A DNA stretch of 64,000 bases from Xanthomonas sp. AM6. Lineage in GTDB: Bacteria > Pseudomonadota > Gammaproteobacteria > Xanthomonadales > Xanthomonadaceae. Within the stretch, counting starts at the first letter, position 1, and every line of letters begins with the position of its first letter. The DNA lies in NCBI RefSeq assembly GCF_025665335.1, contig NZ_CP106869.1:4614501-4678500 (forward strand). The letters run 5' to 3'. Position numbers and translations under genes: made by a program. Under the pieces are notes generated by a model. That model was not told where the DNA came from. It searched no databases and saw nothing but the letters and a program-made list of their open reading frames with translations. Shown piece by piece: positions 1 to 64,000 of the stretch.

Positions 1-498
1 GGCGTGATCCAGATCGACGAGCCGGCGATCCGCGAGGGCCTGCCGCTGCGCCGCGCGCAGTGGCAGGCGTACCTGGACTGGGCGGTGCAGTGCTTCCGCA
101 TCGCCGCGGCCGGGGTGCGCGACGCCACCCAGATCCACACCCACATGTGCTACTCGGAGTTCAACGACATCATCGAAGCGGTGGCGGCGATGGACGCGGA
201 CGTGATCTCGATCGAGACCTCGCGCTCGCGGATGGAACTGCTCGATGCGTTCGTGCGCTTCCGCTATCCGAACGCGATCGGCCCGGGCGTGTACGACATC
301 CACTCGCCGCGCGTGCCCGGCACGCAGGAGATGCTGCAACTGCTGGACAAGGCGCGCGCGGTGCTGGATCCGCAGCAGCTGTGGGTCAATCCGGATTGCG
401 GGTTGAAGACGCGCGGCTGGCCGGAAACGCGCAGCGCGCTGGAGGCGATGGTGGCCGCGGCGCGGCAGCTGCGCGCGCAGCAGGCGCAGGCGGCATAG
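1..498 (+). CDS. metE: 5-methyltetrahydropteroyltriglutamate-homocysteine methyltransferase, C-terminal part
   Basis: This is the 3' end of cobalamin-independent methionine synthase, which transfers a methyl group from methyltetrahydrofolate-triglutamate to homocysteine in the cytoplasm. The reading frame is open from the first base, so the N-terminal part lies outside the window. The visible 165 codons align well with the E. coli MetE C-terminus from memory: [27 protein letters not shown] (the His and Cys are zinc ligands), [25 protein letters not shown], and [13 protein letters not shown] with the last zinc Cys. The gene stops at TAG and is followed by a strong hairpin. The identification is secure; the start and its regulation cannot be seen. 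Confidence 0.97.
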
Positions 499-504
499 GC
501 CGAC

Positions 505-533
505 GATGCCCGGCGTGCTTCACGCCGGGCATC
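505..533 (+). terminator. Perfect hairpin after metE
   Basis: A 12-bp perfect stem (GATGCCCGGCGT / ACGCCGGGCATC) with a 5-nt loop begins 6 bp after the metE stop. There is no T-run after it, so it may stop transcription weakly or protect the mRNA 3' end rather than act as a classical intrinsic terminator. Confidence 0.6.
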
Positions 534-737
534 ACAGCGGCAAGCGCGCGCGGCATCCCAGTTCGGACGCATTGCTGCGCTGCGTCTTTGTCCGGCAACC
601 TGGGCTGGCTATAAGCGGAAGGAATCTTCGCGGCGAGGGGGCGCCGCGTCCTCACGGACGTGCCGCCGCCGCTGCGCAACGCCGCGATGCGCCGGCCACG
701 CACGTCCGCTTCTTCGCACCGCCACGGAGAGCGCGTC

Positions 738-2705
738 ATGCCGAAGCTGTCGAGAGTGTCCGCCGTTTGCATCCTGTGTCTGGCCCTTCCTGCCGCAGCG
801 CAGGCGGCCGAGCTGATCCCCAAACAGCTGGCCGGCCCGCCCGAGGAGTTCGCGCAGATGCGCGCGCCGGCGCCGGCCGAGGCCGCGATCCTGTCCAAGA
901 GCGCGTTGCTGCCGGTGGAATTCTCTTCCGCACGCAGCGGCGCGGCCGCGCAATGGCAGGCGACGCTGCCGGTGGAGAACGGCAAGCTGCGCTTCGTGCT
1001 GCTGTCCGGCGCGCACGACTGGCAACCGCAACTGCATGCGCCCGGCGCAGCGAACGCACGCGCCAGTGCCGCGAGCATCGTGCCAAACGCCATCGCCACC
1101 CGCCTGGGCAGCGGCGACGCCGCGCTGCCGGCGCGCGAATACCGCGTGGACGCGGCCGCCAATGGCGACTGGACGCTGACCCTGCGCGCCGACGGCGCCG
1201 ATCCGCAACGCGGCTACCTGCTGATGGAAGGCGATGCGCGCACCCAGCTGGCGTCCTATCCCAGCGATCGCCGGCAGCTGCGCAGCGGCCAGCGCATCGG
1301 CCTGACCGCGCTGCTCGGCGGCACCGACAGCCACGGCGCCACTGCGCTGGGCGCCAATGCCGGGCGCATCCGCGATGCGCAGCTGCGCGTCACCGCGCCC
1401 GACGGCACGGTGACGCAGTGGCCGATGGCCGACGACGGCCGCCATGGCGACGGCGCCGCCGGCGATGGCGTCTATGCCGGCGATTTCCCGGCGAAGGCGC
1501 CGGGCAGCTATCTCGCGCAGGTGGTGGTGCACGGCGAGGACGCCGCCGGCCAGGCCTTCGTGCGCACCGCCGAACACGTGTTGCCGGTGCTGGACACGTC
1601 GCTGCGCATCGCCGCCGACGCGGTGGCCGCCAGCGCGCAGGCCGGCACGCGGCTGGCGCTGCCGATCCCGGTCAGTGCCGACGGCCAGGCGCCGGCGCAC
1701 TACCGCGTGCTCGGCGAACTGTGGGGCACCGGCCGCGACGGCGGCGCGGTGCCTGTGGCCTGGATCGGCGGCATGCTCGCGCCGCAGGACGGGCGCCTGC
1801 CGCTGAGCGTGGACGAGCGCTGGATCGTACGCGCCGGCGCGCGCGCGCCGTTCACGCTGCGCAACCTGCGCATCGAGGACCCGGACCATTTCGTGCCGCT
1901 GGCCACGCGCGCCACGCTGCCGCTGACCCTGCCGGCCCTGCGCCGCAGCAGCGTGGCGCGCGGCGGCGCGATCGACGCCAGCATGCGCATGGGCGAGCGT
2001 CCGGCGACGCTGCTGCGCGCGGCGACCGATGCGCAACCGCAGGCGACCGGCACGCGGCTGGTGCTGGTGCATGGCTATTGCTCCGGCGGGGTGTGGCCGG
2101 TGGCGCAGTTCAGCAATGCCTCGGCGTTCCTGGACGTCAACCAGAACCGCAGCAACGACCAGTTCGCGCAGCGGCTGGCGCAGTTCGGCAGCCAATGGAA
2201 TTCCTTCGGCACGGTGGCGCACAGCCAGGGCGGCATGGCCGCGCTGCACCTGTACAGCTACTACTGGAGCGGGCTGGACAACGCCAGCGGCGGCCGCGTG
2301 ATGCAGTCGGTGGGCACGCCCTACCAGGGCACCAACCTGGCCGGCATCCTGGCCACGGTGGGCTCGTGGTTCGGCGTGGGCTGCGGCAGCAACAGCGACC
2401 TGAGCTACGACGGCGCCAAGGCCTGGCTGGCCGGTATCCCCACCTCGGCACGGGCGCAGGTCAACTACTACACCACCTCCTTCGCCAAGACCAACTGGTA
2501 CACCAACGACTACTGCAACGCAGCCTCGGACCTGGTGCTGGACGATCCGGAGGACGGTACCGTCGAGCAGGTCAACGCGCAGCTGCCGGGCGGGATCAAC
2601 CGCGGCCACACCACCGGCCAGTGCCACACCACCGGCATGCGCGATCCGGCGCAGTACCTGGATGCCAGCCGCAATGCGACGATGAATGCCAATGCGGCGC
2701 GGTGA
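738..2705 (+). CDS. Secreted lipase-like alpha/beta hydrolase (choice-of-anchor X / 'conditioned medium factor' type)
   Basis: A 655-residue predicted secreted protein. The start at 738 is chosen because it gives a clean signal peptide (MPKLSRVSAV followed by a hydrophobic stretch ending AAAQAAEL) and has GGAGAG a few bases upstream; an in-frame ATG at 660 would add 26 unlikely residues. The N-terminal two thirds contain Ig-like segments (for example LTALLGGTDSHGA and DGVYAGDFPAKAPGSYLAQV), typical of the choice-of-anchor X family. The C-terminal third is an alpha/beta hydrolase core with LVLVHGYCSGG and the nucleophile elbow AHSQGG, followed by SVGTPYQGT, as in lipases. Relatives in Xanthomonadaceae are, as I recall, labelled conditioned medium factor. 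The substrate is unknown. It stands alone between metE and a convergent efflux operon. Confidence 0.8.
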   Translation: MPKLSRVSAVCILCLALPAAAQAAELIPKQLAGPPEEFAQMRAPAPAEAAILSKSALLPVEFSSARSGAAAQWQATLPVENGKLRFVLLSGAHDWQPQLHAPGAANARASAASIVPNAIATRLGSGDAALPAREYRVDAAANGDWTLTLRADGADPQRGYLLMEGDARTQLASYPSDRRQLRSGQRIGLTALLGGTDSHGATALGANAGRIRDAQLRVTAPDGTVTQWPMADDGRHGDGAAGDGVYAGDFPAKAPGSYLAQVVVHGEDAAGQAFVRTAEHVLPVLDTSLRIAADAVAASAQAGTRLALPIPVSADGQAPAHYRVLGELWGTGRDGGAVPVAWIGGMLAPQDGRLPLSVDERWIVRAGARAPFTLRNLRIEDPDHFVPLATRATLPLTLPALRRSSVARGGAIDASMRMGERPATLLRAATDAQPQATGTRLVLVHGYCSGGVWPVAQFSNASAFLDVNQNRSNDQFAQRLAQFGSQWNSFGTVAHSQGGMAALHLYSYYWSGLDNASGGRVMQSVGTPYQGTNLAGILATVGSWFGVGCGSNSDLSYDGAKAWLAGIPTSARAQVNYYTTSFAKTNWYTNDYCNAASDLVLDDPEDGTVEQVNAQLPGGINRGHTTGQCHTTGMRDPAQYLDASRNATMNANAAR

Positions 2706-2707
2706 GA

Positions 2708-2742
2708 GGCCGGGATTGGGGATCAGGGATTGGGGATTGGTA
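2708..2742 (+). repeat. G-rich heptamer tract (GGGATTG type)
   Basis: Several imperfect GGGATTG/GGGATCA heptamers followed by GGTAAAAGCGG lie immediately after the preceding gene's stop. The same arrangement recurs near 11019, 11927, 21056, 21178 and 36117 in this window. Confidence 0.7.
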
Positions 2743-2787
2743 AAAGCGGCTGCACCGGGCATGCAGACCCGGTGCAGTCTGATGTCA

Positions 2788-2858
2788 TTTGTGGGAGCGA
2801 CTTCAGTCGCGACGGGCCTTGCCGGTAGAGCCCGTCGCGACTGAAGTCGCTCCCACAA
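2788..2858. repeat. REP-like inverted pair
   Basis: Two REP-like palindromes (TGTGGGAGCGACTTCAGTCG and its inverse) face each other about 20 bp apart between two convergent genes. They would form one long hairpin in RNA from either strand, so they could serve as a bidirectional transcription end. Confidence 0.85.
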
Positions 2859-2895
2859 CATTGCGACAACTGCGAATACACGTGTCGGAAATGCG

Positions 2896-4352
2896 CTAAG
2901 GACCCGCGTCGGCCACCGGCGCTCCGCTCTGCGCGTCGGCGCCGCCGCCGAGCACCTTGTACAGGGTGACGCGGTTGCTGGCCTCGGTCAGGCGCAGGGT
3001 GATCAGGTTCTGCTGCGCGGTGTACAGCGAGCGCTGCGCGTCCAGCGCGTCCAGATAGCTGTCCACGCCGTTGCGGTAGCGGGCGTCGGCCAGCGTGTAG
3101 CTGCGCTGCGTGGCCGCGACCAGGGCGCGTTGCGCATCCATGCGCTCGTCCAGCTGCGCACGCGTGGCCAGCGCATCGGCCACTTCGCCGAAAGCGGTCT
3201 GGATGGCCTGCTCGTACTCGGCGACGCCGACGTCGCGGGTGATCTTGGCCACGTCCAGCTCGGCCTTGAGCGCGCCGGCGCGGAAGATCGGCACGCTAAT
3301 GCTGGGCACGAACGACCAGGTGCGATTGCCGGCATCGAACAGGCTGGACAGCGCGTCGCTGCTGCGCCCGGTCGAGGCGGTCAGCGAGATGGTCGGGAAG
3401 AACGCCGCGCGCGCCGCGCCGATGTCGGCATTGGCCGACTTCAGCGTGTGCTCGGCGTACAGCACGTCTGGACGCTGCAGCAGCACGCGCGACGGCAGCG
3501 TGGCCGGCAGCGGCGCCAGCGCCACGCCGGCTTCCAGCGCGACCGCCTGCGGCAACGCCTCCGCGCTCACCGGTGCGCCGACCACCAGGTCCAGCGCGTT
3601 GCGTGAGGTGGCCAGCTGTGTGGTGTAGCTGGCGACGTCGGCCCGCGCGCTTTCCACGCTGGTCTGCACCTGCGCCAGGTCCAGCCCGGAGACGATGCCC
3701 TGCTGATGCTGCAGTTCGGTGAGCTGCAGGGTGCGGCGCTGGCTATCCAGGGTCTGCTGCGCCAGCGCCAGGCGCTGCTGGTCGGCGGCCACGGTCAGCC
3801 AGTCGGCCGCGACCTCGGCGACCAGGCTCATGCGCGTGCTGCGCTGGGTCTGTGCGGTGGCCAGATAGGTCTCCAGCGCTTCGTTCTTGAGGCTGCGGAT
3901 GCGCCCGAACAGGTCCAGTTCCCAGCTGCTGACGCCGACCTCGGCGCCATAGCTGCGGCTCACGTCCGAGCGCCCGCTGGCGCTGGTCGATGCGCTGCCG
4001 CGCGCCGCGCTCTCGCTGCCGGTGACGCTCACCGACGGGAACAGGTCCGCGCGCTGGATGCGGTACTGCGCGCGCGCCTTGTCAATGTTGAGCACGGCCA
4101 CGCGCAGGTCGCGGTTGTTGTCCAGCGCTTGCGCGATCGTCTGCTGCAGGCGCGGGTCCAGGAACACCTGGCGCCAGTCCAGCATGGCCACGTCGGCAAC
4201 GTCGCCTTCGCCGCCGCTGCCGGTGCCGCTGTCGGCGAACGAGGCCGGCACCGGCGCGTCGGGGCGGGCGTAGCTCGGCGCCATGCTGGCGCAGCTGGCC
4301 AATGCGCCGACGCAGGCCAGGGCCAGCGCCGCGCGGGTCAGGGACGGACGGC

Positions 4353-4356
<4 letters not shown>
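2896..4356 (-). CDS. RND efflux outer-membrane lipoprotein (NodT/OprM family)
   Basis: A 486-residue outer-membrane channel of the tripartite efflux pump. The N-terminus is a lipoprotein signal with lipobox LASC (Cys22), followed by MAPSYARPDAPVP, typical of OprM/NodT proteins. Two OEP repeats are visible as long helical stretches, with YDLFxR-like WELDLFGRIRS in the first and RRPDV-like LLQRPDVLYAEH in the second. The ATG lies in a 4-bp overlap (ATGA) with the stop of the pump gene, so the two are translationally coupled. It is the last gene of a three-gene operon matching smeABC of Stenotrophomonas and mexAB-oprM. The substrate range cannot be read from sequence. Confidence 0.93.
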
Positions 4357-7499
<3,143 letters not shown>

Positions 7500-7508
7500 G
7501 GCGGTTCC

Positions 7509-8723
7509 TCAGTTGGCCTGCGGCGCAGCGGCAGCGGCGCCTTGCGTGCCCGCAGGCGCCTTGGCGGCGGCGGCATTCGCGGTCACTTCCACCGCCTTGA
7601 CCTGGGCACCCACCGCGACCTTCTGCAGGCCCTGCACGATGACCTTGTCGCCGACCTTCAACCCGTCGCGCACCACCCACTTGTCGCCGATCGCATCGCC
7701 GGTGGTCAGCACGCGCTGCGCGACCTTGTTGTCGCTGCCGACCACCATCGCCACCGCCTCGCCCTTGCTGTTGCGGCTGATCGCCTGCTGCGCCACCAGG
7801 ATCGCCTGCTCGTCCACCGCCGTCGACAGCACCGCCTTGACGTACATACCCGGCAGCAGCAGGCGATCGGGGTTGGGCACCACCGCGCGCAGCTTGACCG
7901 TGCCGGTAGCAGTATCGACCGCGGCATCGACCACTTCCAGCGTGCCGCTGCGCGCATAGGTGCTGCCGTCCTCCAGCTGCAGTTTCACTTCGGCCTTGCC
8001 GTCCACCGCCTTGAGCCGGCCGGCGTCGAGCTGGCGGCGCAGCTGCAGCAGCTGCGCGCTGGACTGGGTCACGTCCACGTACATCGGATCGAGCTGGTTG
8101 ATGGTGGCCAGCACGTCGCTCTGGCCGGCGCTGACCAGCGCGCCGGGCGTGTAGCTGGAGGTGCCGATGCGGCCGCCGATCGGCGCGGTGATGCGGGTGT
8201 AGTCCAGATTGATGCGCGCGGTCTGCAGCGCCGCCTTGGCCGCCACCACCGCTGCCTCGTTCGAGCGCAGCGTGGCTAGCGCATCGTCGCCGTCCTGCTT
8301 GCTGACCGCGTCCAGCGCGACCAGGGTGCGATAGCGCTGCGCCTTCGGCCTGGCCGACTGCACCGCCGCCTCGGCCTGCGCCAGATCGCCCTTGGCGCTG
8401 TCGTACGCCGCCTGGTAGGTGGCCGGATCGATCTCGTACAGCACCTGGCCGGCCTTGACGTCCTGGCCCTCGGTGAACAGCCGCTTGCGCAGGATGCCGC
8501 CGACCTGCGGGCGCACCTGCGAACTCATGTACGCCACGGTGCGTCCGGCCAGGGTCTGGTCCATGGCCAGCCGCTGCGCCCGCACCGTCTCCACGCCGAT
8601 CTGCGCCTGCTGCTGCGGCGGCGGTTGCTCGGAAGAACACGCGGCCACGGCCGCGGCGATGGCGGCGGCCAACAGCCAGCGCGAGGACGAAACGGGGAAG
8701 CGACGGGCGACGACGGGCAGCAT
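7509..8723 (-). CDS. RND efflux periplasmic adaptor (AcrA/MexA/SmeA-like)
   Basis: A 404-residue membrane-fusion protein that would join the pump to the outer-membrane channel. The N-terminus has a lipobox (AVAAC, Cys29), so it is probably lipid-anchored. Family motifs follow in order: GRTVAYMSSQVRPQVGGIL (first lipoyl half), DVKAGQVLYEIDPATYQAAY, a helical hairpin rich in Ala/Gln, then RINLDYTRITAPIGGRIG (second lipoyl half). The C-terminus is rich in Ala and Lys. It is the first gene of the operon and is divergent from the sensor kinase gene across about 160 bp. Confidence 0.94.
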   Translation of the reverse strand: MLPVVARRFPVSSSRWLLAAAIAAAVAACSSEQPPPQQQAQIGVETVRAQRLAMDQTLAGRTVAYMSSQVRPQVGGILRKRLFTEGQDVKAGQVLYEIDPATYQAAYDSAKGDLAQAEAAVQSARPKAQRYRTLVALDAVSKQDGDDALATLRSNEAAVVAAKAALQTARINLDYTRITAPIGGRIGTSSYTPGALVSAGQSDVLATINQLDPMYVDVTQSSAQLLQLRRQLDAGRLKAVDGKAEVKLQLEDGSTYARSGTLEVVDAAVDTATGTVKLRAVVPNPDRLLLPGMYVKAVLSTAVDEQAILVAQQAISRNSKGEAVAMVVGSDNKVAQRVLTTGDAIGDKWVVRDGLKVGDKVIVQGLQKVAVGAQVKAVEVTANAAAAKAPAGTQGAAAAAPQAN

Positions 8724-8788
8724 GCGGCGGACTCACGGTTTATCCGAATGTGGCCACGCTACGGCGCGAATGTGCAGCAAATTTGGAG

Positions 8789-8800
8789 ATTGCCGGCAAT
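8789..8800. promoter_or_regulatory. Perfect 12-bp palindrome between efflux operon and sensor kinase
   Basis: ATTGCCGGCAAT is a perfect palindrome in the divergent 160-bp intergenic region. Its place makes it a possible operator for the efflux operon or the two-component genes. A single short palindrome is weak evidence. Confidence 0.35.
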
Positions 8801-8883
8801 GGTGCTAATTCGCTTGATTTCCCCTGCCTCGGCGCGGTTAATGCACAGCATCCGCCGTCGCCGCGTCCCGCATTGCCTCTCCG

Positions 8884-10263
8884 ATGAAACTGGGCATCAC
8901 CGCCAAGCTGTTCCTCGCCATCCTCGCCGCGTGCGTGGCGGTGCTGCTGGTCAACGGCGTGGCCGTGCAGATCTTCCTCAAGCGCCAGTTCCTGGATTAC
9001 CTCAACGACCAGGGCGTGGAACGCATGCTGGAGACGCTGCCGCGGGTCAGCGCCGAGTACGCGCGGCACGGCAACTGGGACTTCGTGCGCGACAACCCCG
9101 ACGCCTGGTTCGTGCTGATGCGCCCGGAACGCGGCGGCGGCCTGCCGCGCCGCCCGCCGCCGATCTCCGACCAGACCGGCGCCGTGTTCCGCTTCGCCGT
9201 GCTCGACAAGGACTACAAGTCGGTGATCGGCAATCCCGACGTCGGCCGCGACGACATCCTGCGCCCGATCGTGGTCGACGGCCGTACCGTCGGCTGGATG
9301 GCGATGTTGCCGTTCCAGAAGGTGCTGGCGGCCGAAGACGCGCGCTTCTACCAGGCACAGCAACGCGCATGGTGGACGATCGGCAGCGCCTCGCTGCTGG
9401 TCGCCGCGCTGCTCGGCTGGCTGCTGTCGCGCGCCTTGCTGCGGCGCATGCGCGGCCTCACCGGCGCCACCCATCGCCTGGCTGCCGGCGATTACGCCAC
9501 CCGCATCGACACCGGCGCGCGCGACGAATTCGGCCAGCTTGCGCGCGACTTCAACCTGCTGGCGCAGGCGCTGGAGCACAACGAACGCGCGCGGCGCGAG
9601 TTCATGGCCGACATCTCGCACGAGCTGCGCACACCGTTGGCGGTGCTGCGCGCCGAACTGGAAGCGCTGCAGGACGGCATCCGGCCGATGACGCCGGCGT
9701 CGCTGACCTCGCTGCACCAGCAAATCGGCCAGCTCGGCAAGCTGATCGAGGACCTGTACGACGTCTCCCTGACCGACGTCGGCGCGCTCGCCTACCGGCG
9801 CGCGCCGGTCGACCTGGCGCTGATCCTGGCCACCGTGCTGGCCGGCGCGCGCGCGCGCTTCGCCGCCGCGCAATTGCAGTTGCAGGTGCAGATTGTCGGC
9901 AGCCCGCTGCAGGTGGATGGCGACGAGCGCCGATTGCAGCAACTGCTCGGCAACCTGCTGGAGAACACGCTGCGCTACACCGATGCCGGCGGCCAGGTAC
10001 AGGTGCACTGCATGCGTCACGACGCGGTGCTGGAACTGCAAATCGAGGACAGCGCGCCGGGCGTGGACGCGGACAAGCGCGCACGCCTGTTCGAACGCTT
10101 CTACCGCGCCGAGGCCTCGCGCAACCGCGCCAGCGGGGGCAGCGGCCTGGGCCTGGCGATCTGCCGCAACATCGCCGAGGCGCATGGCGGCTCGATTGTC
10201 GCCGAAGCCTCCGCGCTCGGCGGGCTGCGCGTGGTGCTGCGCTTGCCGGCGTTGGCGGCATGA
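8884..10263 (+). CDS. Sensor histidine kinase, BaeS/SmeS-like
   Basis: A 459-residue membrane kinase. TM1 is at about residues 8-32, a periplasmic sensor domain follows, and TM2 is at about 163-182. Then come a HAMP segment (LLRRMRGLTGATHRLAAGDY), the H-box ADISHELRTPLAVL with phosphoacceptor His246, an N-box (LLGNLLENTLRYT), and G-boxes (SGGSGLGLAICRNI). The stop overlaps the start of the response regulator (ATGA), giving a co-translated pair. In Stenotrophomonas the SmeSR pair sits divergently beside smeABC, so this kinase probably senses envelope or drug stress and controls the adjacent pump. No good ribosome site is seen just before the ATG, and the start could differ slightly. Confidence 0.92.
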   Translation: MKLGITAKLFLAILAACVAVLLVNGVAVQIFLKRQFLDYLNDQGVERMLETLPRVSAEYARHGNWDFVRDNPDAWFVLMRPERGGGLPRRPPPISDQTGAVFRFAVLDKDYKSVIGNPDVGRDDILRPIVVDGRTVGWMAMLPFQKVLAAEDARFYQAQQRAWWTIGSASLLVAALLGWLLSRALLRRMRGLTGATHRLAAGDYATRIDTGARDEFGQLARDFNLLAQALEHNERARREFMADISHELRTPLAVLRAELEALQDGIRPMTPASLTSLHQQIGQLGKLIEDLYDVSLTDVGALAYRRAPVDLALILATVLAGARARFAAAQLQLQVQIVGSPLQVDGDERRLQQLLGNLLENTLRYTDAGGQVQVHCMRHDAVLELQIEDSAPGVDADKRARLFERFYRAEASRNRASGGSGLGLAICRNIAEAHGGSIVAEASALGGLRVVLRLPALAA

Positions 10264-10943
10264 ACGGCCTCGCCCCGATCGGCCACGTGCTGATCGTCGA
10301 GGACGAGCCGCGCTTGGCCGCGGTGATGAGCGAATACCTGCATGTGGCCGGCTATTCGCATGACTGGATCGCCGATGGCGCGCAGGCGCTGGGCGCGTTC
10401 CGCGCGCAGAAGCCGGACCTGGTGCTGCTAGACCTGATGCTGCCCAACCGCGATGGCCTGGAGATCTGCCGCGAACTGCGCAAGGAGAGCGCGGTGCCGG
10501 TGATCATGGTCACCGCGCGGGTGGAGGAGATCGACCGCCTGCTCGGCCTGGAGATCGGCGCCGACGACTACATCTGCAAGCCGTTCAGCCCGCGCGAGGT
10601 GGTGGCGCGGGTACAGGCGGTGCTTCGCCGCCATCGCCACGACCCCAACGACGCGCCGGCGCCGGGCCTGCGCATCGACGCCGACGCCTGCCGTGCCAGC
10701 GTGCACGGCCGCGACCTGGACCTGACCCAGGTCGAGTTCCGCCTGCTGCGCACCCTCGCCACCACCCCGGGCCGCGTGTACTCGCGCGAACAACTGATGG
10801 ACCGGCTCTACGCCGACCACCGCATCGTCACCGACCGCACCGTCGACAGCCACGTCAAGAACCTGCGCCGGAAGCTCGCCGACGTTGGCGGCGAGGAGTG
10901 GGTGCGCTCGGTGTACGGCGCCGGCTACCGTTTCGAGCCCTGA
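10260..10943 (+). CDS. OmpR-family response regulator, BaeR/SmeR-like
   Basis: A 227-residue regulator. The receiver domain (about residues 8-120) begins VLIVEDEPRL, with phosphoacceptor Asp58 in LVLLDLMLPNRDGL and the switch Lys in YICKPFSPRE. The C-terminal winged-helix DNA-binding domain includes LTQVEFRLLRTLATTPGRVY and a recognition helix region HRIVTDRTVDSHVKNLRRKL. The ATG overlaps the kinase stop by 4 bp. It is the expected activator of the divergent RND operon by comparison with SmeRS and BaeRS; this role is inferred from synteny and family. Confidence 0.93.
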   Translation: MNGLAPIGHVLIVEDEPRLAAVMSEYLHVAGYSHDWIADGAQALGAFRAQKPDLVLLDLMLPNRDGLEICRELRKESAVPVIMVTARVEEIDRLLGLEIGADDYICKPFSPREVVARVQAVLRRHRHDPNDAPAPGLRIDADACRASVHGRDLDLTQVEFRLLRTLATTPGRVYSREQLMDRLYADHRIVTDRTVDSHVKNLRRKLADVGGEEWVRSVYGAGYRFEP

Positions 10944-11018
10944 GCGGGCGGCAAAAAACCAATCACTGAAAAAAACACCTCGGCCTATCCCGTCACCGCG
11001 CAGAACCCCAGCTCTTGC

Positions 11019-11046
11019 GAGTCCCGAGTCCCGAGTCCCGAGTCCC
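11019..11046. repeat. GAGTCCC heptamer x4
   Basis: Four exact tandem copies of GAGTCCC (GGGACTC on the other strand) just beyond the purU stop. On the purU-coding strand this is a G-rich tract. It belongs to the heptamer family seen elsewhere in the window. Confidence 0.85.
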
Positions 11047-11050
11047 CAGA

Positions 11051-11902
11051 TCAGCGAAACACGACCGTCCGATGCCCATTGAGCAGGATGCGATGCTCGA
11101 CGTGGCGGCGGACCGCACGCGCCAGCACCTGCGATTCGGTGTCGCTGCCCAGGCGCACCAGTTCGCGCGGAGTCATCGCGTGGTCCACGCGGGCCACGTC
11201 CTGTTCGATGATCGGGCCTTCGTCGAGGTCGCCGGTGACGTAGTGCGCGGTGGCGCCGATGATCTTGACCCCGCGCGCGTGCGCCTGGTGGTACGGCTGC
11301 GCGCCCTTGAAGCTGGGCAGAAAGCTGTGGTGGATGTTGATCGCGCGCCCGGCCAGCGCCGCGCACAGCGCCGGCGAGAGGATCTGCATGTAGCGCGCCA
11401 GCACCACCAGGTCGATGCGTTCGCGCTCCACCAGCGCCAGCAGCTGCGCTTCCTGCGCATCGCGGTTGGCGGCGCTGACCGGCAGGTGGTGGAACGGCAC
11501 GTCGTAGGAGCGCGCCAGCGCGGCGAAATCGTCGTGGTTGGACGCCACTGCGGCGATGTCCACGCGCAGCTGCCGGCTGTGCGCGCGGAACAGCAGATCG
11601 TTGAGGCAATGGCCCTGCTTGCTGACCAGCACCAGCAGCCGCGCGCGGCGCCGCGCATCGTGCAGCTGCCAGTCCATCGCGTAGTCGGCGGCAAGCGGCC
11701 CCAGCTGCACCTTCACCGCGGCGACGATGCCGTCGGCCGGCACGTCGAAGTGCACGCGCAGGAAGAAGCGGCCGCTCTCCTCGTCGCCGAACTGCTGCGC
11801 ATCGAGGATGTTGCAACCGTGCTCGAACAGCAGGCCGCTGACACGATAGACGATGCCGGTACGGTCCGGGCAGGACAGGGTCAGGATGTAGTCGGGGCGC
11901 AT
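11051..11902 (-). CDS. purU: Formyltetrahydrofolate deformylase
   Basis: A 283-residue enzyme that hydrolyses 10-formyl-THF to THF and formate, balancing one-carbon pools and supplying formate for PurT. An N-terminal ACT domain (YILTLSCPDRTGIVYRVSG, about residues 4-85) senses Met/Gly in relatives. The C-terminal formyltransferase fold has NIHHSFLPSFKGAQPYHQA with the catalytic His, and GATAHYVTGDLDEGPIIEQ with the catalytic Asp. The start MRPDYILT is chosen because it matches the family N-terminus; the frame stays open 31 codons upstream, but those are low-complexity heptamer-rich DNA. The gene stands alone, flanked on both sides by G-rich heptamer tracts. Confidence 0.96.
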   Translation of the reverse strand: MRPDYILTLSCPDRTGIVYRVSGLLFEHGCNILDAQQFGDEESGRFFLRVHFDVPADGIVAAVKVQLGPLAADYAMDWQLHDARRRARLLVLVSKQGHCLNDLLFRAHSRQLRVDIAAVASNHDDFAALARSYDVPFHHLPVSAANRDAQEAQLLALVERERIDLVVLARYMQILSPALCAALAGRAINIHHSFLPSFKGAQPYHQAHARGVKIIGATAHYVTGDLDEGPIIEQDVARVDHAMTPRELVRLGSDTESQVLARAVRRHVEHRILLNGHRTVVFR

Positions 11903-11924
11903 CCGCGCAATGATAGGGGAGAAT

Positions 11925-11954
11925 TCGGGATGCGGGATGCGGGATGATGGGCGC
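11925..11954 (+). repeat. GGGATGC heptamer tract
   Basis: Short G-rich heptamers (GGGATGC, GGGATGA, GGGCGCG) immediately upstream of purU. Together with the tract at its 3' end they bracket the gene. Confidence 0.6.
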
Positions 11955-12011
11955 GGGTGTTGCGAGGACACTGAATGTGGAATGCCACAGGGCACTGAAG
12001 GTGTCTTGCCG

Positions 12012-12415
12012 AATGTAGGAGCGGCTTCAGCCGCGACAGGCGTTACCGGTAGGGCTTGTCGCGACTGAAGTCGCTCCTACAGGGACTTGCGGTGAGCCAA
12101 TCGGGTGCGCTGTGGGAGGACTTCGGCCCCGACGCCATACGGCATGGGAAAGTGCACCTCTCCGCTCGTCGCGACTGAAGTCGCTCCTACAGGGACTTGC
12201 GGTGAGCCAATCGGGTGCCCTGTGGGAGGGACTTCAGTCCCGACGCCATGCGGCATGGGAAAGCGTCCCTCTCCGCTCGTCGCGACTGAAGTCGCTCCCA
12301 CAGGGACTTGCGGCGAGCCAATCGGGTGCGCTGTGGGAGGGACTTCAGTCCCGACGCCGTGCGGCATGGGAAAGTGCACCGCTTCGCTCGTCGCGGCTGA
12401 AGCCGCTCCTACAAA
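12012..12415. repeat. REP array: three tandem 110-111 bp units
   Basis: A region without genes is made of REP-like palindromes. The phrase GCGACTGAAGTCGCTCC starts at 12061, 12171 and 12282, and a GCGGCTGAAG variant is at about 12393, so units repeat every 110-111 bp. Each unit holds one REP core, the linker AGGGACTTGCGGTGAGCCAA, an inverted diverged REP (GTGGGAGGGACTTCAGTCCC), and a GGCATGGGAAAG linker. The copies differ by scattered changes. No open reading frame here looks real. Confidence 0.9.
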
Positions 12416-12451
12416 GTGCGGCATCCACGCTGGCCGCGCAGCGCCGGCACG

Positions 12452-12892
12452 TCACTCCGGCCGCAACCGCAGCGCCAGGCGCCGGTTGACCTTCTCCAGC
12501 CGCGCCAGCGAATCTTCCACCGACATGCCGACCGCTTCATGGGTGGTGATGTGCGCGCGCAGGTGCGCCGGATCGTCCAGGTCGCCGCGCACCAGGAACA
12601 CGTTCTCGCCCTGCTCCACTTCGCCCAGCTCGCGGCTCAGCACCACGTGATCGACCTGGTCGAAGCCGTATTCCTTGGCCAGCGGCAGCAGCCGCGCCAC
12701 CATGCGCTCGCTGATCGCATCCGGCGCGCGGCCGCAGGCGGCATCCAGCGCGTGCACGCCTTCGCGGATCTGCGCGTACAGCAGGTGGTCCGGGTGGTCC
12801 GGATGCTCGGGACCGAGCGCGGCTTCGCGCGCCACGGCGCGCGGCGGCTGGATGGGCGTCATGGCGCCGGGGTCGGACGAATTCGGGCTCAT
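12452..12892 (-). CDS. Stand-alone XVIPCD-domain protein (X-T4SS effector-type domain)
   Basis: A 146-residue protein nearly all of which is the Xanthomonas Vir-interacting protein conserved domain, the C-terminal signal that targets toxins to the bacteria-killing type IV secretion system. The hallmarks appear in order: HPDHPDHLLYAQIREGV (residues 30-46), LDAACGRAPDAISERM (49-64), LAKEYGFDQVDHVVLS (71-86), ENVFLVRGDLDDPAHLRAH (97-114), then HEAVGMSVEDSL (118-129). Known effectors carry an N-terminal toxin domain; here only about 25 residues precede the domain. No immunity-lipoprotein gene is adjacent. It could be a decayed effector, an adaptor-like decoy, or a chaperone-type protein. An internal Met11 is an alternative start. 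Confidence 0.82.
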   Translation of the reverse strand: MSPNSSDPGAMTPIQPPRAVAREAALGPEHPDHPDHLLYAQIREGVHALDAACGRAPDAISERMVARLLPLAKEYGFDQVDHVVLSRELGEVEQGENVFLVRGDLDDPAHLRAHITTHEAVGMSVEDSLARLEKVNRRLALRLRPE

Positions 12893-13031
12893 GGCATCCT
12901 CCTATGATGCGCCTGCCAGCCGCGCACCTTAGCGGGAAGCACGCGGCAAGCTCAAGCGCGGCAAGCAGTCTGCATCACGCCGCGACAAGGCCGCCTGAAG
13001 ATCGCCCGCGACGCGCGGGGCGGACCCGCGC

Positions 13032-13907
13032 TCAGGCCTGCCCGGCGCGGCGTGCGGCGACCTTGGCCAGCGCCGACCAGTCCAGTTCGCCGTCGCCGTG
13101 CGCGATCGCGTCGATGAACTGGTCGCGCAGCACCGCGGCCAGCGGCATCGGCACGTGCCGGGTTTCGCCGGCGCTCAGGGCCAGGCGCACGTCCTTCAGC
13201 CCCAGCGTGGTCTTGAAGCCGGCCGGGCTGTAGCGCTGCTGCGCGATCATGCCGCCGTAGCTCTGGTAGGCCGGTGCGGCGAACAGGGTGTTGCCGAGCA
13301 TGCCCAGGAAATCGGCCGCGTCCACGCCGTGCCCGCGCACCAGCGCCGAGGCTTCGGCCATGGTGCCGATCGCGCTGGCCAGGCACAGGTTGGCCGCCAG
13401 CTTGACCGCGTTGGCCTGCTCCGGCGCGTCGCCGAAATACCAGGTCTTGCGCCCGATCACGTCGAGCAGCGGCTGCACCCGCGCCAGCGCGGCGGCGTCG
13501 CCGGCGGCGAGCAGGTTGAGCTGGCCGGCGGCGGCGACGTCGCTGCGGCCCAGGACCGGGACGGCCAGGTAGGCCACGCCGCGCTCGGCATGCAGGGCGC
13601 CCAGTTCGCGCGCCAGCGCCACCGAGATCGTGGCCATGTTGACGTGCACGCTGCCGGCGGGGAGCGCCTCCAGCGCGCCGCGGTCGAGCAGGGTCTCACG
13701 CACCGCCGCGTCGTCGGCCAGCATCGAGAACAGCACCTGGCCGCGCACCGCATCGGCCGGCTGCGCGGCCACCTGCGCGCCGGCCTCGAGCAGCGGCTGC
13801 GCCGCGGCGGCGCTGCGGTTCCACACGGTCAGCGCATGCCCGGCGCGCAGCAGGTTGTGCGCGATCGGTTGGCCCATCGTGCCCAGGCCGAGAAAGCCGA
13901 TGCTCAT
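13032..13907 (-). CDS. NAD(P)-dependent beta-hydroxyacid dehydrogenase (3-hydroxyisobutyrate dehydrogenase family)
   Basis: A 291-residue oxidoreductase. The Rossmann motif is at the N-terminus (IGFLGLGTMGQPIAHNLL), followed by VWNRSAAA, the substrate-binding segment NMATISVALARELG, and catalytic Lys in NAVKLAANL. The start has a strong ribosome site AAGGAG 7 nt upstream. It follows the old-yellow-enzyme gene by 61 bp on the same strand and is probably co-transcribed. Relatives act on 3-hydroxyisobutyrate, tartronate semialdehyde or succinic semialdehyde; the exact substrate cannot be assigned. It is not next to valine-degradation genes. Confidence 0.88.
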   Translation of the reverse strand: MSIGFLGLGTMGQPIAHNLLRAGHALTVWNRSAAAAQPLLEAGAQVAAQPADAVRGQVLFSMLADDAAVRETLLDRGALEALPAGSVHVNMATISVALARELGALHAERGVAYLAVPVLGRSDVAAAGQLNLLAAGDAAALARVQPLLDVIGRKTWYFGDAPEQANAVKLAANLCLASAIGTMAEASALVRGHGVDAADFLGMLGNTLFAAPAYQSYGGMIAQQRYSPAGFKTTLGLKDVRLALSAGETRHVPMPLAAVLRDQFIDAIAHGDGELDWSALAKVAARRAGQA

Positions 13908-13968
13908 CGCAAACTCCTTGAACGGTTCCAGGTGGAGGCCGCGCCGCGCGCGGCCAGGCGCGCGCGCG

Positions 13969-15066
13969 TCACGCGTCGAACAGGCCGCGCGCCGAGCGCG
14001 GCTCGCAGCGCAGGTATTGCGGCGCCGGCTTGAGCTTGGCGCCCAGCGCGGCGGCGGCATGCCACGGCCAACGTGGATCGTAGAGGATGCCGCGGGCCAG
14101 CGCGATCGCGTCGGCCTGGCCCTCGGCCAGGATCGCCTCGGCATGCTGCGGCTCGGTGATCAGGCCGACCGCGATCACCGGCATCGTCACGGCGCGATGG
14201 ATCGCCTCGGCCTGCGGCACCTGGTAGCCGGCCGCGACCGGGATCTGCTGGCGGCGGTCCAGGCCGCCGCTGGACACGTGCAGGTAGTCGCAGCCCTGCG
14301 CCTGCAGCGCCTGCGCCAGCGCGACGCTCTGCGCCACGTCCCAGCCGCCGTCGACCCAATCGGTGGCGGAGATGCGCACGCCCACCGCCACCGACGCCGA
14401 CACCGCCGCGCGCACCGCCGCATGCACGCGCAGCAGCAAGCGCATGCGGTTCTCCAGGCTGCCGCCGTAGGCGTCGCCGCGCTGGTTGCTCAGCGGCGAC
14501 AGGAACTGGTGCAGCAGGTAGCCGTGCGCGGCATGCAGTTCGATCAGCTCGAAACCCAGCCGTTCGGCGCGCTGCGCCGAGGCGACGAACGCCGCGACGA
14601 TGGCGTCGATGCCGGCCAGGTCCAACGCTTCCGGCGGCGTGCCGTTCTCGGCGAAGGGCAGCGCCGACGGCGCCACCGTCTGCCAGCCGTTCGGCTGCCC
14701 CGGCGCGATCGCGCCGCCGCCGTCCCACGGCTTGTGCGTGGACGCCTTGCGCCCGGCATGCGCGAGCTGGATGCCCAGCGGCATCGGCGACCAGCGCCGC
14801 ACCGTGGCCAGCACGCCGCGCAGCGCCGCTTCGGTGGCGTCGTCCCACAGGCCCAGGTCGGCGTAGCTGATGCGCCCGCGCGGCTCCACCGCGGTGGCTT
14901 CCAGGATCATCAGGCCGGCGCCGGACTGCGCCAGCTGGCCGAGGTGGATGGTGTGCCAGTCGCTGGCCTGGCCGTGCTCGGCCGAGTACTGGCACATCGG
15001 CGCGATGACGATGCGATTGGACAACGACAGCGGCCCCAGCGCGAGGGGCGAGAACAGGTGGCTCAA
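13969..15066 (-). CDS. NADH:flavin oxidoreductase of the old yellow enzyme family (YqjM-like)
   Basis: A 365-residue FMN enzyme if started at TTG 15066, which gives the family N-terminus (M)SHLFSPLALGPLSLSNRI. An in-frame ATG at 15144 would add 26 residues of unlikely composition. Motifs: IVIAPMCQYSAEHG with the YqjM-type regulatory Cys, QLAHAGRKAS with FMN/substrate-binding residues, ELHAAHGYLLHQFLSP, and DYLHVSSGGLD. These enzymes reduce activated C=C bonds, nitro compounds and quinones, often as part of electrophile stress defence. A downstream dehydrogenase gene lies 61 bp away on the same strand. The start codon is the least certain point. Confidence 0.9.
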   Translation of the reverse strand: MSHLFSPLALGPLSLSNRIVIAPMCQYSAEHGQASDWHTIHLGQLAQSGAGLMILEATAVEPRGRISYADLGLWDDATEAALRGVLATVRRWSPMPLGIQLAHAGRKASTHKPWDGGGAIAPGQPNGWQTVAPSALPFAENGTPPEALDLAGIDAIVAAFVASAQRAERLGFELIELHAAHGYLLHQFLSPLSNQRGDAYGGSLENRMRLLLRVHAAVRAAVSASVAVGVRISATDWVDGGWDVAQSVALAQALQAQGCDYLHVSSGGLDRRQQIPVAAGYQVPQAEAIHRAVTMPVIAVGLITEPQHAEAILAEGQADAIALARGILYDPRWPWHAAAALGAKLKPAPQYLRCEPRSARGLFDA

Positions 15067-15195
15067 GGTGGCGTTCCGTGGGGGCGCCCGCCGTGGTGCG
15101 GGCAGGCTGCCATTGCACTCCTGCCGCCGCTGCCGATCAACCACTGCCGGTGGATCAGTTCGTGCGCGGATTCGGAACGCGCGCCGCGCCGTCCG

Positions 15196-16053
15196 CTACG
15201 CGGCCACCGGCGGTAGCAGAAAGTGCAGTGCCTGCGCGCAGGGTTGGGCCAGCTTCAGGCTCAGCAGGTCGTCGCCGCGGGTGCGGCCCAGGTTGACCGC
15301 GGCGATCGGCACGCCGGCCCTGGCCGCGGCCTGCACGAAGCGGAAGCCGGAATAGACCATCAGCGAGGACCCCAGCACCAGCATCGCGTCGGCCTGCTGC
15401 AGGTGCGCGAAGGCGGCGGCCACGCGCTCGCGCGGCACGTTCTCGCCGAAGAACACCACGTCCGGCTTCAGCACGCCGCCGCAGTGCGTGCACGCCGGCA
15501 CCGCGAAGGCGGCGAAGTCCACGTCCTCCAGGTCGGCGTCGCCGTCGGGCGCCTGCCCGGCCTGCAGCGTCGCCCACTGCGGGTTGTGGCGCAGCAGTTG
15601 CTGCTGGAACTCCTCGCGCGGCAGGCGCCGCTCGCAGCCCATGCAGCGCACCACGTCCAGGCGCCCGTGCAGGTCGATCACCGCCTGGCTGCCGGCGGCC
15701 TGGTGCAGGCGGTCCACGTTCTGGGTCAGCAGCAGTTCGACCTGGCCGCGTGCTTCCAGCTGCGCCAGCGCCGCATGCGTGGCGTTGGGCCGGGCATGGC
15801 CGAAGCGCGGCCAGCCGACCAGGCTGCGCGCCCAGTAGCGCTGCCGCGTCGCCAGCTCGCCCATGAACGCCTGGTAGGTGACCGGTTGCGCGCGCTTCCA
15901 GTCGCCGGCGGCATCGCGGTAGTCGGGAATGCCCGAATCGGTGCTGCAGCCGGCGCCGGTCAGCACGAACAGGCGCCGGTGCCCCTCGACGAACGCTTGC
16001 AGCGCCGCGGCGTCGGCATCGGCCTCTGGCGGCAGCAGCAACTGATGCATCAC
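15196..16053 (-). CDS. NAD-dependent protein deacylase, class II (SIRT4-like) sirtuin
   Basis: A 285-residue Sir2 protein. The NAD-binding motif GAGCSTDSGIPDYRD is at residues 33-47, QNVDRLHQAAGS at 111-122, and catalytic His129 in DLHGRL. A zinc site is formed by Cys137/Cys140 (CMGC) and a second pair in PACTHCGG. RQRYWARSLVGWPRF, LRHNPQWA, APDGDADLE and MVYSGFRFVQAA resemble human SIRT4 closely, placing it in class II, whose members remove lipoyl, biotinyl or HMG-type acyls as well as acetyl. A second sirtuin of another class is encoded at 29752-30522. The substrate is inferred only by class. Confidence 0.9.
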   Translation of the reverse strand: MMHQLLLPPEADADAAALQAFVEGHRRLFVLTGAGCSTDSGIPDYRDAAGDWKRAQPVTYQAFMGELATRQRYWARSLVGWPRFGHARPNATHAALAQLEARGQVELLLTQNVDRLHQAAGSQAVIDLHGRLDVVRCMGCERRLPREEFQQQLLRHNPQWATLQAGQAPDGDADLEDVDFAAFAVPACTHCGGVLKPDVVFFGENVPRERVAAAFAHLQQADAMLVLGSSLMVYSGFRFVQAAARAGVPIAAVNLGRTRGDDLLSLKLAQPCAQALHFLLPPVAA

Positions 16054-16243
16054 GGCACTCCAATAGGGCGGGTGGCCCTTTTATCTTGGGCGTCCGCGGC
16101 CACGGCGCAAGGGCCGCACATAAACGCGCATGGGTTGCGGGCGATCGGGGTATCCCCGCCGCGCTCCCGCGCGAGCGGTGCCGGGTGGTCTCGGCCATCG
16201 GCCGCGACGAACGCGGCGGGAAATGTGCGACGTGGCGATCGCG

Positions 16244-16624
16244 CTAGAGCAGGTTGCTGACCTCGATCAGGTTGCCGTCCGGATCGCGGAAATACAGCGA
16301 CAGGATCGGCCCGGTGGCGCCGGTACGCCGCACCGGGCCGTCCTCGATGGCGACCGCCGCCGCGTCCAGTTCGCTGCGCACCTGCGCCAGCGGCGTGGCG
16401 GTGATGAAGCACAGGTCGCCGGAACCGGGCGTGGGCACGCGCGCCTTCGGCTCGAACTCGCGGCCGGCGGCGTGCAGGTTGATCTTCTGCCGGCCGAATG
16501 CCAGCGCGGTGCGGCCTTCGCCGAACCGCTGCACCTGCATGCCGAGCACGCGCGCGTAGAACGCGCAGCTGGCGTCGATGTCGGCGACTGTGAGGACCAG
16601 ATGATCAAGGTGCTCGATCTGCAT
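16244..16624 (-). CDS. VOC-family protein (glyoxalase fold)
   Basis: A 126-residue single vicinal-oxygen-chelate domain protein. It begins MQIEHLDHLVLTVADIDASC, followed by FYARVLGMQVQRF and ending LYFRDPDGNLIEVSNL, the canonical two beta-alpha-beta-beta-beta halves. Metal ligands are probably His8 and Glu near the C-terminus. The start is set by GGAGG 7 nt upstream; a longer frame to 16663 exists but has no family match. Relatives are annotated as VOC family virulence proteins or dioxygenase-like; no catalytic role is assignable. It lies between the sirtuin and an MFS gene. Confidence 0.85.
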   Translation of the reverse strand: MQIEHLDHLVLTVADIDASCAFYARVLGMQVQRFGEGRTALAFGRQKINLHAAGREFEPKARVPTPGSGDLCFITATPLAQVRSELDAAAVAIEDGPVRRTGATGPILSLYFRDPDGNLIEVSNLL

Positions 16625-16680
16625 TTCTGCCTCCAGTGGGTACACGCCGCCGCACCAGGGCATGCGCGGCAGCGGCGCGC

Positions 16681-17934
16681 CTACTCGCCGCGCGGCGGAT
16701 GCGGGCCGAAGCGGCCGTACGGGCGGCTGTCGTCGGCGCTACGCCGCAGCACCTGCGCGGCGACCAGGCCGATGCCCAGCAACAGCAGGCAGCAGCCGAC
16801 CAGCGCGTTCCAGCCGCCATGCTGCCAGGCCGCGCCGCTGAGCGAGCCGATCAGGCTGGCGCCGCTGTAGTAGGCCAGCAGGTACAGCGACGCGGCGTGG
16901 CCCTTGTTCTGCCCGCCGAGGCGGCCGACCCAGGCACTGGCCGCCGAATGCGCAATGAAGAAGCCGATGGTCAGCAGCACGATGCCGGCGATGACCAGCG
17001 CCAGCACGTGCGCGATGGTCAGCGCCACGCCGAGCGCCGCCACCGCGATGCCGGCCAGCACCACCGGGCCGCGGCCGAAACGGTCCGAGGCCGCGCCGGC
17101 CACCGACGAGGACACGATGCCGAACACGTAGGCGCTGAAGATCATGCCCAGCTGGCTCTGGCTGAGTCCGAACTCCGGCCCGCCCAGGCGGAAGCCGGCG
17201 TAGTTGTAGACGCTGACGAACACGCCCATCGCCAGGAACGGGATCGCGAACAGCCACGGCAGATGGCGGTCGCGCAGATGCCCGCCCCAGGCCTGCAGGT
17301 GGAAGCGCAGATTGATGCCGCGGCGGCGCACGAAATGGCGCGAGCGCGGCAGCAGCAGCACGAAGCCGACCGCCGCCAGCAGGTCGATGGCGGACACCGC
17401 GGCCAGCGCGATGCGCCAGTCGAAATGGTCGGTGAGCACGCTCATGCCGATGCGCCCGACCATGCCGCCGAACGCGTTGCCGGCCACGTACAGCCCGGTC
17501 GCCGCGCCCAGCTTGCGCGCCGGCACTTCCTCGGCCAGGTACACCATCGCCACCGCCGGCACCCCGCCCAGGGCGATGCCGGACAGCGCGCGCACCGCGA
17601 CCAGCGCGCCCCAGTGCGGCAGGCACGCGGCAATCAGGTTGAGCAGCGCCGCCAGCGCGATCGACACGAACATCAGCCCGCGCCGGCCCAGGTTCTCCGA
17701 CACCGCGCCGGCGCAGAAGATCGCGATCGCCAGGCCGCCGGTGGCCAGCGACAGCGGCAGCGAACTGGTCGCGGCGCTGACCCCGAACTCGCGCGCGAAC
17801 GCCGGCAGCAGCGGCTGCACGCTGTACAGCAGCGAGAAGGTGGCGAACCCGGCCAGGAACAGCGCCAGGCGGATGCGCACCAGTGGCGCGGCGTCCACGT
17901 CCTGCAGCGGCGGGCATTGGCTGGAAGTGCTCAC
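16681..17934 (-). CDS. MFS transporter, YnfM-like
   Basis: A 417-residue major-facilitator protein with 12 predicted membrane helices. It is strongly reminiscent of E. coli YnfM: FATFSLLYSVQPLLPAFARE, the motif-A loop SENLGRRGLMFVS between TM2 and TM3, AMVYLAEEVPARKLGAA, TDHFDWRIALA, SRHFVRRR, FFIAHSAASAWVG and GHAASLYLLAYYSGAS. The GTG at 17934 is preferred: it leaves an intergenic gap, whereas the ATG at 18033 would overlap the divergent LysR start. The exported compound is unknown; the divergent regulator may sense it. Confidence 0.88.
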   Translation of the reverse strand: MSTSSQCPPLQDVDAAPLVRIRLALFLAGFATFSLLYSVQPLLPAFAREFGVSAATSSLPLSLATGGLAIAIFCAGAVSENLGRRGLMFVSIALAALLNLIAACLPHWGALVAVRALSGIALGGVPAVAMVYLAEEVPARKLGAATGLYVAGNAFGGMVGRIGMSVLTDHFDWRIALAAVSAIDLLAAVGFVLLLPRSRHFVRRRGINLRFHLQAWGGHLRDRHLPWLFAIPFLAMGVFVSVYNYAGFRLGGPEFGLSQSQLGMIFSAYVFGIVSSSVAGAASDRFGRGPVVLAGIAVAALGVALTIAHVLALVIAGIVLLTIGFFIAHSAASAWVGRLGGQNKGHAASLYLLAYYSGASLIGSLSGAAWQHGGWNALVGCCLLLLGIGLVAAQVLRRSADDSRPYGRFGPHPPRGE

Positions 17935-18012
17935 GACGACCGGGCAGCGAAGAAGGGCGGCCAGTATTTGCCTGCATCGATCCGGTGTCCAATATATGAT
18001 CCAGGCATTCTC

Positions 18013-18029
18013 CATATCGTGTGGATATG
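18013..18029. promoter_or_regulatory. Inverted repeat in MFS/LysR intergenic region
   Basis: CATATC-GTGTG-GATATG, a perfect 6-bp inverted repeat with 5-bp spacer, ends 2 bp before the LysR-type gene's ATG. It is AT-rich in a GC-rich region and has the size of a LysR-type operator, so it could serve autoregulation and control of the MFS gene. Confidence 0.5.
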
Positions 18030-18031
18030 AC

Positions 18032-18937
18032 ATGGAACTGCGCCACCTGCGCTATTTCCTGGCCGTCGCCGAGGCCGGACACTTCACTCGCGCCGCGGCG
18101 CAGCTGGGCATCCAGCAGCCGCCGCTGAGCCAGCAGATCCGCGCGCTGGAACGGGAACTGGGCACGCCGCTGTTCCTGCGCACCCCGCGCGGCGCCGACC
18201 TCACCGAGGCCGGGCGCGCGTTCCGGGTGGAGGCCAAGCGCGTGCTCGCCGACCTGGAGCGCGCCGGCGATGCCGCGCGCCGTGCCGCACGCGGCGAGAG
18301 CGGCGTGCTGCGGCTGGGCTTCACCGCCTCGGCGGCATTCAATCCGGTGGTGCCGATGCTGGTGCGCAACTTCCGCCGCGGCTGGCCGGCGGTAGCGCTG
18401 GCGCTGGAGGAAACCAACACCGCCGGCCTGCTCGCCGCGCTGGTGCAGGGCCGCCTGGATGCGGCCTTCGTTCGCTACAGCGTGGTCACGCCGCCCGAGC
18501 TGCAGCTGCTGAAATTTCCCGACGAGCCGATGAAGATCGCGGTCCCCACCGCGCACCGCCTGGCCAAGCGCAAGCGGGCGCCGCTGTCGGCGCTGGCCGG
18601 CGAGCCGTTCATCCTGTTCCCGCGCAGCTTCGGCACCAGCCTGTACGACGAGATCCTCGACGCCTGCCGCCAGTCCGGCTTCGAACTGCAGATCAAACAG
18701 GAAGCGCCGCAGATGTCGTCGATCGTGAACCTGGTCGCCGCCGAACTCGGCGTCTCGGTGGTGCCGGCCTCCACCACCCAGGTGCAGTTGCCCGGCGTGC
18801 GCTACCTGGACATCGAAGGCCGCGTGCCGATGGCGCGACTGGCGCTGGCGGCGCTGCCGGCCACCGCGCGGGCGATGCCGGTGGTGCGCCACCTGTGGCA
18901 GCTGGCGCAGGCGCAGGCGGCGGGCAAGCGCGGGTAG
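18032..18937 (+). CDS. LysR-family transcriptional regulator
   Basis: A 301-residue LTTR. The N-terminal winged helix-turn-helix is complete: MELRHLRYFLAVAEAGHFT, AAAQLGIQQPPLSQQIRALE, then LGTPLFLRTPRGADLTEAG. The C-terminal effector domain begins LRLGFTASAAFNPVVP and is of the CatM/BenM-like type. It is divergent from the YnfM-like transporter gene across 97 bp containing an inverted repeat, and is the likely controller of that gene. The ribosome site is weak because the palindrome abuts the start codon. Confidence 0.93.
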   Translation: MELRHLRYFLAVAEAGHFTRAAAQLGIQQPPLSQQIRALERELGTPLFLRTPRGADLTEAGRAFRVEAKRVLADLERAGDAARRAARGESGVLRLGFTASAAFNPVVPMLVRNFRRGWPAVALALEETNTAGLLAALVQGRLDAAFVRYSVVTPPELQLLKFPDEPMKIAVPTAHRLAKRKRAPLSALAGEPFILFPRSFGTSLYDEILDACRQSGFELQIKQEAPQMSSIVNLVAAELGVSVVPASTTQVQLPGVRYLDIEGRVPMARLALAALPATARAMPVVRHLWQLAQAQAAGKRG

Positions 18938-18971
18938 GCTGCGATTCTTCTGCAGGGCACTCGTGTCCCTT

Positions 18972-19040
18972 TGTAGGAGCGGCTTCAGCCGCGACGGGCT
19001 TTGCCGGTAACGCCTGTCGCGGCTGAAGCCGCTCCTACAG
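18972..19040. repeat. REP-like inverted pair
   Basis: TGTAGGAGCGGCTTCAGCCG followed 20-odd bp later by its inverse, between convergent genes (LysR-type and VOC). It would form one long hairpin from either strand. Confidence 0.85.
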
Positions 19041-19060
19041 GGAGGCATGGGCGGGCCGCA

Positions 19061-19729
19061 TCAACGCGACACCACCTCCCACCCCGTCGCGTCGCGCAGC
19101 ACCTGCCCGCCGCGCACGCCTTCGACGACCACCCGCATGCCACGCGCGAACGGCAGCTGGCGGTGCTCGGGAAACCAGCGCCGCTGCGCATCGACCACGA
19201 TCAGCAGGCCTTCGTGATCGCCGAGCGGCGCGAACACGTCGCGCACCGGCATGAACGGCAGCACGCCCAACCGGTCCTGCGCCGCGGCAGCGACCGCATG
19301 CACGTGCGCGCTGGGCAACCCGACTTCGCTGATGCACAGCAACTCGTCTGCGGAGAACGCGCCGTCGGCGACCGCCTGCACCGGCAACGGCCGGCGTGCG
19401 ATCAGTTCCAGCACTGCGCCGTCGGGCCCGGCGAAATACACCGACTGCGATTGCCACGCCGCACCGAGCGCGAAGTGCACCTCGCCGAGCGGATCGCGCA
19501 GCAACGGCACGCGCGCGGACAGCCAGTCGCAGGCGGCGGCGAAGCGCGCGGGCGGCATGTTGAAGGCCAGATGCACGCTGCCGACCTCGGCGCCGGCGGG
19601 CACCAGGTCGAGCCGGCTCCAGCCGATGCGCACCCGCGTGGCCGCGACCGGCAACTGCAGCACGTCGCGATAGAAGGCGGCGCTGGCCGCGGGGTCGCTG
19701 GCGGGCAGGCTGAGTTCGGTGATCCGCAT
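19061..19729 (-). CDS. VOC-family protein, two-domain
   Basis: A 222-residue protein with an N-terminal glyoxalase/dioxygenase-type domain: MRITELSLPASDPAASAAFY, DVLQLPV, VHLAFNMPP and YFAGPDGAVLELIAR. A second, less typical half follows (SEVGLPSAHVHAVAAAAQDRL, then DHEGLLIVVDAQRRWFP), consistent with a degenerate second VOC module. No metal site is clear in the second half. It stands alone between REP-like elements. The function is unknown; a role in small-molecule binding or isomerisation is possible. Confidence 0.8.
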   Translation of the reverse strand: MRITELSLPASDPAASAAFYRDVLQLPVAATRVRIGWSRLDLVPAGAEVGSVHLAFNMPPARFAAACDWLSARVPLLRDPLGEVHFALGAAWQSQSVYFAGPDGAVLELIARRPLPVQAVADGAFSADELLCISEVGLPSAHVHAVAAAAQDRLGVLPFMPVRDVFAPLGDHEGLLIVVDAQRRWFPEHRQLPFARGMRVVVEGVRGGQVLRDATGWEVVSR

Positions 19730-19900
19730 GAAGGCTCCTGGTGCTGGGAGCCTGGATTAGGCGATCTCAAGCGCGGTTGAGGTCAAGCGCGATGGCGAGC
19801 GTGCGCGGCGTGCTGCGGATGCTGCCGGCATGAGCGCCGACTGTTGCCGTGCATGCGCAGCGGCGCTCCACCGGCGATGCACCGTGCATGCGATGCCTTC

Positions 19901-19968
19901 TGTGGGAGCGACTTCAGTCGCGACGGGCTTCACCGACAAGGCCCGTCGCGACCGAAGTCGCTCCCGCA
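19901..19968. repeat. REP-like inverted pair
   Basis: TGTGGGAGCGACTTCAGTCG and a slightly diverged inverse (CGACCGAAGTCGCTCCCGCA) lie in a 329-bp region without genes between a VOC gene and the thioredoxin-like gene. Nothing else is recognised in this gap. Confidence 0.8.
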
Positions 19969-20058
19969 AGGATGCTGCGCAGCGCTGCGAGCAGCGGGCA
20001 GTTGCGCGAAACGAACGCGAGCGGGCCGAGCGAGCGGCACCCGCGCCGCGAAACGCAC

Positions 20059-20391
20059 TCAGCCCAGGTGCGCGCGCACTGCTTCGTCGATCTTAGCCGG
20101 CGGCACGAAGCCGGGCACCCGCGCCACTTCCTCGCCCTGGCGGAACAGCATCAGCGTCGGGGTCTGGCGCAGGCCCTGGGCGCGGAAGAAGTCCTCGCCC
20201 ACGTCCTCCATCTTCACCTTCAGCAAGGTCACGCCCTGCGCGCTGTCGCTCTCGGCGAAGCGCTCCAGCGACTTGTCGAGCATGCGGCAGCCGGGGCAGT
20301 TGTCCTTGTTGAAATCGGCCAGCACGCGCGGATGCGCGGCGATGGCGTCGGCGAACTGTTCGGCGGTGGCGACGGTGATGGTGGTGAACAT
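20059..20391 (-). CDS. Thioredoxin-family protein in nrd operon
   Basis: A 110-residue thioredoxin-fold protein with active site CPGC (Cys32, Cys35) after ADFNKDN, and the cis-proline loop RQTPTLMLF. The active-site sequence differs from the common CGPC. It is the last gene of a run nrdA, nrdB, flavodoxin, thioredoxin on one strand, so it is a good candidate for the electron donor re-reducing the C-terminal Cys pair of NrdA. The start MFTTITVA is chosen from the thioredoxin fold; the frame stays open well upstream, but that part overlaps the flavodoxin gene end and has no family match. Confidence 0.88.
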   Translation of the reverse strand: MFTTITVATAEQFADAIAAHPRVLADFNKDNCPGCRMLDKSLERFAESDSAQGVTLLKVKMEDVGEDFFRAQGLRQTPTLMLFRQGEEVARVPGFVPPAKIDEAVRAHLG

Positions 20392-20476
20392 GGAGCGGAA
20401 CCTTGTCTGGTGTCGGGGAATGGCCGCGCAGGAGTGAAGGCGCCGGCGCTGCCTTGAAACGATGGGGAATGCGGCG

Positions 20477-21049
20477 TCAGCCGCTGCCGTGCAGCGGCAA
20501 CGCCATCGGCACGAATCCGGCGGACCCGCCGGCCGCGGGCTCGGCAGCGGCTGGCGCAGTCGCCGACGCGGAGCCGCCCGCCGCCGCCGCACGCGCGGCG
20601 CGCAGCACCAGCACCCGCGCGCACCAGGCATCGATCGCCGCGCTGTCGCGCTCGCCGTGCGGCATCTGTTCGATCTCCAGCAACGGATAGGCGCTGTCGA
20701 AGAAACGGGCGATGCGCTTGACCGCGCCGCAGTAGTACTCCAGCCCCCACTGCGTCTCGCCGGTACCGAACGCCGCCACCTCGATCGCCTTGCCGGTCGC
20801 CTCGACCAGCTCGGCGATGTAGCGCTTCATCTCCGCCGGGGTGCGCCCGGCGTTGTCGCTCCAGCTGCCGAGCAGGTGCAGGTCGAACCTGGCCGCATGC
20901 GCGGCATCGCCGAGCGCGCCGTGCAGGGTCTGCATGTCGGTATGGATCACCGTCACCCGATGCCCCGCCGCCTCGCACTGCGCCTGCACGCGGCGGGCGA
21001 CGTCGCGGGTGTTGCCGCTGAGCGAGGCGTAGGCTAGCAGGACGTTCAT
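20477..21049 (-). CDS. Flavodoxin-like protein in nrd operon
   Basis: A 190-residue flavodoxin. The FMN phosphate loop is at the N-terminus (AYASLSGNTRDVARR, residues 6-20), followed by LLGSWSDNAG and AAFGTGETQWGLEYYCGAV, which would bind the isoalloxazine ring. The last 45 residues are an Ala/Gly/Pro-rich extension. It lies about 185 bp after nrdB on the same strand. NrdI flavodoxins activate class Ib Mn enzymes, but this protein is longer and is not NrdI-like in its phosphate loop, so a role in reducing the diferric-tyrosyl cofactor of the class Ia NrdB is an inference from position. Confidence 0.87.
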   Translation of the reverse strand: MNVLLAYASLSGNTRDVARRVQAQCEAAGHRVTVIHTDMQTLHGALGDAAHAARFDLHLLGSWSDNAGRTPAEMKRYIAELVEATGKAIEVAAFGTGETQWGLEYYCGAVKRIARFFDSAYPLLEIEQMPHGERDSAAIDAWCARVLVLRAARAAAAGGSASATAPAAAEPAAGGSAGFVPMALPLHGSG

Positions 21050-21051
21050 GG

Positions 21052-21238
21052 GGCCGGGATTGGGGATTGGGGATTGGGGGATTCGGAATTGGTAAAAGCG
21101 GGACCGTGGCTGTTACCGATCGCGCCTCACAAAACTCCGGATCGCTGCTTCTCAGGTCAATGAGTCGGAGAGAGATCGGGGATTGGGAAAGGCGGGCTCG
21201 GGATCGCTTTTGCCAATCCCCAATCCCGGCCCCTCACA
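21052..21238. repeat. Inverted G-rich heptamer tracts between nrdB and flavodoxin genes
   Basis: GGGATTG heptamers near 21056-21088 and their inverse (CCAATCCCCAATCCC) near 21216-21236 face each other about 135 bp apart. In the nrd transcript they would pair to form a stem of about 20 bp enclosing the intercistronic region. Another heptamer tract in the first orientation begins near 21178. The elements also carry the tail GGTAAAAGCGG. Confidence 0.75.
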
Positions 21239-22274
21239 GATCGTCGAATCCGTTGTCCGAATTGGTCTTCTTGTAGCTGGCGTTGCGCATCTCGAAGAAG
21301 TCGGTCTTGGTCTCGGTGAAGTTGTCCGCGTAGGCCTTGATCCACGGCATCACGTTGTCGCTGGCGTCGGTGTACAGCTTCTCGATGCCGAGCATGCCGG
21401 ACATCTTGTTGGCGCGGTACTTCACGTACTGGATCATCTCGTCCACGTCGATGCCCTCGATGCCGTCGAGCACTTCCGAGGACCACTCGGTCTCCAGCCG
21501 GATCGCGTGCTCGAATGCCTGGTGCACGTAGTCGGTCAGTTCGTTGGTCTGCAGCTCGGCGTTCTCGCCGATGATCGCGCGGATCAGCTCGCTGATGAAC
21601 TTGGTGTGGGCCAGCTCGTCGCGGTTGATGAAGCTGATGATCTTGCCGGTGCCGGTCATGCGGTTCTGCCGCACCAGGTTGTAGAAGTAGGCGAAGCCGG
21701 AATAGAAGTTGATGCCTTCCAGGATCGAGGACTGGATCAGCGAGCGCAGCAGGGTCTCGGCGGTCTTCTCGCGCATGAAGTCGTCGTAGGCCTGCATGAT
21801 CGGCTGGTTGCGCGCGATGATGGTCGGGTGCGTGCGCGCGATCTCGAACACGCGGTTCTGGTCGGCCAGCCCGGCGATGGACGCCAGCACGTAGGAATAG
21901 CTCTCGTTGTGGATCACTTCCTGCTGGCCGATGATCGCCGCGTTGGCGTGCGCGGCCGGGTCGGTGATGTATTCGGCGACGTTGTAGATGAAGCGCGTCT
22001 GCGGCGAATCCAGCGTGGCCAGCAGGCCGATGATCGAGTCGTAGGCATTCTTCTCGCGCGCCGACAGCTCGCCGTACTGCTTGGCGTCGCCCTTCATGTC
22101 CACCTCGTCGGGGATCCAGAAGTTGGTCGACAGTTCCTTGTAGGCCCGGTAGAACGACGGATACGGGATGTCGTTCCAGTTGAGGATGCCGCTGGTGGTG
22201 CCGTTGATGATCCCGGTGGAGCGGTTGGGATGCATCGGTTCGAGGATCTTGATGCGGTCGAGCGCGATGGCCAT
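21234..22274 (-). CDS. nrdB: Class Ia ribonucleoside-diphosphate reductase, beta subunit
   Basis: A 346-residue radical-generating subunit. All cofactor residues are present by comparison with E. coli NrdB: metal ligands Asp89 (ATLDS), Glu119 and His122 (QEVIH), Glu186 (ILEGINFY), Glu220 and His223 (NRDELAH), and the radical tyrosine Tyr126 (NESYSY). The C-terminus (NSDNGFDDL) resembles the tail that docks on NrdA. The start at MAIALDRIKI fits family alignment; an upstream frame of 21 codons is not conserved. It lies 122 bp after nrdA on the same strand and would form the alpha2beta2 enzyme making dNDPs. Confidence 0.97.
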   Translation of the reverse strand: MAIALDRIKILEPMHPNRSTGIINGTTSGILNWNDIPYPSFYRAYKELSTNFWIPDEVDMKGDAKQYGELSAREKNAYDSIIGLLATLDSPQTRFIYNVAEYITDPAAHANAAIIGQQEVIHNESYSYVLASIAGLADQNRVFEIARTHPTIIARNQPIMQAYDDFMREKTAETLLRSLIQSSILEGINFYSGFAYFYNLVRQNRMTGTGKIISFINRDELAHTKFISELIRAIIGENAELQTNELTDYVHQAFEHAIRLETEWSSEVLDGIEGIDVDEMIQYVKYRANKMSGMLGIEKLYTDASDNVMPWIKAYADNFTETKTDFFEMRNASYKKTNSDNGFDDL

Positions 22275-22396
22275 GGGTCGGATTCGGTAGTCGGGTGAAA
22301 AGCGCCGCAGGCGGCGCGGCGATGCGGGGCGACGCACCGCGCGCAGGGCGCCCCTTGGGAAGCCATGCGCGCGGGAGCGCCGCTACGGGGTGGCGA

Positions 22397-24811
22397 TCAG
22401 CTCGAGCACCACTCGCATTCGCTGATGTCGATATCGTTGGAGCGCACGTAGTAGGTGGTCTTCAGGCCTTCCTTCCACGCGGTCATGTGCAGGTCCAGCA
22501 GGGTGCTGGCGCGGATGCCGCTGGGCACGTAGAAGTTGAAGCTGATCGACTGGTCGACGTGGCGCTGGCGGCGCGCGTTCTGGCGCACGCTGGCGAACTG
22601 GTCCACCCGGTAGGCGCCCTTCTCGTAGTACGGGTAGGTGTCCACGGTCAGGCCCGGCGCCACCACCGGACGGCGGAAGTCCTTCTTTTCCTCGTAGTAG
22701 AACGCGCTGTAGATCGGGTCGATCGAGGCGGTGGAGCCGGCGATCTGCGCGGTACTCATGTTCGGCGCCACCGCCACCATCCACGCGTTGCGCACGCCGT
22801 TGATGCTGACCTGCGCGGCCAGTTCCTGCCACTCGGGGCTGGTATAGCCGCGCTTGCTGAAGTACTCGCCGTTCTGCCAGTCGCTGCCCTTGAACACCTT
22901 GTAGGCGCCCTTCTCCTTGGCCAGCGCCAGGCTCGCCTGGATGGTCAGGTAGTTGATGCGCTCGTAGAGCTCGTCGCTGTAGTCCTCGGCCTGCTTGGAA
23001 TTCCAGTCGATGCCCTTCTGCGCCAGCAGGTGGTGCCAGCCGAACGTGCCCAGGCCGATCGCGCGGTACTTCTGGTTGGTGATGGTGGCCTGCGGCACCG
23101 GCAGGTCGTTGAGATCGATCACGTTGTCGAGCATGCGCACCTGCACGCGGATCAGCCGCTCCAGCACGTCCGGCGAGAGCAGGTCCGGCTGCGCGGTGAC
23201 CGCGCGGCCCAGGTTCACCGAGGACAGGTTGCACACGACGAAGTCGCCGGCCTGCTTGGTGGTCACGATCTGGTCGCCGCTGATCATCTCCTGGATGACC
23301 CGGGTCGGGCTCATGTTCTGCAGGATCTCGGTGCACAGGTTGCTGGAATAGACCATGCCCTGGTGCTTGTTCGGGTTCATGCGATTGACTTCGTCGCGAT
23401 AGAACATGAACGGGTTGCCGGTCTCCAGCTGGCTGACCATGATCCGCTTGAACATGTCGATGGCCTTGACCACCTTGCGGCCGATGCGCTCGTCGGCCAC
23501 CACTTCCTCGTAGCGGGCGCGGAAGCTGCCTTCGCCGCGCTTCTCGTCGAAGAAGTCCTGCAGGTACCAGCCCTTGACCTCCTTCACCTCGTGCGGGTCG
23601 AACAGGTACCACTCGCCGCGGCGTTCCACCGCTTCCATGAAGATGTCCGGCACGCACACCGCGGTGAACACGTCGTGCGCGCGCAGGCGCTGGTCGCCGT
23701 TGTTCAGGCGCAGGTCCAAGAACGCCTCGATGTCGCGGTGCCAGATGTCCAGGTACACGGCGATGGCGCCCTTGCGCTGGCCGAGCTGGTCCACCGACAC
23801 CGCGGTGTTGTTGAGCTGCTTGATCCACGGCACCACGCCGCCGCTGGAGTTCTTGACCCCGCGGATCGCCGAGCCGGACGACCGCACGTAGCCCAGGTAG
23901 GCGCCGACGCCGCCGCCGTGCTTGGACACGCGCGCCACGTCGGTGTTGGAGTCGTAGATGCCCTGCAGGCTGTCGTCGACGGTGTCGATGAAGCAGCTCG
24001 ACAGCTGCCCGCCGATCTTGCCGGCGTTGGCCAGCGTCGGCGTGGCCACGGTCATGTACAGGTTGGACAGCGCCCAGTAGGCCTCGCCGACCAGCTGCAT
24101 GCGCCGCTCGCGCGGCTTCTCGTCCTGCATCAGGTACAGCGCGATGGTCAGCCAGCGCTCCTGCGGCAGTTCGTAGACCTTGCGCGAGTTGTCGGTGGCC
24201 AGGTAGCGCGTGGCCAGCAGGTACAGGCCGTTGTAGGCGAACAGCTTGTCGCGTTCCGGGTCGATCATCCGGCCGGCTTCGGCCAGTTCGTCCTTGGAGT
24301 AGTTCTTGAGGATGTCGATCGAGTACACGCCGCGGTCGGCCAGGCTTTCCTGCAGGCCGACGTAGGAGCCGTACTTCTCGCCGGCATCGTAGAAGCGGTT
24401 CTTGCTGGCGCGCTTGTACAGGCGGTGCAGGTACAGGCGCGCGGCGAAGTACTCCCACTCCGGCGTGGCGATGTCCACGCGCGACTCGGCCTCGCGGATC
24501 AGGTAGTCGACCATGTCGTCGGCCGACAGGCTTTCCTTCTTCTCCACGAAGGCGAAGGCCTTGCGCTCGTAGTCGGCCACGTCCAGCTGCGGGAACTCGG
24601 CGTGGATCCGGTCCAGGGTGCGCTGCAGGCGCGAGCGGTCGAAGGCCATGCGGCGGTTGCCGCCGTCCTTGACGATCCAGGTCACGGCGCGCTGGTCGTT
24701 GCTCGGCTCGCTGGCGGCCACGTCGGGCTGCGCGGCGGCGGCGGCAGGCGTGGAGTCGACGTCGGCGGCGTCGAGGGGGGCTGCGGCCGGCAGGCTGTGG
24801 GTCTGGCTCAT
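22397..24811 (-). CDS. nrdA: Class Ia ribonucleoside-diphosphate reductase, alpha subunit
   Basis: An 804-residue catalytic subunit. An N-terminal ATP-cone (TWIVKDGGNRRMAFDRSRLQ) provides allosteric activity control. Catalytic motifs follow: SSCFIDTVDDS with the first active-site Cys, NLCTEIL with the radical Cys and Glu, and near the C-terminus the tyrosine pair in LKTTYYVRS. The protein ends SECEWCSS, the swinging Cys pair. The ATG at 24811 has GGAG 6 nt upstream; an in-frame TTG at 24823 overlaps that ribosome site and is less likely. It heads the nrdA-nrdB-flavodoxin-thioredoxin operon, preceded by a cobalamin riboswitch and NrdR-like boxes. Confidence 0.97.
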   Translation of the reverse strand: MSQTHSLPAAAPLDAADVDSTPAAAAAQPDVAASEPSNDQRAVTWIVKDGGNRRMAFDRSRLQRTLDRIHAEFPQLDVADYERKAFAFVEKKESLSADDMVDYLIREAESRVDIATPEWEYFAARLYLHRLYKRASKNRFYDAGEKYGSYVGLQESLADRGVYSIDILKNYSKDELAEAGRMIDPERDKLFAYNGLYLLATRYLATDNSRKVYELPQERWLTIALYLMQDEKPRERRMQLVGEAYWALSNLYMTVATPTLANAGKIGGQLSSCFIDTVDDSLQGIYDSNTDVARVSKHGGGVGAYLGYVRSSGSAIRGVKNSSGGVVPWIKQLNNTAVSVDQLGQRKGAIAVYLDIWHRDIEAFLDLRLNNGDQRLRAHDVFTAVCVPDIFMEAVERRGEWYLFDPHEVKEVKGWYLQDFFDEKRGEGSFRARYEEVVADERIGRKVVKAIDMFKRIMVSQLETGNPFMFYRDEVNRMNPNKHQGMVYSSNLCTEILQNMSPTRVIQEMISGDQIVTTKQAGDFVVCNLSSVNLGRAVTAQPDLLSPDVLERLIRVQVRMLDNVIDLNDLPVPQATITNQKYRAIGLGTFGWHHLLAQKGIDWNSKQAEDYSDELYERINYLTIQASLALAKEKGAYKVFKGSDWQNGEYFSKRGYTSPEWQELAAQVSINGVRNAWMVAVAPNMSTAQIAGSTASIDPIYSAFYYEEKKDFRRPVVAPGLTVDTYPYYEKGAYRVDQFASVRQNARRQRHVDQSISFNFYVPSGIRASTLLDLHMTAWKEGLKTTYYVRSNDIDISECEWCSS

Positions 24812-24945
24812 GATGGTCTCCAAGCGTGGTGCACCGGCTGCCCGGCCCTCGCAGGCAGGACTCCGACCGGATCAGCAGCGTGGGGACGCGGTGTCGCAGC
24901 GACCGCGACGGCGCAGGCGCGAGCCTGCGGGCGGTCACCGCTTCA

Positions 24946-24978
24946 CCGACCATCTCCCCCCGGAGATTCAACGGTCGG
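24946..24978 (-). other. Leader hairpin between B12 riboswitch and nrdA
   Basis: In the nrdA transcript, CCGACC and AUCUCC pair with GGAGAU and GGUCGG to form a bulged hairpin. The 3' arm contains GAUGGUC, exactly complementary to GACCAUC lying between the nrdA ribosome site and its ATG. The hairpin may therefore be part of a switch that exposes or hides the start. No U-run follows it, which argues against an intrinsic terminator. Confidence 0.4.
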
Positions 24979-24989
24979 CGCCGCGCTGT

Positions 24990-25197
24990 GTGCATCGCGC
25001 GGCTGTCGGCAGGTCTTCGGGCTTATGGGCGGCGGCCGAATGGCCGGTTCCTAGCCCGTCGCTTCCCAAGGCGGGACGCCTCAGTGCGGGTGACGGGTTC
25101 GTTCCCAATTACCGCTGCGGGGCAGCGCCGGCCTGAGCGCTCGCGCGCCGCACCGGCTTCCCTTTTGATCCCGCAGCCTGGTGGCTGCTGGAACCGA
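24990..25197 (-). promoter_or_regulatory. Cobalamin (AdoCbl) riboswitch upstream of nrdA
   Basis: Read on the minus strand, the conserved elements of the cobalamin riboswitch appear in order: GGTTCC (25195-25190), AAAAGGGAAGCCGGTG (25166-25151), GCTGCCCCGCAGCGGTAA (25126-25109), a CCGCACTGAGG segment near 25085, TGGGAAGC (25068-25061), and a B12 box TAAGCCCGAAGACCTGCC (25025-25008). The expected stems around them are GC-rich and complementary. In known cases binding of adenosylcobalamin represses the downstream gene. Here that gene is a B12-independent class Ia reductase, which suggests a B12-dependent reductase elsewhere in the genome. The exact ends and the expression platform are not determined. 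Confidence 0.88.
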
Positions 25198-25200
25198 CCA

Positions 25201-25214
25201 CCACAAGATAGTGG
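25201..25214. promoter_or_regulatory. NrdR-like box 1 (overlaps -10)
   Basis: CCACAAGATAGTGG resembles the NrdR box (consensus about ACACWATATATWGTGT) but is 2 bp shorter in the centre. It overlaps the predicted -10 hexamer of the nrdA promoter. Its centre lies 33 bp, about three helical turns, from the second box. Confidence 0.55.
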
Positions 25215-25233
25215 GGTGCCCGGGCGTCGTCAA
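25205..25233 (-). promoter_or_regulatory. Sigma70-type promoter of the nrdA operon
   Basis: On the minus strand a TTGACG -35 hexamer (25233-25228) and TATCTT -10 hexamer (25210-25205) are separated by exactly 17 bp. Transcription would start near 25198, just before the first conserved riboswitch bases. Confidence 0.7.
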
Positions 25234-25248
25234 CGCTAAATGTAGTCG
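25233..25248. promoter_or_regulatory. NrdR-like box 2 (upstream of -35)
   Basis: ACGCTAAATGTAGTCG matches the 16-bp NrdR palindrome in most of its core (CTA-ATGTAGT). It abuts the -35 hexamer of the nrdA promoter, as expected for the tandem boxes bound by NrdR. Confidence 0.6.
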
Positions 25249-25549
25249 AAAAGCCGAAAACCCAAGCGGGGCAAGAGTTTGCCGTGGCGACGCGGCGAAA
25301 CCCCGCGGCGGGACGCTGGATCCGGCCTGGAACGGGCCACAGCGCCCATGCCGCAAAGGCCTCGACGCGGCCACCGGGGGCTGGCGGCGCGCGCCGGCCC
25401 GCGCCGGTTGCGCAGGACACCGGCAACCGGCACGCCGGGCAGGCCGAACGGCGGCCGCAGCGGCCGCCGCCAGCCGTGTGCGGCCCGGGTCGCACGAACA
25501 TGCGGTGCAAGCGGCGCTGGCCGCCGTAGGGACGCGGGTCCCGCTCAGT

Positions 25550-25840
25550 TCAGCGCGAGCGCGGTCCGGCCTGCTGCATGGCCTGCTGCATGGCCGCGCG
25601 CAGTTCGTCCGGCGACAACTGGCCGTCGTGGTTGCTGTCCAGCGCATCGAAGCGCCTGGCGATGCGTGGCAGCGACGCGTCGGCCTCGTTGCGGCTGACC
25701 AGGCCGTCGCCGTTGGCGTCGGCCGCCGTCAGCCGCTGCTGCAGCTGCTGCTTCTGCGCGGCGGTCGGCGCGGTCTGGGCGGCGGCGGTACCGGCTGCCA
25801 GCAGGCTGCACAGCACTCCATGGATGATGGCTGTCTTCAT
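25550..25840 (-). CDS. Exported EF-hand protein
   Basis: A 96-residue small protein with an N-terminal signal peptide (MKTAIIHGVLCSLLAAGTAAAQ) and two consecutive EF-hand calcium loops: DANGDGLVSRNE (residues 41-52) and DSNHDGQLSPDE (68-79). Both have acidic or Asn/Ser residues at the ligand positions and Glu at position 12. It is probably periplasmic or secreted and may bind calcium. The start has a GAGGATCGCC stretch upstream. The 300 bp between it and the nrdA promoter hold nothing recognisable. Confidence 0.85.
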   Translation of the reverse strand: MKTAIIHGVLCSLLAAGTAAAQTAPTAAQKQQLQQRLTAADANGDGLVSRNEADASLPRIARRFDALDSNHDGQLSPDELRAAMQQAMQQAGPRSR

Positions 25841-25968
25841 GGCGATCCTCGGCTAAGGGATAAGGAATGGACGAAACGCGGCGGCACGCGCGGCAACACG
25901 CGGCGGCGCAGCGCGATGTCGATGGCGAAGCCGCCCCGGGAATGTGATCGCTGCACCACGGCGCGCGA

Positions 25969-26511
25969 CTACGGACGGCAGGCCACGACTTCGCCGGCGG
26001 CAGTGGTGCAGGTCCCGGTGTGGCTGACGCTGCCGTCGGCGGCCGTGGTCGAGCCCTGGTAACTGGCGCCGTTGGCGGCCGTGGCGCTGGTCTGGCGGCT
26101 GCCGGTCACGCTGCCGTCGGCGCTGCGGGCGAACCCGCCGCTGCTGCTGGCGCTGCCGCCGTTGGCGCCGACGACGCTGGCGCTGCCCTGGCGACCGGCG
26201 CTGCCGTCGGCGTTGTGGTAGGCGCTGCCCTGGCGCGTGACCGCGCCGCCGTTGACGCCGCTGGCGGTTGCGCCGCTGCTGCCCGACGCGTTGCCCTGGC
26301 CGTCGGCCTGCCACTGCCGCGCCCGCGTGCGGCTGCCGTGGGCACCGCTGGCGCTGGCATTCACTGCGGCGCTGCGGGCGCCATCCACGTGGCTGGCGGT
26401 GCGGGTCCGGGTGCGCTCGCGCGCCTGCGCCTCGGGCGCCGCCACTGCGGTCAGGCCGCCTGCGGCCAGGGTGAACAGCAGGATCGAGCTACGTAGCGAG
26501 AGGGTCATCAT
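25969..26511 (-). CDS. Exported Gly/Ser/Ala/Asn-rich repetitive protein, function unknown
   Basis: A 180-residue protein with a signal peptide (SILLFTLAAGGLTAVAAPEAQA). The mature part starts with a basic Arg/Thr stretch (RERTRTRTASH). It then has about seven imperfect repeats of roughly 15-20 residues built on an (A/V)(N/D)G(G/S) turn, such as SGVNGGAV, HNADGSAG, VGANGGSA, RSADGSVT, TAANGASY and AADGSVSH. It ends with a Cys pair (GTCTTAAGEVVACRP). The pattern suggests a beta-solenoid-like or filamentous surface protein. The first of two adjacent ATGs is used, with GGAG upstream; 26508 is equally possible. No family is recognised. Confidence 0.65.
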   Translation of the reverse strand: MMTLSLRSSILLFTLAAGGLTAVAAPEAQARERTRTRTASHVDGARSAAVNASASGAHGSRTRARQWQADGQGNASGSSGATASGVNGGAVTRQGSAYHNADGSAGRQGSASVVGANGGSASSSGGFARSADGSVTGSRQTSATAANGASYQGSTTAADGSVSHTGTCTTAAGEVVACRP

Positions 26512-26691
26512 GGTTCTCCGGGGAAGCAGCGCGGGGAACGCTGCGGTGGAGCCACGATAGGCCGCATGCGGACGCAAGATGTCGCAGCGTGGCCAGCGGA
26601 TGTTTCTGCGGGCGGCGGCGGAAACATCCGCTTACAAAGTCCGCGCGGCGGGCGTTGCCGGACAGCCGCGGCGCAGCCGATAGTGGCGGCC

Positions 26692-27414
26692 ATGAACGAC
26701 GCCCCTGCCCGCTTGCTCCTGGTCGACGACGACGCGCGTCTGCGCGAACTGCTGCGCCGCTACCTGGAAAGCCAGGACTTCTCGGTGAAGGCGGTGGCCG
26801 ACGGCGCCCAGCTGCAGCAGGCGCTGGCGCGCGGCCATTACGACCTGGTGGTGCTGGACCTGATGCTGCCCGGCGAGAACGGCCTGGAGATCTGCCGGCG
26901 CCTGCGCGGCCAGGGCGACACCACGCCGATCGTGATGCTCACCGCCAAGGGCGACGAGATCGACCGCATCGTCGGCCTGGAGATCGGCGCCGACGACTAC
27001 CTGCCCAAGCCGGTGAACCCGCGCGAGCTGCTGGCACGGATCCGTGCGGTGCTGCGCCGCACGCGGCCGGCCGGTGCCGGCGCGCCGCAACCGGACGGCG
27101 GCGAGATCGGCTTCGGCCGCTTCCGCCTGCACCTGGGCCGGCGCGAACTGAGCTGCGACGGTCAACCGCTGAAGCTGACCACCGCCGAATTCGCGGTGCT
27201 GTCGGTGCTGCTGCGGCATCCGCAGCAGCCGCTCAGCCGCGACCGCCTGATGAGCCTGGCGCACGGCCGCGAGCACGACGCCTTCGCGCGCAGCATCGAC
27301 GTCACCGTGGCGCGGCTGCGCAAGCTGCTCGAAGACGATGCGCGCACGCCGCGGCTGATCCAGACCGTGTGGGGCATCGGCTACGTGTACGTGCCGCCGG
27401 AGACCGCGCCATGA
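26692..27414 (+). CDS. OmpR-type response regulator
   Basis: A 240-residue regulator. The receiver begins RLLLVDDDARLRELLRRYLE, with phosphoacceptor Asp56 in DLVVLDLMLPGENGL and switch Lys in DDYLPKPVNPRE. The winged-helix output domain contains LTTAEFAVLSVLLRHPQQPL and the recognition-helix region DAFARSIDVTVARLRKLLE. The LPKPVNPREL and SIDVTVARLRKLLE segments are characteristic of OmpR itself. Its stop overlaps the kinase start (ATGA). The start MNDAPARLL is preferred over an upstream in-frame ATG at 26566, which adds 42 non-conserved residues. Confidence 0.93.
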   Translation: MNDAPARLLLVDDDARLRELLRRYLESQDFSVKAVADGAQLQQALARGHYDLVVLDLMLPGENGLEICRRLRGQGDTTPIVMLTAKGDEIDRIVGLEIGADDYLPKPVNPRELLARIRAVLRRTRPAGAGAPQPDGGEIGFGRFRLHLGRRELSCDGQPLKLTTAEFAVLSVLLRHPQQPLSRDRLMSLAHGREHDAFARSIDVTVARLRKLLEDDARTPRLIQTVWGIGYVYVPPETAP

Positions 27415-28679
27415 GCCGCGTCCGCCACGCAGGCGATGGCTGGCCGCGCAGCCTGTTCGGGCAGCTGGCGCTGGTGATCGCGCTGGTGCTGGCCGGCGCC
27501 GGCCTGCTGGCGCTGCTGCTCGGCCGCGAACTGGCGCTGCGTCCGGCCGCGCAACAGCTGCTGCGCACGCTGGACGGTTTCGCCAATGTCGCCGAGGCGC
27601 TGCAGCGCTCGCCGGCGGCCGCGGCCTTGGAGCCGGCCCTGCACGAGGCCGGTCTGCAGGTCAGGCACAGTCCGCCGCCGGCCGCCACGCGCACAGGCCC
27701 GCTGGCGAATGACCTGCAGCGGCGCGCCGCCGGCCAGCTCGGCGCGGGGCGCGAACTGCGTCGCGGCGACGACGGTGCGGTGTGGCTCAAGCTGGCCACG
27801 CCCGATCCGCTGTGGGTGGCGTTTTCCAGCGAACGCCGCGGCCATGGCGTGCGCCGCTTCTCGGTGGCGTTGCTGGCCGCCTGCGCGCTGCTGGTATGGC
27901 TGGCCGCGGCGTACTTCGCGCGGCGCCTGGTGTTGCCGCTGCGACAGCTGGCCCAGGCGGCGCCGCATATCGTGCGTGGCGACGGCGCCGTGCCGATCGC
28001 CAGCGGCGGCCCGCGCGAGGTGAGCGACCTGGCGCGGGCCCTGGCCGATGCCAGCGCCGACGTGCGCAGCGCCGCGGCCGAGCGCAGCTTGCTGCTGGCC
28101 GGCATCTCGCACGACGTGCGCACGCCGCTGACCCGCCTGCAGTACGCGCTGGCGCTGCTGCCGCAGGTGGAGCCGGAGCTGCGCGACGGCATGGAGCGCG
28201 ACATCGGCGAGATCGATGCGATCCTGGCGCAGTTCATCGCCTATGCCCGCGACGGCCGCGACGAAGCCAGCGCGCCGCTGGACCTGGTCGAACTGTGCCG
28301 GCATGCGCTGGGCGCGACGCGCGCGGCCTGGGAGGTCGAATTGCCGGAGCACGCGCCGCTGTACGCCAAGCCGATGGCGCTGCAGCGCGCGCTCGGCAAC
28401 CTGATCGGCAATGCCGAGCGCCACGGCGCCGCCCCGTTCCAGTTGCGCCTGGCGCGCGACGGCGACGGCTGGCGCATCGAGGTGCGCGACCATGGCCCCG
28501 GGCTGGACCCGGCGCTGGCCGCCAGCGCGCGGCAGCCGTTCGTGCACGGCGGCCATGGCGGCAGCGGGCTGGGCCTGGCCATCGTCGAGCGCGTCGCCCG
28601 CCAGCACCACGGCGAGCTGCGCCTGGACAATGCCGCCCCGCACGGGCTGCGCGCGACGCTGCGGGTGCGCGAGGCATGA
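27411..28679 (+). CDS. EnvZ-type sensor histidine kinase
   Basis: A 422-residue kinase. TM1 is at about residues 16-38, a short periplasmic part follows, and TM2 is at about 151-170. Then come HAMP (RRLVLPLRQLAQAAPHIVRG) and an H-box LLLAGISHDVRTPLTRLQYA with His234, which is nearly identical in form to EnvZ. The N-box (LGNLIGNAERHG) and G-boxes (DHGPGLDP, GGSGLGLAIVERV) complete it. It is translationally coupled to the preceding OmpR-like regulator. Osmotic or envelope sensing is inferred from family only. Confidence 0.93.
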   Translation: MSRVRHAGDGWPRSLFGQLALVIALVLAGAGLLALLLGRELALRPAAQQLLRTLDGFANVAEALQRSPAAAALEPALHEAGLQVRHSPPPAATRTGPLANDLQRRAAGQLGAGRELRRGDDGAVWLKLATPDPLWVAFSSERRGHGVRRFSVALLAACALLVWLAAAYFARRLVLPLRQLAQAAPHIVRGDGAVPIASGGPREVSDLARALADASADVRSAAAERSLLLAGISHDVRTPLTRLQYALALLPQVEPELRDGMERDIGEIDAILAQFIAYARDGRDEASAPLDLVELCRHALGATRAAWEVELPEHAPLYAKPMALQRALGNLIGNAERHGAAPFQLRLARDGDGWRIEVRDHGPGLDPALAASARQPFVHGGHGGSGLGLAIVERVARQHHGELRLDNAAPHGLRATLRVREA

Positions 28680-28809
28680 ACGGCGGCGCAGTGGCGACGC
28701 CGGCCGCCATGCGCGCCGCGCCAGCCGTTGCCGCGCGCGGCGCAATCGCATCGGCAACGCATCGCGCCGCCCTCCCCTCCCACGCCTGCACCCTCCAAGG
28801 ATTTCGCCC

Positions 28810-29718
28810 ATGACCTCGCTCGCCCGCACCTTGCTCGGTGTAACGCTGTTGCTGACCGCGCTGCACGCCGCAGCGCTGCATGCGCAGGATGGCCGCCTGC
28901 GCGAGCGCCTGCGTGCGCGGCTGGCGCAGTCGGCGGCCGCGCCGCGCGCGCCGCTGCCCGACGGCACGCGCGTGCTGCGCGATGTCGCCTACGGCGCCGA
29001 TCCGGCGCAACGTTTCGATGCCTACCTGCCCGCCAATGCGCGCAACGCACCGCTGATGGTGATGGTGCACGGCGGTGGCTGGGCCAACGGCGACAAGGAC
29101 AATCCCGGGGTCGCCGCCAACAAGGTCGCGCACTGGCTGCCGCAGGGCTATGCGCTGGTTTCGGTGAACTACCGCATGCTGCCGCAGGCCACGCCGCTGC
29201 AGCAGGCCGGCGACGTCGCGCTCGCCGTGGCCAAGGTGCAGTCACTGGCCGCCGGTTGGGGCGCCGATGGCAGGCGGATGGTGTTGATGGGGCACTCGGC
29301 CGGCGCGCACCTGGTGGCACTGCTGGATCTGTCGCCGACGCTGCTGGCGCAGGCCGGCGCACGCCCGCCGCTGGGCACGGTGGCGCTGGACAGCGCGGCG
29401 ATGGACGTGGAGCAGGTGATGCAGGCGCGGCACCTGCCGCTGTACGACCGCGCCTTCGGCAGCGACCGCAGCGACTGGATCGCCGCCTCGCCGTACCACC
29501 AGATGGGCACCGCCGCGCCGCCGCTGCTGGCGGTGTGCTCCAGCCGCCGTGCCGATGCCTGCGCGCAGGCCCGGCACCTGGCCGACAAGGCGAGCGCGCG
29601 GCGGATCCGCGTCGAGGTGCTGCCGCAGGACCGCAGCCACGCCGAGATCAATCACGATCTGGGCCTGCCATCGGCCTATACCGACGCGGTGGACGCGTTC
29701 CTGCGCTCGTTGCGCTGA
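28810..29718 (+). CDS. Exported alpha/beta hydrolase (esterase)
   Basis: A 302-residue esterase-like protein with a signal peptide (MTSLARTLLGVTLLLTALHA, ending HAQ). The oxyanion motif VMVHGGGWANGDKDN is typical of the hormone-sensitive-lipase/BD-FAE families. The nucleophile is Ser163 in LMGHSAGAH. A His in RSHAEINHDLG and an upstream Asp complete the probable triad. Two Cys in CSSRRADAC could form a disulfide in the periplasm. It lies 130 bp after the kinase gene on the same strand; co-transcription is possible. The substrate is unknown. Confidence 0.85.
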   Translation: MTSLARTLLGVTLLLTALHAAALHAQDGRLRERLRARLAQSAAAPRAPLPDGTRVLRDVAYGADPAQRFDAYLPANARNAPLMVMVHGGGWANGDKDNPGVAANKVAHWLPQGYALVSVNYRMLPQATPLQQAGDVALAVAKVQSLAAGWGADGRRMVLMGHSAGAHLVALLDLSPTLLAQAGARPPLGTVALDSAAMDVEQVMQARHLPLYDRAFGSDRSDWIAASPYHQMGTAAPPLLAVCSSRRADACAQARHLADKASARRIRVEVLPQDRSHAEINHDLGLPSAYTDAVDAFLRSLR

Positions 29719-29751
29719 CCGCTTGCCGGCGCGGATCGCCTGGGCCTGACT

Positions 29752-30522
29752 TCAGCCCGCCGGCCAGCGCTGCAGCAACAGCGGCAAGGCCAGTGCGGCG
29801 GGATCGCGCCAGTGCAGGTCGGCGTGCGCGGACAGGCCGCTGGGTTCGGGATTGATCTCGACCACGCAGGCGCCGCGCTCCTTGGCGCGCAACGGCAGCC
29901 CGGCGGCCGGATACACCAGGCCGGAACTGCCGATCACCAGCACCAGGTCGGCTGCGTCGGCGGCGCTCTCGGCGCGCGCCCAGTCGGCGGCCGGCAGCGC
30001 CTCGCCGAACCACACCACGCCCGGGCGCACCGCGCCGCCGCAGGCCGCGCAGGCCGGCGGCGCCAGGCGCTGGGTCGGCGCCTGCACGTCGATCGGCGGC
30101 AGCAGCCCGTGCCAGGCCTGGCCGCAGTCGCTGCAGCGCAACGCCGACAGGCGCCCGTGCACGTGCGCGGCGACCTCGCTGCCGGCGCGCTGGTGCAGGT
30201 CGTCCACGTTCTGGGTCGCCAGCGTGGTGCTCTTCAGTCCGGCCAGGCGCACCAGGGCGTGATGCCCGGCATGCGGCTGCGCCTGCGCGACGATCGCCAT
30301 GCGCCAGCGGTACCAGCCCCAGACCAGCGCCGGGTCCGCCCGCCAGGCGTCCTCGGTGGCCAGTTGCTGCGGATCGAAGCGCGCCCACAGGCTGTCGTCC
30401 TGGCCGCGGAAGGTCGGCACCCCGCTCTCGGCGGACATGCCCGCGCCGGTAAGCACCAGCAGGCGGCGCGCGCCCTGGATGAAGGCGGCCACGGTATCGG
30501 CGTTGTAGGCGGAGCTGAGCAT
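29752..30522 (-). CDS. NAD-dependent protein deacylase, CobB-type (class III) sirtuin
   Basis: A 256-residue Sir2 protein when started at MLSSAYNADT. NAD motif GAGMSAESGVPTFRG is at residues 26-40, QNVDDLHQRAGS at 104-115, and catalytic His in HVHGRL. The zinc Cys pairs are SDCG with Cys130/Cys133 and CAACGG. WYRWRMAI places Tyr71 and Arg74 at the positions of the acyl-binding Tyr and Arg of CobB and SIRT5, predicting desuccinylase as well as deacetylase activity. The frame stays open 56 codons upstream, but that part lacks homology. A class II sirtuin is encoded 14 kb away. Confidence 0.88.
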   Translation of the reverse strand: MLSSAYNADTVAAFIQGARRLLVLTGAGMSAESGVPTFRGQDDSLWARFDPQQLATEDAWRADPALVWGWYRWRMAIVAQAQPHAGHHALVRLAGLKSTTLATQNVDDLHQRAGSEVAAHVHGRLSALRCSDCGQAWHGLLPPIDVQAPTQRLAPPACAACGGAVRPGVVWFGEALPAADWARAESAADAADLVLVIGSSGLVYPAAGLPLRAKERGACVVEINPEPSGLSAHADLHWRDPAALALPLLLQRWPAG

Positions 30523-30708
30523 GGCGCGCGCAAGAGTGATGGCCTTCGCACTATCACATCGGCCCAGTTCCGCCTCAATCTGCAGCACAGCAATGGCGCC
30601 GCGTCTGCACGGCAAAGGCAGCCCGGTACGAAGGCGATGCGGTCGCTGCCGCAATGGCATGCAGTCCATCGCCGTCATTTTTCCCGCCATCGTGATCGAG
30701 TGAGCCCT

Positions 30709-31056
30709 CTTGCTGTTGCTGTTGCTCTTGCTGTTGCTCTTGCTGTTGCTCTTGCTGTTGCTCTTGCTGTTGCTCTTGCTCTTGCTTTTGACTTACCGGG
30801 TTCCCTGCCGACGCGGTGGCCATGGCGGGGAAAAATCCCGAAGGGGCGACGCACATGGATGTGCGCCATTCGCGGCAGGGGGATGCCCCTGCCGCGATTC
30901 CTCGTCATGGGCGCGGACCCGGAGCACGCAGCGCGGAGGGCGCGAGGCAGGGCGTGCTTGACCAGCCTTCGGCTGTGGCAGAGCGCTTCTTTTGGTCACT
31001 TTTCTTTGCACGAGCAAAGAAAGTGACCGCGCTCAAGCGCGGAAGCTTCTGCTTTT
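30709..31056 (+). repeat. Structured intergenic repeat, copy A
   Basis: This fills most of a gene-free 870-bp stretch. In order it has a pyrimidine-rich (TTGCTSTTGCTC)n tract (30709-30788), CTTTTGACTTACCGGG, a hairpin around GCGCACAT/ATGTGCGC, a hairpin CGCGGCAGGGG/CCCCTGCCGCG (30871-30896), GCGGACCCGGAGC followed by GCGCGGAGGGCGCG, and a long hairpin GGTCACTTTTCTTTGC/GCAAAGAAAGTGACC (30994-31028). The same order recurs at 42756-43040 and, inverted, at 43096-43395. A truncated inverted trace (AAAGCTTTCGCC...) is at about 31199-31265. The short frames through it, including a poly-Leu one, are not taken as genes. Confidence 0.8.
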
Positions 31057-31067
31057 GGTGTTGATTT

Positions 31068-31140
31068 TGTAGGAGCGGCTTCAGCCGCGACCGAAGCATT
31101 GCGGGGAACGCATCTGTCGCGGCTGAAGCCGCTCCTACAG
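31068..31140. repeat. REP-like inverted pair
   Basis: TGTAGGAGCGGCTTCAGCCG and its inverse flank a 25-bp centre directly after structured repeat copy A. Confidence 0.85.
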
Positions 31141-31340
31141 TGATTCAGCCGCTGGCGCTGCCGCTGCTGCTGCCGCTGGCGCTGCCGCAAGAGCAAGCGC
31201 AAAGCTTTCGCCTTGCGGCGAGTTACCTTGATCAGCCTTCGGCTGCTGAAAAGCCTTCTTTCAGCGTCTGCGGCGAATCGACGATGCCGCCGCGGTACAT
31301 GCGCAATGGCGGCTCGGCCACTGTCACACCGCAGACAGCA

Positions 31341-31375
31341 AGAACCCCGCCGCGCAGGCCGCGCGACGGGGTTCT
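31341..31375 (-). terminator. Terminator hairpin after ohr
   Basis: A GC-rich stem (AGAACCCCG ... CGGGGTTCT, with GCGCG/CGCGC inside) begins 17 bp after the ohr stop. On the ohr strand it is followed by TTGCTGT, a poor U-run, so it probably acts as an intrinsic or Rho-assisted end. Confidence 0.65.
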
Positions 31376-31392
31376 CGGGCAAGCGGCATCGC

Positions 31393-31824
31393 TCAGTCGA
31401 GGACGACCAGGTTCACGTCGATGTTGCCGCGGGTGGCGTTGGAGTACGGGCACACCTGGTGCGCCTTGTCGACCAGCGCCTGCAGTTCCTCGCGCGGCAT
31501 GCCCGGCACGGCGATGCGCAGTTCCACCGCGATGCCGAAGCCGCCGGGAATCTGGCCGATGCCGACGCTGCTTTCGATGCTGACCTCGCCCGGCAGCTTC
31601 TGCTTGCCCTGCGCGGCCACCGCCTTCATCGCGCCGATGAAGCAGGCCGAATAGCCGGCCGCGAACAGCTGCTCCGGGTTGGTGCCGTCGCCGCCGGCGC
31701 CGCCGAGCTCGCGCGGGGTGGACAGCTTCACATCCAGCGCCTTGTCGGAGGAGACGGCGCGGCCTTCGCGGCCGCCGGTCGCGGTGGCGTGGGCGGTGTA
31801 GAGGATCTTTTCGGGTGAGGCCAT
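31393..31824 (-). CDS. ohr: Organic hydroperoxide resistance protein
   Basis: A 143-residue Ohr/OsmC-fold peroxidase that reduces organic and fatty-acid hydroperoxides using lipoylated protein as reductant. The catalytic Cys61 lies in [10 protein letters not shown] and the resolving Cys125 in [13 protein letters not shown]. The N-terminus ([19 protein letters not shown]) with its Arg and the [12 protein letters not shown] segment are canonical for Ohr rather than OsmC. It is followed by a hairpin and preceded, across 96 bp, by the ohrR gene on the same strand. A 13-bp palindrome upstream is the likely OhrR operator. Confidence 0.96.
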
Positions 31825-31867
31825 GGTGGTGCTCCTGGTGAGGCGCGACGCGCCGGGTTGATTGATA

Positions 31868-31880
31868 GCGATTTAATAGC
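31868..31880. promoter_or_regulatory. Probable OhrR operator upstream of ohr
   Basis: GCGATTTAATAGC lies in the ohrR-ohr intergenic region. It matches the site upstream of ohrR at 32409-32421 in 12 of 13 positions. The shared motif approximates the palindrome GCRATTWAATYGC, in AT-rich DNA atypical of this genome. Confidence 0.6.
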
Positions 31881-31920
31881 ACACTACATAATTAACGGAA
31901 CGTCATGCCTGGCGACGGCC

Positions 31921-32388
31921 TCAGCCGCCGCCCAGGTTGCCGCGCAAGGTTTCCAGTTGCTGCTTGAGCTGGCGCAAGTCCTGCAGCGAGCAGGCCGCGG
32001 CGCAGAACACCTGCTCGGGCACCGCGCCGGCCTTGCTGCGCAAGGCGCGGCCGGCCGCGGTCAGGCGCACCACGACCTGGCGTTCGTCGTCGGCCGAGCG
32101 TTCCCGCGTCACCAGGCCGCCGGCCTGCAGCCGCTTCAGCAGCGGCGTCAGCGTGGCCGAGTCCAGGAACAGGCGCTCGCCGATCGCCCCGACCGTGCGC
32201 GCGTCCTGCTCCCACAGCACCAGCATCACCAGGTATTGCGGATAGGTCAGGTCCAGCGACTTCAGCAGGCCGCGGTAGAGCTTGTGCATGGCCAAGTTGG
32301 CCGAGTACAGCGCAAAGCACAGCTGCTGGTCCAACTGCAGCGCCGCGTCGCGGCTGGGGATCTCGGCGGGAGTGCGTTGCTTCGGCAT
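31921..32388 (-). CDS. ohrR: Peroxide-sensing MarR-family repressor OhrR
   Basis: A 155-residue regulator closely resembling Xanthomonas Ohr[21 protein letters not shown] contains the reactive Cys24, equivalent to Cys22 of X. campestris Ohr[18 protein letters not shown] and [15 protein letters not shown] form the dimer and winged-helix region. Cys129 and Cys133 near the C-terminus supply the resolving thiol expected of the two-Cys type. It lies upstream of ohr on the same strand, as in Xanthomonas, and is likely autoregulated through the palindrome before its start. Confidence 0.95.
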
Positions 32389-32408
32389 GGGCGCAATTTA
32401 CATAGCGC

Positions 32409-32421
32409 GCGATTTAATTGC
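32409..32421. promoter_or_regulatory. Probable OhrR operator upstream of ohrR
   Basis: GCGATTTAATTGC is a near-perfect 13-bp palindrome about 20 bp before the ohrR start. It is almost identical to the site before ohr. Confidence 0.6.
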
Positions 32422-32523
32422 AAGCACTTTCTTCGGGCGGCATCGGCCGGCGCGGGCGCCGCCTCGCCCGTTGCGGCCGCCGGCCCGGACGGGAGTGCGT
32501 GGCCTGCCGGTGGCGGCTTCGTT

Positions 32524-32602
32524 GGTCGCGGCTGAAGCCGCTCCTACAGGAGCCGAGGGCATGGTGGCCGGGTGCACTGTGGGAGCGGCTTCAGCCGCGA
32601 CG
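32524..32602. repeat. Two REP-like elements, divergent
   Basis: GTCGCGGCTGAAGCCGCTCC (about 32526) and GTGGGAGCGGCTTCAGCCGC (about 32579) lie in the 360-bp gap between ohrR and zapE. Nothing else is recognised in that gap. Confidence 0.8.
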
Positions 32603-32748
32603 AACGCAAGCGCCATTCTTCGGCAGGCACCAAAGCATCGCAGCCCGTGACCCGAGCCCACCAAAAGCCGCCATCCCAAGGACCCTTAACGAGACACGGG
32701 CATGCCGCCCTCCCGCCAAGGCCATCGCCTCCCAGCCAAGATCGCCGC

Positions 32749-33843
32749 TCAGGCGCGGTGCGCGGTGGCCAGGTACTCGGCGCTCTGCATTTCGATCAGG
32801 CGCGAGGCGGTGCGCTCGAACGCGCCGGCCAGGCGCTCGCCGCTGTACAGCTGCGGCGGCGGGTCCTGCGCGGTGCAGACCAGGTTGACCTGGCGGTCGT
32901 ACAGTTCGTCGATCAGGTTGACGAAGCGCCGCGCCGCATCTTCGTTCATGCGGTCGAAATGCGGGATGCCGCCGAGCAGCACGGTGTTGAACTCGCGCGC
33001 GATCTCGATGTAGTCGGACGGCCCGCGCGGGCCTTCGCACAGCGCGGCGAAATCGAACCAGGCGATGCTCTTGCCGCGGCCGCGCACCGGGATCTTGCGC
33101 GCCTCGATGACGATGTTGCCGCTGCGCGCGGCCTCGTTGCCGCTGAGCTCGCCCCAGCGTCCGTCCAGCCATGCGTCGGACTGCGCATCCAGCGGCGCGC
33201 GGTACACCGGCGAGCGGGTCAGCGCGCGCATGCGGTAGTCCTCGGTGCCTTCGGCGTACAGCTCCACGCAGTACTTCTGCAGCAGCGCGATCGCCGGCAG
33301 GAAGCTCTCGCGCTGCAGGCCGTTGAGGTACAGGTTCTGCGGCGCGGTGTTGGAGGTGGTGACCAGGGTCACGCCCTCGGCGAACAGCCGTTCCAGCAGC
33401 CGCGCCAGCAGCATCGCATCGCCGATGTCGGTGACGAAGAACTCGTCCAATACCAGCACGCGCAACTGGGTGCGCCATTCCTGCGCGATCTTGGCCAACG
33501 GATCGCTCTGCCCGGCGTGCTCGCGCAGGCGCTCGTGCACGCCGCGCATGAAGCGGTGGAAATGGGTGCGGTACTTCTGCTCGATCGGCAGGCCGTCGTA
33601 GAACAGGTCGACCAGGAAGGTCTTGCCGCGGCCCACGCCGCCCCAGAAATACAGGCCGCGCACCGACTCGGGCTTCTTCCAGAACGCGGACAGGCGGTCC
33701 AGCCAGCCGTCCTGGTCGCTGTCCACGATCGCGGCGTGGATGCGGTCCAGTTCGGCCAGCGCGGCGTGCTGCGCCGGATCGTCGCGCCAGTCGCCGCGCG
33801 CCACGCCCTCGGCATAGCGTTGCGAAGGAGCGGCGGCGCTCAT
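32749..33843 (-). CDS. zapE: Cell division ATPase ZapE (AFG1 family)
   Basis: A 364-residue AAA-type ATPase. The Walker A motif GGVGRGKT is at residues 68-75, Walker B is RVLVLDEFFVTD, and a sensor-like TTSNTAPQNLY follows. C-terminal family motifs include FDFAALCEGPRGPSDY and RFVNLIDELYDRQVNL. ZapE destabilises FtsZ polymers in E. coli under stress; the eukaryotic relative AFG1/LACE1 works in mitochondria. The start at 33843 (MSAAAPSQRY) is preferred; an ATG two codons upstream is possible. It lies 62 bp after the alpha/beta hydrolase gene on the same strand. Confidence 0.94.
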   Translation of the reverse strand: MSAAAPSQRYAEGVARGDWRDDPAQHAALAELDRIHAAIVDSDQDGWLDRLSAFWKKPESVRGLYFWGGVGRGKTFLVDLFYDGLPIEQKYRTHFHRFMRGVHERLREHAGQSDPLAKIAQEWRTQLRVLVLDEFFVTDIGDAMLLARLLERLFAEGVTLVTTSNTAPQNLYLNGLQRESFLPAIALLQKYCVELYAEGTEDYRMRALTRSPVYRAPLDAQSDAWLDGRWGELSGNEAARSGNIVIEARKIPVRGRGKSIAWFDFAALCEGPRGPSDYIEIAREFNTVLLGGIPHFDRMNEDAARRFVNLIDELYDRQVNLVCTAQDPPPQLYSGERLAGAFERTASRLIEMQSAEYLATAHRA

Positions 33844-33904
33844 CGGCATGCACCCGCGCCGCGATGCGCGCACCGCCCTGCGCGCGCCTGCGCCTGCGCG
33901 GCGC

Positions 33905-34570
33905 TCACGCCGGCTTGCCCGGCAGCCATGCCTTGACGCCGTGCTGCAAGGCACCGCGCAGGTCGATCAGCTTGCGATGGAAGAAATGGCTGGTGTCGGG
34001 CATGCGCACCAGCATGGGCTGCTGCTCCCGCGTCTCCAGCCACTCGTACACGGCCTGCGGGTCGACGATCTCGTCGGCCTCGCCCTGGATCACCAGCCAC
34101 TGCGGCGGCGGTTCCACGCCGGCGAAATCCCAGCGCCCGGCGGGCGGCGCGATCGATACCAGCGCCTGCGGCTGCAGCGCGGCGCTGGCGCGCAGCGACA
34201 CGTAGGCGCCGAAACTGAAGCCGGCCAGCCACAACGCATCGTGCGGGCGCTGCGCGCGTACCCACGCCGCCACCGCGGCCAGGTCCTGCTGCTCGCCGTC
34301 GCCGTGGTCGAAGCTGCCGGCCGAGGCGCCGACGCTGCGGAAGTTGAAGCGCACCACCCGCACGCCGAGTTCGCGCAGCGCGCGCGCGACCATCGTCACC
34401 ACCTTGTTGTGCATGGTGCCGCCCTCGGTGGACAGCGGATGGCAGACGATCGCGGTGACCGGCAGCACGGCCGTGCCTGCCTCGGGCAGATCGACCGCGA
34501 CCTCGATCGGGCCGGCGGGGCCGTCCAGCAGCAACGCGCCGGATTCGGTGGGGAAAGCGGGAGAAGTCAT
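33905..34570 (-). CDS. Cytoplasmic alpha/beta hydrolase
   Basis: A 221-residue small hydrolase without a signal peptide. Key segments are AIVCHPLSTEGGTMHNKVV, VRVVRFNFRSVGASAGSFD, and the nucleophile elbow LAGFSFGAYVSL. LVIQGEADEIVDPQAVYEW holds the probable acid, and MPDTSHFFHRKL the catalytic His. This pattern is that of the conserved COG2945-type hydrolase. Its physiological substrate is unknown. It is just upstream of zapE on the same strand, and its start is 33 bp from the divergent EamA gene's start. Confidence 0.87.
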   Translation of the reverse strand: MTSPAFPTESGALLLDGPAGPIEVAVDLPEAGTAVLPVTAIVCHPLSTEGGTMHNKVVTMVARALRELGVRVVRFNFRSVGASAGSFDHGDGEQQDLAAVAAWVRAQRPHDALWLAGFSFGAYVSLRASAALQPQALVSIAPPAGRWDFAGVEPPPQWLVIQGEADEIVDPQAVYEWLETREQQPMLVRMPDTSHFFHRKLIDLRGALQHGVKAWLPGKPA

Positions 34571-34603
34571 GCGGTCATAATACCGGGGCTGGGTGCAGGC
34601 CAC

Positions 34604-35518
34604 ATGCAGGCCGTGCGCACGCAGCGTTCTCTTCCCCGACCGGATCCCCTGCGCGTGGCGTTCGTTTTCCTGAGTGTGGTGTGCAGCGTGCTGGTCTCGG
34701 CGCTGCTGAAGCTGGCGCCGCGCCGGCGCATCGACCTGGCCCAGGCGGTGACCTGGAACTATCTGGCGGCGCTGCTGCTGTGCGCGGCGCTGCTGCAGCC
34801 GCCGCTGGCCACGCTGCGCAGCGCGCAGGCGCCGTGGGCGGAATTGCTCGGGCTGGCGCTGCTGCTGCCGGCGCTGTTCCTGGTGCTGGGCCGCGCGGTG
34901 GCGCTGGCCGGCATCGTGCGCACCGACGCGGCGCAGCGGCTGTCGCTGCTGCTGTCGCTGGCGGCGGCGTTCGCGCTGTTCGGCGAGCGCGCCAACGGCT
35001 ACAAGCTGGCCGGGCTGGCGCTGGGCCTGCTGGCGATCGCCGGCATCGTGCACCGACCGGCACCGGCGGCCACCGGCGCGGCGCGCGCCGCGCCCTGGCT
35101 GCTGCTGGTATGGGCCGGCTTCGCCCTGATCGACGTGCTGCTCAAGCGCATCGCCCAGGCCGGCACGCCGTTCGCCGCCTCGCTGCTGGTCGCCTTCGCG
35201 ATCGCCTTCGTGCTGCTGCTCGGCGTGCAGCTGTGGCGGCATGTGCGCGGCAGCGCGCCGCTGGCCTGGCGCAACCTCGGCGCCGGGCTGCTGCTGGGCG
35301 CGCTCAACTTCGGCAACATCGCCTTCTACGTGCGTGCGCACCAGGCGCTGCCGGACAGCCCGGCGGTGGTGTTCGCGGCGATGAACCTCGGCGTGATCGT
35401 GCTCGGCGCGCTGCTCGGGATGCTCGCGTTCGGCGAGAAGACCAGCGCGTGGAATCGCGCCGGGCTGGTACTGGCGCTGCTGGCGATCGTGCTGATCGCG
35501 GTCGGTGCGCGCGGCTGA
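34604..35518 (+). CDS. EamA/DMT-family membrane transporter
   Basis: A 304-residue protein with about 10 predicted membrane helices in two homologous halves, for example VAFVFLSVVCSVLVSALLK at the N-terminus and the EamA-like halves ending LLAIAGIVH and LLAIVLIAVG. GERANGYKLAGLALG and GEKTSAWNRAGLVLA are the repeated GE-x-R/A loop motifs of the drug/metabolite transporter superfamily. The substrate is unknown. The start is uncertain: ATG 34604 is used, while GTG 34655 would begin directly at the first helix. Confidence 0.82.
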   Translation: MQAVRTQRSLPRPDPLRVAFVFLSVVCSVLVSALLKLAPRRRIDLAQAVTWNYLAALLLCAALLQPPLATLRSAQAPWAELLGLALLLPALFLVLGRAVALAGIVRTDAAQRLSLLLSLAAAFALFGERANGYKLAGLALGLLAIAGIVHRPAPAATGAARAAPWLLLVWAGFALIDVLLKRIAQAGTPFAASLLVAFAIAFVLLLGVQLWRHVRGSAPLAWRNLGAGLLLGALNFGNIAFYVRAHQALPDSPAVVFAAMNLGVIVLGALLGMLAFGEKTSAWNRAGLVLALLAIVLIAVGARG

Positions 35519-35704
35519 CCGCGGTGCGGCGGGCGCATGCGCCGCAGGACCGCGCATAGGCGGATCGAGGAGCGAGCCCTGGAACACCGATGGCACCGGC
35601 CGGGAACCACGCCTTCCAGGACCACGCTGCAAACGGCCGCGCTTCACGGCTGGTAGCGGGGTGACTGCGCAGGCGACGCGGGAGCCTGGACGTCGCGGGG
35701 AAAA

Positions 35705-35719
35705 TGTTACTATATAACA
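35705..35719. promoter_or_regulatory. Zur-like operator upstream of MerC-domain gene
   Basis: TGTTA-CTATA-TAACA is a perfect 5-bp inverted repeat in an AT-rich patch 23 bp before the MerC-domain start. It resembles the Zur box (GTTATA-type palindrome) and unlike MerR sites is not GC-rich. Confidence 0.55.
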
Positions 35720-35742
35720 CTACAAGTCCCGGAGCCGCCCCC

Positions 35743-36114
35743 ATGAGATCCCTCCCCCAGCCCTTCTTCGATGCGTCCGCCGTGGTCCTGTCCGGGCTGT
35801 GCCTGCTGCATTGCCTGGCCTTGCCATTGCTCGCCGCGGCGCTGCCGTTGTTCGGCGTGTGGGCGCAGGCCGAATGGGTGCACGGGCTGTTCGTGGCGCT
35901 CGCGTTGCCGCTGGCCGGGCTGGCGCTGTGGCGCGCACAGCGGCAGCGCCCGCTGCCGTGGCCGCTGTGGACGCTGGCGGCGCTGGGCCTGGGCGGACTG
36001 CTGGCCGGCGCCCTGGGCTGGCCCAGCGAACACGCCGAAACCGCCATCACCGTGGCCGGCAGCCTGGCCCTGGCCAGCGCGCACATCTGGAACTGGCGCC
36101 GGCATCGGGCGTAG
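35743..36114 (+). CDS. MerC-domain membrane protein
   Basis: A 123-residue protein with four predicted membrane helices. CLLHCLALPLLAAALPLFG near the N-terminus carries the Cys/His pairs characteristic of MerC-domain proteins, which take up mercury in mer operons but are also found in zinc-regulated loci. No other mer gene is nearby. A Zur-like palindrome precedes the gene, so a role in zinc or other metal homeostasis is more likely than mercury resistance. The ATG at 35743 has GGAG 10 nt upstream; an in-frame ATG at 35704 would place the operator inside the gene. Confidence 0.82.
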   Translation: MRSLPQPFFDASAVVLSGLCLLHCLALPLLAAALPLFGVWAQAEWVHGLFVALALPLAGLALWRAQRQRPLPWPLWTLAALGLGGLLAGALGWPSEHAETAITVAGSLALASAHIWNWRRHRA

Positions 36115-36116
36115 GG

Positions 36117-36295
36117 CCGGGAGTGGGGATGGGGGATTCGGGATTGGCAAGAGCGGGGGGGACGCCTCGTCCACCGTTCCTGGATTCAATTGAGCGCGGC
36201 CTGCCAGGCCGCAGCTCGCGCCTCGCGCTTCAACGAATCCCCGATCCCCAATCCCGAATCCCGGCCTTCACGAATCCCGGCCCTCACAGCTCCAG
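36117..36295. repeat. Inverted G-rich heptamer tracts
   Basis: GGGATTC/GGGATTG heptamers with a GGCAAGAGCGG tail (36117-36157) face their inverse (36236-36290). They lie between the convergent MerC-domain and nuclease genes. Their layout copies that between nrdB and the flavodoxin gene. Confidence 0.75.
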
Positions 36296-38008
36296 GCCCA
36301 GCAGCAGCGGATCGTGGTCGGAGCTGCGCCACGGTCCGGGCAGGTTGCGTTCGCGGTAGCCGTCCTGTTCCGGCAGGTCGGCGTTGACGTGCCATTCGGC
36401 GGCGCCGCGCAGCAGCGGCGCCAGCGCCGGGCTCAGCAGGGCATGGTCGAGGCGGCCGCTGAGGCCGCGGTAGACGAAGCTGTAGGGCTGTTCGACGTGC
36501 GCCTGCGCCAGCGCATCGCGCCAGCCGGCGTCGCGCAGCAGGCGCAGCGGGTCTTCCATCGCGTAGGCGTTGAAGTCGCCGAGCAGCACGCTGGCGGTGG
36601 CGCCGCTGCCGGTCGGGTCGGTGCGCAGCCAGGCGTCCAGGCGCCGCGCCGAGTCGGTGCGGGTGGCGTTCCAGCAGCCCTGGCCGTCGCCGCGGTCGGC
36701 ATCGTCGGCGGCCGCCTCGCCGCAGCCCTTGGACTTGAAGTGGTTGGCCACGACCACGAACGGCTGCCCGTTGCCGCGCCGGAACGCCTGCGCCAGCGGC
36801 ACCCGGCTGTGGGTGGCGAACGGGCCGCCCTCCAGCACCGCCGGCTTGCCGACCAGGCTGACCCGCGAGGCGCGGTAGATCAGGCCGACCCGGATCGGGT
36901 TGTCGCCCGGGCCGCGCCCGGCATCGACGAAGCGCCAGTCGCCGCCATCGCCGGCGTTGAGCGCGGCCACCAGTGCGGCGATCGCCGAGGTCGGCCCGTA
37001 GCCGTCGTTCTCCAGTTCCATCAGCGCGGCGACGTCGGCCTGCAGCGGGCGGATGGTGGCGACCAGCTTGGCCAGCTGCGCCTGGTACTCGGCGGCGGTG
37101 CGCGCGCCGCGCTGGGTCGGGAAGCCGCCGCCGCGGCCGTCGCCGTTGAAGAAATTCTCCAGGTTGAACGCGGCCACGCGCAGCGTGCCGGCGACCTGCG
37201 GCGGCGCCGGGGCCGGCGGCGGCGTCAGCTGCAGCGGCGCGGTCGGATACAGCCGCGCGGCGCCATCGACCACGCCGCCGACGATGCCTTCCACGCCCGA
37301 CAGCGTCGCCCCGGCGCGCGGCGCGGCGGCGGCCTCGCCCGTGCCCAGGTAGGCAGGCAGGCTGTCGGGCGCATGCGCGCCGGCCTCGCCCAGGCGCAGC
37401 AGGCGCCGCGCGTTGTCGGCGACCGCGGCGGCGTGCTCGGCACTGCCGGGGACGGCGATCTCGCTGGGCTGCCACAGGCGCCCGCCGAAGGCGACGCCGA
37501 GTTCGCCCGCCTTGGCCAGCGCATCGGTATCGACCACGGTCAGCGCCGCGTCGATGCGCACGCGCATGCCGGCCAGCGCCGACCAGTCGGCCGGCGCGGC
37601 GTCGAGCACCTGCAGTGGCAACGGCTGCGCGCGCGCCAGCAGCGTGTGCCCGGCCTCGCGCACGCTGCGCCCGGCGAACGGCACGCTGGCCGGCGCCGGG
37701 CCGGACGCGCGCCGCGGCGCCAGTTCGCCCCACACCCGCACCCGGTCGCCCGGCGCCAGCTCGGCGGCGTCGCCGCGCACCAGCAGCGCGTCGGCGGTGA
37801 GCGGATCGCCGTCGCCGGCGTCCTGCACCAGGTAGCCCGCGCCGCCGGCCTCCACGCGCGCGGTGACCACGCCTTCGAACACCACGTTCTGCCCGGTATC
37901 GGCCGGCCGCAACTGCCCGATCGGGACCAGCGGCGGCGGCGACAGGGCGTGGGCGGCGGGGGCGCCGGCAACCAGCAACAAGGACAACAGCGGGGGCAGT
38001 ACGCGCAT
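36284..38008 (-). CDS. Extracellular endonuclease/exonuclease/phosphatase, ExeM/NucH type
   Basis: A 574-residue exported nuclease. A signal peptide (LPPLLSLLLVAGAPAAHA) is followed by an OB-fold-like region (NVVFEGVVTARV ... DRVRVWGELAPR). The EEP catalytic domain has LRVAAFNLENFFNGDGRGGG, ALMELENDGYG with the metal-binding Glu, VVANHFKSKGC, VLLGDFNAYAMEDPL and SSDHDPLLLGLEL with the terminal Asp-His. Such enzymes degrade extracellular DNA, and in Xanthomonas and Shewanella they affect biofilm. The start has AAGGAG 9 nt upstream. It is convergent with the MerC-domain gene. Confidence 0.92.
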   Translation of the reverse strand: MRVLPPLLSLLLVAGAPAAHALSPPPLVPIGQLRPADTGQNVVFEGVVTARVEAGGAGYLVQDAGDGDPLTADALLVRGDAAELAPGDRVRVWGELAPRRASGPAPASVPFAGRSVREAGHTLLARAQPLPLQVLDAAPADWSALAGMRVRIDAALTVVDTDALAKAGELGVAFGGRLWQPSEIAVPGSAEHAAAVADNARRLLRLGEAGAHAPDSLPAYLGTGEAAAAPRAGATLSGVEGIVGGVVDGAARLYPTAPLQLTPPPAPAPPQVAGTLRVAAFNLENFFNGDGRGGGFPTQRGARTAAEYQAQLAKLVATIRPLQADVAALMELENDGYGPTSAIAALVAALNAGDGGDWRFVDAGRGPGDNPIRVGLIYRASRVSLVGKPAVLEGGPFATHSRVPLAQAFRRGNGQPFVVVANHFKSKGCGEAAADDADRGDGQGCWNATRTDSARRLDAWLRTDPTGSGATASVLLGDFNAYAMEDPLRLLRDAGWRDALAQAHVEQPYSFVYRGLSGRLDHALLSPALAPLLRGAAEWHVNADLPEQDGYRERNLPGPWRSSDHDPLLLGLEL

Positions 38009-38054
38009 GCGATCACTCTCCTTAGCTCGCCGGCGCAGGGCCGGCATCGAATAC

Positions 38055-38079
38055 GAAAGCGCCGCCCGGAGGCGGCGCT
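38055..38079 (-). terminator. Intrinsic terminator after cytochrome c gene
   Basis: On the minus strand AGCGCCGCC-TCCG-GGCGGCGCT forms a 9-bp GC stem with a tetraloop, followed by TTCGTATTC. It sits 28 bp after the cytochrome stop and just before the nuclease gene. Confidence 0.8.
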
Positions 38080-38106
38080 GCAACCCGCGTGGACAGGGCT
38101 TGCGGA

Positions 38107-38625
38107 TTATTTCAGGTTGGCCAGCATCCAGTCGACCGTGGCGTGGACCTGCGCTTCGCTGAGCGCCGGATTGCCGCCCTTGGGCGGCATGATCCCGCCA
38201 TCGGGGCCGGTGTAGCCCTCGATCGCGTGCTTGTACAGCGTGTCCTTGCCTTGCGCGATGCGCGCGTCCCAATGCGAATGGTCCAGGGTCGGCGCCTTGC
38301 CGACGCCGGTGGTGTGGCAGGCGGTGCACAGGTTGTCGAAGATCACTTTGCCGTCGGTGGTGCCGCCGTAGGCGACCTGCGCGGACGCCTTGGCCAGCGC
38401 CGCCGCCTGCGCGGCGGCCTGCGCCGCGGCGCCGGTGCTGCCGGCATAGACCGCGCCGGCCGGCGCGATGCGTTCCTCGGTGCGCTTGAGCGCCACCGGC
38501 GAGACCTCCGGCGGGATCGCCCGCTGCAGGTAGGCCGCGAACACGATCAGGCCGAGGGTGATGACGACCAGCAGGCCGATCACCAACGAGAACCGCTTGA
38601 GAAATTCGAGGTCGTAATTCCGCAC
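38107..38625 (-). CDS. Membrane-anchored cytochrome c5-type protein
   Basis: A 172-residue c-type cytochrome. After a short cytoplasmic start (MRNYDLEFLKRF) comes a single membrane helix (SLVIGLLVVITLGLIVFAAY), then an Ala-rich linker and a haem domain. The haem-attachment motif is CTACH in DNLCTACHTTGVG, and the axial Met is in GGIMPPKGG. This is the cytochrome c5/c555 pattern, usually an electron carrier near terminal oxidases. The GTG start at 38625 has AAAGGGG upstream; the ATG at 38766 gives a non-conserved extension. It is transcribed alone and ends in a terminator. Confidence 0.9.
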   Translation of the reverse strand: MRNYDLEFLKRFSLVIGLLVVITLGLIVFAAYLQRAIPPEVSPVALKRTEERIAPAGAVYAGSTGAAAQAAAQAAALAKASAQVAYGGTTDGKVIFDNLCTACHTTGVGKAPTLDHSHWDARIAQGKDTLYKHAIEGYTGPDGGIMPPKGGNPALSEAQVHATVDWMLANLK

Positions 38626-38812
38626 ATCACACCCCTTTGGCACGTGGAGACCGACCACTGCTACGCGGCCGAGTATAGCCAGCGTTTGCCGCGCACGGCA
38701 GCCCGGCGGCGCCGCGGATCGCAGACGATGTGTGCTGCATCGCAGCAGTTGGGCCGCGTGCCACAACGCCGCCGCGGCTGGTCGACGCGTGCGGGCGACC
38801 GGTATTCGCCGC

Positions 38813-38842
38813 TCCCTGCAGGAGCGGCTTCAGCCGCGACAA
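38813..38842. repeat. Single REP-like element
   Basis: CAGGAGCGGCTTCAGCCGCG in the 389-bp gap between the cytochrome and TetR genes. I see no gene or other element in the rest of this gap. Confidence 0.75.
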
Positions 38843-39014
38843 ACGCGGCGGCAGGCCGTCGGCCTTCGCATGCCGTCGGGGCTGCTTCCTCCTGCAGTGC
38901 ACCCAACCTCGCATCGGCGAGCAATGCCGCGCGGCACAGCCCGGCGCACTCGCGCCAGGCCCGTTCGCATCGACACCCCTGCGCGCCCGCCGGACCGTGG
39001 CTATGCCGGCAACG

Positions 39015-39632
39015 CTATGGCGCCTGCGCACTGCCGACCGCGCGCAGGCAGAAGCCGCACACCGCCTCGACCAGGCGTTCGCTGTCGCGCGGGCCGTCGC
39101 GGCTGGGCGCGGTCGGCCCGACCAGGGCTTCGGTGTAGGCGCCGACCAGGCACGCGGCCGCCGCGTCCAGGTCCTGCGCCGGGAATTCGCCGGCGGCCAC
39201 GCCGTCGGCCAGGATGCCCTTGAACAGGTCGCCGAACAGGCGCCGGCAGCGGATGCGCTCGGCGTCCACCTCCGGCTCCACCGGTTCGGCGATGAAGGCG
39301 TAGGCCAGCCCCGGTCCGGCCAGTGCGCGGCGCACGAACGAGGCGATCGCCGCGCGCAGCCGCTGCGCCGCCGGCGCCGGTTCGGCGGCGATGCCGTGCA
39401 GGATCGCCAGTTCGTGGTCCACCGCCGCGGTCAGCACCTCGACGAACAGCTCGGCCTTGGACGGGAAGTGCCGGTAGATCAGTCCGGTGGATACCCCCGC
39501 CTCGGCCGCCACCGCGGTCACCGGCGCGCCGCGGAAGCCGCCGGCGGCGACCAGCCGGCGCGCCGCCAGCAGGATCCGCTGGCGGTTGCCGGCGAGGCGT
39601 TCTTCCATCAGCGCGGAGCGTTTGTAGGCCAT
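39015..39632 (-). CDS. TetR-family regulator of the leucine/isovalerate cluster
   Basis: A 205-residue repressor. The N-terminal helix-turn-helix ([43 protein letters not shown]) is typical TetR; the C-terminal half is variable and ligand-binding. It is divergent from the isovaleryl-CoA dehydrogenase gene across 138 bp that contain the inverted repeat CAATT-AATG-AATTG. By position it corresponds to LiuQ-type TetR regulators of branched-chain amino-acid catabolism in beta-proteobacteria; this assignment is by context only. Confidence 0.87.
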
Positions 39633-39648
39633 GGGGTGATTCTAGGTT

Positions 39649-39662
39649 CAATTAATGAATTG
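39649..39662. promoter_or_regulatory. Inverted repeat in TetR / isovaleryl-CoA dehydrogenase intergenic region
   Basis: CAATT-AATG-AATTG, a perfect 5-bp inverted repeat 17 bp before the TetR gene start, in AT-rich DNA. It is a candidate operator for the TetR protein on both divergent promoters. Confidence 0.5.
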
Positions 39663-39770
39663 TTGTTCACTTCTTCGCCGATCCCGGCTACGCTGGCGCC
39701 CTTGCCCTGGCGCCGCCTGGATTCTAGGCGCCCCATCCGCCGCACGCCCGCCTTCCGGAGCTCGCCCGCC

Positions 39771-40934
39771 ATGCTGATGCCGTCGTTGAATTTCGAACTG
39801 GGGGAGGACATCGACCTGCTGCGCGACACGGTGGCCGCCTTCGCCGCGCGCGAGATCGCGCCGCTGGCCGAACACGCCGACCGCGACAACGCGTTCCCGG
39901 CGCCGCTGTGGCGCAAGCTCGGCGAGCAGGGCCTGCTGGGGCTGACCGTCGAAGAAGAATACGGCGGCAGCGCCATGGGCTACCTGGCGCACGTGGTGGC
40001 GATGGAGGAGATCTCGCGCGCGTCCGGCGCGATCGGCCTGTCCTACGGCGCGCATTCGAACCTGTGCGTGAACCAGTTGCGCAAGAACGGCAGCGAAGCG
40101 CAGAAGGCGCGCTACCTGCCCAGGCTGTGCAGCGGCGAGCACGTCGGCGCGCTGGCGATGAGCGAGCCGGGCGCCGGCTCGGACGTGGTGTCGATGAAAC
40201 TGCGCGCCGAGTTGCGCGGCGACCACTACGTGCTCAACGGCAACAAGATGTGGATCACCAACGGCCCGGACGCCGACGTGCTGGTGGTCTACGCCAAGAC
40301 CGACCCGGCCGGCGGTGCGCGCGGCATCACCGCCTTCCTGGTCGAGAAGGGCATGCCCGGCTTCAGCACCGCGCAGAAGCTGGACAAGCTCGGCATGCGC
40401 GGCTCCAACACCTGCGAACTGGTGTTCCAGGATTGCGAAGTGCCGGCGGAGAACGTGCTGGGCAGCGTCGGCGGCGGCGTGCGCGTGCTGATGTCGGGCC
40501 TGGACTACGAGCGGCTGGTGCTGTCCGGCGGCCCGCTGGGGCTGATGGCCGCGGCGATGGACGTGGTGATGCCGTACGTGCACGAGCGCCGCCAGTTCGG
40601 CGAGGCGATCGGCAGCTTCCAGCTGATGCAGGGCAAGCTGGCCGACATGTACGTGGGCCTCAACGCCTGCCGCGCCTACGTGTACGCGGTGGCGCGCGCC
40701 TGCGACGCCGGCCGCACCACCCGCCAGGACGCCGCCGGCGCGATCCTGTACGCCGCCGAGAAGGCCACCTGGCTCACCGGCCAGGCGATCCAGGTGCTCG
40801 GCGGCAACGGCTACATCAACGACTACCCGACCGGGCGCCTGTGGCGCGACGCCAAGCTGTACGAGATCGGCGCCGGCACCTCGGAGATCCGCCGCATGCT
40901 GATCGGCCGCGAGCTGTTCGAGCGCACCAAGTGA
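39771..40934 (+). CDS. Isovaleryl-CoA dehydrogenase
   Basis: A 387-residue acyl-CoA dehydrogenase, third step of leucine degradation, converting isovaleryl-CoA to 3-methylcrotonyl-CoA and passing electrons to ETF. Motifs: [53 protein letters not shown], and the isovaleryl-specific position of the catalytic base Glu247 in [15 protein letters not shown], located in helix G as in human IVD. The C-terminus [19 protein letters not shown] is canonical. It is the first gene of a liu-type cluster. Met at 39777 is an alternative start. Confidence 0.95.
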
Positions 40935-40964
40935 GCCAGTCGCGCAATCTGCGGCCCGCTCCAC

Positions 40965-41031
40965 TGTAGGAGCGGCTTCAGCCGCGACGAAGCTTTCCCG
41001 GAAAAGCGTCGGGGTTGAACCCCTCCTACAG
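40965..41031. repeat. REP-like pair, second half diverged
   Basis: CTGTAGGAGCGGCTTCAGCC followed by the diverged inverse GGGGTTGAACCCCTCCTACA, between the dehydrogenase and carboxyltransferase genes of the leucine cluster. Confidence 0.8.
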
Positions 41032-41068
41032 ACATTGCCTTCCTTCCATCTCCACGGTCCCGTGCCCC

Positions 41069-42679
<1,611 letters not shown>

Positions 42680-42755
42680 GCGGGCATCCCCGCCCGGCTT
42701 GCAATGCGGCGCGGCCGGTGGCCGCCGCGGACGCCATGCACGCAGCAGGCCCAGC

Positions 42756-43040
42756 TCCTGCTGTTGCTGTTGCCGTTGCTCCTGCTCTTGCTTCGCTTTT
42801 GATTTACCGGGCCCCCTCGGCGCGGCAGGCCCGGCGGGCGAATACCCGAAGGGCGACGCGCAGGATGCGCGTCGTTTTTCGCCGGCACATGGATGTGCCG
42901 TCGAAAAATGCCCGTTGGGCCTGCGGACCCGGAGCGCGTAGCGCGGAGGGCGCGCTGTGGGGTGTGCTTTCTTTTGGTTACTTTTCTTTGCACAAGCAAA
43001 GAAAAGTGACCCGCGCCAGCGGAAGCTGTTGCTCTTGCTT
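42756..43040 (+). repeat. Structured intergenic repeat, copy B
   Basis: The second copy of the structured repeat, the most diverged in its middle. It has a TTGCTGTTGCC-type tract (about 42756-42795), GCTTTTGATTTACCGGG, two hairpins (CGACGCGC/GCGCGTCG, and CACATGGATGTG inside TTTTCG/CGAAAA), GCGGACCCGGAGCGCG with GCGCGGAGGGCGCG, and the long hairpin GGTTACTTTTCTTTGC/GCAAAGAAAAGTGACC (42976-43011). It points towards copy C, with the ends facing each other about 55 bp apart. Confidence 0.8.
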
Positions 43041-43095
43041 CAAAGCTTCAAAACACCAATACCAGAACCAAGCTAACGGCAACCGCAAAAGCAAA

Positions 43096-43395
43096 AGCTT
43101 TCGCCTTACGGCGAGTCACTTTTCTTTGCTCGCGCAAAGAAAAGTAACCAAAAGAAAGCGCGCCCTGCCTCGCGCCCTCCGCGCTGCGCGCTCCGGGTCC
43201 GCGTCCATGACGGGGATTCGCGGCAGGGGCATCCTGCCCCTGCCGCGAACGGCGCACATCCCTGTGCGCCGCCCCTTCGGGGTTTTTCCCCGCCATGGCC
43301 GCCGCTGCGGAAGGGAACCCGGTAAGTCAAAAGCGATGACAACAGCCAATGCAACTGCAACTGCAACTGCAACTGCAACTGCAATAGCAACGTAC
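43096..43395 (-). repeat. Structured intergenic repeat, copy C (inverted)
   Basis: The third copy, on the minus strand, is very similar to copy A. Read from 43395 down it has a (TTGCAG)n tract, CGCTTTTGACTTACCGGG, the ATGTGCGC hairpin, GGCAGGGGCAGGATGCCCC, GCGGACCCGGAGCGCG, and the long hairpin at 43149-43115. It then ends in a CTCGCCGTAAGGCGAAAGC hairpin. Copies B and C form a large inverted repeat filling the gap between the two methylcrotonyl-CoA carboxylase genes. Confidence 0.8.
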
Positions 43396-43421
43396 GACAC
43401 CCTTTCTCCAGGCAACTGACC

Positions 43422-45431
<2,010 letters not shown>

Positions 45432-45567
45432 GCGCACGCCTTCGTGGCAAGTGTCCCGCATGCGCTGCGGGCGCGATGCTTGACTTGGCTGCCCCGCATC
45501 GCCGGCAGCGGTCGCCATGCCGGTGCCGACAGGTCACACTCGGCGCTCGTCCCCAGCCGATGCCGCC

Positions 45568-46308
45568 ATGAAACTCACCGCTCACGTCCTCGACGGCCAT
45601 ACCCTCGACGTGCGCCCGGCGCCGCGCGAGCGGCCGTGGATGGACCGCACCGACCAGCGCTACGCCTACCGTTGCCTGCCGCTGGACATCGCCAACGCGC
45701 ACGGCTGGGAGCTGCTGTGCCAGAGCGGATTCGAGGCCGAGTGGAGCGGCGGCAACGCGCTCGATGCGATCCGCCTCCACGCCGACGCCGGCAGCCATGC
45801 GCCGGCGGTCAGCCATTTCGGCTACGGCGTGCTGACCTTCCACGTGCCCTGCCTGTTCCGTACCGAACCGGGCGTGGACCTGTACGTGACCGCGCCGGTC
45901 AACCGGCCCAAGGACGGCATCGCCGGGCTGACCGGGTTGATCGAGACCGACTGGAGTCCGTACACCTTCACCATGAACTGGCAGTTCACCCGTCCCGGGC
46001 GGGTGCGCTTCGACGCCGGCGAGCCGTTCTGCCATTTCTTCCCGGTGCAGCGTCGGGTACTGGCCGAGACCGAACCGCGCTGGCAGCCGTTGTCGCAGAC
46101 CCCGGAACTGGAACGCGACTACCAGGCGTGGATGCGCAGCCGCGGCCAGTTCCTGCACGACCTGGCGCAGGCCGATCCAGCGGCCCAGCGCGAAGGCTGG
46201 CAGCGCAGCTACTTCCGCGGGCCGGCGCCGGGACAGTGCCCGGCCGGCGTCGAGCATCGGGTCAAGCTGCGGCTGGCGCCGTTCGCGCGCGGCGAAGAAA
46301 CCGGCTGA
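45568..46308 (+). CDS. DUF6065-family protein
   Basis: A 246-residue protein of unknown function. Its core ANAHGWELLCQSGFEAEWSG, SHFGYGVLTFHVPCLFRTEPG, PVNRPKDGIAGLTGLIETDW and YTFTMNWQFTRPG matches, as I recall, the DUF6065 family. No signal peptide or membrane helix is seen. Family members are sometimes near natural-product genes, but no such genes are here. The start at MKLTAHVLDG is chosen from family alignment; a longer in-frame ATG lies at 45517. Confidence 0.72.
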   Translation: MKLTAHVLDGHTLDVRPAPRERPWMDRTDQRYAYRCLPLDIANAHGWELLCQSGFEAEWSGGNALDAIRLHADAGSHAPAVSHFGYGVLTFHVPCLFRTEPGVDLYVTAPVNRPKDGIAGLTGLIETDWSPYTFTMNWQFTRPGRVRFDAGEPFCHFFPVQRRVLAETEPRWQPLSQTPELERDYQAWMRSRGQFLHDLAQADPAAQREGWQRSYFRGPAPGQCPAGVEHRVKLRLAPFARGEETG

Positions 46309-46315
46309 GCGCGAT

Positions 46316-46708
46316 TCAGCGCAGCGCGGAAGGCGCGTGCCGCTGGCGGGCGCGGCTGGACATGCGGAACACGCCGTAGGCCAGGACCAGTCCGAGCAAG
46401 CCGGCGAACCCGTGCGCCCAGTCGAACACCCGCGGCGCAGCGCCGCCGAGGTCGTGGCCCCAGAGGTTCAACACGACCAGCACGATCGCCGTCACCGCCA
46501 GGCCGAGCAGGAACCAGGCGCGGTTCGCGCCCAGCGCGTAGAACAGGAACGGCAACCCGAGCCCGACCAGGAAATGCACCGGGAAGAAGTACACCGCGCC
46601 GTACGGGCGCACCAGAGACCAGAGAACGGCGGCGAATGCCGCGACGAACGCGAAGAAGCCCAGCGACAGCGCGCGGGTCTTGGCGGGGGGAAGTCGAGGC
46701 TCGGACAT
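46316..46708 (-). CDS. Small four-helix membrane protein, function unknown
   Basis: A 130-residue protein with four predicted membrane helices (about residues 13-31, 38-58, 63-84, 96-116), short loops and a basic C-terminus (SSRARQRHAPSALR). No motif is recognised. It is convergent with the DUF6065 gene, the stops being 7 bp apart. Codon use is like that of its neighbours. Confidence 0.65.
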   Translation of the reverse strand: MSEPRLPPAKTRALSLGFFAFVAAFAAVLWSLVRPYGAVYFFPVHFLVGLGLPFLFYALGANRAWFLLGLAVTAIVLVVLNLWGHDLGGAAPRVFDWAHGFAGLLGLVLAYGVFRMSSRARQRHAPSALR

Positions 46709-46883
46709 GGAGACAACCTGTGCGGGGAACCCGACCTTAGCGAAGCCGGTATCACGGCGCGGTCAAGGCCGCGGCAGCGCGTCCGGACACCCGAAGCAGC
46801 CCCTGATCACGTGCCGCGAACGCGACGGAGGCTGCGGGAGCGCCGCCCAGGTCGCGCTGGCCGACCGTATCCGATGCAATGCG

Positions 46884-47432
46884 TCAGTGGCACCACTGCC
46901 GCTCGCACGGCACGCCGTCGTGGTTGCCGTCCATCTGCACGCCTGGGCAGTTGCGCAGGAAATAGGTCGCCTCCTCGCACGAGGTCATCTGCGCGCAATG
47001 GGTGCGTCCGTCGCACTGGAAGCGCGGCCTGGGCGGCGTGGCCACCGTGGCCGCGGTCGGCGCGGCCACGTCCGGTCCCGGCCCGGTAGCCGGGCGCGGC
47101 GCGACCACCAGCCAATACGCATAGACGCCGATGCCGAGCACCAGCAGCACCGCCAGCACGCGGCCGAACACGCTGCGGCGCGGCGCGTCGGCGGCGGCAT
47201 GACGCGCGTGCCTGGCCGGCGCGCGCCCCGGGCGCATCACCCGCACCGCACGTGGCCGTCCTTCCGCATCCTGCTCCAGATCGAACGAAATCAACTCGCC
47301 GAGCCGCGGACGCACCCCGTCGCGCGGGAACTCCGCAATGTGCACGAACACCTCGGCATCGCCATGCGCCGAGCGCACGAAGCCGAAGCCCCGCGCCTCG
47401 TCCCACTTGATCAACGTTCCGTGCGTGCGCAT
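46884..47432 (-). CDS. Cold-shock domain / membrane helix / Excalibur fusion protein
   Basis: A 182-residue three-part protein. Residues 1-66 form a cold-shock domain (TLIKWDEARGFGFVRSAHGD with RNP-1-like GFGFV, and VFVHIAEF as RNP-2). A basic linker and one membrane helix (FGRVLAVLLVLGIGVYAYWLV, about 87-107) follow. The C-terminus is an Excalibur-type calcium-binding domain: CDGRTHCAQMTSCEEATYFL, then DGNHDGVPCERQWC. The topology would place the nucleic-acid-binding domain in the cytoplasm and Excalibur in the periplasm. Its role is unknown. Confidence 0.85.
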   Translation of the reverse strand: MRTHGTLIKWDEARGFGFVRSAHGDAEVFVHIAEFPRDGVRPRLGELISFDLEQDAEGRPRAVRVMRPGRAPARHARHAAADAPRRSVFGRVLAVLLVLGIGVYAYWLVVAPRPATGPGPDVAAPTAATVATPPRPRFQCDGRTHCAQMTSCEEATYFLRNCPGVQMDGNHDGVPCERQWCH

Positions 47433-47516
47433 GGGGCCACCTCGGAGGGAAGACGCATTCCTGTCTAGCGCCGACGATAACGTGGGCGATGTCCGGCTGC
47501 GGCCATCGCCTGCGGC

Positions 47517-48746
47517 CTATCGCCCCAAGGCGCCGAGGCCGAACGTCGCCGCCGCACACCAGGCCACGACCCACAGCGCCGGGCGCTGCAGGCGCGCCAT
47601 CAACACCAGACCCAGTGCCACCACCAGCAGGTCCGGCGGACTGCGGATGCCGTCGCGCCACAGCGGGTCGTACAGCGCCGCGGCCAGCAGGCCGACGACC
47701 GCGGCATTGATGCCGGCCAGGGCCCGCGCCACCGCGCGGTGCCCGGCCAGCGCCTGCCACAGCGGCAATGCCGCGCCCAACGCCAGCAGGCCCGGCGCGA
47801 ACAACGCCGCCAGCGCCAACGCCGCTCCCGCACCCGGGGCGATGCCGCTGCCGGCGTTCGGCCCCAGGTAGGCGGCCAACGCGAACATCGGGCCTGGCAT
47901 CGCCTGGGCCGCGCCGTAGCCGGCGAGGAACGTGTCCGCGGACATCCAGCCGCTGGCAACCAGTTCGCGCTGCAGCAGCGGCAACACCACGTGGCCGCCG
48001 CCGAACACCAGCGCCCCGGCGCGGTAGAACGCCGCGGCCCACGCTGCCGGCGATGGCGCCGCCGCGGCGTGCATGGATGCCCACAGCGCCGCCGCCAGCA
48101 GCGCGCAGAACGCCAGCGCGCACAACGCGCCCACATCGCGCCGCCAGCGCCATGGCGCGACGGCTGTGGCCTGGACGGGCGGCGGCCGGCACCAGGCGAT
48201 CCCGGCCAGCGCCCCCAGCGCGATCACCAGCGGCTGGCCCCAGCTGCGGTCGAGCGCCAGTACCAGCAGCGCGGCCGCCAGCGCCAGCAGCGCGCGCGCC
48301 AGGTCCGGCGCCAGCGTGCGCGCCATCGCGTACACGCCATGCGCGACCACCACCACCGCGACCAGCTTGAGCCCGTGCAGCAGGTCCGCGCCGAACGGAT
48401 GCGACAGCCAGCGCGGTGCGGACAGCGCCAGCGCGAACATCAGCAGCGCCGACGGCAGGGTGAAGCCGGCGAACGCGGCCAAGGCCCCGCGCCAGCCGGC
48501 GCGCTGCCAGCCGATCGCCACGCCCAGCTGGCTGCTGGTCGGGCCCGGCAGCACCTGGCACAGCGACAGCAGCTGCGCGAAGCCGGCGTCGTCCAGCCAG
48601 CCGCGGCGGCGCACGAACTCCTCGCGGAAGTAGCCCAGGTGCGCGAGCGGGCCACCGAAACTGGTCAGCCCCAGGCGCAGGAACACGCCCAGCACGTGCC
48701 TGGCGCGTCCCGGCGCGGACATCGGCGAAGGCTCGACGACTGACAT
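47517..48746 (-). CDS. chrA: Chromate transporter (ChrA family)
   Basis: A 409-residue two-domain CHR-family membrane protein. The N-terminal half has FLRLGLTSFGGPLAHLGYFR, EFVRRRGWLDDAGFAQLLSL and QVLPGPTSSQLGVAIGW. The second half repeats this as AFYRAGALVFGGGHVVLPLL, ASGWMSADTFLAGYGAAQAMPGP (both with GG and PGP motifs). The family exports chromate or takes up sulfate-like anions. The start has GGGGA upstream; Met at 48722 is possible. No chrB or other chromate genes are adjacent, so resistance is an inference. Confidence 0.9.
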   Translation of the reverse strand: MSVVEPSPMSAPGRARHVLGVFLRLGLTSFGGPLAHLGYFREEFVRRRGWLDDAGFAQLLSLCQVLPGPTSSQLGVAIGWQRAGWRGALAAFAGFTLPSALLMFALALSAPRWLSHPFGADLLHGLKLVAVVVVAHGVYAMARTLAPDLARALLALAAALLVLALDRSWGQPLVIALGALAGIAWCRPPPVQATAVAPWRWRRDVGALCALAFCALLAAALWASMHAAAAPSPAAWAAAFYRAGALVFGGGHVVLPLLQRELVASGWMSADTFLAGYGAAQAMPGPMFALAAYLGPNAGSGIAPGAGAALALAALFAPGLLALGAALPLWQALAGHRAVARALAGINAAVVGLLAAALYDPLWRDGIRSPPDLLVVALGLVLMARLQRPALWVVAWCAAATFGLGALGR

Positions 48747-49041
48747 GCGGTGTCCCCTGGCGCAGCGCCAGCGGTGGCGGCGCGTGCCGATTCTGCCAGG
48801 GCGCGGCGACCGCTGCCGTATCGGCGGTGCGGCCGGCACGTGGCGGCCGGCCGGGCCTTACGACGATCGCGACGGCCGCCGCCGACCACGAGTCGGCGCC
48901 GACCGGGACCATGCCACGCACGCGCGGACTGGCTGCTGCGCGACAGCCGCAGGGTGCCCTGGGTGCGTATCCGGCGCGCCAGCGTTGCGGCGGCAACCGC
49001 GCCGACCATGCGGACCATACGCGGCACCGTCCTGCGTGCTG

Positions 49042-49389
49042 CTAAGGGCCGTCCTCCATCCTTTTACGGAAGCTCAAACCGATCAGTGCCAATCCGAAGC
49101 CGGCGATCAGCACCGACACCGCATAGAGCATGAGCACCGCCAACCAATACTCCACGGGCTGCTGTGCGGAGGTGGCATGGACATCCAGGTAGCGTCCATC
49201 AAAGTCGATGGATCCGGACTGCAGGTTCGAGCGCTGGGCAAAGCCACTCATTGCACCCAGGATCAGCGTGAAAGTGCCGCCGACAATGAAGGTCAACGGC
49301 CTGTGCTTCGGCGGTCTGAGTCCCCGAAAGATGCGAACCCCTGCGAATACCGAAAGGGGCACAAACGCGACTGTCAGCAGCAGTTCCAC
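49042..49389 (-). CDS. Small membrane protein, function unknown
   Basis: A 115-residue protein with three predicted membrane helices: a hydrophobic N-terminus (LLLTVAFVPLSVFAGVRIF), TFIVGGTFTLILGAM, and YWLAVLMLYAVSVLIAGFGL near the C-terminus. Between the last two is a soluble segment (RSNLQSGSIDFDGRYLDV). The start is GTG, with GATGAGGGC just upstream. Local G+C is clearly lower than in neighbouring genes, so it may be acquired. No family is recognised. The 295 bp before it, after the chrA start, hold no gene I can support. Confidence 0.6.
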   Translation of the reverse strand: MELLLTVAFVPLSVFAGVRIFRGLRPPKHRPLTFIVGGTFTLILGAMSGFAQRSNLQSGSIDFDGRYLDVHATSAQQPVEYWLAVLMLYAVSVLIAGFGLALIGLSFRKRMEDGP

Positions 49390-49562
49390 ACGCCCTCATC
49401 CGTTACCACCACGGTTGGATAGCGTCATCCTCAAGCACGATTTGCTGAACACCGCCATAGGAATCCTGGCGAGTCCCAACAGCGTAGCGCCTCGTCGCAG
49501 TGCGCCGCTACGCAGCCGCTCGCTTCATGTCATTCCCAGTCGCCACCGCCGACAACCACGCC

Positions 49563-52259
49563 TCACCCCTTCCCCACCGGCAACACCACATCCATCAGCG
49601 TCGCATCCTCCGGGTCGGGCGTGGCCTTGAACCCGAGGTGTTCGCACATCGCCAGCATGGTGCGGTTCTCGCGCAGGACCTGGCCTTCGACGACGTTGAG
49701 GCCGAGCCAGCCGGCGTATTCGATCATGATCCGCATCAGCTGCCAGCCGATGCCGTGGCCCTTGAGGTCGGAGCGGATCAGGATGCCGTATTCGCCGCGG
49801 TCGTAGTCGGCGTCGGCGTGCAGGCGCACCGCGCCGAGCATGTCGCCGGTCCTGGGCTCGATCGCCACCAGGGCGATCGAGCGGGCGTAGTCGAGCTGGG
49901 TCAGGCGGGCGATGAATTCGTGGCTGAAGTGCTTCACCGCCTGGAAGAAGCGCAGGCGCAGGTCTTCGTCGGTGACGCGGGCGAAGAAGCTGCGGAACAG
50001 CGCGTCGTCTTCCGGGCGCACCGGGCGCACGAAGGCGGTGCCGCCGTCGTTGAGCACGATGCGCCGTTCCCATTCCTTCGGATACGGGAAGATCGCGAAG
50101 CGCGGGTGGCCGCGGCCCTTGTGCAGGCGCCGCGACGGGGCCACCGCCACGCGGGCGTCCACCGCGATCACGCCGTCGCGGTCGGCCAGCAGCGGGTTGA
50201 TGTCCAGTTCGCGCACCTCCGGCAGGTCGGCGGCCAGCTGCGCCAGCTTGACCAGCACCATCGCCACCGCGCGCTCGTCGGCCGCGGGCACGTCGCGGTA
50301 GGCCTTGAGGATGCGGCTGACGCGGGTGCGGCCGATCAGTTCGTGGGCCAGGCGCAGGTCCAGCGGCGGCAGCGCCAGCGCCTTGTCGTCGATCACCTCC
50401 ACCGCGGTGCCGCCGCGGCCGAACACGATCACCGGGCCGAAGGTGGGGTCGTCGGCGATGCCGGCGATCAGTTCGCGCGCCTTGGGCCGCAGCAGCGTGG
50501 GCTGCACCAGCACGCCGTCGATGCGCGCGTCCGGGCGCGCGGCGCGCGCGCGGGCGAGGATGCCCTCGGCGGCGTCCTGCACCGCCTGCGCGCTGACCAG
50601 GTTCAGGCGCACGCCGTCCACGTCGGACTTGTGCGGGATGTCGGCCGAATGGATCTTCACCGCGACCGCCAGGCCCTCGGCCAGCATCGGTGCGGCCACC
50701 CGCGCGGCCTCGGCGGCGTCGGCGGCATGCACCACCGGTGCGGTGGGAATGCCGTAGGCGGCGAGCAGGCGGGTGGCGGCCAGCGGGTCCAGCCAGGTCT
50801 GCCCGGCGGCCAGCGCGGCGTCGACGATGCCGCGCGCGGCGGCCGCGTCGAACGCGAAATCCTCCGGCAGGCTCGGCGGGGTCTCCATCAGCGCGGCCTG
50901 CGCTTCGCGGTAGCGCACCAGGTGCATGAAGCCGCGCACCGCGTCGGCCTCGGTGGCGTAGGTGGGGATGTGCGCGGCGTTGAGCGTGGCGGTGGCGCTT
51001 TCGTCGTTGCCCAGCCACACCGCGAACACCGGCTTGTCGCGATGGTGGCGCGGGCGCAGGCCGAGGGTGCGGGTCAGCGCCTGCGCCGCGTCGGCCGAGG
51101 AGGTGAACGCGGTCGGCACGTTGACCACCAGCACCGCGTCGTTCTCCGGATCGGCCAGCAGCGCTTCGGCGGCGGCGGCGTAGCGCTCGCCGTCGGCGTC
51201 GACCACGATGTCCACCGGGTTGGCGTGCGACCACTCCTGCGGCAGCGCCTGTTCCAGCCGTTGCAGGGTCTGCGGCGACAGCGCCGCGAGGGTGCCGCCG
51301 AGGTCGGCGAGCTTGTCCACCGCCAGGCGGCCGACGCCGCCGCCATTGCTGAGGATGGCCAGGCGCCGGCCGGGGAAGGTGCTGAGCCGGCCCAGGGTCT
51401 CGGCCGCGGCGAACAGTTCGTCCAGCGCGCGCACCCGCAGCAGGCCGGCGCGGGCGAAGGCGGCGCCGTAGACCGCATCGGAACTGGCCAGCGCCTGCAC
51501 GTGGGTGTCGGCGTTGGGATCGATGCGCAGCTGGCGGCCGGACTTCACCACCACCACCGGCTTGGCGCGCGCCGCGGCGCGCGCGGCGGACATGAACTTG
51601 CGCGCGTCGCGGATGTGTTCGACGTACAGCAGGATCGCGCGGGTGCGGTAGTCGGTGGCGAAGTAGTCGAGCAGGTCGCCGAAGTCCACGTCCAGCGCAT
51701 CGCCCAGCGACACCACCGCGGAGAAGCCGACCGAGCGCGCCACGCCCCACTCCACCAGCGCCGCGGCGATGGCGCTGGATTCGGAGACCAGCGCCAGGTC
51801 GCCCGGCTGCGGGCAGTGCGCGGCGATGCTGGCGTTGAGCTTGGCGTGCGGGGCGATCACCCCCAGGCAGTGCGGGCCGAGGATGCGCAGGCCCTTGGCG
51901 CGCGCCGCCGCCTCGACCCGCGCCGCGGCCGAGCCCGGGCCTTCGCCCAGGCCGGCGGTGAGGATGATCGCCGCGGCGGCGCCGCGCCGTGCGGCGATGG
52001 CGACGATGCGCGGCACGATCCGCGCCGGCGCGGTGATGACCACCAGGTCCGGCACCCACGGCAGATCGGTGAGCCGGCGCACGGTGGGCACGCCGTCGAT
52101 CTCGCGGTAGCGCGGGCTGACCCAGCCGATCTGCCCGGGAAAGCCGGCCGCGCGCAGGTTGCGCACCACCGCGCGCCCGGCCGAGCGCTCGCGCGGACTG
52201 CCGCCGACGATGGCGACCGAGGCGGGGCGGAACACGGACTGCAGGTGGTAGGTGCTCAT
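49563..52259 (-). CDS. Bifunctional NDP-forming acyl-CoA synthetase-like / GNAT acetyltransferase (Pat/YfiQ type)
   Basis: An 898-residue protein. The N-terminal two thirds are like NDP-forming acyl-CoA synthetases (VFRPASVAIVGGSPRERSAG, ILGPHCLGVIAPHAKLNASI, LVSESSAIAAALVEWG, VNVPTAFTSSADAAQAL). An ATP-grasp-like part follows (VAVKIHSADIPHKSDVDGV, VIVFGRGGTAVEVI). The last 170 residues are a GNAT domain (RPVRPEDDALFRSFFAR, GEYGILIRSDLKGHGIGWQL with acetyl-CoA binding). This is the layout of Salmonella Pat, which acetylates lysines of enzymes such as acetyl-CoA synthetase. Two sirtuins in the window could reverse that. The start MSTYHLQSV is chosen from family alignment. Confidence 0.93.
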   Translation of the reverse strand: MSTYHLQSVFRPASVAIVGGSPRERSAGRAVVRNLRAAGFPGQIGWVSPRYREIDGVPTVRRLTDLPWVPDLVVITAPARIVPRIVAIAARRGAAAAIILTAGLGEGPGSAAARVEAAARAKGLRILGPHCLGVIAPHAKLNASIAAHCPQPGDLALVSESSAIAAALVEWGVARSVGFSAVVSLGDALDVDFGDLLDYFATDYRTRAILLYVEHIRDARKFMSAARAAARAKPVVVVKSGRQLRIDPNADTHVQALASSDAVYGAAFARAGLLRVRALDELFAAAETLGRLSTFPGRRLAILSNGGGVGRLAVDKLADLGGTLAALSPQTLQRLEQALPQEWSHANPVDIVVDADGERYAAAAEALLADPENDAVLVVNVPTAFTSSADAAQALTRTLGLRPRHHRDKPVFAVWLGNDESATATLNAAHIPTYATEADAVRGFMHLVRYREAQAALMETPPSLPEDFAFDAAAARGIVDAALAAGQTWLDPLAATRLLAAYGIPTAPVVHAADAAEAARVAAPMLAEGLAVAVKIHSADIPHKSDVDGVRLNLVSAQAVQDAAEGILARARAARPDARIDGVLVQPTLLRPKARELIAGIADDPTFGPVIVFGRGGTAVEVIDDKALALPPLDLRLAHELIGRTRVSRILKAYRDVPAADERAVAMVLVKLAQLAADLPEVRELDINPLLADRDGVIAVDARVAVAPSRRLHKGRGHPRFAIFPYPKEWERRIVLNDGGTAFVRPVRPEDDALFRSFFARVTDEDLRLRFFQAVKHFSHEFIARLTQLDYARSIALVAIEPRTGDMLGAVRLHADADYDRGEYGILIRSDLKGHGIGWQLMRIMIEYAGWLGLNVVEGQVLRENRTMLAMCEHLGFKATPDPEDATLMDVVLPVGKG

Positions 52260-52467
52260 GGCGGGGACGCGGGACGGGCAAGCGGTGCGACAACGGTACA
52301 CGGGTGATGCTGGCGCGGGGATGATCGCGGTGGCCGCGCTGCCGGGCGGGCGGCGTCGGCCGCAACCACGCAGGCCGGTGCGTTTCCAGGCACCGAACCC
52401 GGTCGGGGCGATGACCCGAGATCGCCCGGAGGCCCTGCGTCAGTGCCCCCATCGGCCCATCGCGCGC

Positions 52468-52604
52468 CTGCAGGAGCGGTTCCAACCGGGACGAGCGCCG
52501 CCGCGAACGGTCCGGCGTCCGATCCTGTCGGGGCTGAAGCCCCTCCTGCAGGCAGCCGGGGGCTTGGTCGCAAGCCCGTAGGAGCGACTTCAGTCGCGAC
52601 GAAC
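52468..52604. repeat. Cluster of three REP-like elements
   Basis: Three diverged REP palindromes, CAGGAGCGGTTCCAACCGGG, GTCGGGGCTGAAGCCCCTCC and GTAGGAGCGACTTCAGTCGC, in a 515-bp gap between the divergent Pat-type and antiporter genes. No coding frame is convincing here. Confidence 0.75.
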
Positions 52605-52774
52605 GAAGTGGAGGCGCCTGCCGCCATCGCGCCCTGTCGGAGCCGATGCCCCGAAGCCACCCGGCATCCCACGGCCCCCGGGGCGGCGCCGCAAGCCCGC
52701 GCCTGCGCCCACCCCAATCCGGGGTAAGCGGACCGTCGTGCAGCGGCTGCATACTATTGGGATGGAGACGACTC

Positions 52775-54607
52775 ATGCATAGCGGCGGCCTGGAGCTGGC
52801 GCTGGTGTTGCTGCTGGCCGCGGTGATCGCGGTGCCGGTGTTCAAGCGCCTGGGCCTGGGCGCGGTGCTGGCCTACCTGGCCGCGGGCGTGGTGCTGGGC
52901 CCGGACGGGCTGGGCTTCGTGCAGGACACCGAGCGCATCCTCAACGCCGCCGAGATCGGCGTAGTGATGCTGCTGTTCCTGATCGGCCTGGAACTGTCGC
53001 CGGCGCGGCTGAAGCTGATGCGGCGCGCGGTGTTCGGCGCCGGCACCGCGCAGGTGGCGCTGACCGCGCTGCCGCTGGGCGCGTTGCTGCTGTGCCTGGA
53101 CCTGAACTGGAAGAGCGCGCTGGTGGTGGGCCTGGCGCTGGCGCTGTCGTCCACCGCGGTGGGCCTGCAATTGCTGGCCGAGCGCAAGGCGCTCAACAGC
53201 GACTACGGCCGGCTCGGGTTCGCGATCCTGCTGTTCCAGGACCTGATCGCGATTCCGCTGCTGGCCGCGATCCCGCTGCTCGGCGGTGCCAAGAACGACA
53301 CCCTGACCTGGCCCGAGGTGGCGCAGGCGCTCGGCGCGTTGGCGGTGGTGGTGCTGTGCGGCCGCTTCGTGCTGCGCCACCTGTTCCGCATGGTGGCGCG
53401 CACGCGCATGCCGGAGGTGTTCACCGCCAGCGCGCTGCTGGTGGTGCTGGGCAATGCGTGGTTCCTGCAGAAGGCCGGGCTGAGCCCGAGCCTGGGCGCG
53501 TTCCTGGCCGGCGTGCTGCTGGCCGATTCGGAATTCCGGCACGAACTGGAGGCGCAGATCGAGCCGTTCCAGGGCCTGCTGCTGGGCGTGTTCTTCATCG
53601 CCGTGGGCATGGGCATCGACCTGGACCGCATCGTCGCCGAGCCGTGGCTGATCGCCGGCGGCGTGGCCACGCTGCTGCTGGTCAAGTTCAGCCTGCTGGT
53701 CGGCATCGGCCGGGTGGCGCGGCTGCCGCTGCGCAGCGCCTTGCTGCTGGGCGGCCTGCTGTGGCTGGGCGGCGAGTTCGCGTTCGTGGTGTTCACCGAG
53801 GCGCAGCGCGTGCGATTGCTCGACGACGCCAATCACGACCGCCTGGTCGCGGTGGTCGGCGTATCGATGGCGCTGACCCCGCTGCTGCTGATCGGCATCC
53901 AGCGCCTGCTCGACGGCGGCGACGCGGCCAAGGCCAAGCGCGCGCCGCCGGCGGCCGCCCGCTACGACACCGTGGACGAGCAGCGCGCGCAGGTGCTGAT
54001 CGCCGGCATGGGCCGCTTCGGCCAGATCGTGGCGCGCCTGCTGACCGCGCAGCGCATCCCGTTCGTGGCGCTGGAGCACAACCCGGACACGGTCGAGGAC
54101 CTGCGCCGCTTCGGCAACAAGATCTACTACGGCGACCCCAGCCGCCCGGACCTGCTGCGCGCGGCCGGCAGCGACAGCATCGGCATCTTCGTGGTGGCGA
54201 TGGACGATCCGGAGACCAACATCAAGACCACGCGGCTGATCCGCCGCCTGTATCCGAAGGCGCAGGTGCTGTCGCGCGCGCGCAACCGCCAGCACGCCTG
54301 GCGGCTGATGGACCTGGGCGCCGAGCCGTTCCGCGAGGTGTTCGCCTCCAGCCTGGAACTGAGCGAGAAGGTGCTGCTGAGCCTGGGCCTGAGCGCGGAC
54401 ACCGCCCGCGACCGCATCGCCCGCTTCCGCGAGCACGACGAGCAGCTGTTGCGCGCGCAACACCTGGTGTACGACGACGAGGCGGCCGTGGTGCAGACCT
54501 CGCGCGATGCGCGCGCGGATCTGATGCAGCTGTTCGAGGCGGACGTGAGCGAGGCGCCTGGGGATGCGGCCGAGGGCGTTGCGCCGGTGGTGCAGCGCGA
54601 AGCGTAG
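52775..54607 (+). CDS. Kef-type cation:proton antiporter (CPA2) with RCK domain
   Basis: A 610-residue protein. About 12 membrane helices (residues 1-385) carry CPA2 motifs such as VVMLLFLIGLELSPARLKLM, LALSSTAVGLQLLAERK, LLFQDLIAIPLLA and FIAVGMGIDLD. The C-terminal RCK_N domain has the Rossmann motif VLIAGMGRFGQIVARLLTA with following Glu (ALEHNPD) and YYGDPSRPDLLRAAGSD. The layout matches KefB/KefC, which export K+ during electrophile stress. The ATG has GGAG 7 nt upstream. It is divergent from the Pat-type gene. Confidence 0.93.
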   Translation: MHSGGLELALVLLLAAVIAVPVFKRLGLGAVLAYLAAGVVLGPDGLGFVQDTERILNAAEIGVVMLLFLIGLELSPARLKLMRRAVFGAGTAQVALTALPLGALLLCLDLNWKSALVVGLALALSSTAVGLQLLAERKALNSDYGRLGFAILLFQDLIAIPLLAAIPLLGGAKNDTLTWPEVAQALGALAVVVLCGRFVLRHLFRMVARTRMPEVFTASALLVVLGNAWFLQKAGLSPSLGAFLAGVLLADSEFRHELEAQIEPFQGLLLGVFFIAVGMGIDLDRIVAEPWLIAGGVATLLLVKFSLLVGIGRVARLPLRSALLLGGLLWLGGEFAFVVFTEAQRVRLLDDANHDRLVAVVGVSMALTPLLLIGIQRLLDGGDAAKAKRAPPAAARYDTVDEQRAQVLIAGMGRFGQIVARLLTAQRIPFVALEHNPDTVEDLRRFGNKIYYGDPSRPDLLRAAGSDSIGIFVVAMDDPETNIKTTRLIRRLYPKAQVLSRARNRQHAWRLMDLGAEPFREVFASSLELSEKVLLSLGLSADTARDRIARFREHDEQLLRAQHLVYDDEAAVVQTSRDARADLMQLFEADVSEAPGDAAEGVAPVVQREA

Positions 54608-54689
54608 GGTTTCGGCTGCGCGGCGTCGGAGGGTGTGGGTGGGTTTCGGCCCGGACAGGATGCGCAGCCGGTGACTCCACCGCTGCGTT

Positions 54690-55140
54690 CGTCGCGACTG
54701 AAGTCGCTCCCACAGGGCTTGCGATCGCTTGCCGGGTGCGCTGTGAAAGGGGCCGGCCTTGGACCATCCCGCCCTGACAGGATCCGAAGCTGGCGAGTGT
54801 GCCGCTTCGTTCGTCGCGGCTGAAGCCGCTCCTACAGGGTTTGCGAGTGGCTGCAGCTCCTGTAGGAGGGGCTTCAGCCCCGACAGGATCCCGCAGCGGG
54901 TAATTCCACCGCCGCGTTTGTCGCGACTGGCGCCGCGCCACGGGGCTTGCGATCGGCTTGCCGGATGCGCTGTGGATGCTGCCTTGGGCCATCGGCCGTA
55001 ACAGGTCCCGACATTCGATGACTCCCCGCTTCGTTCGTCGCGGCTGAAGCCGCTCCTACAGGGTTGCGAGCAGGTGGCTCGTGCAGCACTCGCGACCTGC
55101 GGTCCGGGTGCACTGTGGGAGGGACTTCAGTCCCGACTGC
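54690..55140. repeat. Cluster of about six REP-like elements
   Basis: REP-like palindromes occur at about 54692, 54814, 54866, 54918 (degenerate), 55039 and 55113, mixing GCGACTGAAGTCGC, GCGGCTGAAGCCGC and GGGGCTTCAGCCCC types. Linkers such as TTGCGATCGCTTGCCGG and TGCGCTGTG are also repeated. This is the whole content of a 596-bp gap between convergent genes. Confidence 0.85.
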
Positions 55141-55203
55141 AGCCGGCGCTCGCCGCCGGCTGTCTTCGACATCAACTGCGCCAGCTCAGGAGACCATGAC
55201 GGC

Positions 55204-57048
55204 TCAGCGCTTCGTCGCCGGGCGCTTGGCTGCGGTTGCGGTCGCCTTGTCTGCCGCCGGCTTGCCCGCCTTCGGCTTCTTCGCCACCCGCTTGCTCGCT
55301 TTTCCGGACGTGGACGCGCCGGCCTTCGTCGATGCGGCCGCCTTCTTGCCCGCCGAGGCCTTCGTCGGCGCGCCCGCCTGCCTGGACGATGCGGCCTTCT
55401 TGGACTTGGCCGCACCGGTCGCCCTGGCCTTGGAGGCAGGCTTGGCAGCGGCCGCGCGCTTCGCCGGCGCCGCGGGCCTGGCCTCGGCGCCGGCTTCGGC
55501 CGGTCGCCGCGGCGGGGGGCGGCGGCCGGCGGTCAGGGTGCGCCAGCTGTGCCCGCCGTTGAGCGCGAGCAGCGCGTCGGCGGCGGCCGGGCCGGCGCTG
55601 CCGGCGGGATACTGCGCCACCTCGTCGGCCGAGCCCTGCCACGCGTCGAGGATCGGCTGCACGATGCGCCAGGCCGCCTCGACCATCGTCGCGTCCTGGA
55701 ACAGGCCGGCCTCGCCGTTCATGCAGTCCTGCAGCAGGCGCTCGTAGCCGACCGTGTATTCCTTCGGAAACCAGTCGCGGTAGCGGAAATCCATCCGCAC
55801 CGGCGCCAGGCTCACGCGCGCGCCCGGGCGCTTGACGTCGAACTGCAGCGAGATGCCTTCGTCGGGCTGGATGTGCAGCACCAGCCAGTCGGGGCCGTAG
55901 CCGCCGATCTCGGCGCTGCGCAGCGGCGCCAGCGGCGCCGGCTTGAAGCGGATCGCGATCTCGGTGGTGCGCTCGCGCAGGCGCTTGCCGGTGCGCAGGT
56001 AGAACGGCACCCCGGCCCAGCGCCAGGTATCGACCTGCAGCTTCATCGCCACGTAGGTCTCGGTGTTGGAATCGGCCGGCACCGTGTCCTCCTCGCGGTA
56101 GCCGGGCACCGCGTTGCGCCCGATCGCGCCGGCCGCGTACTGGCCGCGCACCACGTCGCCCGGGGCCAGCGGCCGCACCGCCTCGATCACCTCGGCGCGC
56201 CGGCGCAGCATCGAGGCGGGGGTGAACGCCGCCGGCGGTTCCATCGCGATCATCGCCAGCAGCTGGAACAGGTGGTTGGGCACCATGTCGCGCAGGCAGC
56301 CGGTGGGATCGTAGAAGCCGCCGCGCCCTTCCACGCCGATGGTCTCGGCAGCGGTGATCTGCACGTGGTCGATGCGGTCGCGGTTCCACACCGGCTCGAA
56401 CAGGCCGTTGGCGAACCGGAAGGCGAGGATGTTCTGTACCGTCTCCTTGCCCAGGAAATGGTCGATGCGGAATACCTGGTCCTCGTCGAGCACGCGGCCG
56501 ACGATGGCGTTGAGGTCCTTGGCGCTCTGCAGGTCGTGGCCGAACGGCTTCTCCACGATCACCCGCCGCCAGCCGCCGTCGGCGCGCTGCTTGACCAGCC
56601 CGGCCGCGCCCAGCTGCTCGATCGCCGGGGCGAAGAAGCGCGCCGCGGTGGCCAGGTAGAACAGCACGTTGCCGCCGGTCTGGTACTGCGCGTCGTACTT
56701 GGCGATCACCTCGCCCAGCGCGCGGTAGGTGGCCGCGTCGGCGAAATCGCCGCGCAGGTAGTGCAGGCGCGAGCGCAGCCAGCCCCACACCTCTTCGTCC
56801 AGGCCGTCGGCCTTGAACTCGGCGTCGCGGTCGGCGATCAGGCCGTGCAGCGCGTTGCCGAGCAGCCGCCGCCAGGTGGTTTCGCTGATGTCGCCGTGGT
56901 CCACGCCGATCACCGCGAACTGGTCGGGCAGCGCGCCGCTGCGGCGCAGGTTGTACAGCGCCGGCAGCACCAGGCGCCGGGTCAGGTCGCCGCGCGCGCC
57001 GAAGACCACGATCAGGCAGGGCGGAGTCGCTTGCGTCGCATCGCTCAT
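55204..57048 (-). CDS. zwf: Glucose-6-phosphate dehydrogenase with lysine/alanine-rich C-terminal tail
   Basis: A 614-residue enzyme; the usual family length is about 490. The NADP motif VVFGARGDLTRRL is at residues 14-26, and the active site RIDHFLGKETVQN contains the substrate Lys and catalytic His. The C-terminal catalytic part ends near LLALNGGHSWRTL. Then come 109 extra residues (55207-55533) of almost only Ala, Lys, Pro, Ser, Thr, Arg and Gly, like histone H1 or AlgP tails. It commits glucose-6-phosphate to the Entner-Doudoroff/pentose phosphate routes. Its start overlaps the GH15 stop by 4 bp. The frame is uninterrupted into the tail, so the extension seems genuine. Confidence 0.95.
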   Translation of the reverse strand: MSDATQATPPCLIVVFGARGDLTRRLVLPALYNLRRSGALPDQFAVIGVDHGDISETTWRRLLGNALHGLIADRDAEFKADGLDEEVWGWLRSRLHYLRGDFADAATYRALGEVIAKYDAQYQTGGNVLFYLATAARFFAPAIEQLGAAGLVKQRADGGWRRVIVEKPFGHDLQSAKDLNAIVGRVLDEDQVFRIDHFLGKETVQNILAFRFANGLFEPVWNRDRIDHVQITAAETIGVEGRGGFYDPTGCLRDMVPNHLFQLLAMIAMEPPAAFTPASMLRRRAEVIEAVRPLAPGDVVRGQYAAGAIGRNAVPGYREEDTVPADSNTETYVAMKLQVDTWRWAGVPFYLRTGKRLRERTTEIAIRFKPAPLAPLRSAEIGGYGPDWLVLHIQPDEGISLQFDVKRPGARVSLAPVRMDFRYRDWFPKEYTVGYERLLQDCMNGEAGLFQDATMVEAAWRIVQPILDAWQGSADEVAQYPAGSAGPAAADALLALNGGHSWRTLTAGRRPPPRRPAEAGAEARPAAPAKRAAAAKPASKARATGAAKSKKAASSRQAGAPTKASAGKKAAASTKAGASTSGKASKRVAKKPKAGKPAADKATATAAKRPATKR

Positions 57049-58835
57049 GGATGGGTTTCCTGTTCGCCGAGTAAGCCATGCAGGCGCAACGCGGCGTGGA
57101 CCAGTGCCACGTGCGAGTAGCCCTGCGGAAAGTTGCCGAGCATGCGGCCGCTGCGCGGATCGTATTCTTCGGCCAGCAGACCGACGTCGTTGCACAGGCC
57201 GAGCAGGCGCTCGAACAGCGCGCGCGCCTGCGCGCCGCGGCCGAGCAGCGCGTAGTTCTCCACCAGCCAGAAGCTGCAGGCGATGAAGGTGCCCTCGCCC
57301 GCCGGCAGGCCGTCGCCGCTGGCATCGTCGGCGCGGTAGCGCTCGACCAGCCCGTCGATGCTCAGCTGCTGCGCGATCGCGTCGGCGGTGGCGGCCACGC
57401 GCGGATCGTCCGCCGGCAGGAAGCCGACCAGCGGGATCAGCAGGGTCGCCGCGTCCAGCCGCTCGCTGCCGTAGCTCTGCACGAAATAGCCATCGCGGTG
57501 CACGCCCTGCGCCAGCACCTGCGCATGCACTTCGTCGGCCAGGGCGCGCCAGTGCGCGCGCTGCGCGGCGTCGGCGTCGGTGACCCCGTCGCGCGCGCCG
57601 CAGTCGAACGCCAGCCAGGCCATCACCTTGGAATGCACGAAATGGCGGCGCTGGTCGCGGATCTCCCAGATGCCCTCGTCCGGCTCGCGCCAGCGCTGTT
57701 CCAGCACTTCCAGCAGCTGCCGCGCCAGCGAGCGGCCGTGCACCGCGGTCGGCATGCCTTCCTTGTGCGCGCGGTGGAAGGCGGCGATCACCTCGCCGTA
57801 CACGTCGAGCTGGAACTGGCCGGCGGCGGCGTTGCCCACGCGCACCGGCAGCGCGCCTTCGTAGCCGGGCAGCCAGTCCACCTCCCATTCGGGCATGCGC
57901 CGCTCGCCGCCGATGCCGTACAGCGCCTGCAGCTGGTCCGGCGAGCCGGCCACGGTGCGTTGCAGCCAGCCATGGAAGGCGCCGGCCTCGTCGGAATAGC
58001 CGGCCGCGCGCAACGCGGTCAAGGTGAACACCGCATCGCGCAGCCAGCAGAACCGGTAATCCCAGTTGCGTTCGCCGCCCAGGCGCTCCGGCAGCGAGGT
58101 GGTGGGCGAGGCGACGATCGCGCCGGTGGGCAGGTAGCTCAGGCCTTTCAGCACCACCAGCGAGCGCCGCACCGCCTCGGTCCACGGGCCGGCGTGCACG
58201 CAGCGGTGCGACCAGCCGTGCCAGAACGCCTCGGTCTGCTCCAGCGCCTGTTCCGGCGCCAGCGGCGGCGGCAGTTCCAGGTGCGAGGCGCCGTGGCTGA
58301 GCACGAACCAGGTGCTGTCGCCGGCCTCCAGCGCGAACTCCGCCTCGGTGGCGAAGCCGTGGCCGTGCATCGGCTGCGGGCTGCGCAGCGCGATCTGGTC
58401 CGGGCCCGCGATCGCCTGCAGGCCGCCGTCGATCTGCGACACCCAGGGAATGGTGCGGCCGTAGTTGAAGCGCAGCTGCAGCTCCATGCGCAGCGGCACC
58501 CGCCCGCGCAGGCCGCGCACGATGCGCACCACGTGGTTGTGCGGGACGTTGTCCTGGCTGGCGACCATGAAGTCCAGCACCGCCACGGCGCCATCGTCGG
58601 TCTCGAACTCGGTCTCCAGCACCAGGCTGCCGTCGCGGTAGCGGCGCGTGCTGCGGAATTCGCCCTGCGGCGCGATCGACCAGCGGCCGTGCTCGGGGGT
58701 GCCCAGCAGCGCCGCGAACAGGGCGTCGGAATCGAAGCGCGGCAGGCATAGCCAGTCGATCGAACCGTGCTTGTCCACCAGCGCCGCGCTGCGGCAGTTG
58801 CCGAGCATGGCGTAGTCTTCGATGCGTGAAGCCAT
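57045..58835 (-). CDS. Glycoside hydrolase family 15 (glucoamylase/trehalase-like)
   Basis: A 596-residue cytoplasmic GH15 enzyme. It begins MASRIEDYAMLGNCRSAALV and DKHGSIDWLCLPRFDSDALF, the usual start of bacterial GH15 proteins. The catalytic (alpha/alpha)6 barrel has GGERNWDYRFCWLRDAVFTL, PDEGIWEIRDQRRHFVHSKV with a catalytic Glu, and EGTFIACSFWLVENYALLG with the second Glu. Substrates in the family include trehalose, maltodextrins and glucosylglycerate. It overlaps zwf by 4 bp (ATGA), so it may feed glucose into that pathway. No signal peptide is seen. Confidence 0.92.
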   Translation of the reverse strand: MASRIEDYAMLGNCRSAALVDKHGSIDWLCLPRFDSDALFAALLGTPEHGRWSIAPQGEFRSTRRYRDGSLVLETEFETDDGAVAVLDFMVASQDNVPHNHVVRIVRGLRGRVPLRMELQLRFNYGRTIPWVSQIDGGLQAIAGPDQIALRSPQPMHGHGFATEAEFALEAGDSTWFVLSHGASHLELPPPLAPEQALEQTEAFWHGWSHRCVHAGPWTEAVRRSLVVLKGLSYLPTGAIVASPTTSLPERLGGERNWDYRFCWLRDAVFTLTALRAAGYSDEAGAFHGWLQRTVAGSPDQLQALYGIGGERRMPEWEVDWLPGYEGALPVRVGNAAAGQFQLDVYGEVIAAFHRAHKEGMPTAVHGRSLARQLLEVLEQRWREPDEGIWEIRDQRRHFVHSKVMAWLAFDCGARDGVTDADAAQRAHWRALADEVHAQVLAQGVHRDGYFVQSYGSERLDAATLLIPLVGFLPADDPRVAATADAIAQQLSIDGLVERYRADDASGDGLPAGEGTFIACSFWLVENYALLGRGAQARALFERLLGLCNDVGLLAEEYDPRSGRMLGNFPQGYSHVALVHAALRLHGLLGEQETHP

Positions 58836-58955
58836 CCGGTCCGCCGTTCGCAGGGAAACCGCAAGTCTGGCAGCCCGTGCGTTTGCTTCACGTAAGGACC
58901 GGCGGCCGGCACCGGCAGGCGCAAGCGACCCGCTGCGGCTACACTGCGCCGGCGC

Positions 58956-59666
58956 ATGAATGCTCATTCCGCTGCCGCCGCCCTGCGCGTCCTGGTCCTG
59001 GAGGACGATCCGATGCTGCGCGAGCGCATCCTGCTCCCGGGCCTGCGCCGTTTCGGCTTCGATCCCCGCGGCTGCGGCACCGGCGCCGAACTGCAGGCGC
59101 AGCTGCAGGCCGCTCCCACCGACATCGTCGTGCTCGACGTCGGCCTGCCCGATACCGACGGCTTCACCGTGGCCCGCGACCTGCGCCAGCGGCACCCCGG
59201 CATCGGCATCGTCATGTTGACCAGCCTGGGCCAGACCGAGGACCGGATCCGCGGACTCACCGGCGGCGCCGACGCCTACCTGTCCAAGCCGGTGGAGATC
59301 GACCTGCTGGCCGCGACCCTGCACAGCCTGACCCGGCGCCTGGTGCGCAGTCCGGCGCCGGAACCGGCGCGCGGACGCTGGCAGCTGAGCGAGGACGGCT
59401 GGTGCCTGCTGGCCCCGTCCGGCGCGGCCGCCGCCCTGACCGAGAGCGAGCGGCGCCTGTGCCGGCGCCTGCTCGAGCAGCCCGGCCTGCTGGTGCCGCG
59501 CGAAGCCTTGATCGCGGCGCTGACCGACCGCGTCTACGACTTCGACGCGCACCGGCTCGATTCCATGGTGCACCGCCTGCGCAGCAAGGCGCAGCGCCGC
59601 TGCGGCGTCGCCTTGCCGTTGGCGGCGGTGCACGGCAAGGGCTACATCCTCGATCCCTCCGGCTGA
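58956..59666 (+). CDS. Response regulator with winged-helix output
   Basis: A 236-residue regulator. The receiver starts RVLVLEDDPMLRERILLPG, with phosphoacceptor Asp61 in DIVVLDVGLPDTDGF and switch Lys in ADAYLSKPVEIDL. The output domain (about residues 135-236) is a diverged OmpR-type winged helix: LTESERRLCRRLLEQPGLLV, FDAHRLDSMVHRLRSKAQRR, HGKGYIL. Its last 25 bp overlap the 3' end of the convergent kinase gene. The pairing with that kinase is inferred from position. Confidence 0.88.
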   Translation: MNAHSAAAALRVLVLEDDPMLRERILLPGLRRFGFDPRGCGTGAELQAQLQAAPTDIVVLDVGLPDTDGFTVARDLRQRHPGIGIVMLTSLGQTEDRIRGLTGGADAYLSKPVEIDLLAATLHSLTRRLVRSPAPEPARGRWQLSEDGWCLLAPSGAAAALTESERRLCRRLLEQPGLLVPREALIAALTDRVYDFDAHRLDSMVHRLRSKAQRRCGVALPLAAVHGKGYILDPSG

Positions 59667-61030
59667 ACGGGCGCCGCGCCGCCCATCGCATCCGCATCCG
59701 GCAAGGCGATGCGGAAACGGGTGCCCGCGCCGGGTTCGCTGTGCACCTGGATCCGCCCGCCGGCGCGCACCACCAGATCGCGCACCACCGCCAGGCCCAG
59801 CCCGGTGCCGCTGTCGGCGGGCTTGGTGCTGTAGAACGGCTCGAACGCCCGTGCCACCACGTCCGCCGTCATGCCCTGGCCATCGTCGGCGATCTCGATG
59901 ACGGTCCAGCCGTCCTCGCGCGAGACGGCAATGTCGAAATGGCCGCGGTCGGCGATCGCATCGCGGCTGTTGGAGGCCAGATTCAACAACATCAGGTCGA
60001 ACTGGCTGCGTTCGAAGCGGATCGGCGCCGCCGCCGCGGGCAGCTGGCAGCGCAACACGATGCGCGCTTCCAGCAACTGCCGCAGCATCGGCTGCAGCGC
60101 CGCCACCGCGGCGGCGGCGTCGAAGCGCTCGACGTGCTCGGGGTCGCGGCGGCTGAAGCGCAGCAGGCGGCGCACCACGGCCATGCCGCGCCCGGCCGAC
60201 TCCTCCACCGCGGCCAGGCTGTCCTCCAGCTGCGCGATGCGCTCGGCGGCGCTGGCCGCGTCGTCGTCGTGGCGCGCGGCCGCGAACCCGGACATCACCG
60301 CCAGGATGTTGTTGAAATCGTGGGCCAGGCCGCTGGCCATGCGCTCGGTGATCTCGCGCTTCTGCGCGTGGATCAGCTGCGCCTGGGCGCGCTCGCGTTC
60401 CAGCATCTCCTGCTGCAGGCGCTGGCCGCGCGCGTTGGACTCGCGCAGGCTCTCGCGCAGCGCCTCGGTGGTGCGGTCCAGCAGCGCCGCCACCAGCAGG
60501 TAACTGAACAACACCGGCAGCACGTTGTAGAACGCTTGCGCCGGCGTGTCGGTCAGTTCGAGCAGCGCATCGTGGCCGACGCCGACGCCGAGCATCAGCA
60601 ACAAGGCCGCAAAGGTCATCCACAGCGCGCGGCGCCCGAGCACGAGGCCGGCCAGGATCAGCATCAGCATCTGCGCCAACTGGTCCGGCAGCTGTTTCTG
60701 GAACCCATGGATGGCGGCATTGACCAGCAGCGAGCCGAGCATCGCCCCGAGCACCAGCCGCACGGCGCCGCGCAACGCGCCTTGGCGCACGCGCACGAAG
60801 CCGATGCCCGCGCAGACGCCGATCAGCAGGCTCATCGTCAGCGAGACGACCAGGCCCGGCGGCACCGCCTGTCCGCGCAACTGCGGCCACGCCAGCACCA
60901 GGGCCACCGCCAGCGTGGCCGGAATGGTCACCGCCAGGAACAGCAGCAGCAGCTGGATCACGCGCGCATTGCGCCGGTCCACCTCGTCGGTGAGCGGCGC
61001 CCGGCCGAGCCAGGTCCAGAACGATTTCAC
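59642..61030 (-). CDS. Sensor histidine kinase, convergent with its regulator
   Basis: A 462-residue kinase. Six membrane helices occupy residues 25-183 with no large periplasmic domain. A coiled-coil follows (LRESLRESNARGQRLQQEML), then an H-box ASGLAHDFNNILAVMSGFA with His237, which is of the HisKA type used by kinases such as NtrB and hybrid kinases. The catalytic ATPase part has LLNLASNSRDAIA, DDGQGMTADVVARAFEPFY and GTGLGLAVVRDLV. The 3' end overlaps the response regulator gene tail-to-tail by 25 bp. The signal is unknown. Confidence 0.9.
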   Translation of the reverse strand: MKSFWTWLGRAPLTDEVDRRNARVIQLLLLFLAVTIPATLAVALVLAWPQLRGQAVPPGLVVSLTMSLLIGVCAGIGFVRVRQGALRGAVRLVLGAMLGSLLVNAAIHGFQKQLPDQLAQMLMLILAGLVLGRRALWMTFAALLLMLGVGVGHDALLELTDTPAQAFYNVLPVLFSYLLVAALLDRTTEALRESLRESNARGQRLQQEMLERERAQAQLIHAQKREITERMASGLAHDFNNILAVMSGFAAARHDDDAASAAERIAQLEDSLAAVEESAGRGMAVVRRLLRFSRRDPEHVERFDAAAAVAALQPMLRQLLEARIVLRCQLPAAAAPIRFERSQFDLMLLNLASNSRDAIADRGHFDIAVSREDGWTVIEIADDGQGMTADVVARAFEPFYSTKPADSGTGLGLAVVRDLVVRAGGRIQVHSEPGAGTRFRIALPDADAMGGAAPVQPEGSRM

Positions 61031-61248
61031 GATGCTGCCTTGCTCCGGACCTGGTTCAGTGAGATTTCGATGATGATCATGCGAGAACTTGCAGGTGACA
61101 AGCCAATGACCGCCGGCCTAAGTTCGTGTTACGGAACGCGCCCGGGGACGGCGGCGCGTCTCCCAGACCCCTCCTGACCGATGCGGAGGCGCTTGCGCGC
61201 CGCCGACGTCACCTTTTGCCTCGACGTTTCACGCAGCCAGAGATCGCC

Positions 61249-63594
61249 ATGAACGAACGCACTGCCATGCGCGGCACCGCCGCCCGCCATCCGACCCGTC
61301 GCATCGTTGCCGGCGCAACGCCCACCCGCGGCCACAGCGTACTGGCATTGGCCTGCGCGCTGTGCCTGGCCACGCCGGCCATGGCGCAGGCCGCCAGCGC
61401 CGCAGCGGCGACCGCAGCGCAGGCCGCGGCGGCGACCGACGCGGCGCCGGCAGCCGCCGGCGGCGCCGACTTCTACCTGCAGGCCACCGGCAGCGACAGC
61501 AGCGACGCCGGCGCCTATGCCGACGGCGAAGAGGCGCTGGCGGCCGGCGAGGCCGCCTCCGCGGTCGGCACCGGCACCGTCGCGCTCGGCGCCGGCGCGG
61601 TCAGCTACGCCAATCATGCGCTGGCGGTGGGTCACAACAGTCTGGCCACCGAAATCTCCACCACCGCGGTCGGCGGCGTGCTCGACCTGGACTTCTCGTA
61701 CGTGCCCGACGGCATGGTGATCCTGCAGCAGACCTCCGCCACGGGCGTTGCGGCGACCGCGCTGGGCGCCGGCGCCCAGGCCAGCGGCAAGTACAACGTG
61801 GCCGCCGGTGCCGGCGCGATCGCCAGCGATCGCTCCAGCGTCGCCGTCGGCGGCATCGTCGACGTGGGCGAAGACGGCTTCGGCTCCCAGGGAATGCAGT
61901 TGCAGGCCACCCAGGCCACCGGCCCGCTGTCCACCGCGCTGGGCGGCGGCGCGCTGGCCACCGCCTACAACGCGACCGCGGTCGGCGCGCTGGCCGAGGC
62001 CAGCTCCCAGCGCACCGTGGCCGTGGGTTCCACCGCGCTGGCCAACCAGTACGCCGCCGTGGCGGTGGGCGCGCAGAGCCAGGCCATCGCCGAGTGGGCG
62101 ACCGCCTTCGGCAACGGCGCGCACGCCTGGGGCACCCGCAGCGTGGCGATCGGCCCGCAGGCCCTTGCGCAGAACGACAACGGCACCGCGCTCGGGCAGG
62201 GGGCGTTCGCCGGCGGCGTCGGCGCCACCGCGCTCGGCGACAGCTCCTGGGCCGGCGGCACCCGCAGCCTGGCGATCGGCGCGGCGATGGTGTGGAACGG
62301 CGATTTCTTCCGCGATGTCCCGGTGCTGTTCTACGACAGCATCGCCATGGGCACCGGCGCGGACGTGTTCGGCGACCAGTCGATCGCGATCGGCCCCGGC
62401 GCGCGTGTCGGCAACTCGCAGTTCGTGGACGACCGGCAGGTCATCACCAACCGCAGCGTGGCGCTTGGCGCCGGCTCGGTAGCCGAACGCGACAACACCG
62501 TGTCCATCGGCGCGGCGGGCGCCGAGCGCCAGCTCACCAACCTGGCGGCCGGCACGATGGATACCGACGCGGTCAACCTGGCGCAGCTGCGCAATGTCGC
62601 CGCCGCGTTCGGCGCCGGCAGCGTGGTCGACGCCAACGGCAACCTGATCGGCGGCAACTATCTGGTGCAGGGCACGCACTACACCGACCTGGGCTCGGCG
62701 ATGGGGGCGATCGACACCGCGCTGACCGGATTCGACAGCCGCATCAACGCCATCGGCAGCTCTGGCAGCTCAGGAGGCATCAGTGTCGGCGGTGGCAGCG
62801 GCGGCGAGGTGACCGCGCCCAGCACCGGCACCGGCACCAATGCGGTCGCGGTCGGCTCCGGCGCCACCGCCAACGGCGAAAACGGCCTGGCGATGGGCGC
62901 CGAGGCACTGGCCTATGGCCCCAACGACACCGCAGTCGGTGCCAATGCCAAGGTCAACGCCGACGGCAGCACCGCGGTCGGCGCCAACGCCCGCGTCGCG
63001 GCGGTCGCGACCAACGCGGTGGCGGTGGGCGAGAGCGCCAGCGTCGGTTCCGCGTCCGGCACCGCACTCGGCCAGGGCGCATCGGTCACCGCGAACAATG
63101 CGGTCGCTCTGGGCCAGGGCTCGGTCGCCGATCGCGCCAACACCGTCTCGGTGGGCAGCAGCGGCAACGAACGCCAGATCGCCAACGTCGCCGCCGGCAG
63201 CGCCGGCACCGATGCGGCCAACGTGGCGCAGATGCGCGCCGGCGACAGCGCCACCCTGAGCAGCGCCAATGCCTACACCAATACCCGCATCACCGCGCTA
63301 GACGACAGCTTCGAGCAGCTGCGCACCGACACCGAACATCGCCTGGACGGCATGGACCGGCGCATGGACAAGCTGGGCGCGATGAGCGCGGCGATGCTCA
63401 ACATGGCAGTCAACGCCGCCGGCACGCAGAGCCCGCGCGGGCGCGTGTCGGTCGGCGCCGGCTTCCAGGGCGGCCAGCAGGCGCTGTCGATCGGCTACGC
63501 CAGGAAGATCGGCGCGCGCGCCTCCTTCAGCCTGGGCGGCGCCTTCAGCAGCGGCGAGTCCTCGGCCGGCATCGGCGTGGGCCTGGACCTGTGA
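61249..63594 (+). CDS. Trimeric autotransporter adhesin (YadA-like)
   Basis: A 781-residue surface adhesin. An extended N-terminus and signal (SVLALACALCLATPAMAQA) precede a head of left-handed-roll repeats, for example AVGTGTVALGAGAVSYANHA and NGTALGQGAFAGGVGATAL. There are two head-neck modules, each ending in a neck (NTVSIGAAGAERQLTNLAAG; NTVSVGSSGNERQIANVAAG) followed by DAVNLAQLR or DAANVAQMR. A Gly/Ser linker (SSGSSGGISVGGGSGG) separates them. A short coiled-coil (LDDSFEQLRTDTEHRLDGMD) leads to the membrane anchor (SVGAGFQGGQQALSIGYARK ... GVGLDL). It probably mediates adhesion or biofilm. The ribosome site is weak (AGAG). Confidence 0.93.
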   Translation: MNERTAMRGTAARHPTRRIVAGATPTRGHSVLALACALCLATPAMAQAASAAAATAAQAAAATDAAPAAAGGADFYLQATGSDSSDAGAYADGEEALAAGEAASAVGTGTVALGAGAVSYANHALAVGHNSLATEISTTAVGGVLDLDFSYVPDGMVILQQTSATGVAATALGAGAQASGKYNVAAGAGAIASDRSSVAVGGIVDVGEDGFGSQGMQLQATQATGPLSTALGGGALATAYNATAVGALAEASSQRTVAVGSTALANQYAAVAVGAQSQAIAEWATAFGNGAHAWGTRSVAIGPQALAQNDNGTALGQGAFAGGVGATALGDSSWAGGTRSLAIGAAMVWNGDFFRDVPVLFYDSIAMGTGADVFGDQSIAIGPGARVGNSQFVDDRQVITNRSVALGAGSVAERDNTVSIGAAGAERQLTNLAAGTMDTDAVNLAQLRNVAAAFGAGSVVDANGNLIGGNYLVQGTHYTDLGSAMGAIDTALTGFDSRINAIGSSGSSGGISVGGGSGGEVTAPSTGTGTNAVAVGSGATANGENGLAMGAEALAYGPNDTAVGANAKVNADGSTAVGANARVAAVATNAVAVGESASVGSASGTALGQGASVTANNAVALGQGSVADRANTVSVGSSGNERQIANVAAGSAGTDAANVAQMRAGDSATLSSANAYTNTRITALDDSFEQLRTDTEHRLDGMDRRMDKLGAMSAAMLNMAVNAAGTQSPRGRVSVGAGFQGGQQALSIGYARKIGARASFSLGGAFSSGESSAGIGVGLDL

Positions 63595-63656
63595 CCCGCC
63601 GCGGCGCCGCGCGCCTCGGTTCTTTCCTTACACCTCTTCATTTCTAGGATCTGCAG

Positions 63657-64000
63657 ATGACGTCCTCCAACACGCTCGCCGCCGCGCTCGCCGCTGTCCT
63701 GTTTGCCGGTGCCGCGCAGGCGGCTTCTCCCACCATCCGCCTGGGCGGCGTGCGCGGCCCGACGCCGCAAGCGGCCACGGCCACCGACCTGGGCCAGCGC
63801 TTCATCGTCAAGACCCGCGAGGGCGGCACCCATGCGCGCAGCCTGCTGGCCACCACCCTCAGCAGCGCGGTCGCGCGCAGCGGCATGCAGCGCGCCAAGA
63901 GCGCCAGCGCCGGCGTGCCGGCGCGCAGCGCAGTCAGCGCCAAGGTGTTGCGCGACATGGCGGTGCCGGGCTGGCACGTGGTGCAGACCTCGCGCCACCT
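63657..64000 (+). CDS. Probable secreted S8-family serine protease, N-terminal part
   Basis: The first 114 codons of a gene that runs past the window edge. The N-terminus is a signal peptide (NTLAAALAAVLFAGAAQAAS). It is followed by a propeptide-like region: DLGQRFIVKTREGGTHARSL and VLRDMAVPGWHVVQTSRHL, as in the prodomains of Xanthomonas extracellular subtilisin-type proteases. No catalytic residue is in view, so the class is inferred. It begins 62 bp after the adhesin stop on the same strand, so the two could be co-expressed. Confidence 0.6.
   Translation, partial: MTSSNTLAAALAAVLFAGAAQAASPTIRLGGVRGPTPQAATATDLGQRFIVKTREGGTHARSLLATTLSSAVARSGMQRAKSASAGVPARSAVSAKVLRDMAVPGWHVVQTSRH

Follow-up and report, generated by a model that had tools for sequence, protein, structure and literature searches.

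A cobalamin riboswitch aptamer and paired NrdR-like boxes precede the class I ribonucleotide reductase operon of a Xanthomonas genome, and intact copies accompany nrdJ among relatives

The nrdA leader in the window (the whole 64,000-nucleotide stretch of DNA that was analysed) carries a cobalamin riboswitch aptamer, a promoter-like site, and paired NrdR-like boxes. The genome also holds the partner genes, and across the family an intact aptamer is associated with nrdJ. We consider it probable (roughly 0.87) that the B12 riboswitch lowers nrdAB expression when AdoCbl is plentiful, with NrdJ taking over, and that NrdR adds repression. In this scheme, the leader RNA would bind plentiful AdoCbl and nrdAB expression would be lowered, B12-dependent NrdJ would supply deoxynucleotides, and nrdAB would be made when B12 is scarce. 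NrdR, on two boxes three helical turns apart, would provide extra repression responding to nucleotide levels. The final step may proceed via a P13-like hairpin whose loop would pair with L5 and three bases of which would be contested by the downstream helix P14.

The operon has the order nrdA-nrdB-flavodoxin-thioredoxin (Table 1), and nrdAB was the sole class I ribonucleotide reductase (RNR) found in the genome. NrdA scored 1489.1 bits with NF006665 (cut-off 1057) and NrdB scored 492.8 bits with NF007184 (cut-off 310); the sequence of NrdB resembles solved R2 proteins. With a flavodoxin and a thioredoxin-like protein also encoded in the operon, the iron (class Ia, diiron) enzyme of the sequence-only reading is a candidate assignment. 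The sequence-only reading had claimed a series of riboswitch motifs in the right order on the nrdA strand, and GGTTCC, AAAAGGGAAGCCGGTG, GCTGCCCCGCAGCGGTAA, GCACTG, and TGGGAAGC were indeed read from the minus strand in that order, with GCACTG at 25087-25082 in what we take to be the B12-box position. A covariance search with the Rfam cobalamin model, which had been proposed as a check, gave a strong match: cmscan aligned the full RF00174 model (1-189) to 25213-24991 of the minus strand with 100.2 bits (E 7.4e-24) against a gathering threshold of 31.5 bits, and this was the sole match above the Rfam gathering threshold in the 64 kb window. The conserved core was present in the model alignment (the AAAAGGGAA region, L5 loop, B12 box, and 3' core), and none of the 90 invariant positions was violated. 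The core was also conserved at Xanthomonas, Luteimonas, and Pseudoxanthomonas loci, and the P1 strand GTCGGT was invariant throughout the nrdJ+ set. The leader RNA is predicted to bind cobalamin.

Table 1. Features of the nrdA leader and operon
Feature	Coordinates	Strand	Basis
NrdR-like box 1 (CGACTACATTTAGCGT), overlaps -35 end	25233..25248	(-)	box-pair scan; similar pairs in relatives
sigma70-like promoter, TTGACG (25233-25228)-17-TATCTT (25210-25205)	25205..25233	(-)	promoter scan
NrdR-like box 2 (CCCCACTATCTTGTGG), over -10	25201..25216	(-)	box-pair scan; relatives
cobalamin riboswitch aptamer RF00174	24991..25213	(-)	100.2 bits, E 7.4e-24
P1 5' strand GTCGGT, pairs with GCCGAC 25010-25005	25193..25198	(-)	read from sequence
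P5/L5 GCTGCCCCGCAGC, CCCC loop	25114..25126	(-)	RF00174 alignment and relatives
B12-box core GCACTG	25082..25087	(-)	RF00174 alignment, sequence reading, relatives
conserved leader hairpin GCCGCGCG...GCGCGGC	24980..25003	(-)	leader alignments
P13-like hairpin, covarying stem, loop GGGG (24961-24958)	24945..24979	(-)	leader alignments; kissing with L5 predicted
P14 helix	24890..24947	(-)	folding and leader alignment
nrdA, class I RNR alpha subunit; start ATG 24811, GGAGA 24821-24817	22397..24811	(-)	profile match
nrdB, RNR beta subunit	21234..22274	(-)	profile match
RNR-associated flavodoxin	20477..21049	(-)	TIGR01754 177.0 bits (cut-off 163.8)
thioredoxin-like protein (CPGC)	20059..20400	(-)	protein-level analysis

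The promoter claimed earlier, TTGACG/TATCTT with 17-bp spacing, was found at 25233-25205, where it precedes the aptamer, and was the single sigma70-like site in 24700-25500 (50 shuffles averaged 0.0). From the spacing to the -10 element, transcription is predicted to start at ~25199-25197, at the opening bases of aptamer helix P1. On that prediction, the outermost P1 pairs in the Rfam model would fall within promoter/box-2 DNA and be untranscribed. Two NrdR-like palindromes about three helical turns apart over this promoter had also been described. In a scan with an NrdR-box consensus and pair offsets of 31 and 32, the pair at 25201-25216 and 25233-25248 ranked first of the 127,907 pair positions in the window, with a score of 24.0 of 32 (next best, 19.5). 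The box starts are 32 bp apart, and C and G are 9 bases apart within each box. The nrdA promoter thus shows what marks an NrdR-controlled promoter, namely two palindromic boxes, the C/G spacing of 9, a distance of about three helical turns, and promoter overlap; the C/G rule is given in the available excerpt of PMC9110341, and box spacing rules also come from the excerpt of PMC12051234. Matching box pairs were found before nrdA (24.0) and before nrdJ (21.0), and nrdR is present in the genome (TIGR00244, 197.3 bits). NrdR probably binds the boxes at the nrdA promoter.

NrdJ was sampled in 120 family genomes, and 79 type-1 nrdA leaders were assessable (28 from nrdJ+ and 51 from nrdJ- genomes). 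An intact switch preceded type-1 nrdA in 25/28 nrdJ+ genomes, the exceptions being L023 Halotalea, L054, and L059. Among the 51 nrdJ- genomes, none had an intact switch and six had a damaged copy. RF00174 scored 78.5-112.3 bits at nrdA in the 25 nrdJ+ genomes with an intact switch, and 72.7, 65.2, 63.5, 52.9, and 33.6 bits in the six remnant genomes, one of which gave no match. Other cobalamin riboswitches in these six mostly scored higher (70.0-102.1 bits, with one exception at 37.3). Of the 90 conserved core positions, each of the six nrdJ- copies had 8-17 broken, compared with 0-4 in 26 nrdJ+ copies (leave-one-out), and the L5 CCCC loop was lost or altered in five of the six damaged copies. 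A second nrdA type, whose 20 members all proved to be class I NrdA (683-727 bits), had the switch in 17/17 nrdJ+ and 0/3 nrdJ- genomes. In these counts, L055 was omitted (14 bp of upstream sequence), L064 was retained with 298 bp upstream that cover part of the expected region only, and L058, with a partial NrdJ (234.7 bits), was scored absent by the cut-off; the absence of nrdJ in L018 may reflect an incomplete MAG. NrdJ-like matches of 363-373 bits in Stenotrophomonas, at first suspected to be class II, were not counted as nrdJ: L091 and L092 proved to be class I NrdA (TIGR02506, 721.6 and 718.3 bits), as did all 20 matches in this score range that were scanned afterwards (683-727 bits). With three exceptions, the association supports the earlier proposal of B12-dependent switching between class I and class II RNRs, and the comparative data support a coupling of the nrdA switch to nrdJ.

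Such an association could also arise without functional coupling, if a few clades had inherited it from common ancestors. On an NrdA tree built by a quick method, with 33 of 78 inner branches open, seven independent nrdJ contrasts comprised four concordant, none opposed, and three unchanged (sign test p 0.125). Many rows are non-independent, coming from the main Xanthomonas and Stenotrophomonas clades. Since the rows are related, as the sign test p indicates, a small Fisher p overstates independence. However, graded switch damage occurs near switch-bearing relatives on the tree (L013/L016; L020/L040; L048/L051/L083), metE/btuB-type switches score higher in most of the six remnant genomes, and the second class I nrdA type, counted without a tree, repeats the pattern. 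We therefore regard ancestry as an unlikely explanation of the association.

The NrdR-like box pair reached at least the 99% shuffle level in 78/79 type-1 nrdA loci, and the boxes were retained in the nrdJ+ and nrdJ- groups and at switch+ and switch- loci alike. Such transcriptional control independent of the switch, together with the existence of damaged copies, would be expected if the aptamer were a relic or nonfunctional and NrdR alone controlled nrdAB. That reading is highly improbable given the intact invariant positions and the 100.2-bit score of the window copy, the conservation of the core across the three genera named above, and the finding that damage follows nrdJ absence.

In the own genome, the proposed searches for partner genes found nrdJ (588 bits) and, for B12 uptake, a BtuB receptor gene behind its own cobalamin riboswitch. 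A MetH activation domain is also encoded, and a search for NrdD in this genome gave no match. When 150 of 253 first-look candidates were scored, three cobalamin riboswitches were obtained at E <= 0.001, before nrdA, btuB, and metE. One of these targets encodes the B12 receptor, and the other two encode enzymes that work without B12 alongside MetH and NrdJ. This is the set expected for B12 repression, and control in the OFF direction is what we infer.

L5-L13 kissing with a downstream hairpin is a feature of many RF00174 members, and the P13-like loop GGGG in the window leader is complementary to the L5 CCCC. This loop is GGGG in 16/26 nrdJ+ leaders and differs in 10/26, so a simple GGGG-CCCC kissing rule is not general across the set. 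Covariation in the 26 leaders supports both predicted helices: pairing reaches 99.1% in the P13 stem, which shows 18 two-sided changes (0/500 shuffles), and 92.8% in P14, which shows 9 (1/500 shuffles). Three bases can pair either in P14 or at the bottom of the P13-like hairpin, and two alternative leader folds are near-equal (-106.2 and -104.7 kcal/mol). Mutual exclusion of P13 and P14 was ruled out, as the 26-leader alignment shows competition for a few bottom pairs only; the two can coexist in shortened form and hence do not form a clean either-or switch. A possible leader ORF with its start within the P13-like hairpin was rejected because the close relatives L012 and L014 lack the ATG. No intrinsic terminator (U-tract hairpin) was found in the leader, and simple attenuation by such a hairpin was dropped for this reason; because of this result, translation or Rho-dependent control appears likelier than intrinsic termination as the final step. 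The lack of a U-tract terminator and a ribosome site >120 nt beyond the P13-like hairpin could also suit an ON switch, or a mainly processed or trans-acting RNA, instead of nrdAB repression, but this has very little probability in view of the riboswitch targets in the own genome, which fit repression, and of precedents for which repression is proposed (excerpts of PMC3848588 and PMC545781).

If repression by B12 is the correct reading, an OFF switch on an RNR could become a trap after nrdJ has been lost, as B12 would then turn off the one RNR left to the cell. Inactivation of the switch would have to precede or accompany the loss of nrdJ, and selection, not drift only, would remove it. We propose this tentatively, at a little under even odds. 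If true, it predicts the type-1 asymmetry that was seen (nrdJ+ without switch, 3/28; nrdJ- with intact switch, 0/51), with higher scores mostly retained by the other cobalamin switches of the six remnant genomes; the constraint would be weaker where a second class I enzyme is present, as in Stenotrophomonas. B12 switches on RNR operons are already known (Streptomyces, P. acnes) and the window is a further member, which extends two-layer control of an essential enzyme by NrdR and a B12 riboswitch to a family with many plant-associated bacteria. The point of interest is the repeated damage or absence of the switch in relatives without nrdJ. Relatives whose switches are intact, damaged, or vestigial can be set against whether the partner enzyme is present. 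This natural experiment makes it possible to test if neglect or selection removes regulatory RNAs from essential genes, and which constraints act when a B12-dependent enzyme is lost.

In the literature searched, which covered few subscription journals, the arrangement was not described for Xanthomonadaceae, and an earlier mention may exist. The class Ia RNR operon nrdABS of Streptomyces is reportedly under a coenzyme B12 riboswitch. The title of Borovok et al. 2006 agrees with this precedent, which the sequence-only reading had named, and by that title nrdABS is controlled by coenzyme B12 through a riboswitch and resembles the window in having a class I nrdAB behind such an element; S. coelicolor also has nrdRJ (excerpt of PMC9110341). 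Streptomyces is an actinobacterium, whereas the window belongs to Xanthomonadaceae and its operon includes flavodoxin and thioredoxin. In Desulfovibrio vulgaris and Desulfuromonas, where NrdJ is present, a B12-element precedes nrdDG, and, as in the window, the proposal is that B12 represses a B12-independent RNR in organisms that have NrdJ; the enzyme is class III NrdDG there and class I here; the same excerpt states that this regulation had been described earlier (PMC545781). Listeria nrdABI-trxL has the same operon layout as the window and tandem NrdR boxes (excerpt of PMC12051234). The NrdA of two Listeria-labelled records (L086 and L087) is 80-81% identical to the window NrdA, but, unlike the window, these records have no riboswitch before nrdA and no nrdJ above the cut-off. 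Propionibacterium acnes, according to the excerpt of PMC3848588, also carries a riboswitch at nrdDG, whereas NrdD was not found in the window genome. Its nrdAB, like that of the window, combines an NrdR box at the promoter with a cobalamin riboswitch in the leader; RNA-seq showed premature termination there, for which a role in favouring NrdJ was proposed, and the P. acnes promoter has a single NrdR box where nrdA in the window has a pair.

The nrdA leader lies on the minus strand, and cmscan of the window gave RF00174 as the sole Rfam gathering match, at 100.2 bits. The cobalamin riboswitch that the sequence-only reading had placed upstream of nrdA was thus recovered by covariance search, and its listed motifs were all found in the expected order by reading the sequence. 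The proposed 17-bp-spaced promoter was also located and was the sole sigma70-like site in 24700-25500, where 50 shuffles averaged 0.0. The two NrdR-like palindromes said to overlie it were the top-ranked box pair of the whole window in a scan scored with an NrdR-box consensus (rank 1 of 127,907 pair positions, 24.0 of 32; next, 19.5). C and G are 9 bases apart within each box, and the offset from box to box is 32 bp, an arrangement consistent with the conserved GC pairs (9/18 and 40/49) and the approximately three turns between boxes in PMC9110341, and with the common spacer of 15-16 bp in PMC12051234. Elsewhere in the window, two tandem arrays (units of 111 and 229 bp) have a common motif, GTCGCGACTGAAG, and a hexamer/dodecamer repeat (TTGCTCTTGCTG) encodes a run rich in Gln and Glu within a minus-strand ORF, close to a Sir2-family gene.

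Positions of the features discussed
Feature	Sequence	Position	Strand
nrdA start (ATG), first gene of operon	window	24811	-
Cobalamin riboswitch, RF00174	window	25213-24991	-
Promoter TTGACG-17-TATCTT	window	25233-25205	
NrdR-like box 1	window	25233-25248	
NrdR-like box 2	window	25201-25216	
Tandem array	window	12054-12413	
Tandem array	window	54641-55070	
Hexamer/dodecamer repeat	window	30707-30790	
Sir2-family gene	window	29752-30690	
TSCPD-domain protein	L009	957-1796	-
37.3-bit cobalamin riboswitch	G006 (GPE 39)	C1:3009362-3009587	

The operon continues downstream of nrdA with nrdB and with genes for an RNR-associated flavodoxin and a thioredoxin-like protein. The host genome (one contig, 4.92 Mb) contains the expected class II reductase, NrdJ (588 bits; Pfam and NCBIfam concur), as well as nrdR, and a matching NrdR-like pair lies upstream of nrdJ (score 21.0, 31 bp apart). 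The MetH activation domain is encoded, and no match to NrdD was obtained in this genome. Three cobalamin riboswitches were found at E <= 0.001 with 150 of 253 first-look candidates scored, before nrdA, metE, and btuB, the last encoding BtuB (TIGR01779, 653.4 bits). These genes code for the B12 receptor and for the B12-independent counterpart of each of the two tested B12-dependent enzymes. Among the best 80 of 185 relatives, the named ones closest by NrdA belong to the early-branching Xanthomonas, including Xanthomonas sp. AmX2 and X. bonasiae.

Window-like (type-1) nrdA loci were taken from the best 80 of 185 relatives by a scan of genome contigs, and the leaders were searched by nhmmer with ten aligned riboswitches (nine found by searching 18 loci with Rfam, plus the window's). 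The switch was detected at 31 of the 80 loci. NrdJ exceeded its curated cut-off in 26 of 50 genomes in one batch and 3 of 30 in another. Exclusion of one nrdJ+ locus with 14 bp upstream (L055) left 79 leaders, which take in two Listeria-labelled rows, Halotalea, and Carnimonas. Among these, the switch was present in 25 of 28 nrdJ+ leaders and absent in L023 (Halotalea), L054, and L059; the 51 nrdJ- leaders comprised six with a damaged but recognisable switch and 45 with none (Fisher p 1.3e-17, intact versus not intact by nrdJ, for related rows with kinship ignored). On the starred branches of the NrdA tree, seven independent nrdJ contrasts were 4 concordant, 0 discordant, and 3 unchanged (p 0.125). 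The L059 record, labelled Bacillus subtilis SK7B5, has an nrdA locus of the Stenotrophomonas type and is probably a mislabelled or mixed assembly. In 78 of 79 loci, the box pair scored at or above the 99% threshold derived from 600 shuffles (19.5), and in L025 it scored 19.0 (offsets 31 and 32 only). Because the pair is common to loci with and without the switch, the DNA layer is constant, and the RNA layer varies with nrdJ.

The six damaged switches were compared with 26 nrdJ+ copies (25 and the window), among which 90 alignment positions were invariant. Leave-one-out violations were 0-4 in the nrdJ+ copies; the nrdJ- copies had 10 (L013), 13 (L016), 11 (L018), 16 (L020), 17 (L040), and 8 (L048). 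The CCCC loop L5 was lost in L018, L020, and L040, changed in L013 and L016, and intact in L048. RF00174 scoring covered 56 of 80 genomes, with the stricter filters that apply to sets of more than 40 genomes; the nrdA switch scored 78.5-112.3 bits in 25 nrdJ+ genomes and 72.7, 65.2, 63.5, 52.9, and 33.6 bits in the nrdJ- remnants, with no match in L020, also in a separate second search. Further cobalamin riboswitches persist in these six genomes (84.6 + 77.5; 76.4 + 37.3; 102.1 + 92.3; 82.2 + 70.0; 98.5 + 86 + 70.1; 101.2 + 98.5 bits), with the 37.3-bit copy of GPE 39 (the genome of L016) as the exception. Because this copy also scores low, decay there may extend past nrdA.

In the main Xanthomonas clade, NrdJ was under the cut-off in X. 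maliensis and in the 17 genomes that group with X. cannabis (among the best 80 of 185 relatives). Nine of these 18 leaders were aligned (L019, L021, L022, L024, L025, L026, L031, L035, and L038). A homologue of the switch 3' end is kept between box 2 and nrdA (CGACAGCACACCGC...GGCGGCC[G/A]TGG), the aptamer core is absent in all nine, and the downstream P13-like hairpin is retained, by eye, in L021, L024, and L038. Sensitive nhmmer search of switch-less leaders gave a best score of 9.2 bits.

A second type of class I nrdA occurs in the family, in which NrdJ exceeded the cut-off in 108 of 120 genomes. Twenty upstream regions were scanned, two ending early at contig ends; all 20 genes encode class I NrdA (TIGR02506, 683-727 bits; cut-off 341), and RF00174 preceded 17, on the gene's strand. 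Counted without a tree, the switch was present in 17/17 nrdJ+ and 0/3 nrdJ- cases. Four of seven genomes initially classed as nrdJ- encode NrdJ in two in-frame pieces and were counted as nrdJ+; all four have the switch. Two extra nrdJ- leaders, L115 (G124) and L117 (G096), gave no match at E 0.05. Two in-frame NrdJ pieces with a long open insertion between them were matched in G002, G037, G060, G063, G098, G103, G106, G127, G130, G136, and G147, mostly broken at profile position 281/282 (slightly different in G037 and G130), probably by an intein at a common site. In L009, a TSCPD-domain protein near nrdJ aligns to the C-terminal end of PRK08665 B12-dependent RNR, and NrdJ may be split across two genes.

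Transcription would probably start at the first aptamer helix, P1, and box 2 would therefore directly adjoin the aptamer. A GC-rich hairpin, the P13-like hairpin, and the P14 helix follow 3' of the aptamer. These were aligned in 16 of 26 nrdJ+ leaders and then in all 26, because the ten omitted included the most divergent. In the 26 leaders, pairing reached 99.1% in the P13 stem, with two-sided changes in 18 cells (0/500 shuffles), and 92.8% in P14, with 9 such cells (1/500 shuffles). The P13 loop was GGGG in 16, GUGG in 5, GAGG in 2, GGAGG in 2, and GGAG in 1; given this variation, its pairing with L5 is plausible from the sequences but would be non-uniform. P13 and P14 contest three bottom bases, and shortened forms are compatible; the window leader folds at -106.2 kcal/mol with full P14 and -104.7 kcal/mol with P13 forced. 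No intrinsic terminator was found in the nrdA leader, and intrinsic termination is unsupported.

Borovok 2006, by its title, reportedly described a class Ia RNR operon under a coenzyme B12 riboswitch in Streptomyces. The principle of placing a B12-independent RNR under a B12 riboswitch is already published, according to the available parts of PMC3848588 and PMC545781. Isozymes of B12-dependent enzymes form one of the classes listed in a cobalamin-regulon survey (PMC3766115), whose main text yielded no match to nrdA, ribonucleotide reductase, or Xanthomonadales. For the repeated and graded disappearance of the switch from lineages that lack nrdJ, no earlier description was found in a search mostly of literature outside subscription. 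NrdA of the Listeria-labelled loci L086 and L087 is 80-81% identical to that of the window; horizontal transfer of their operon seems likely, and its arrangement agrees with the reported Listeria nrdABI-trxL layout.
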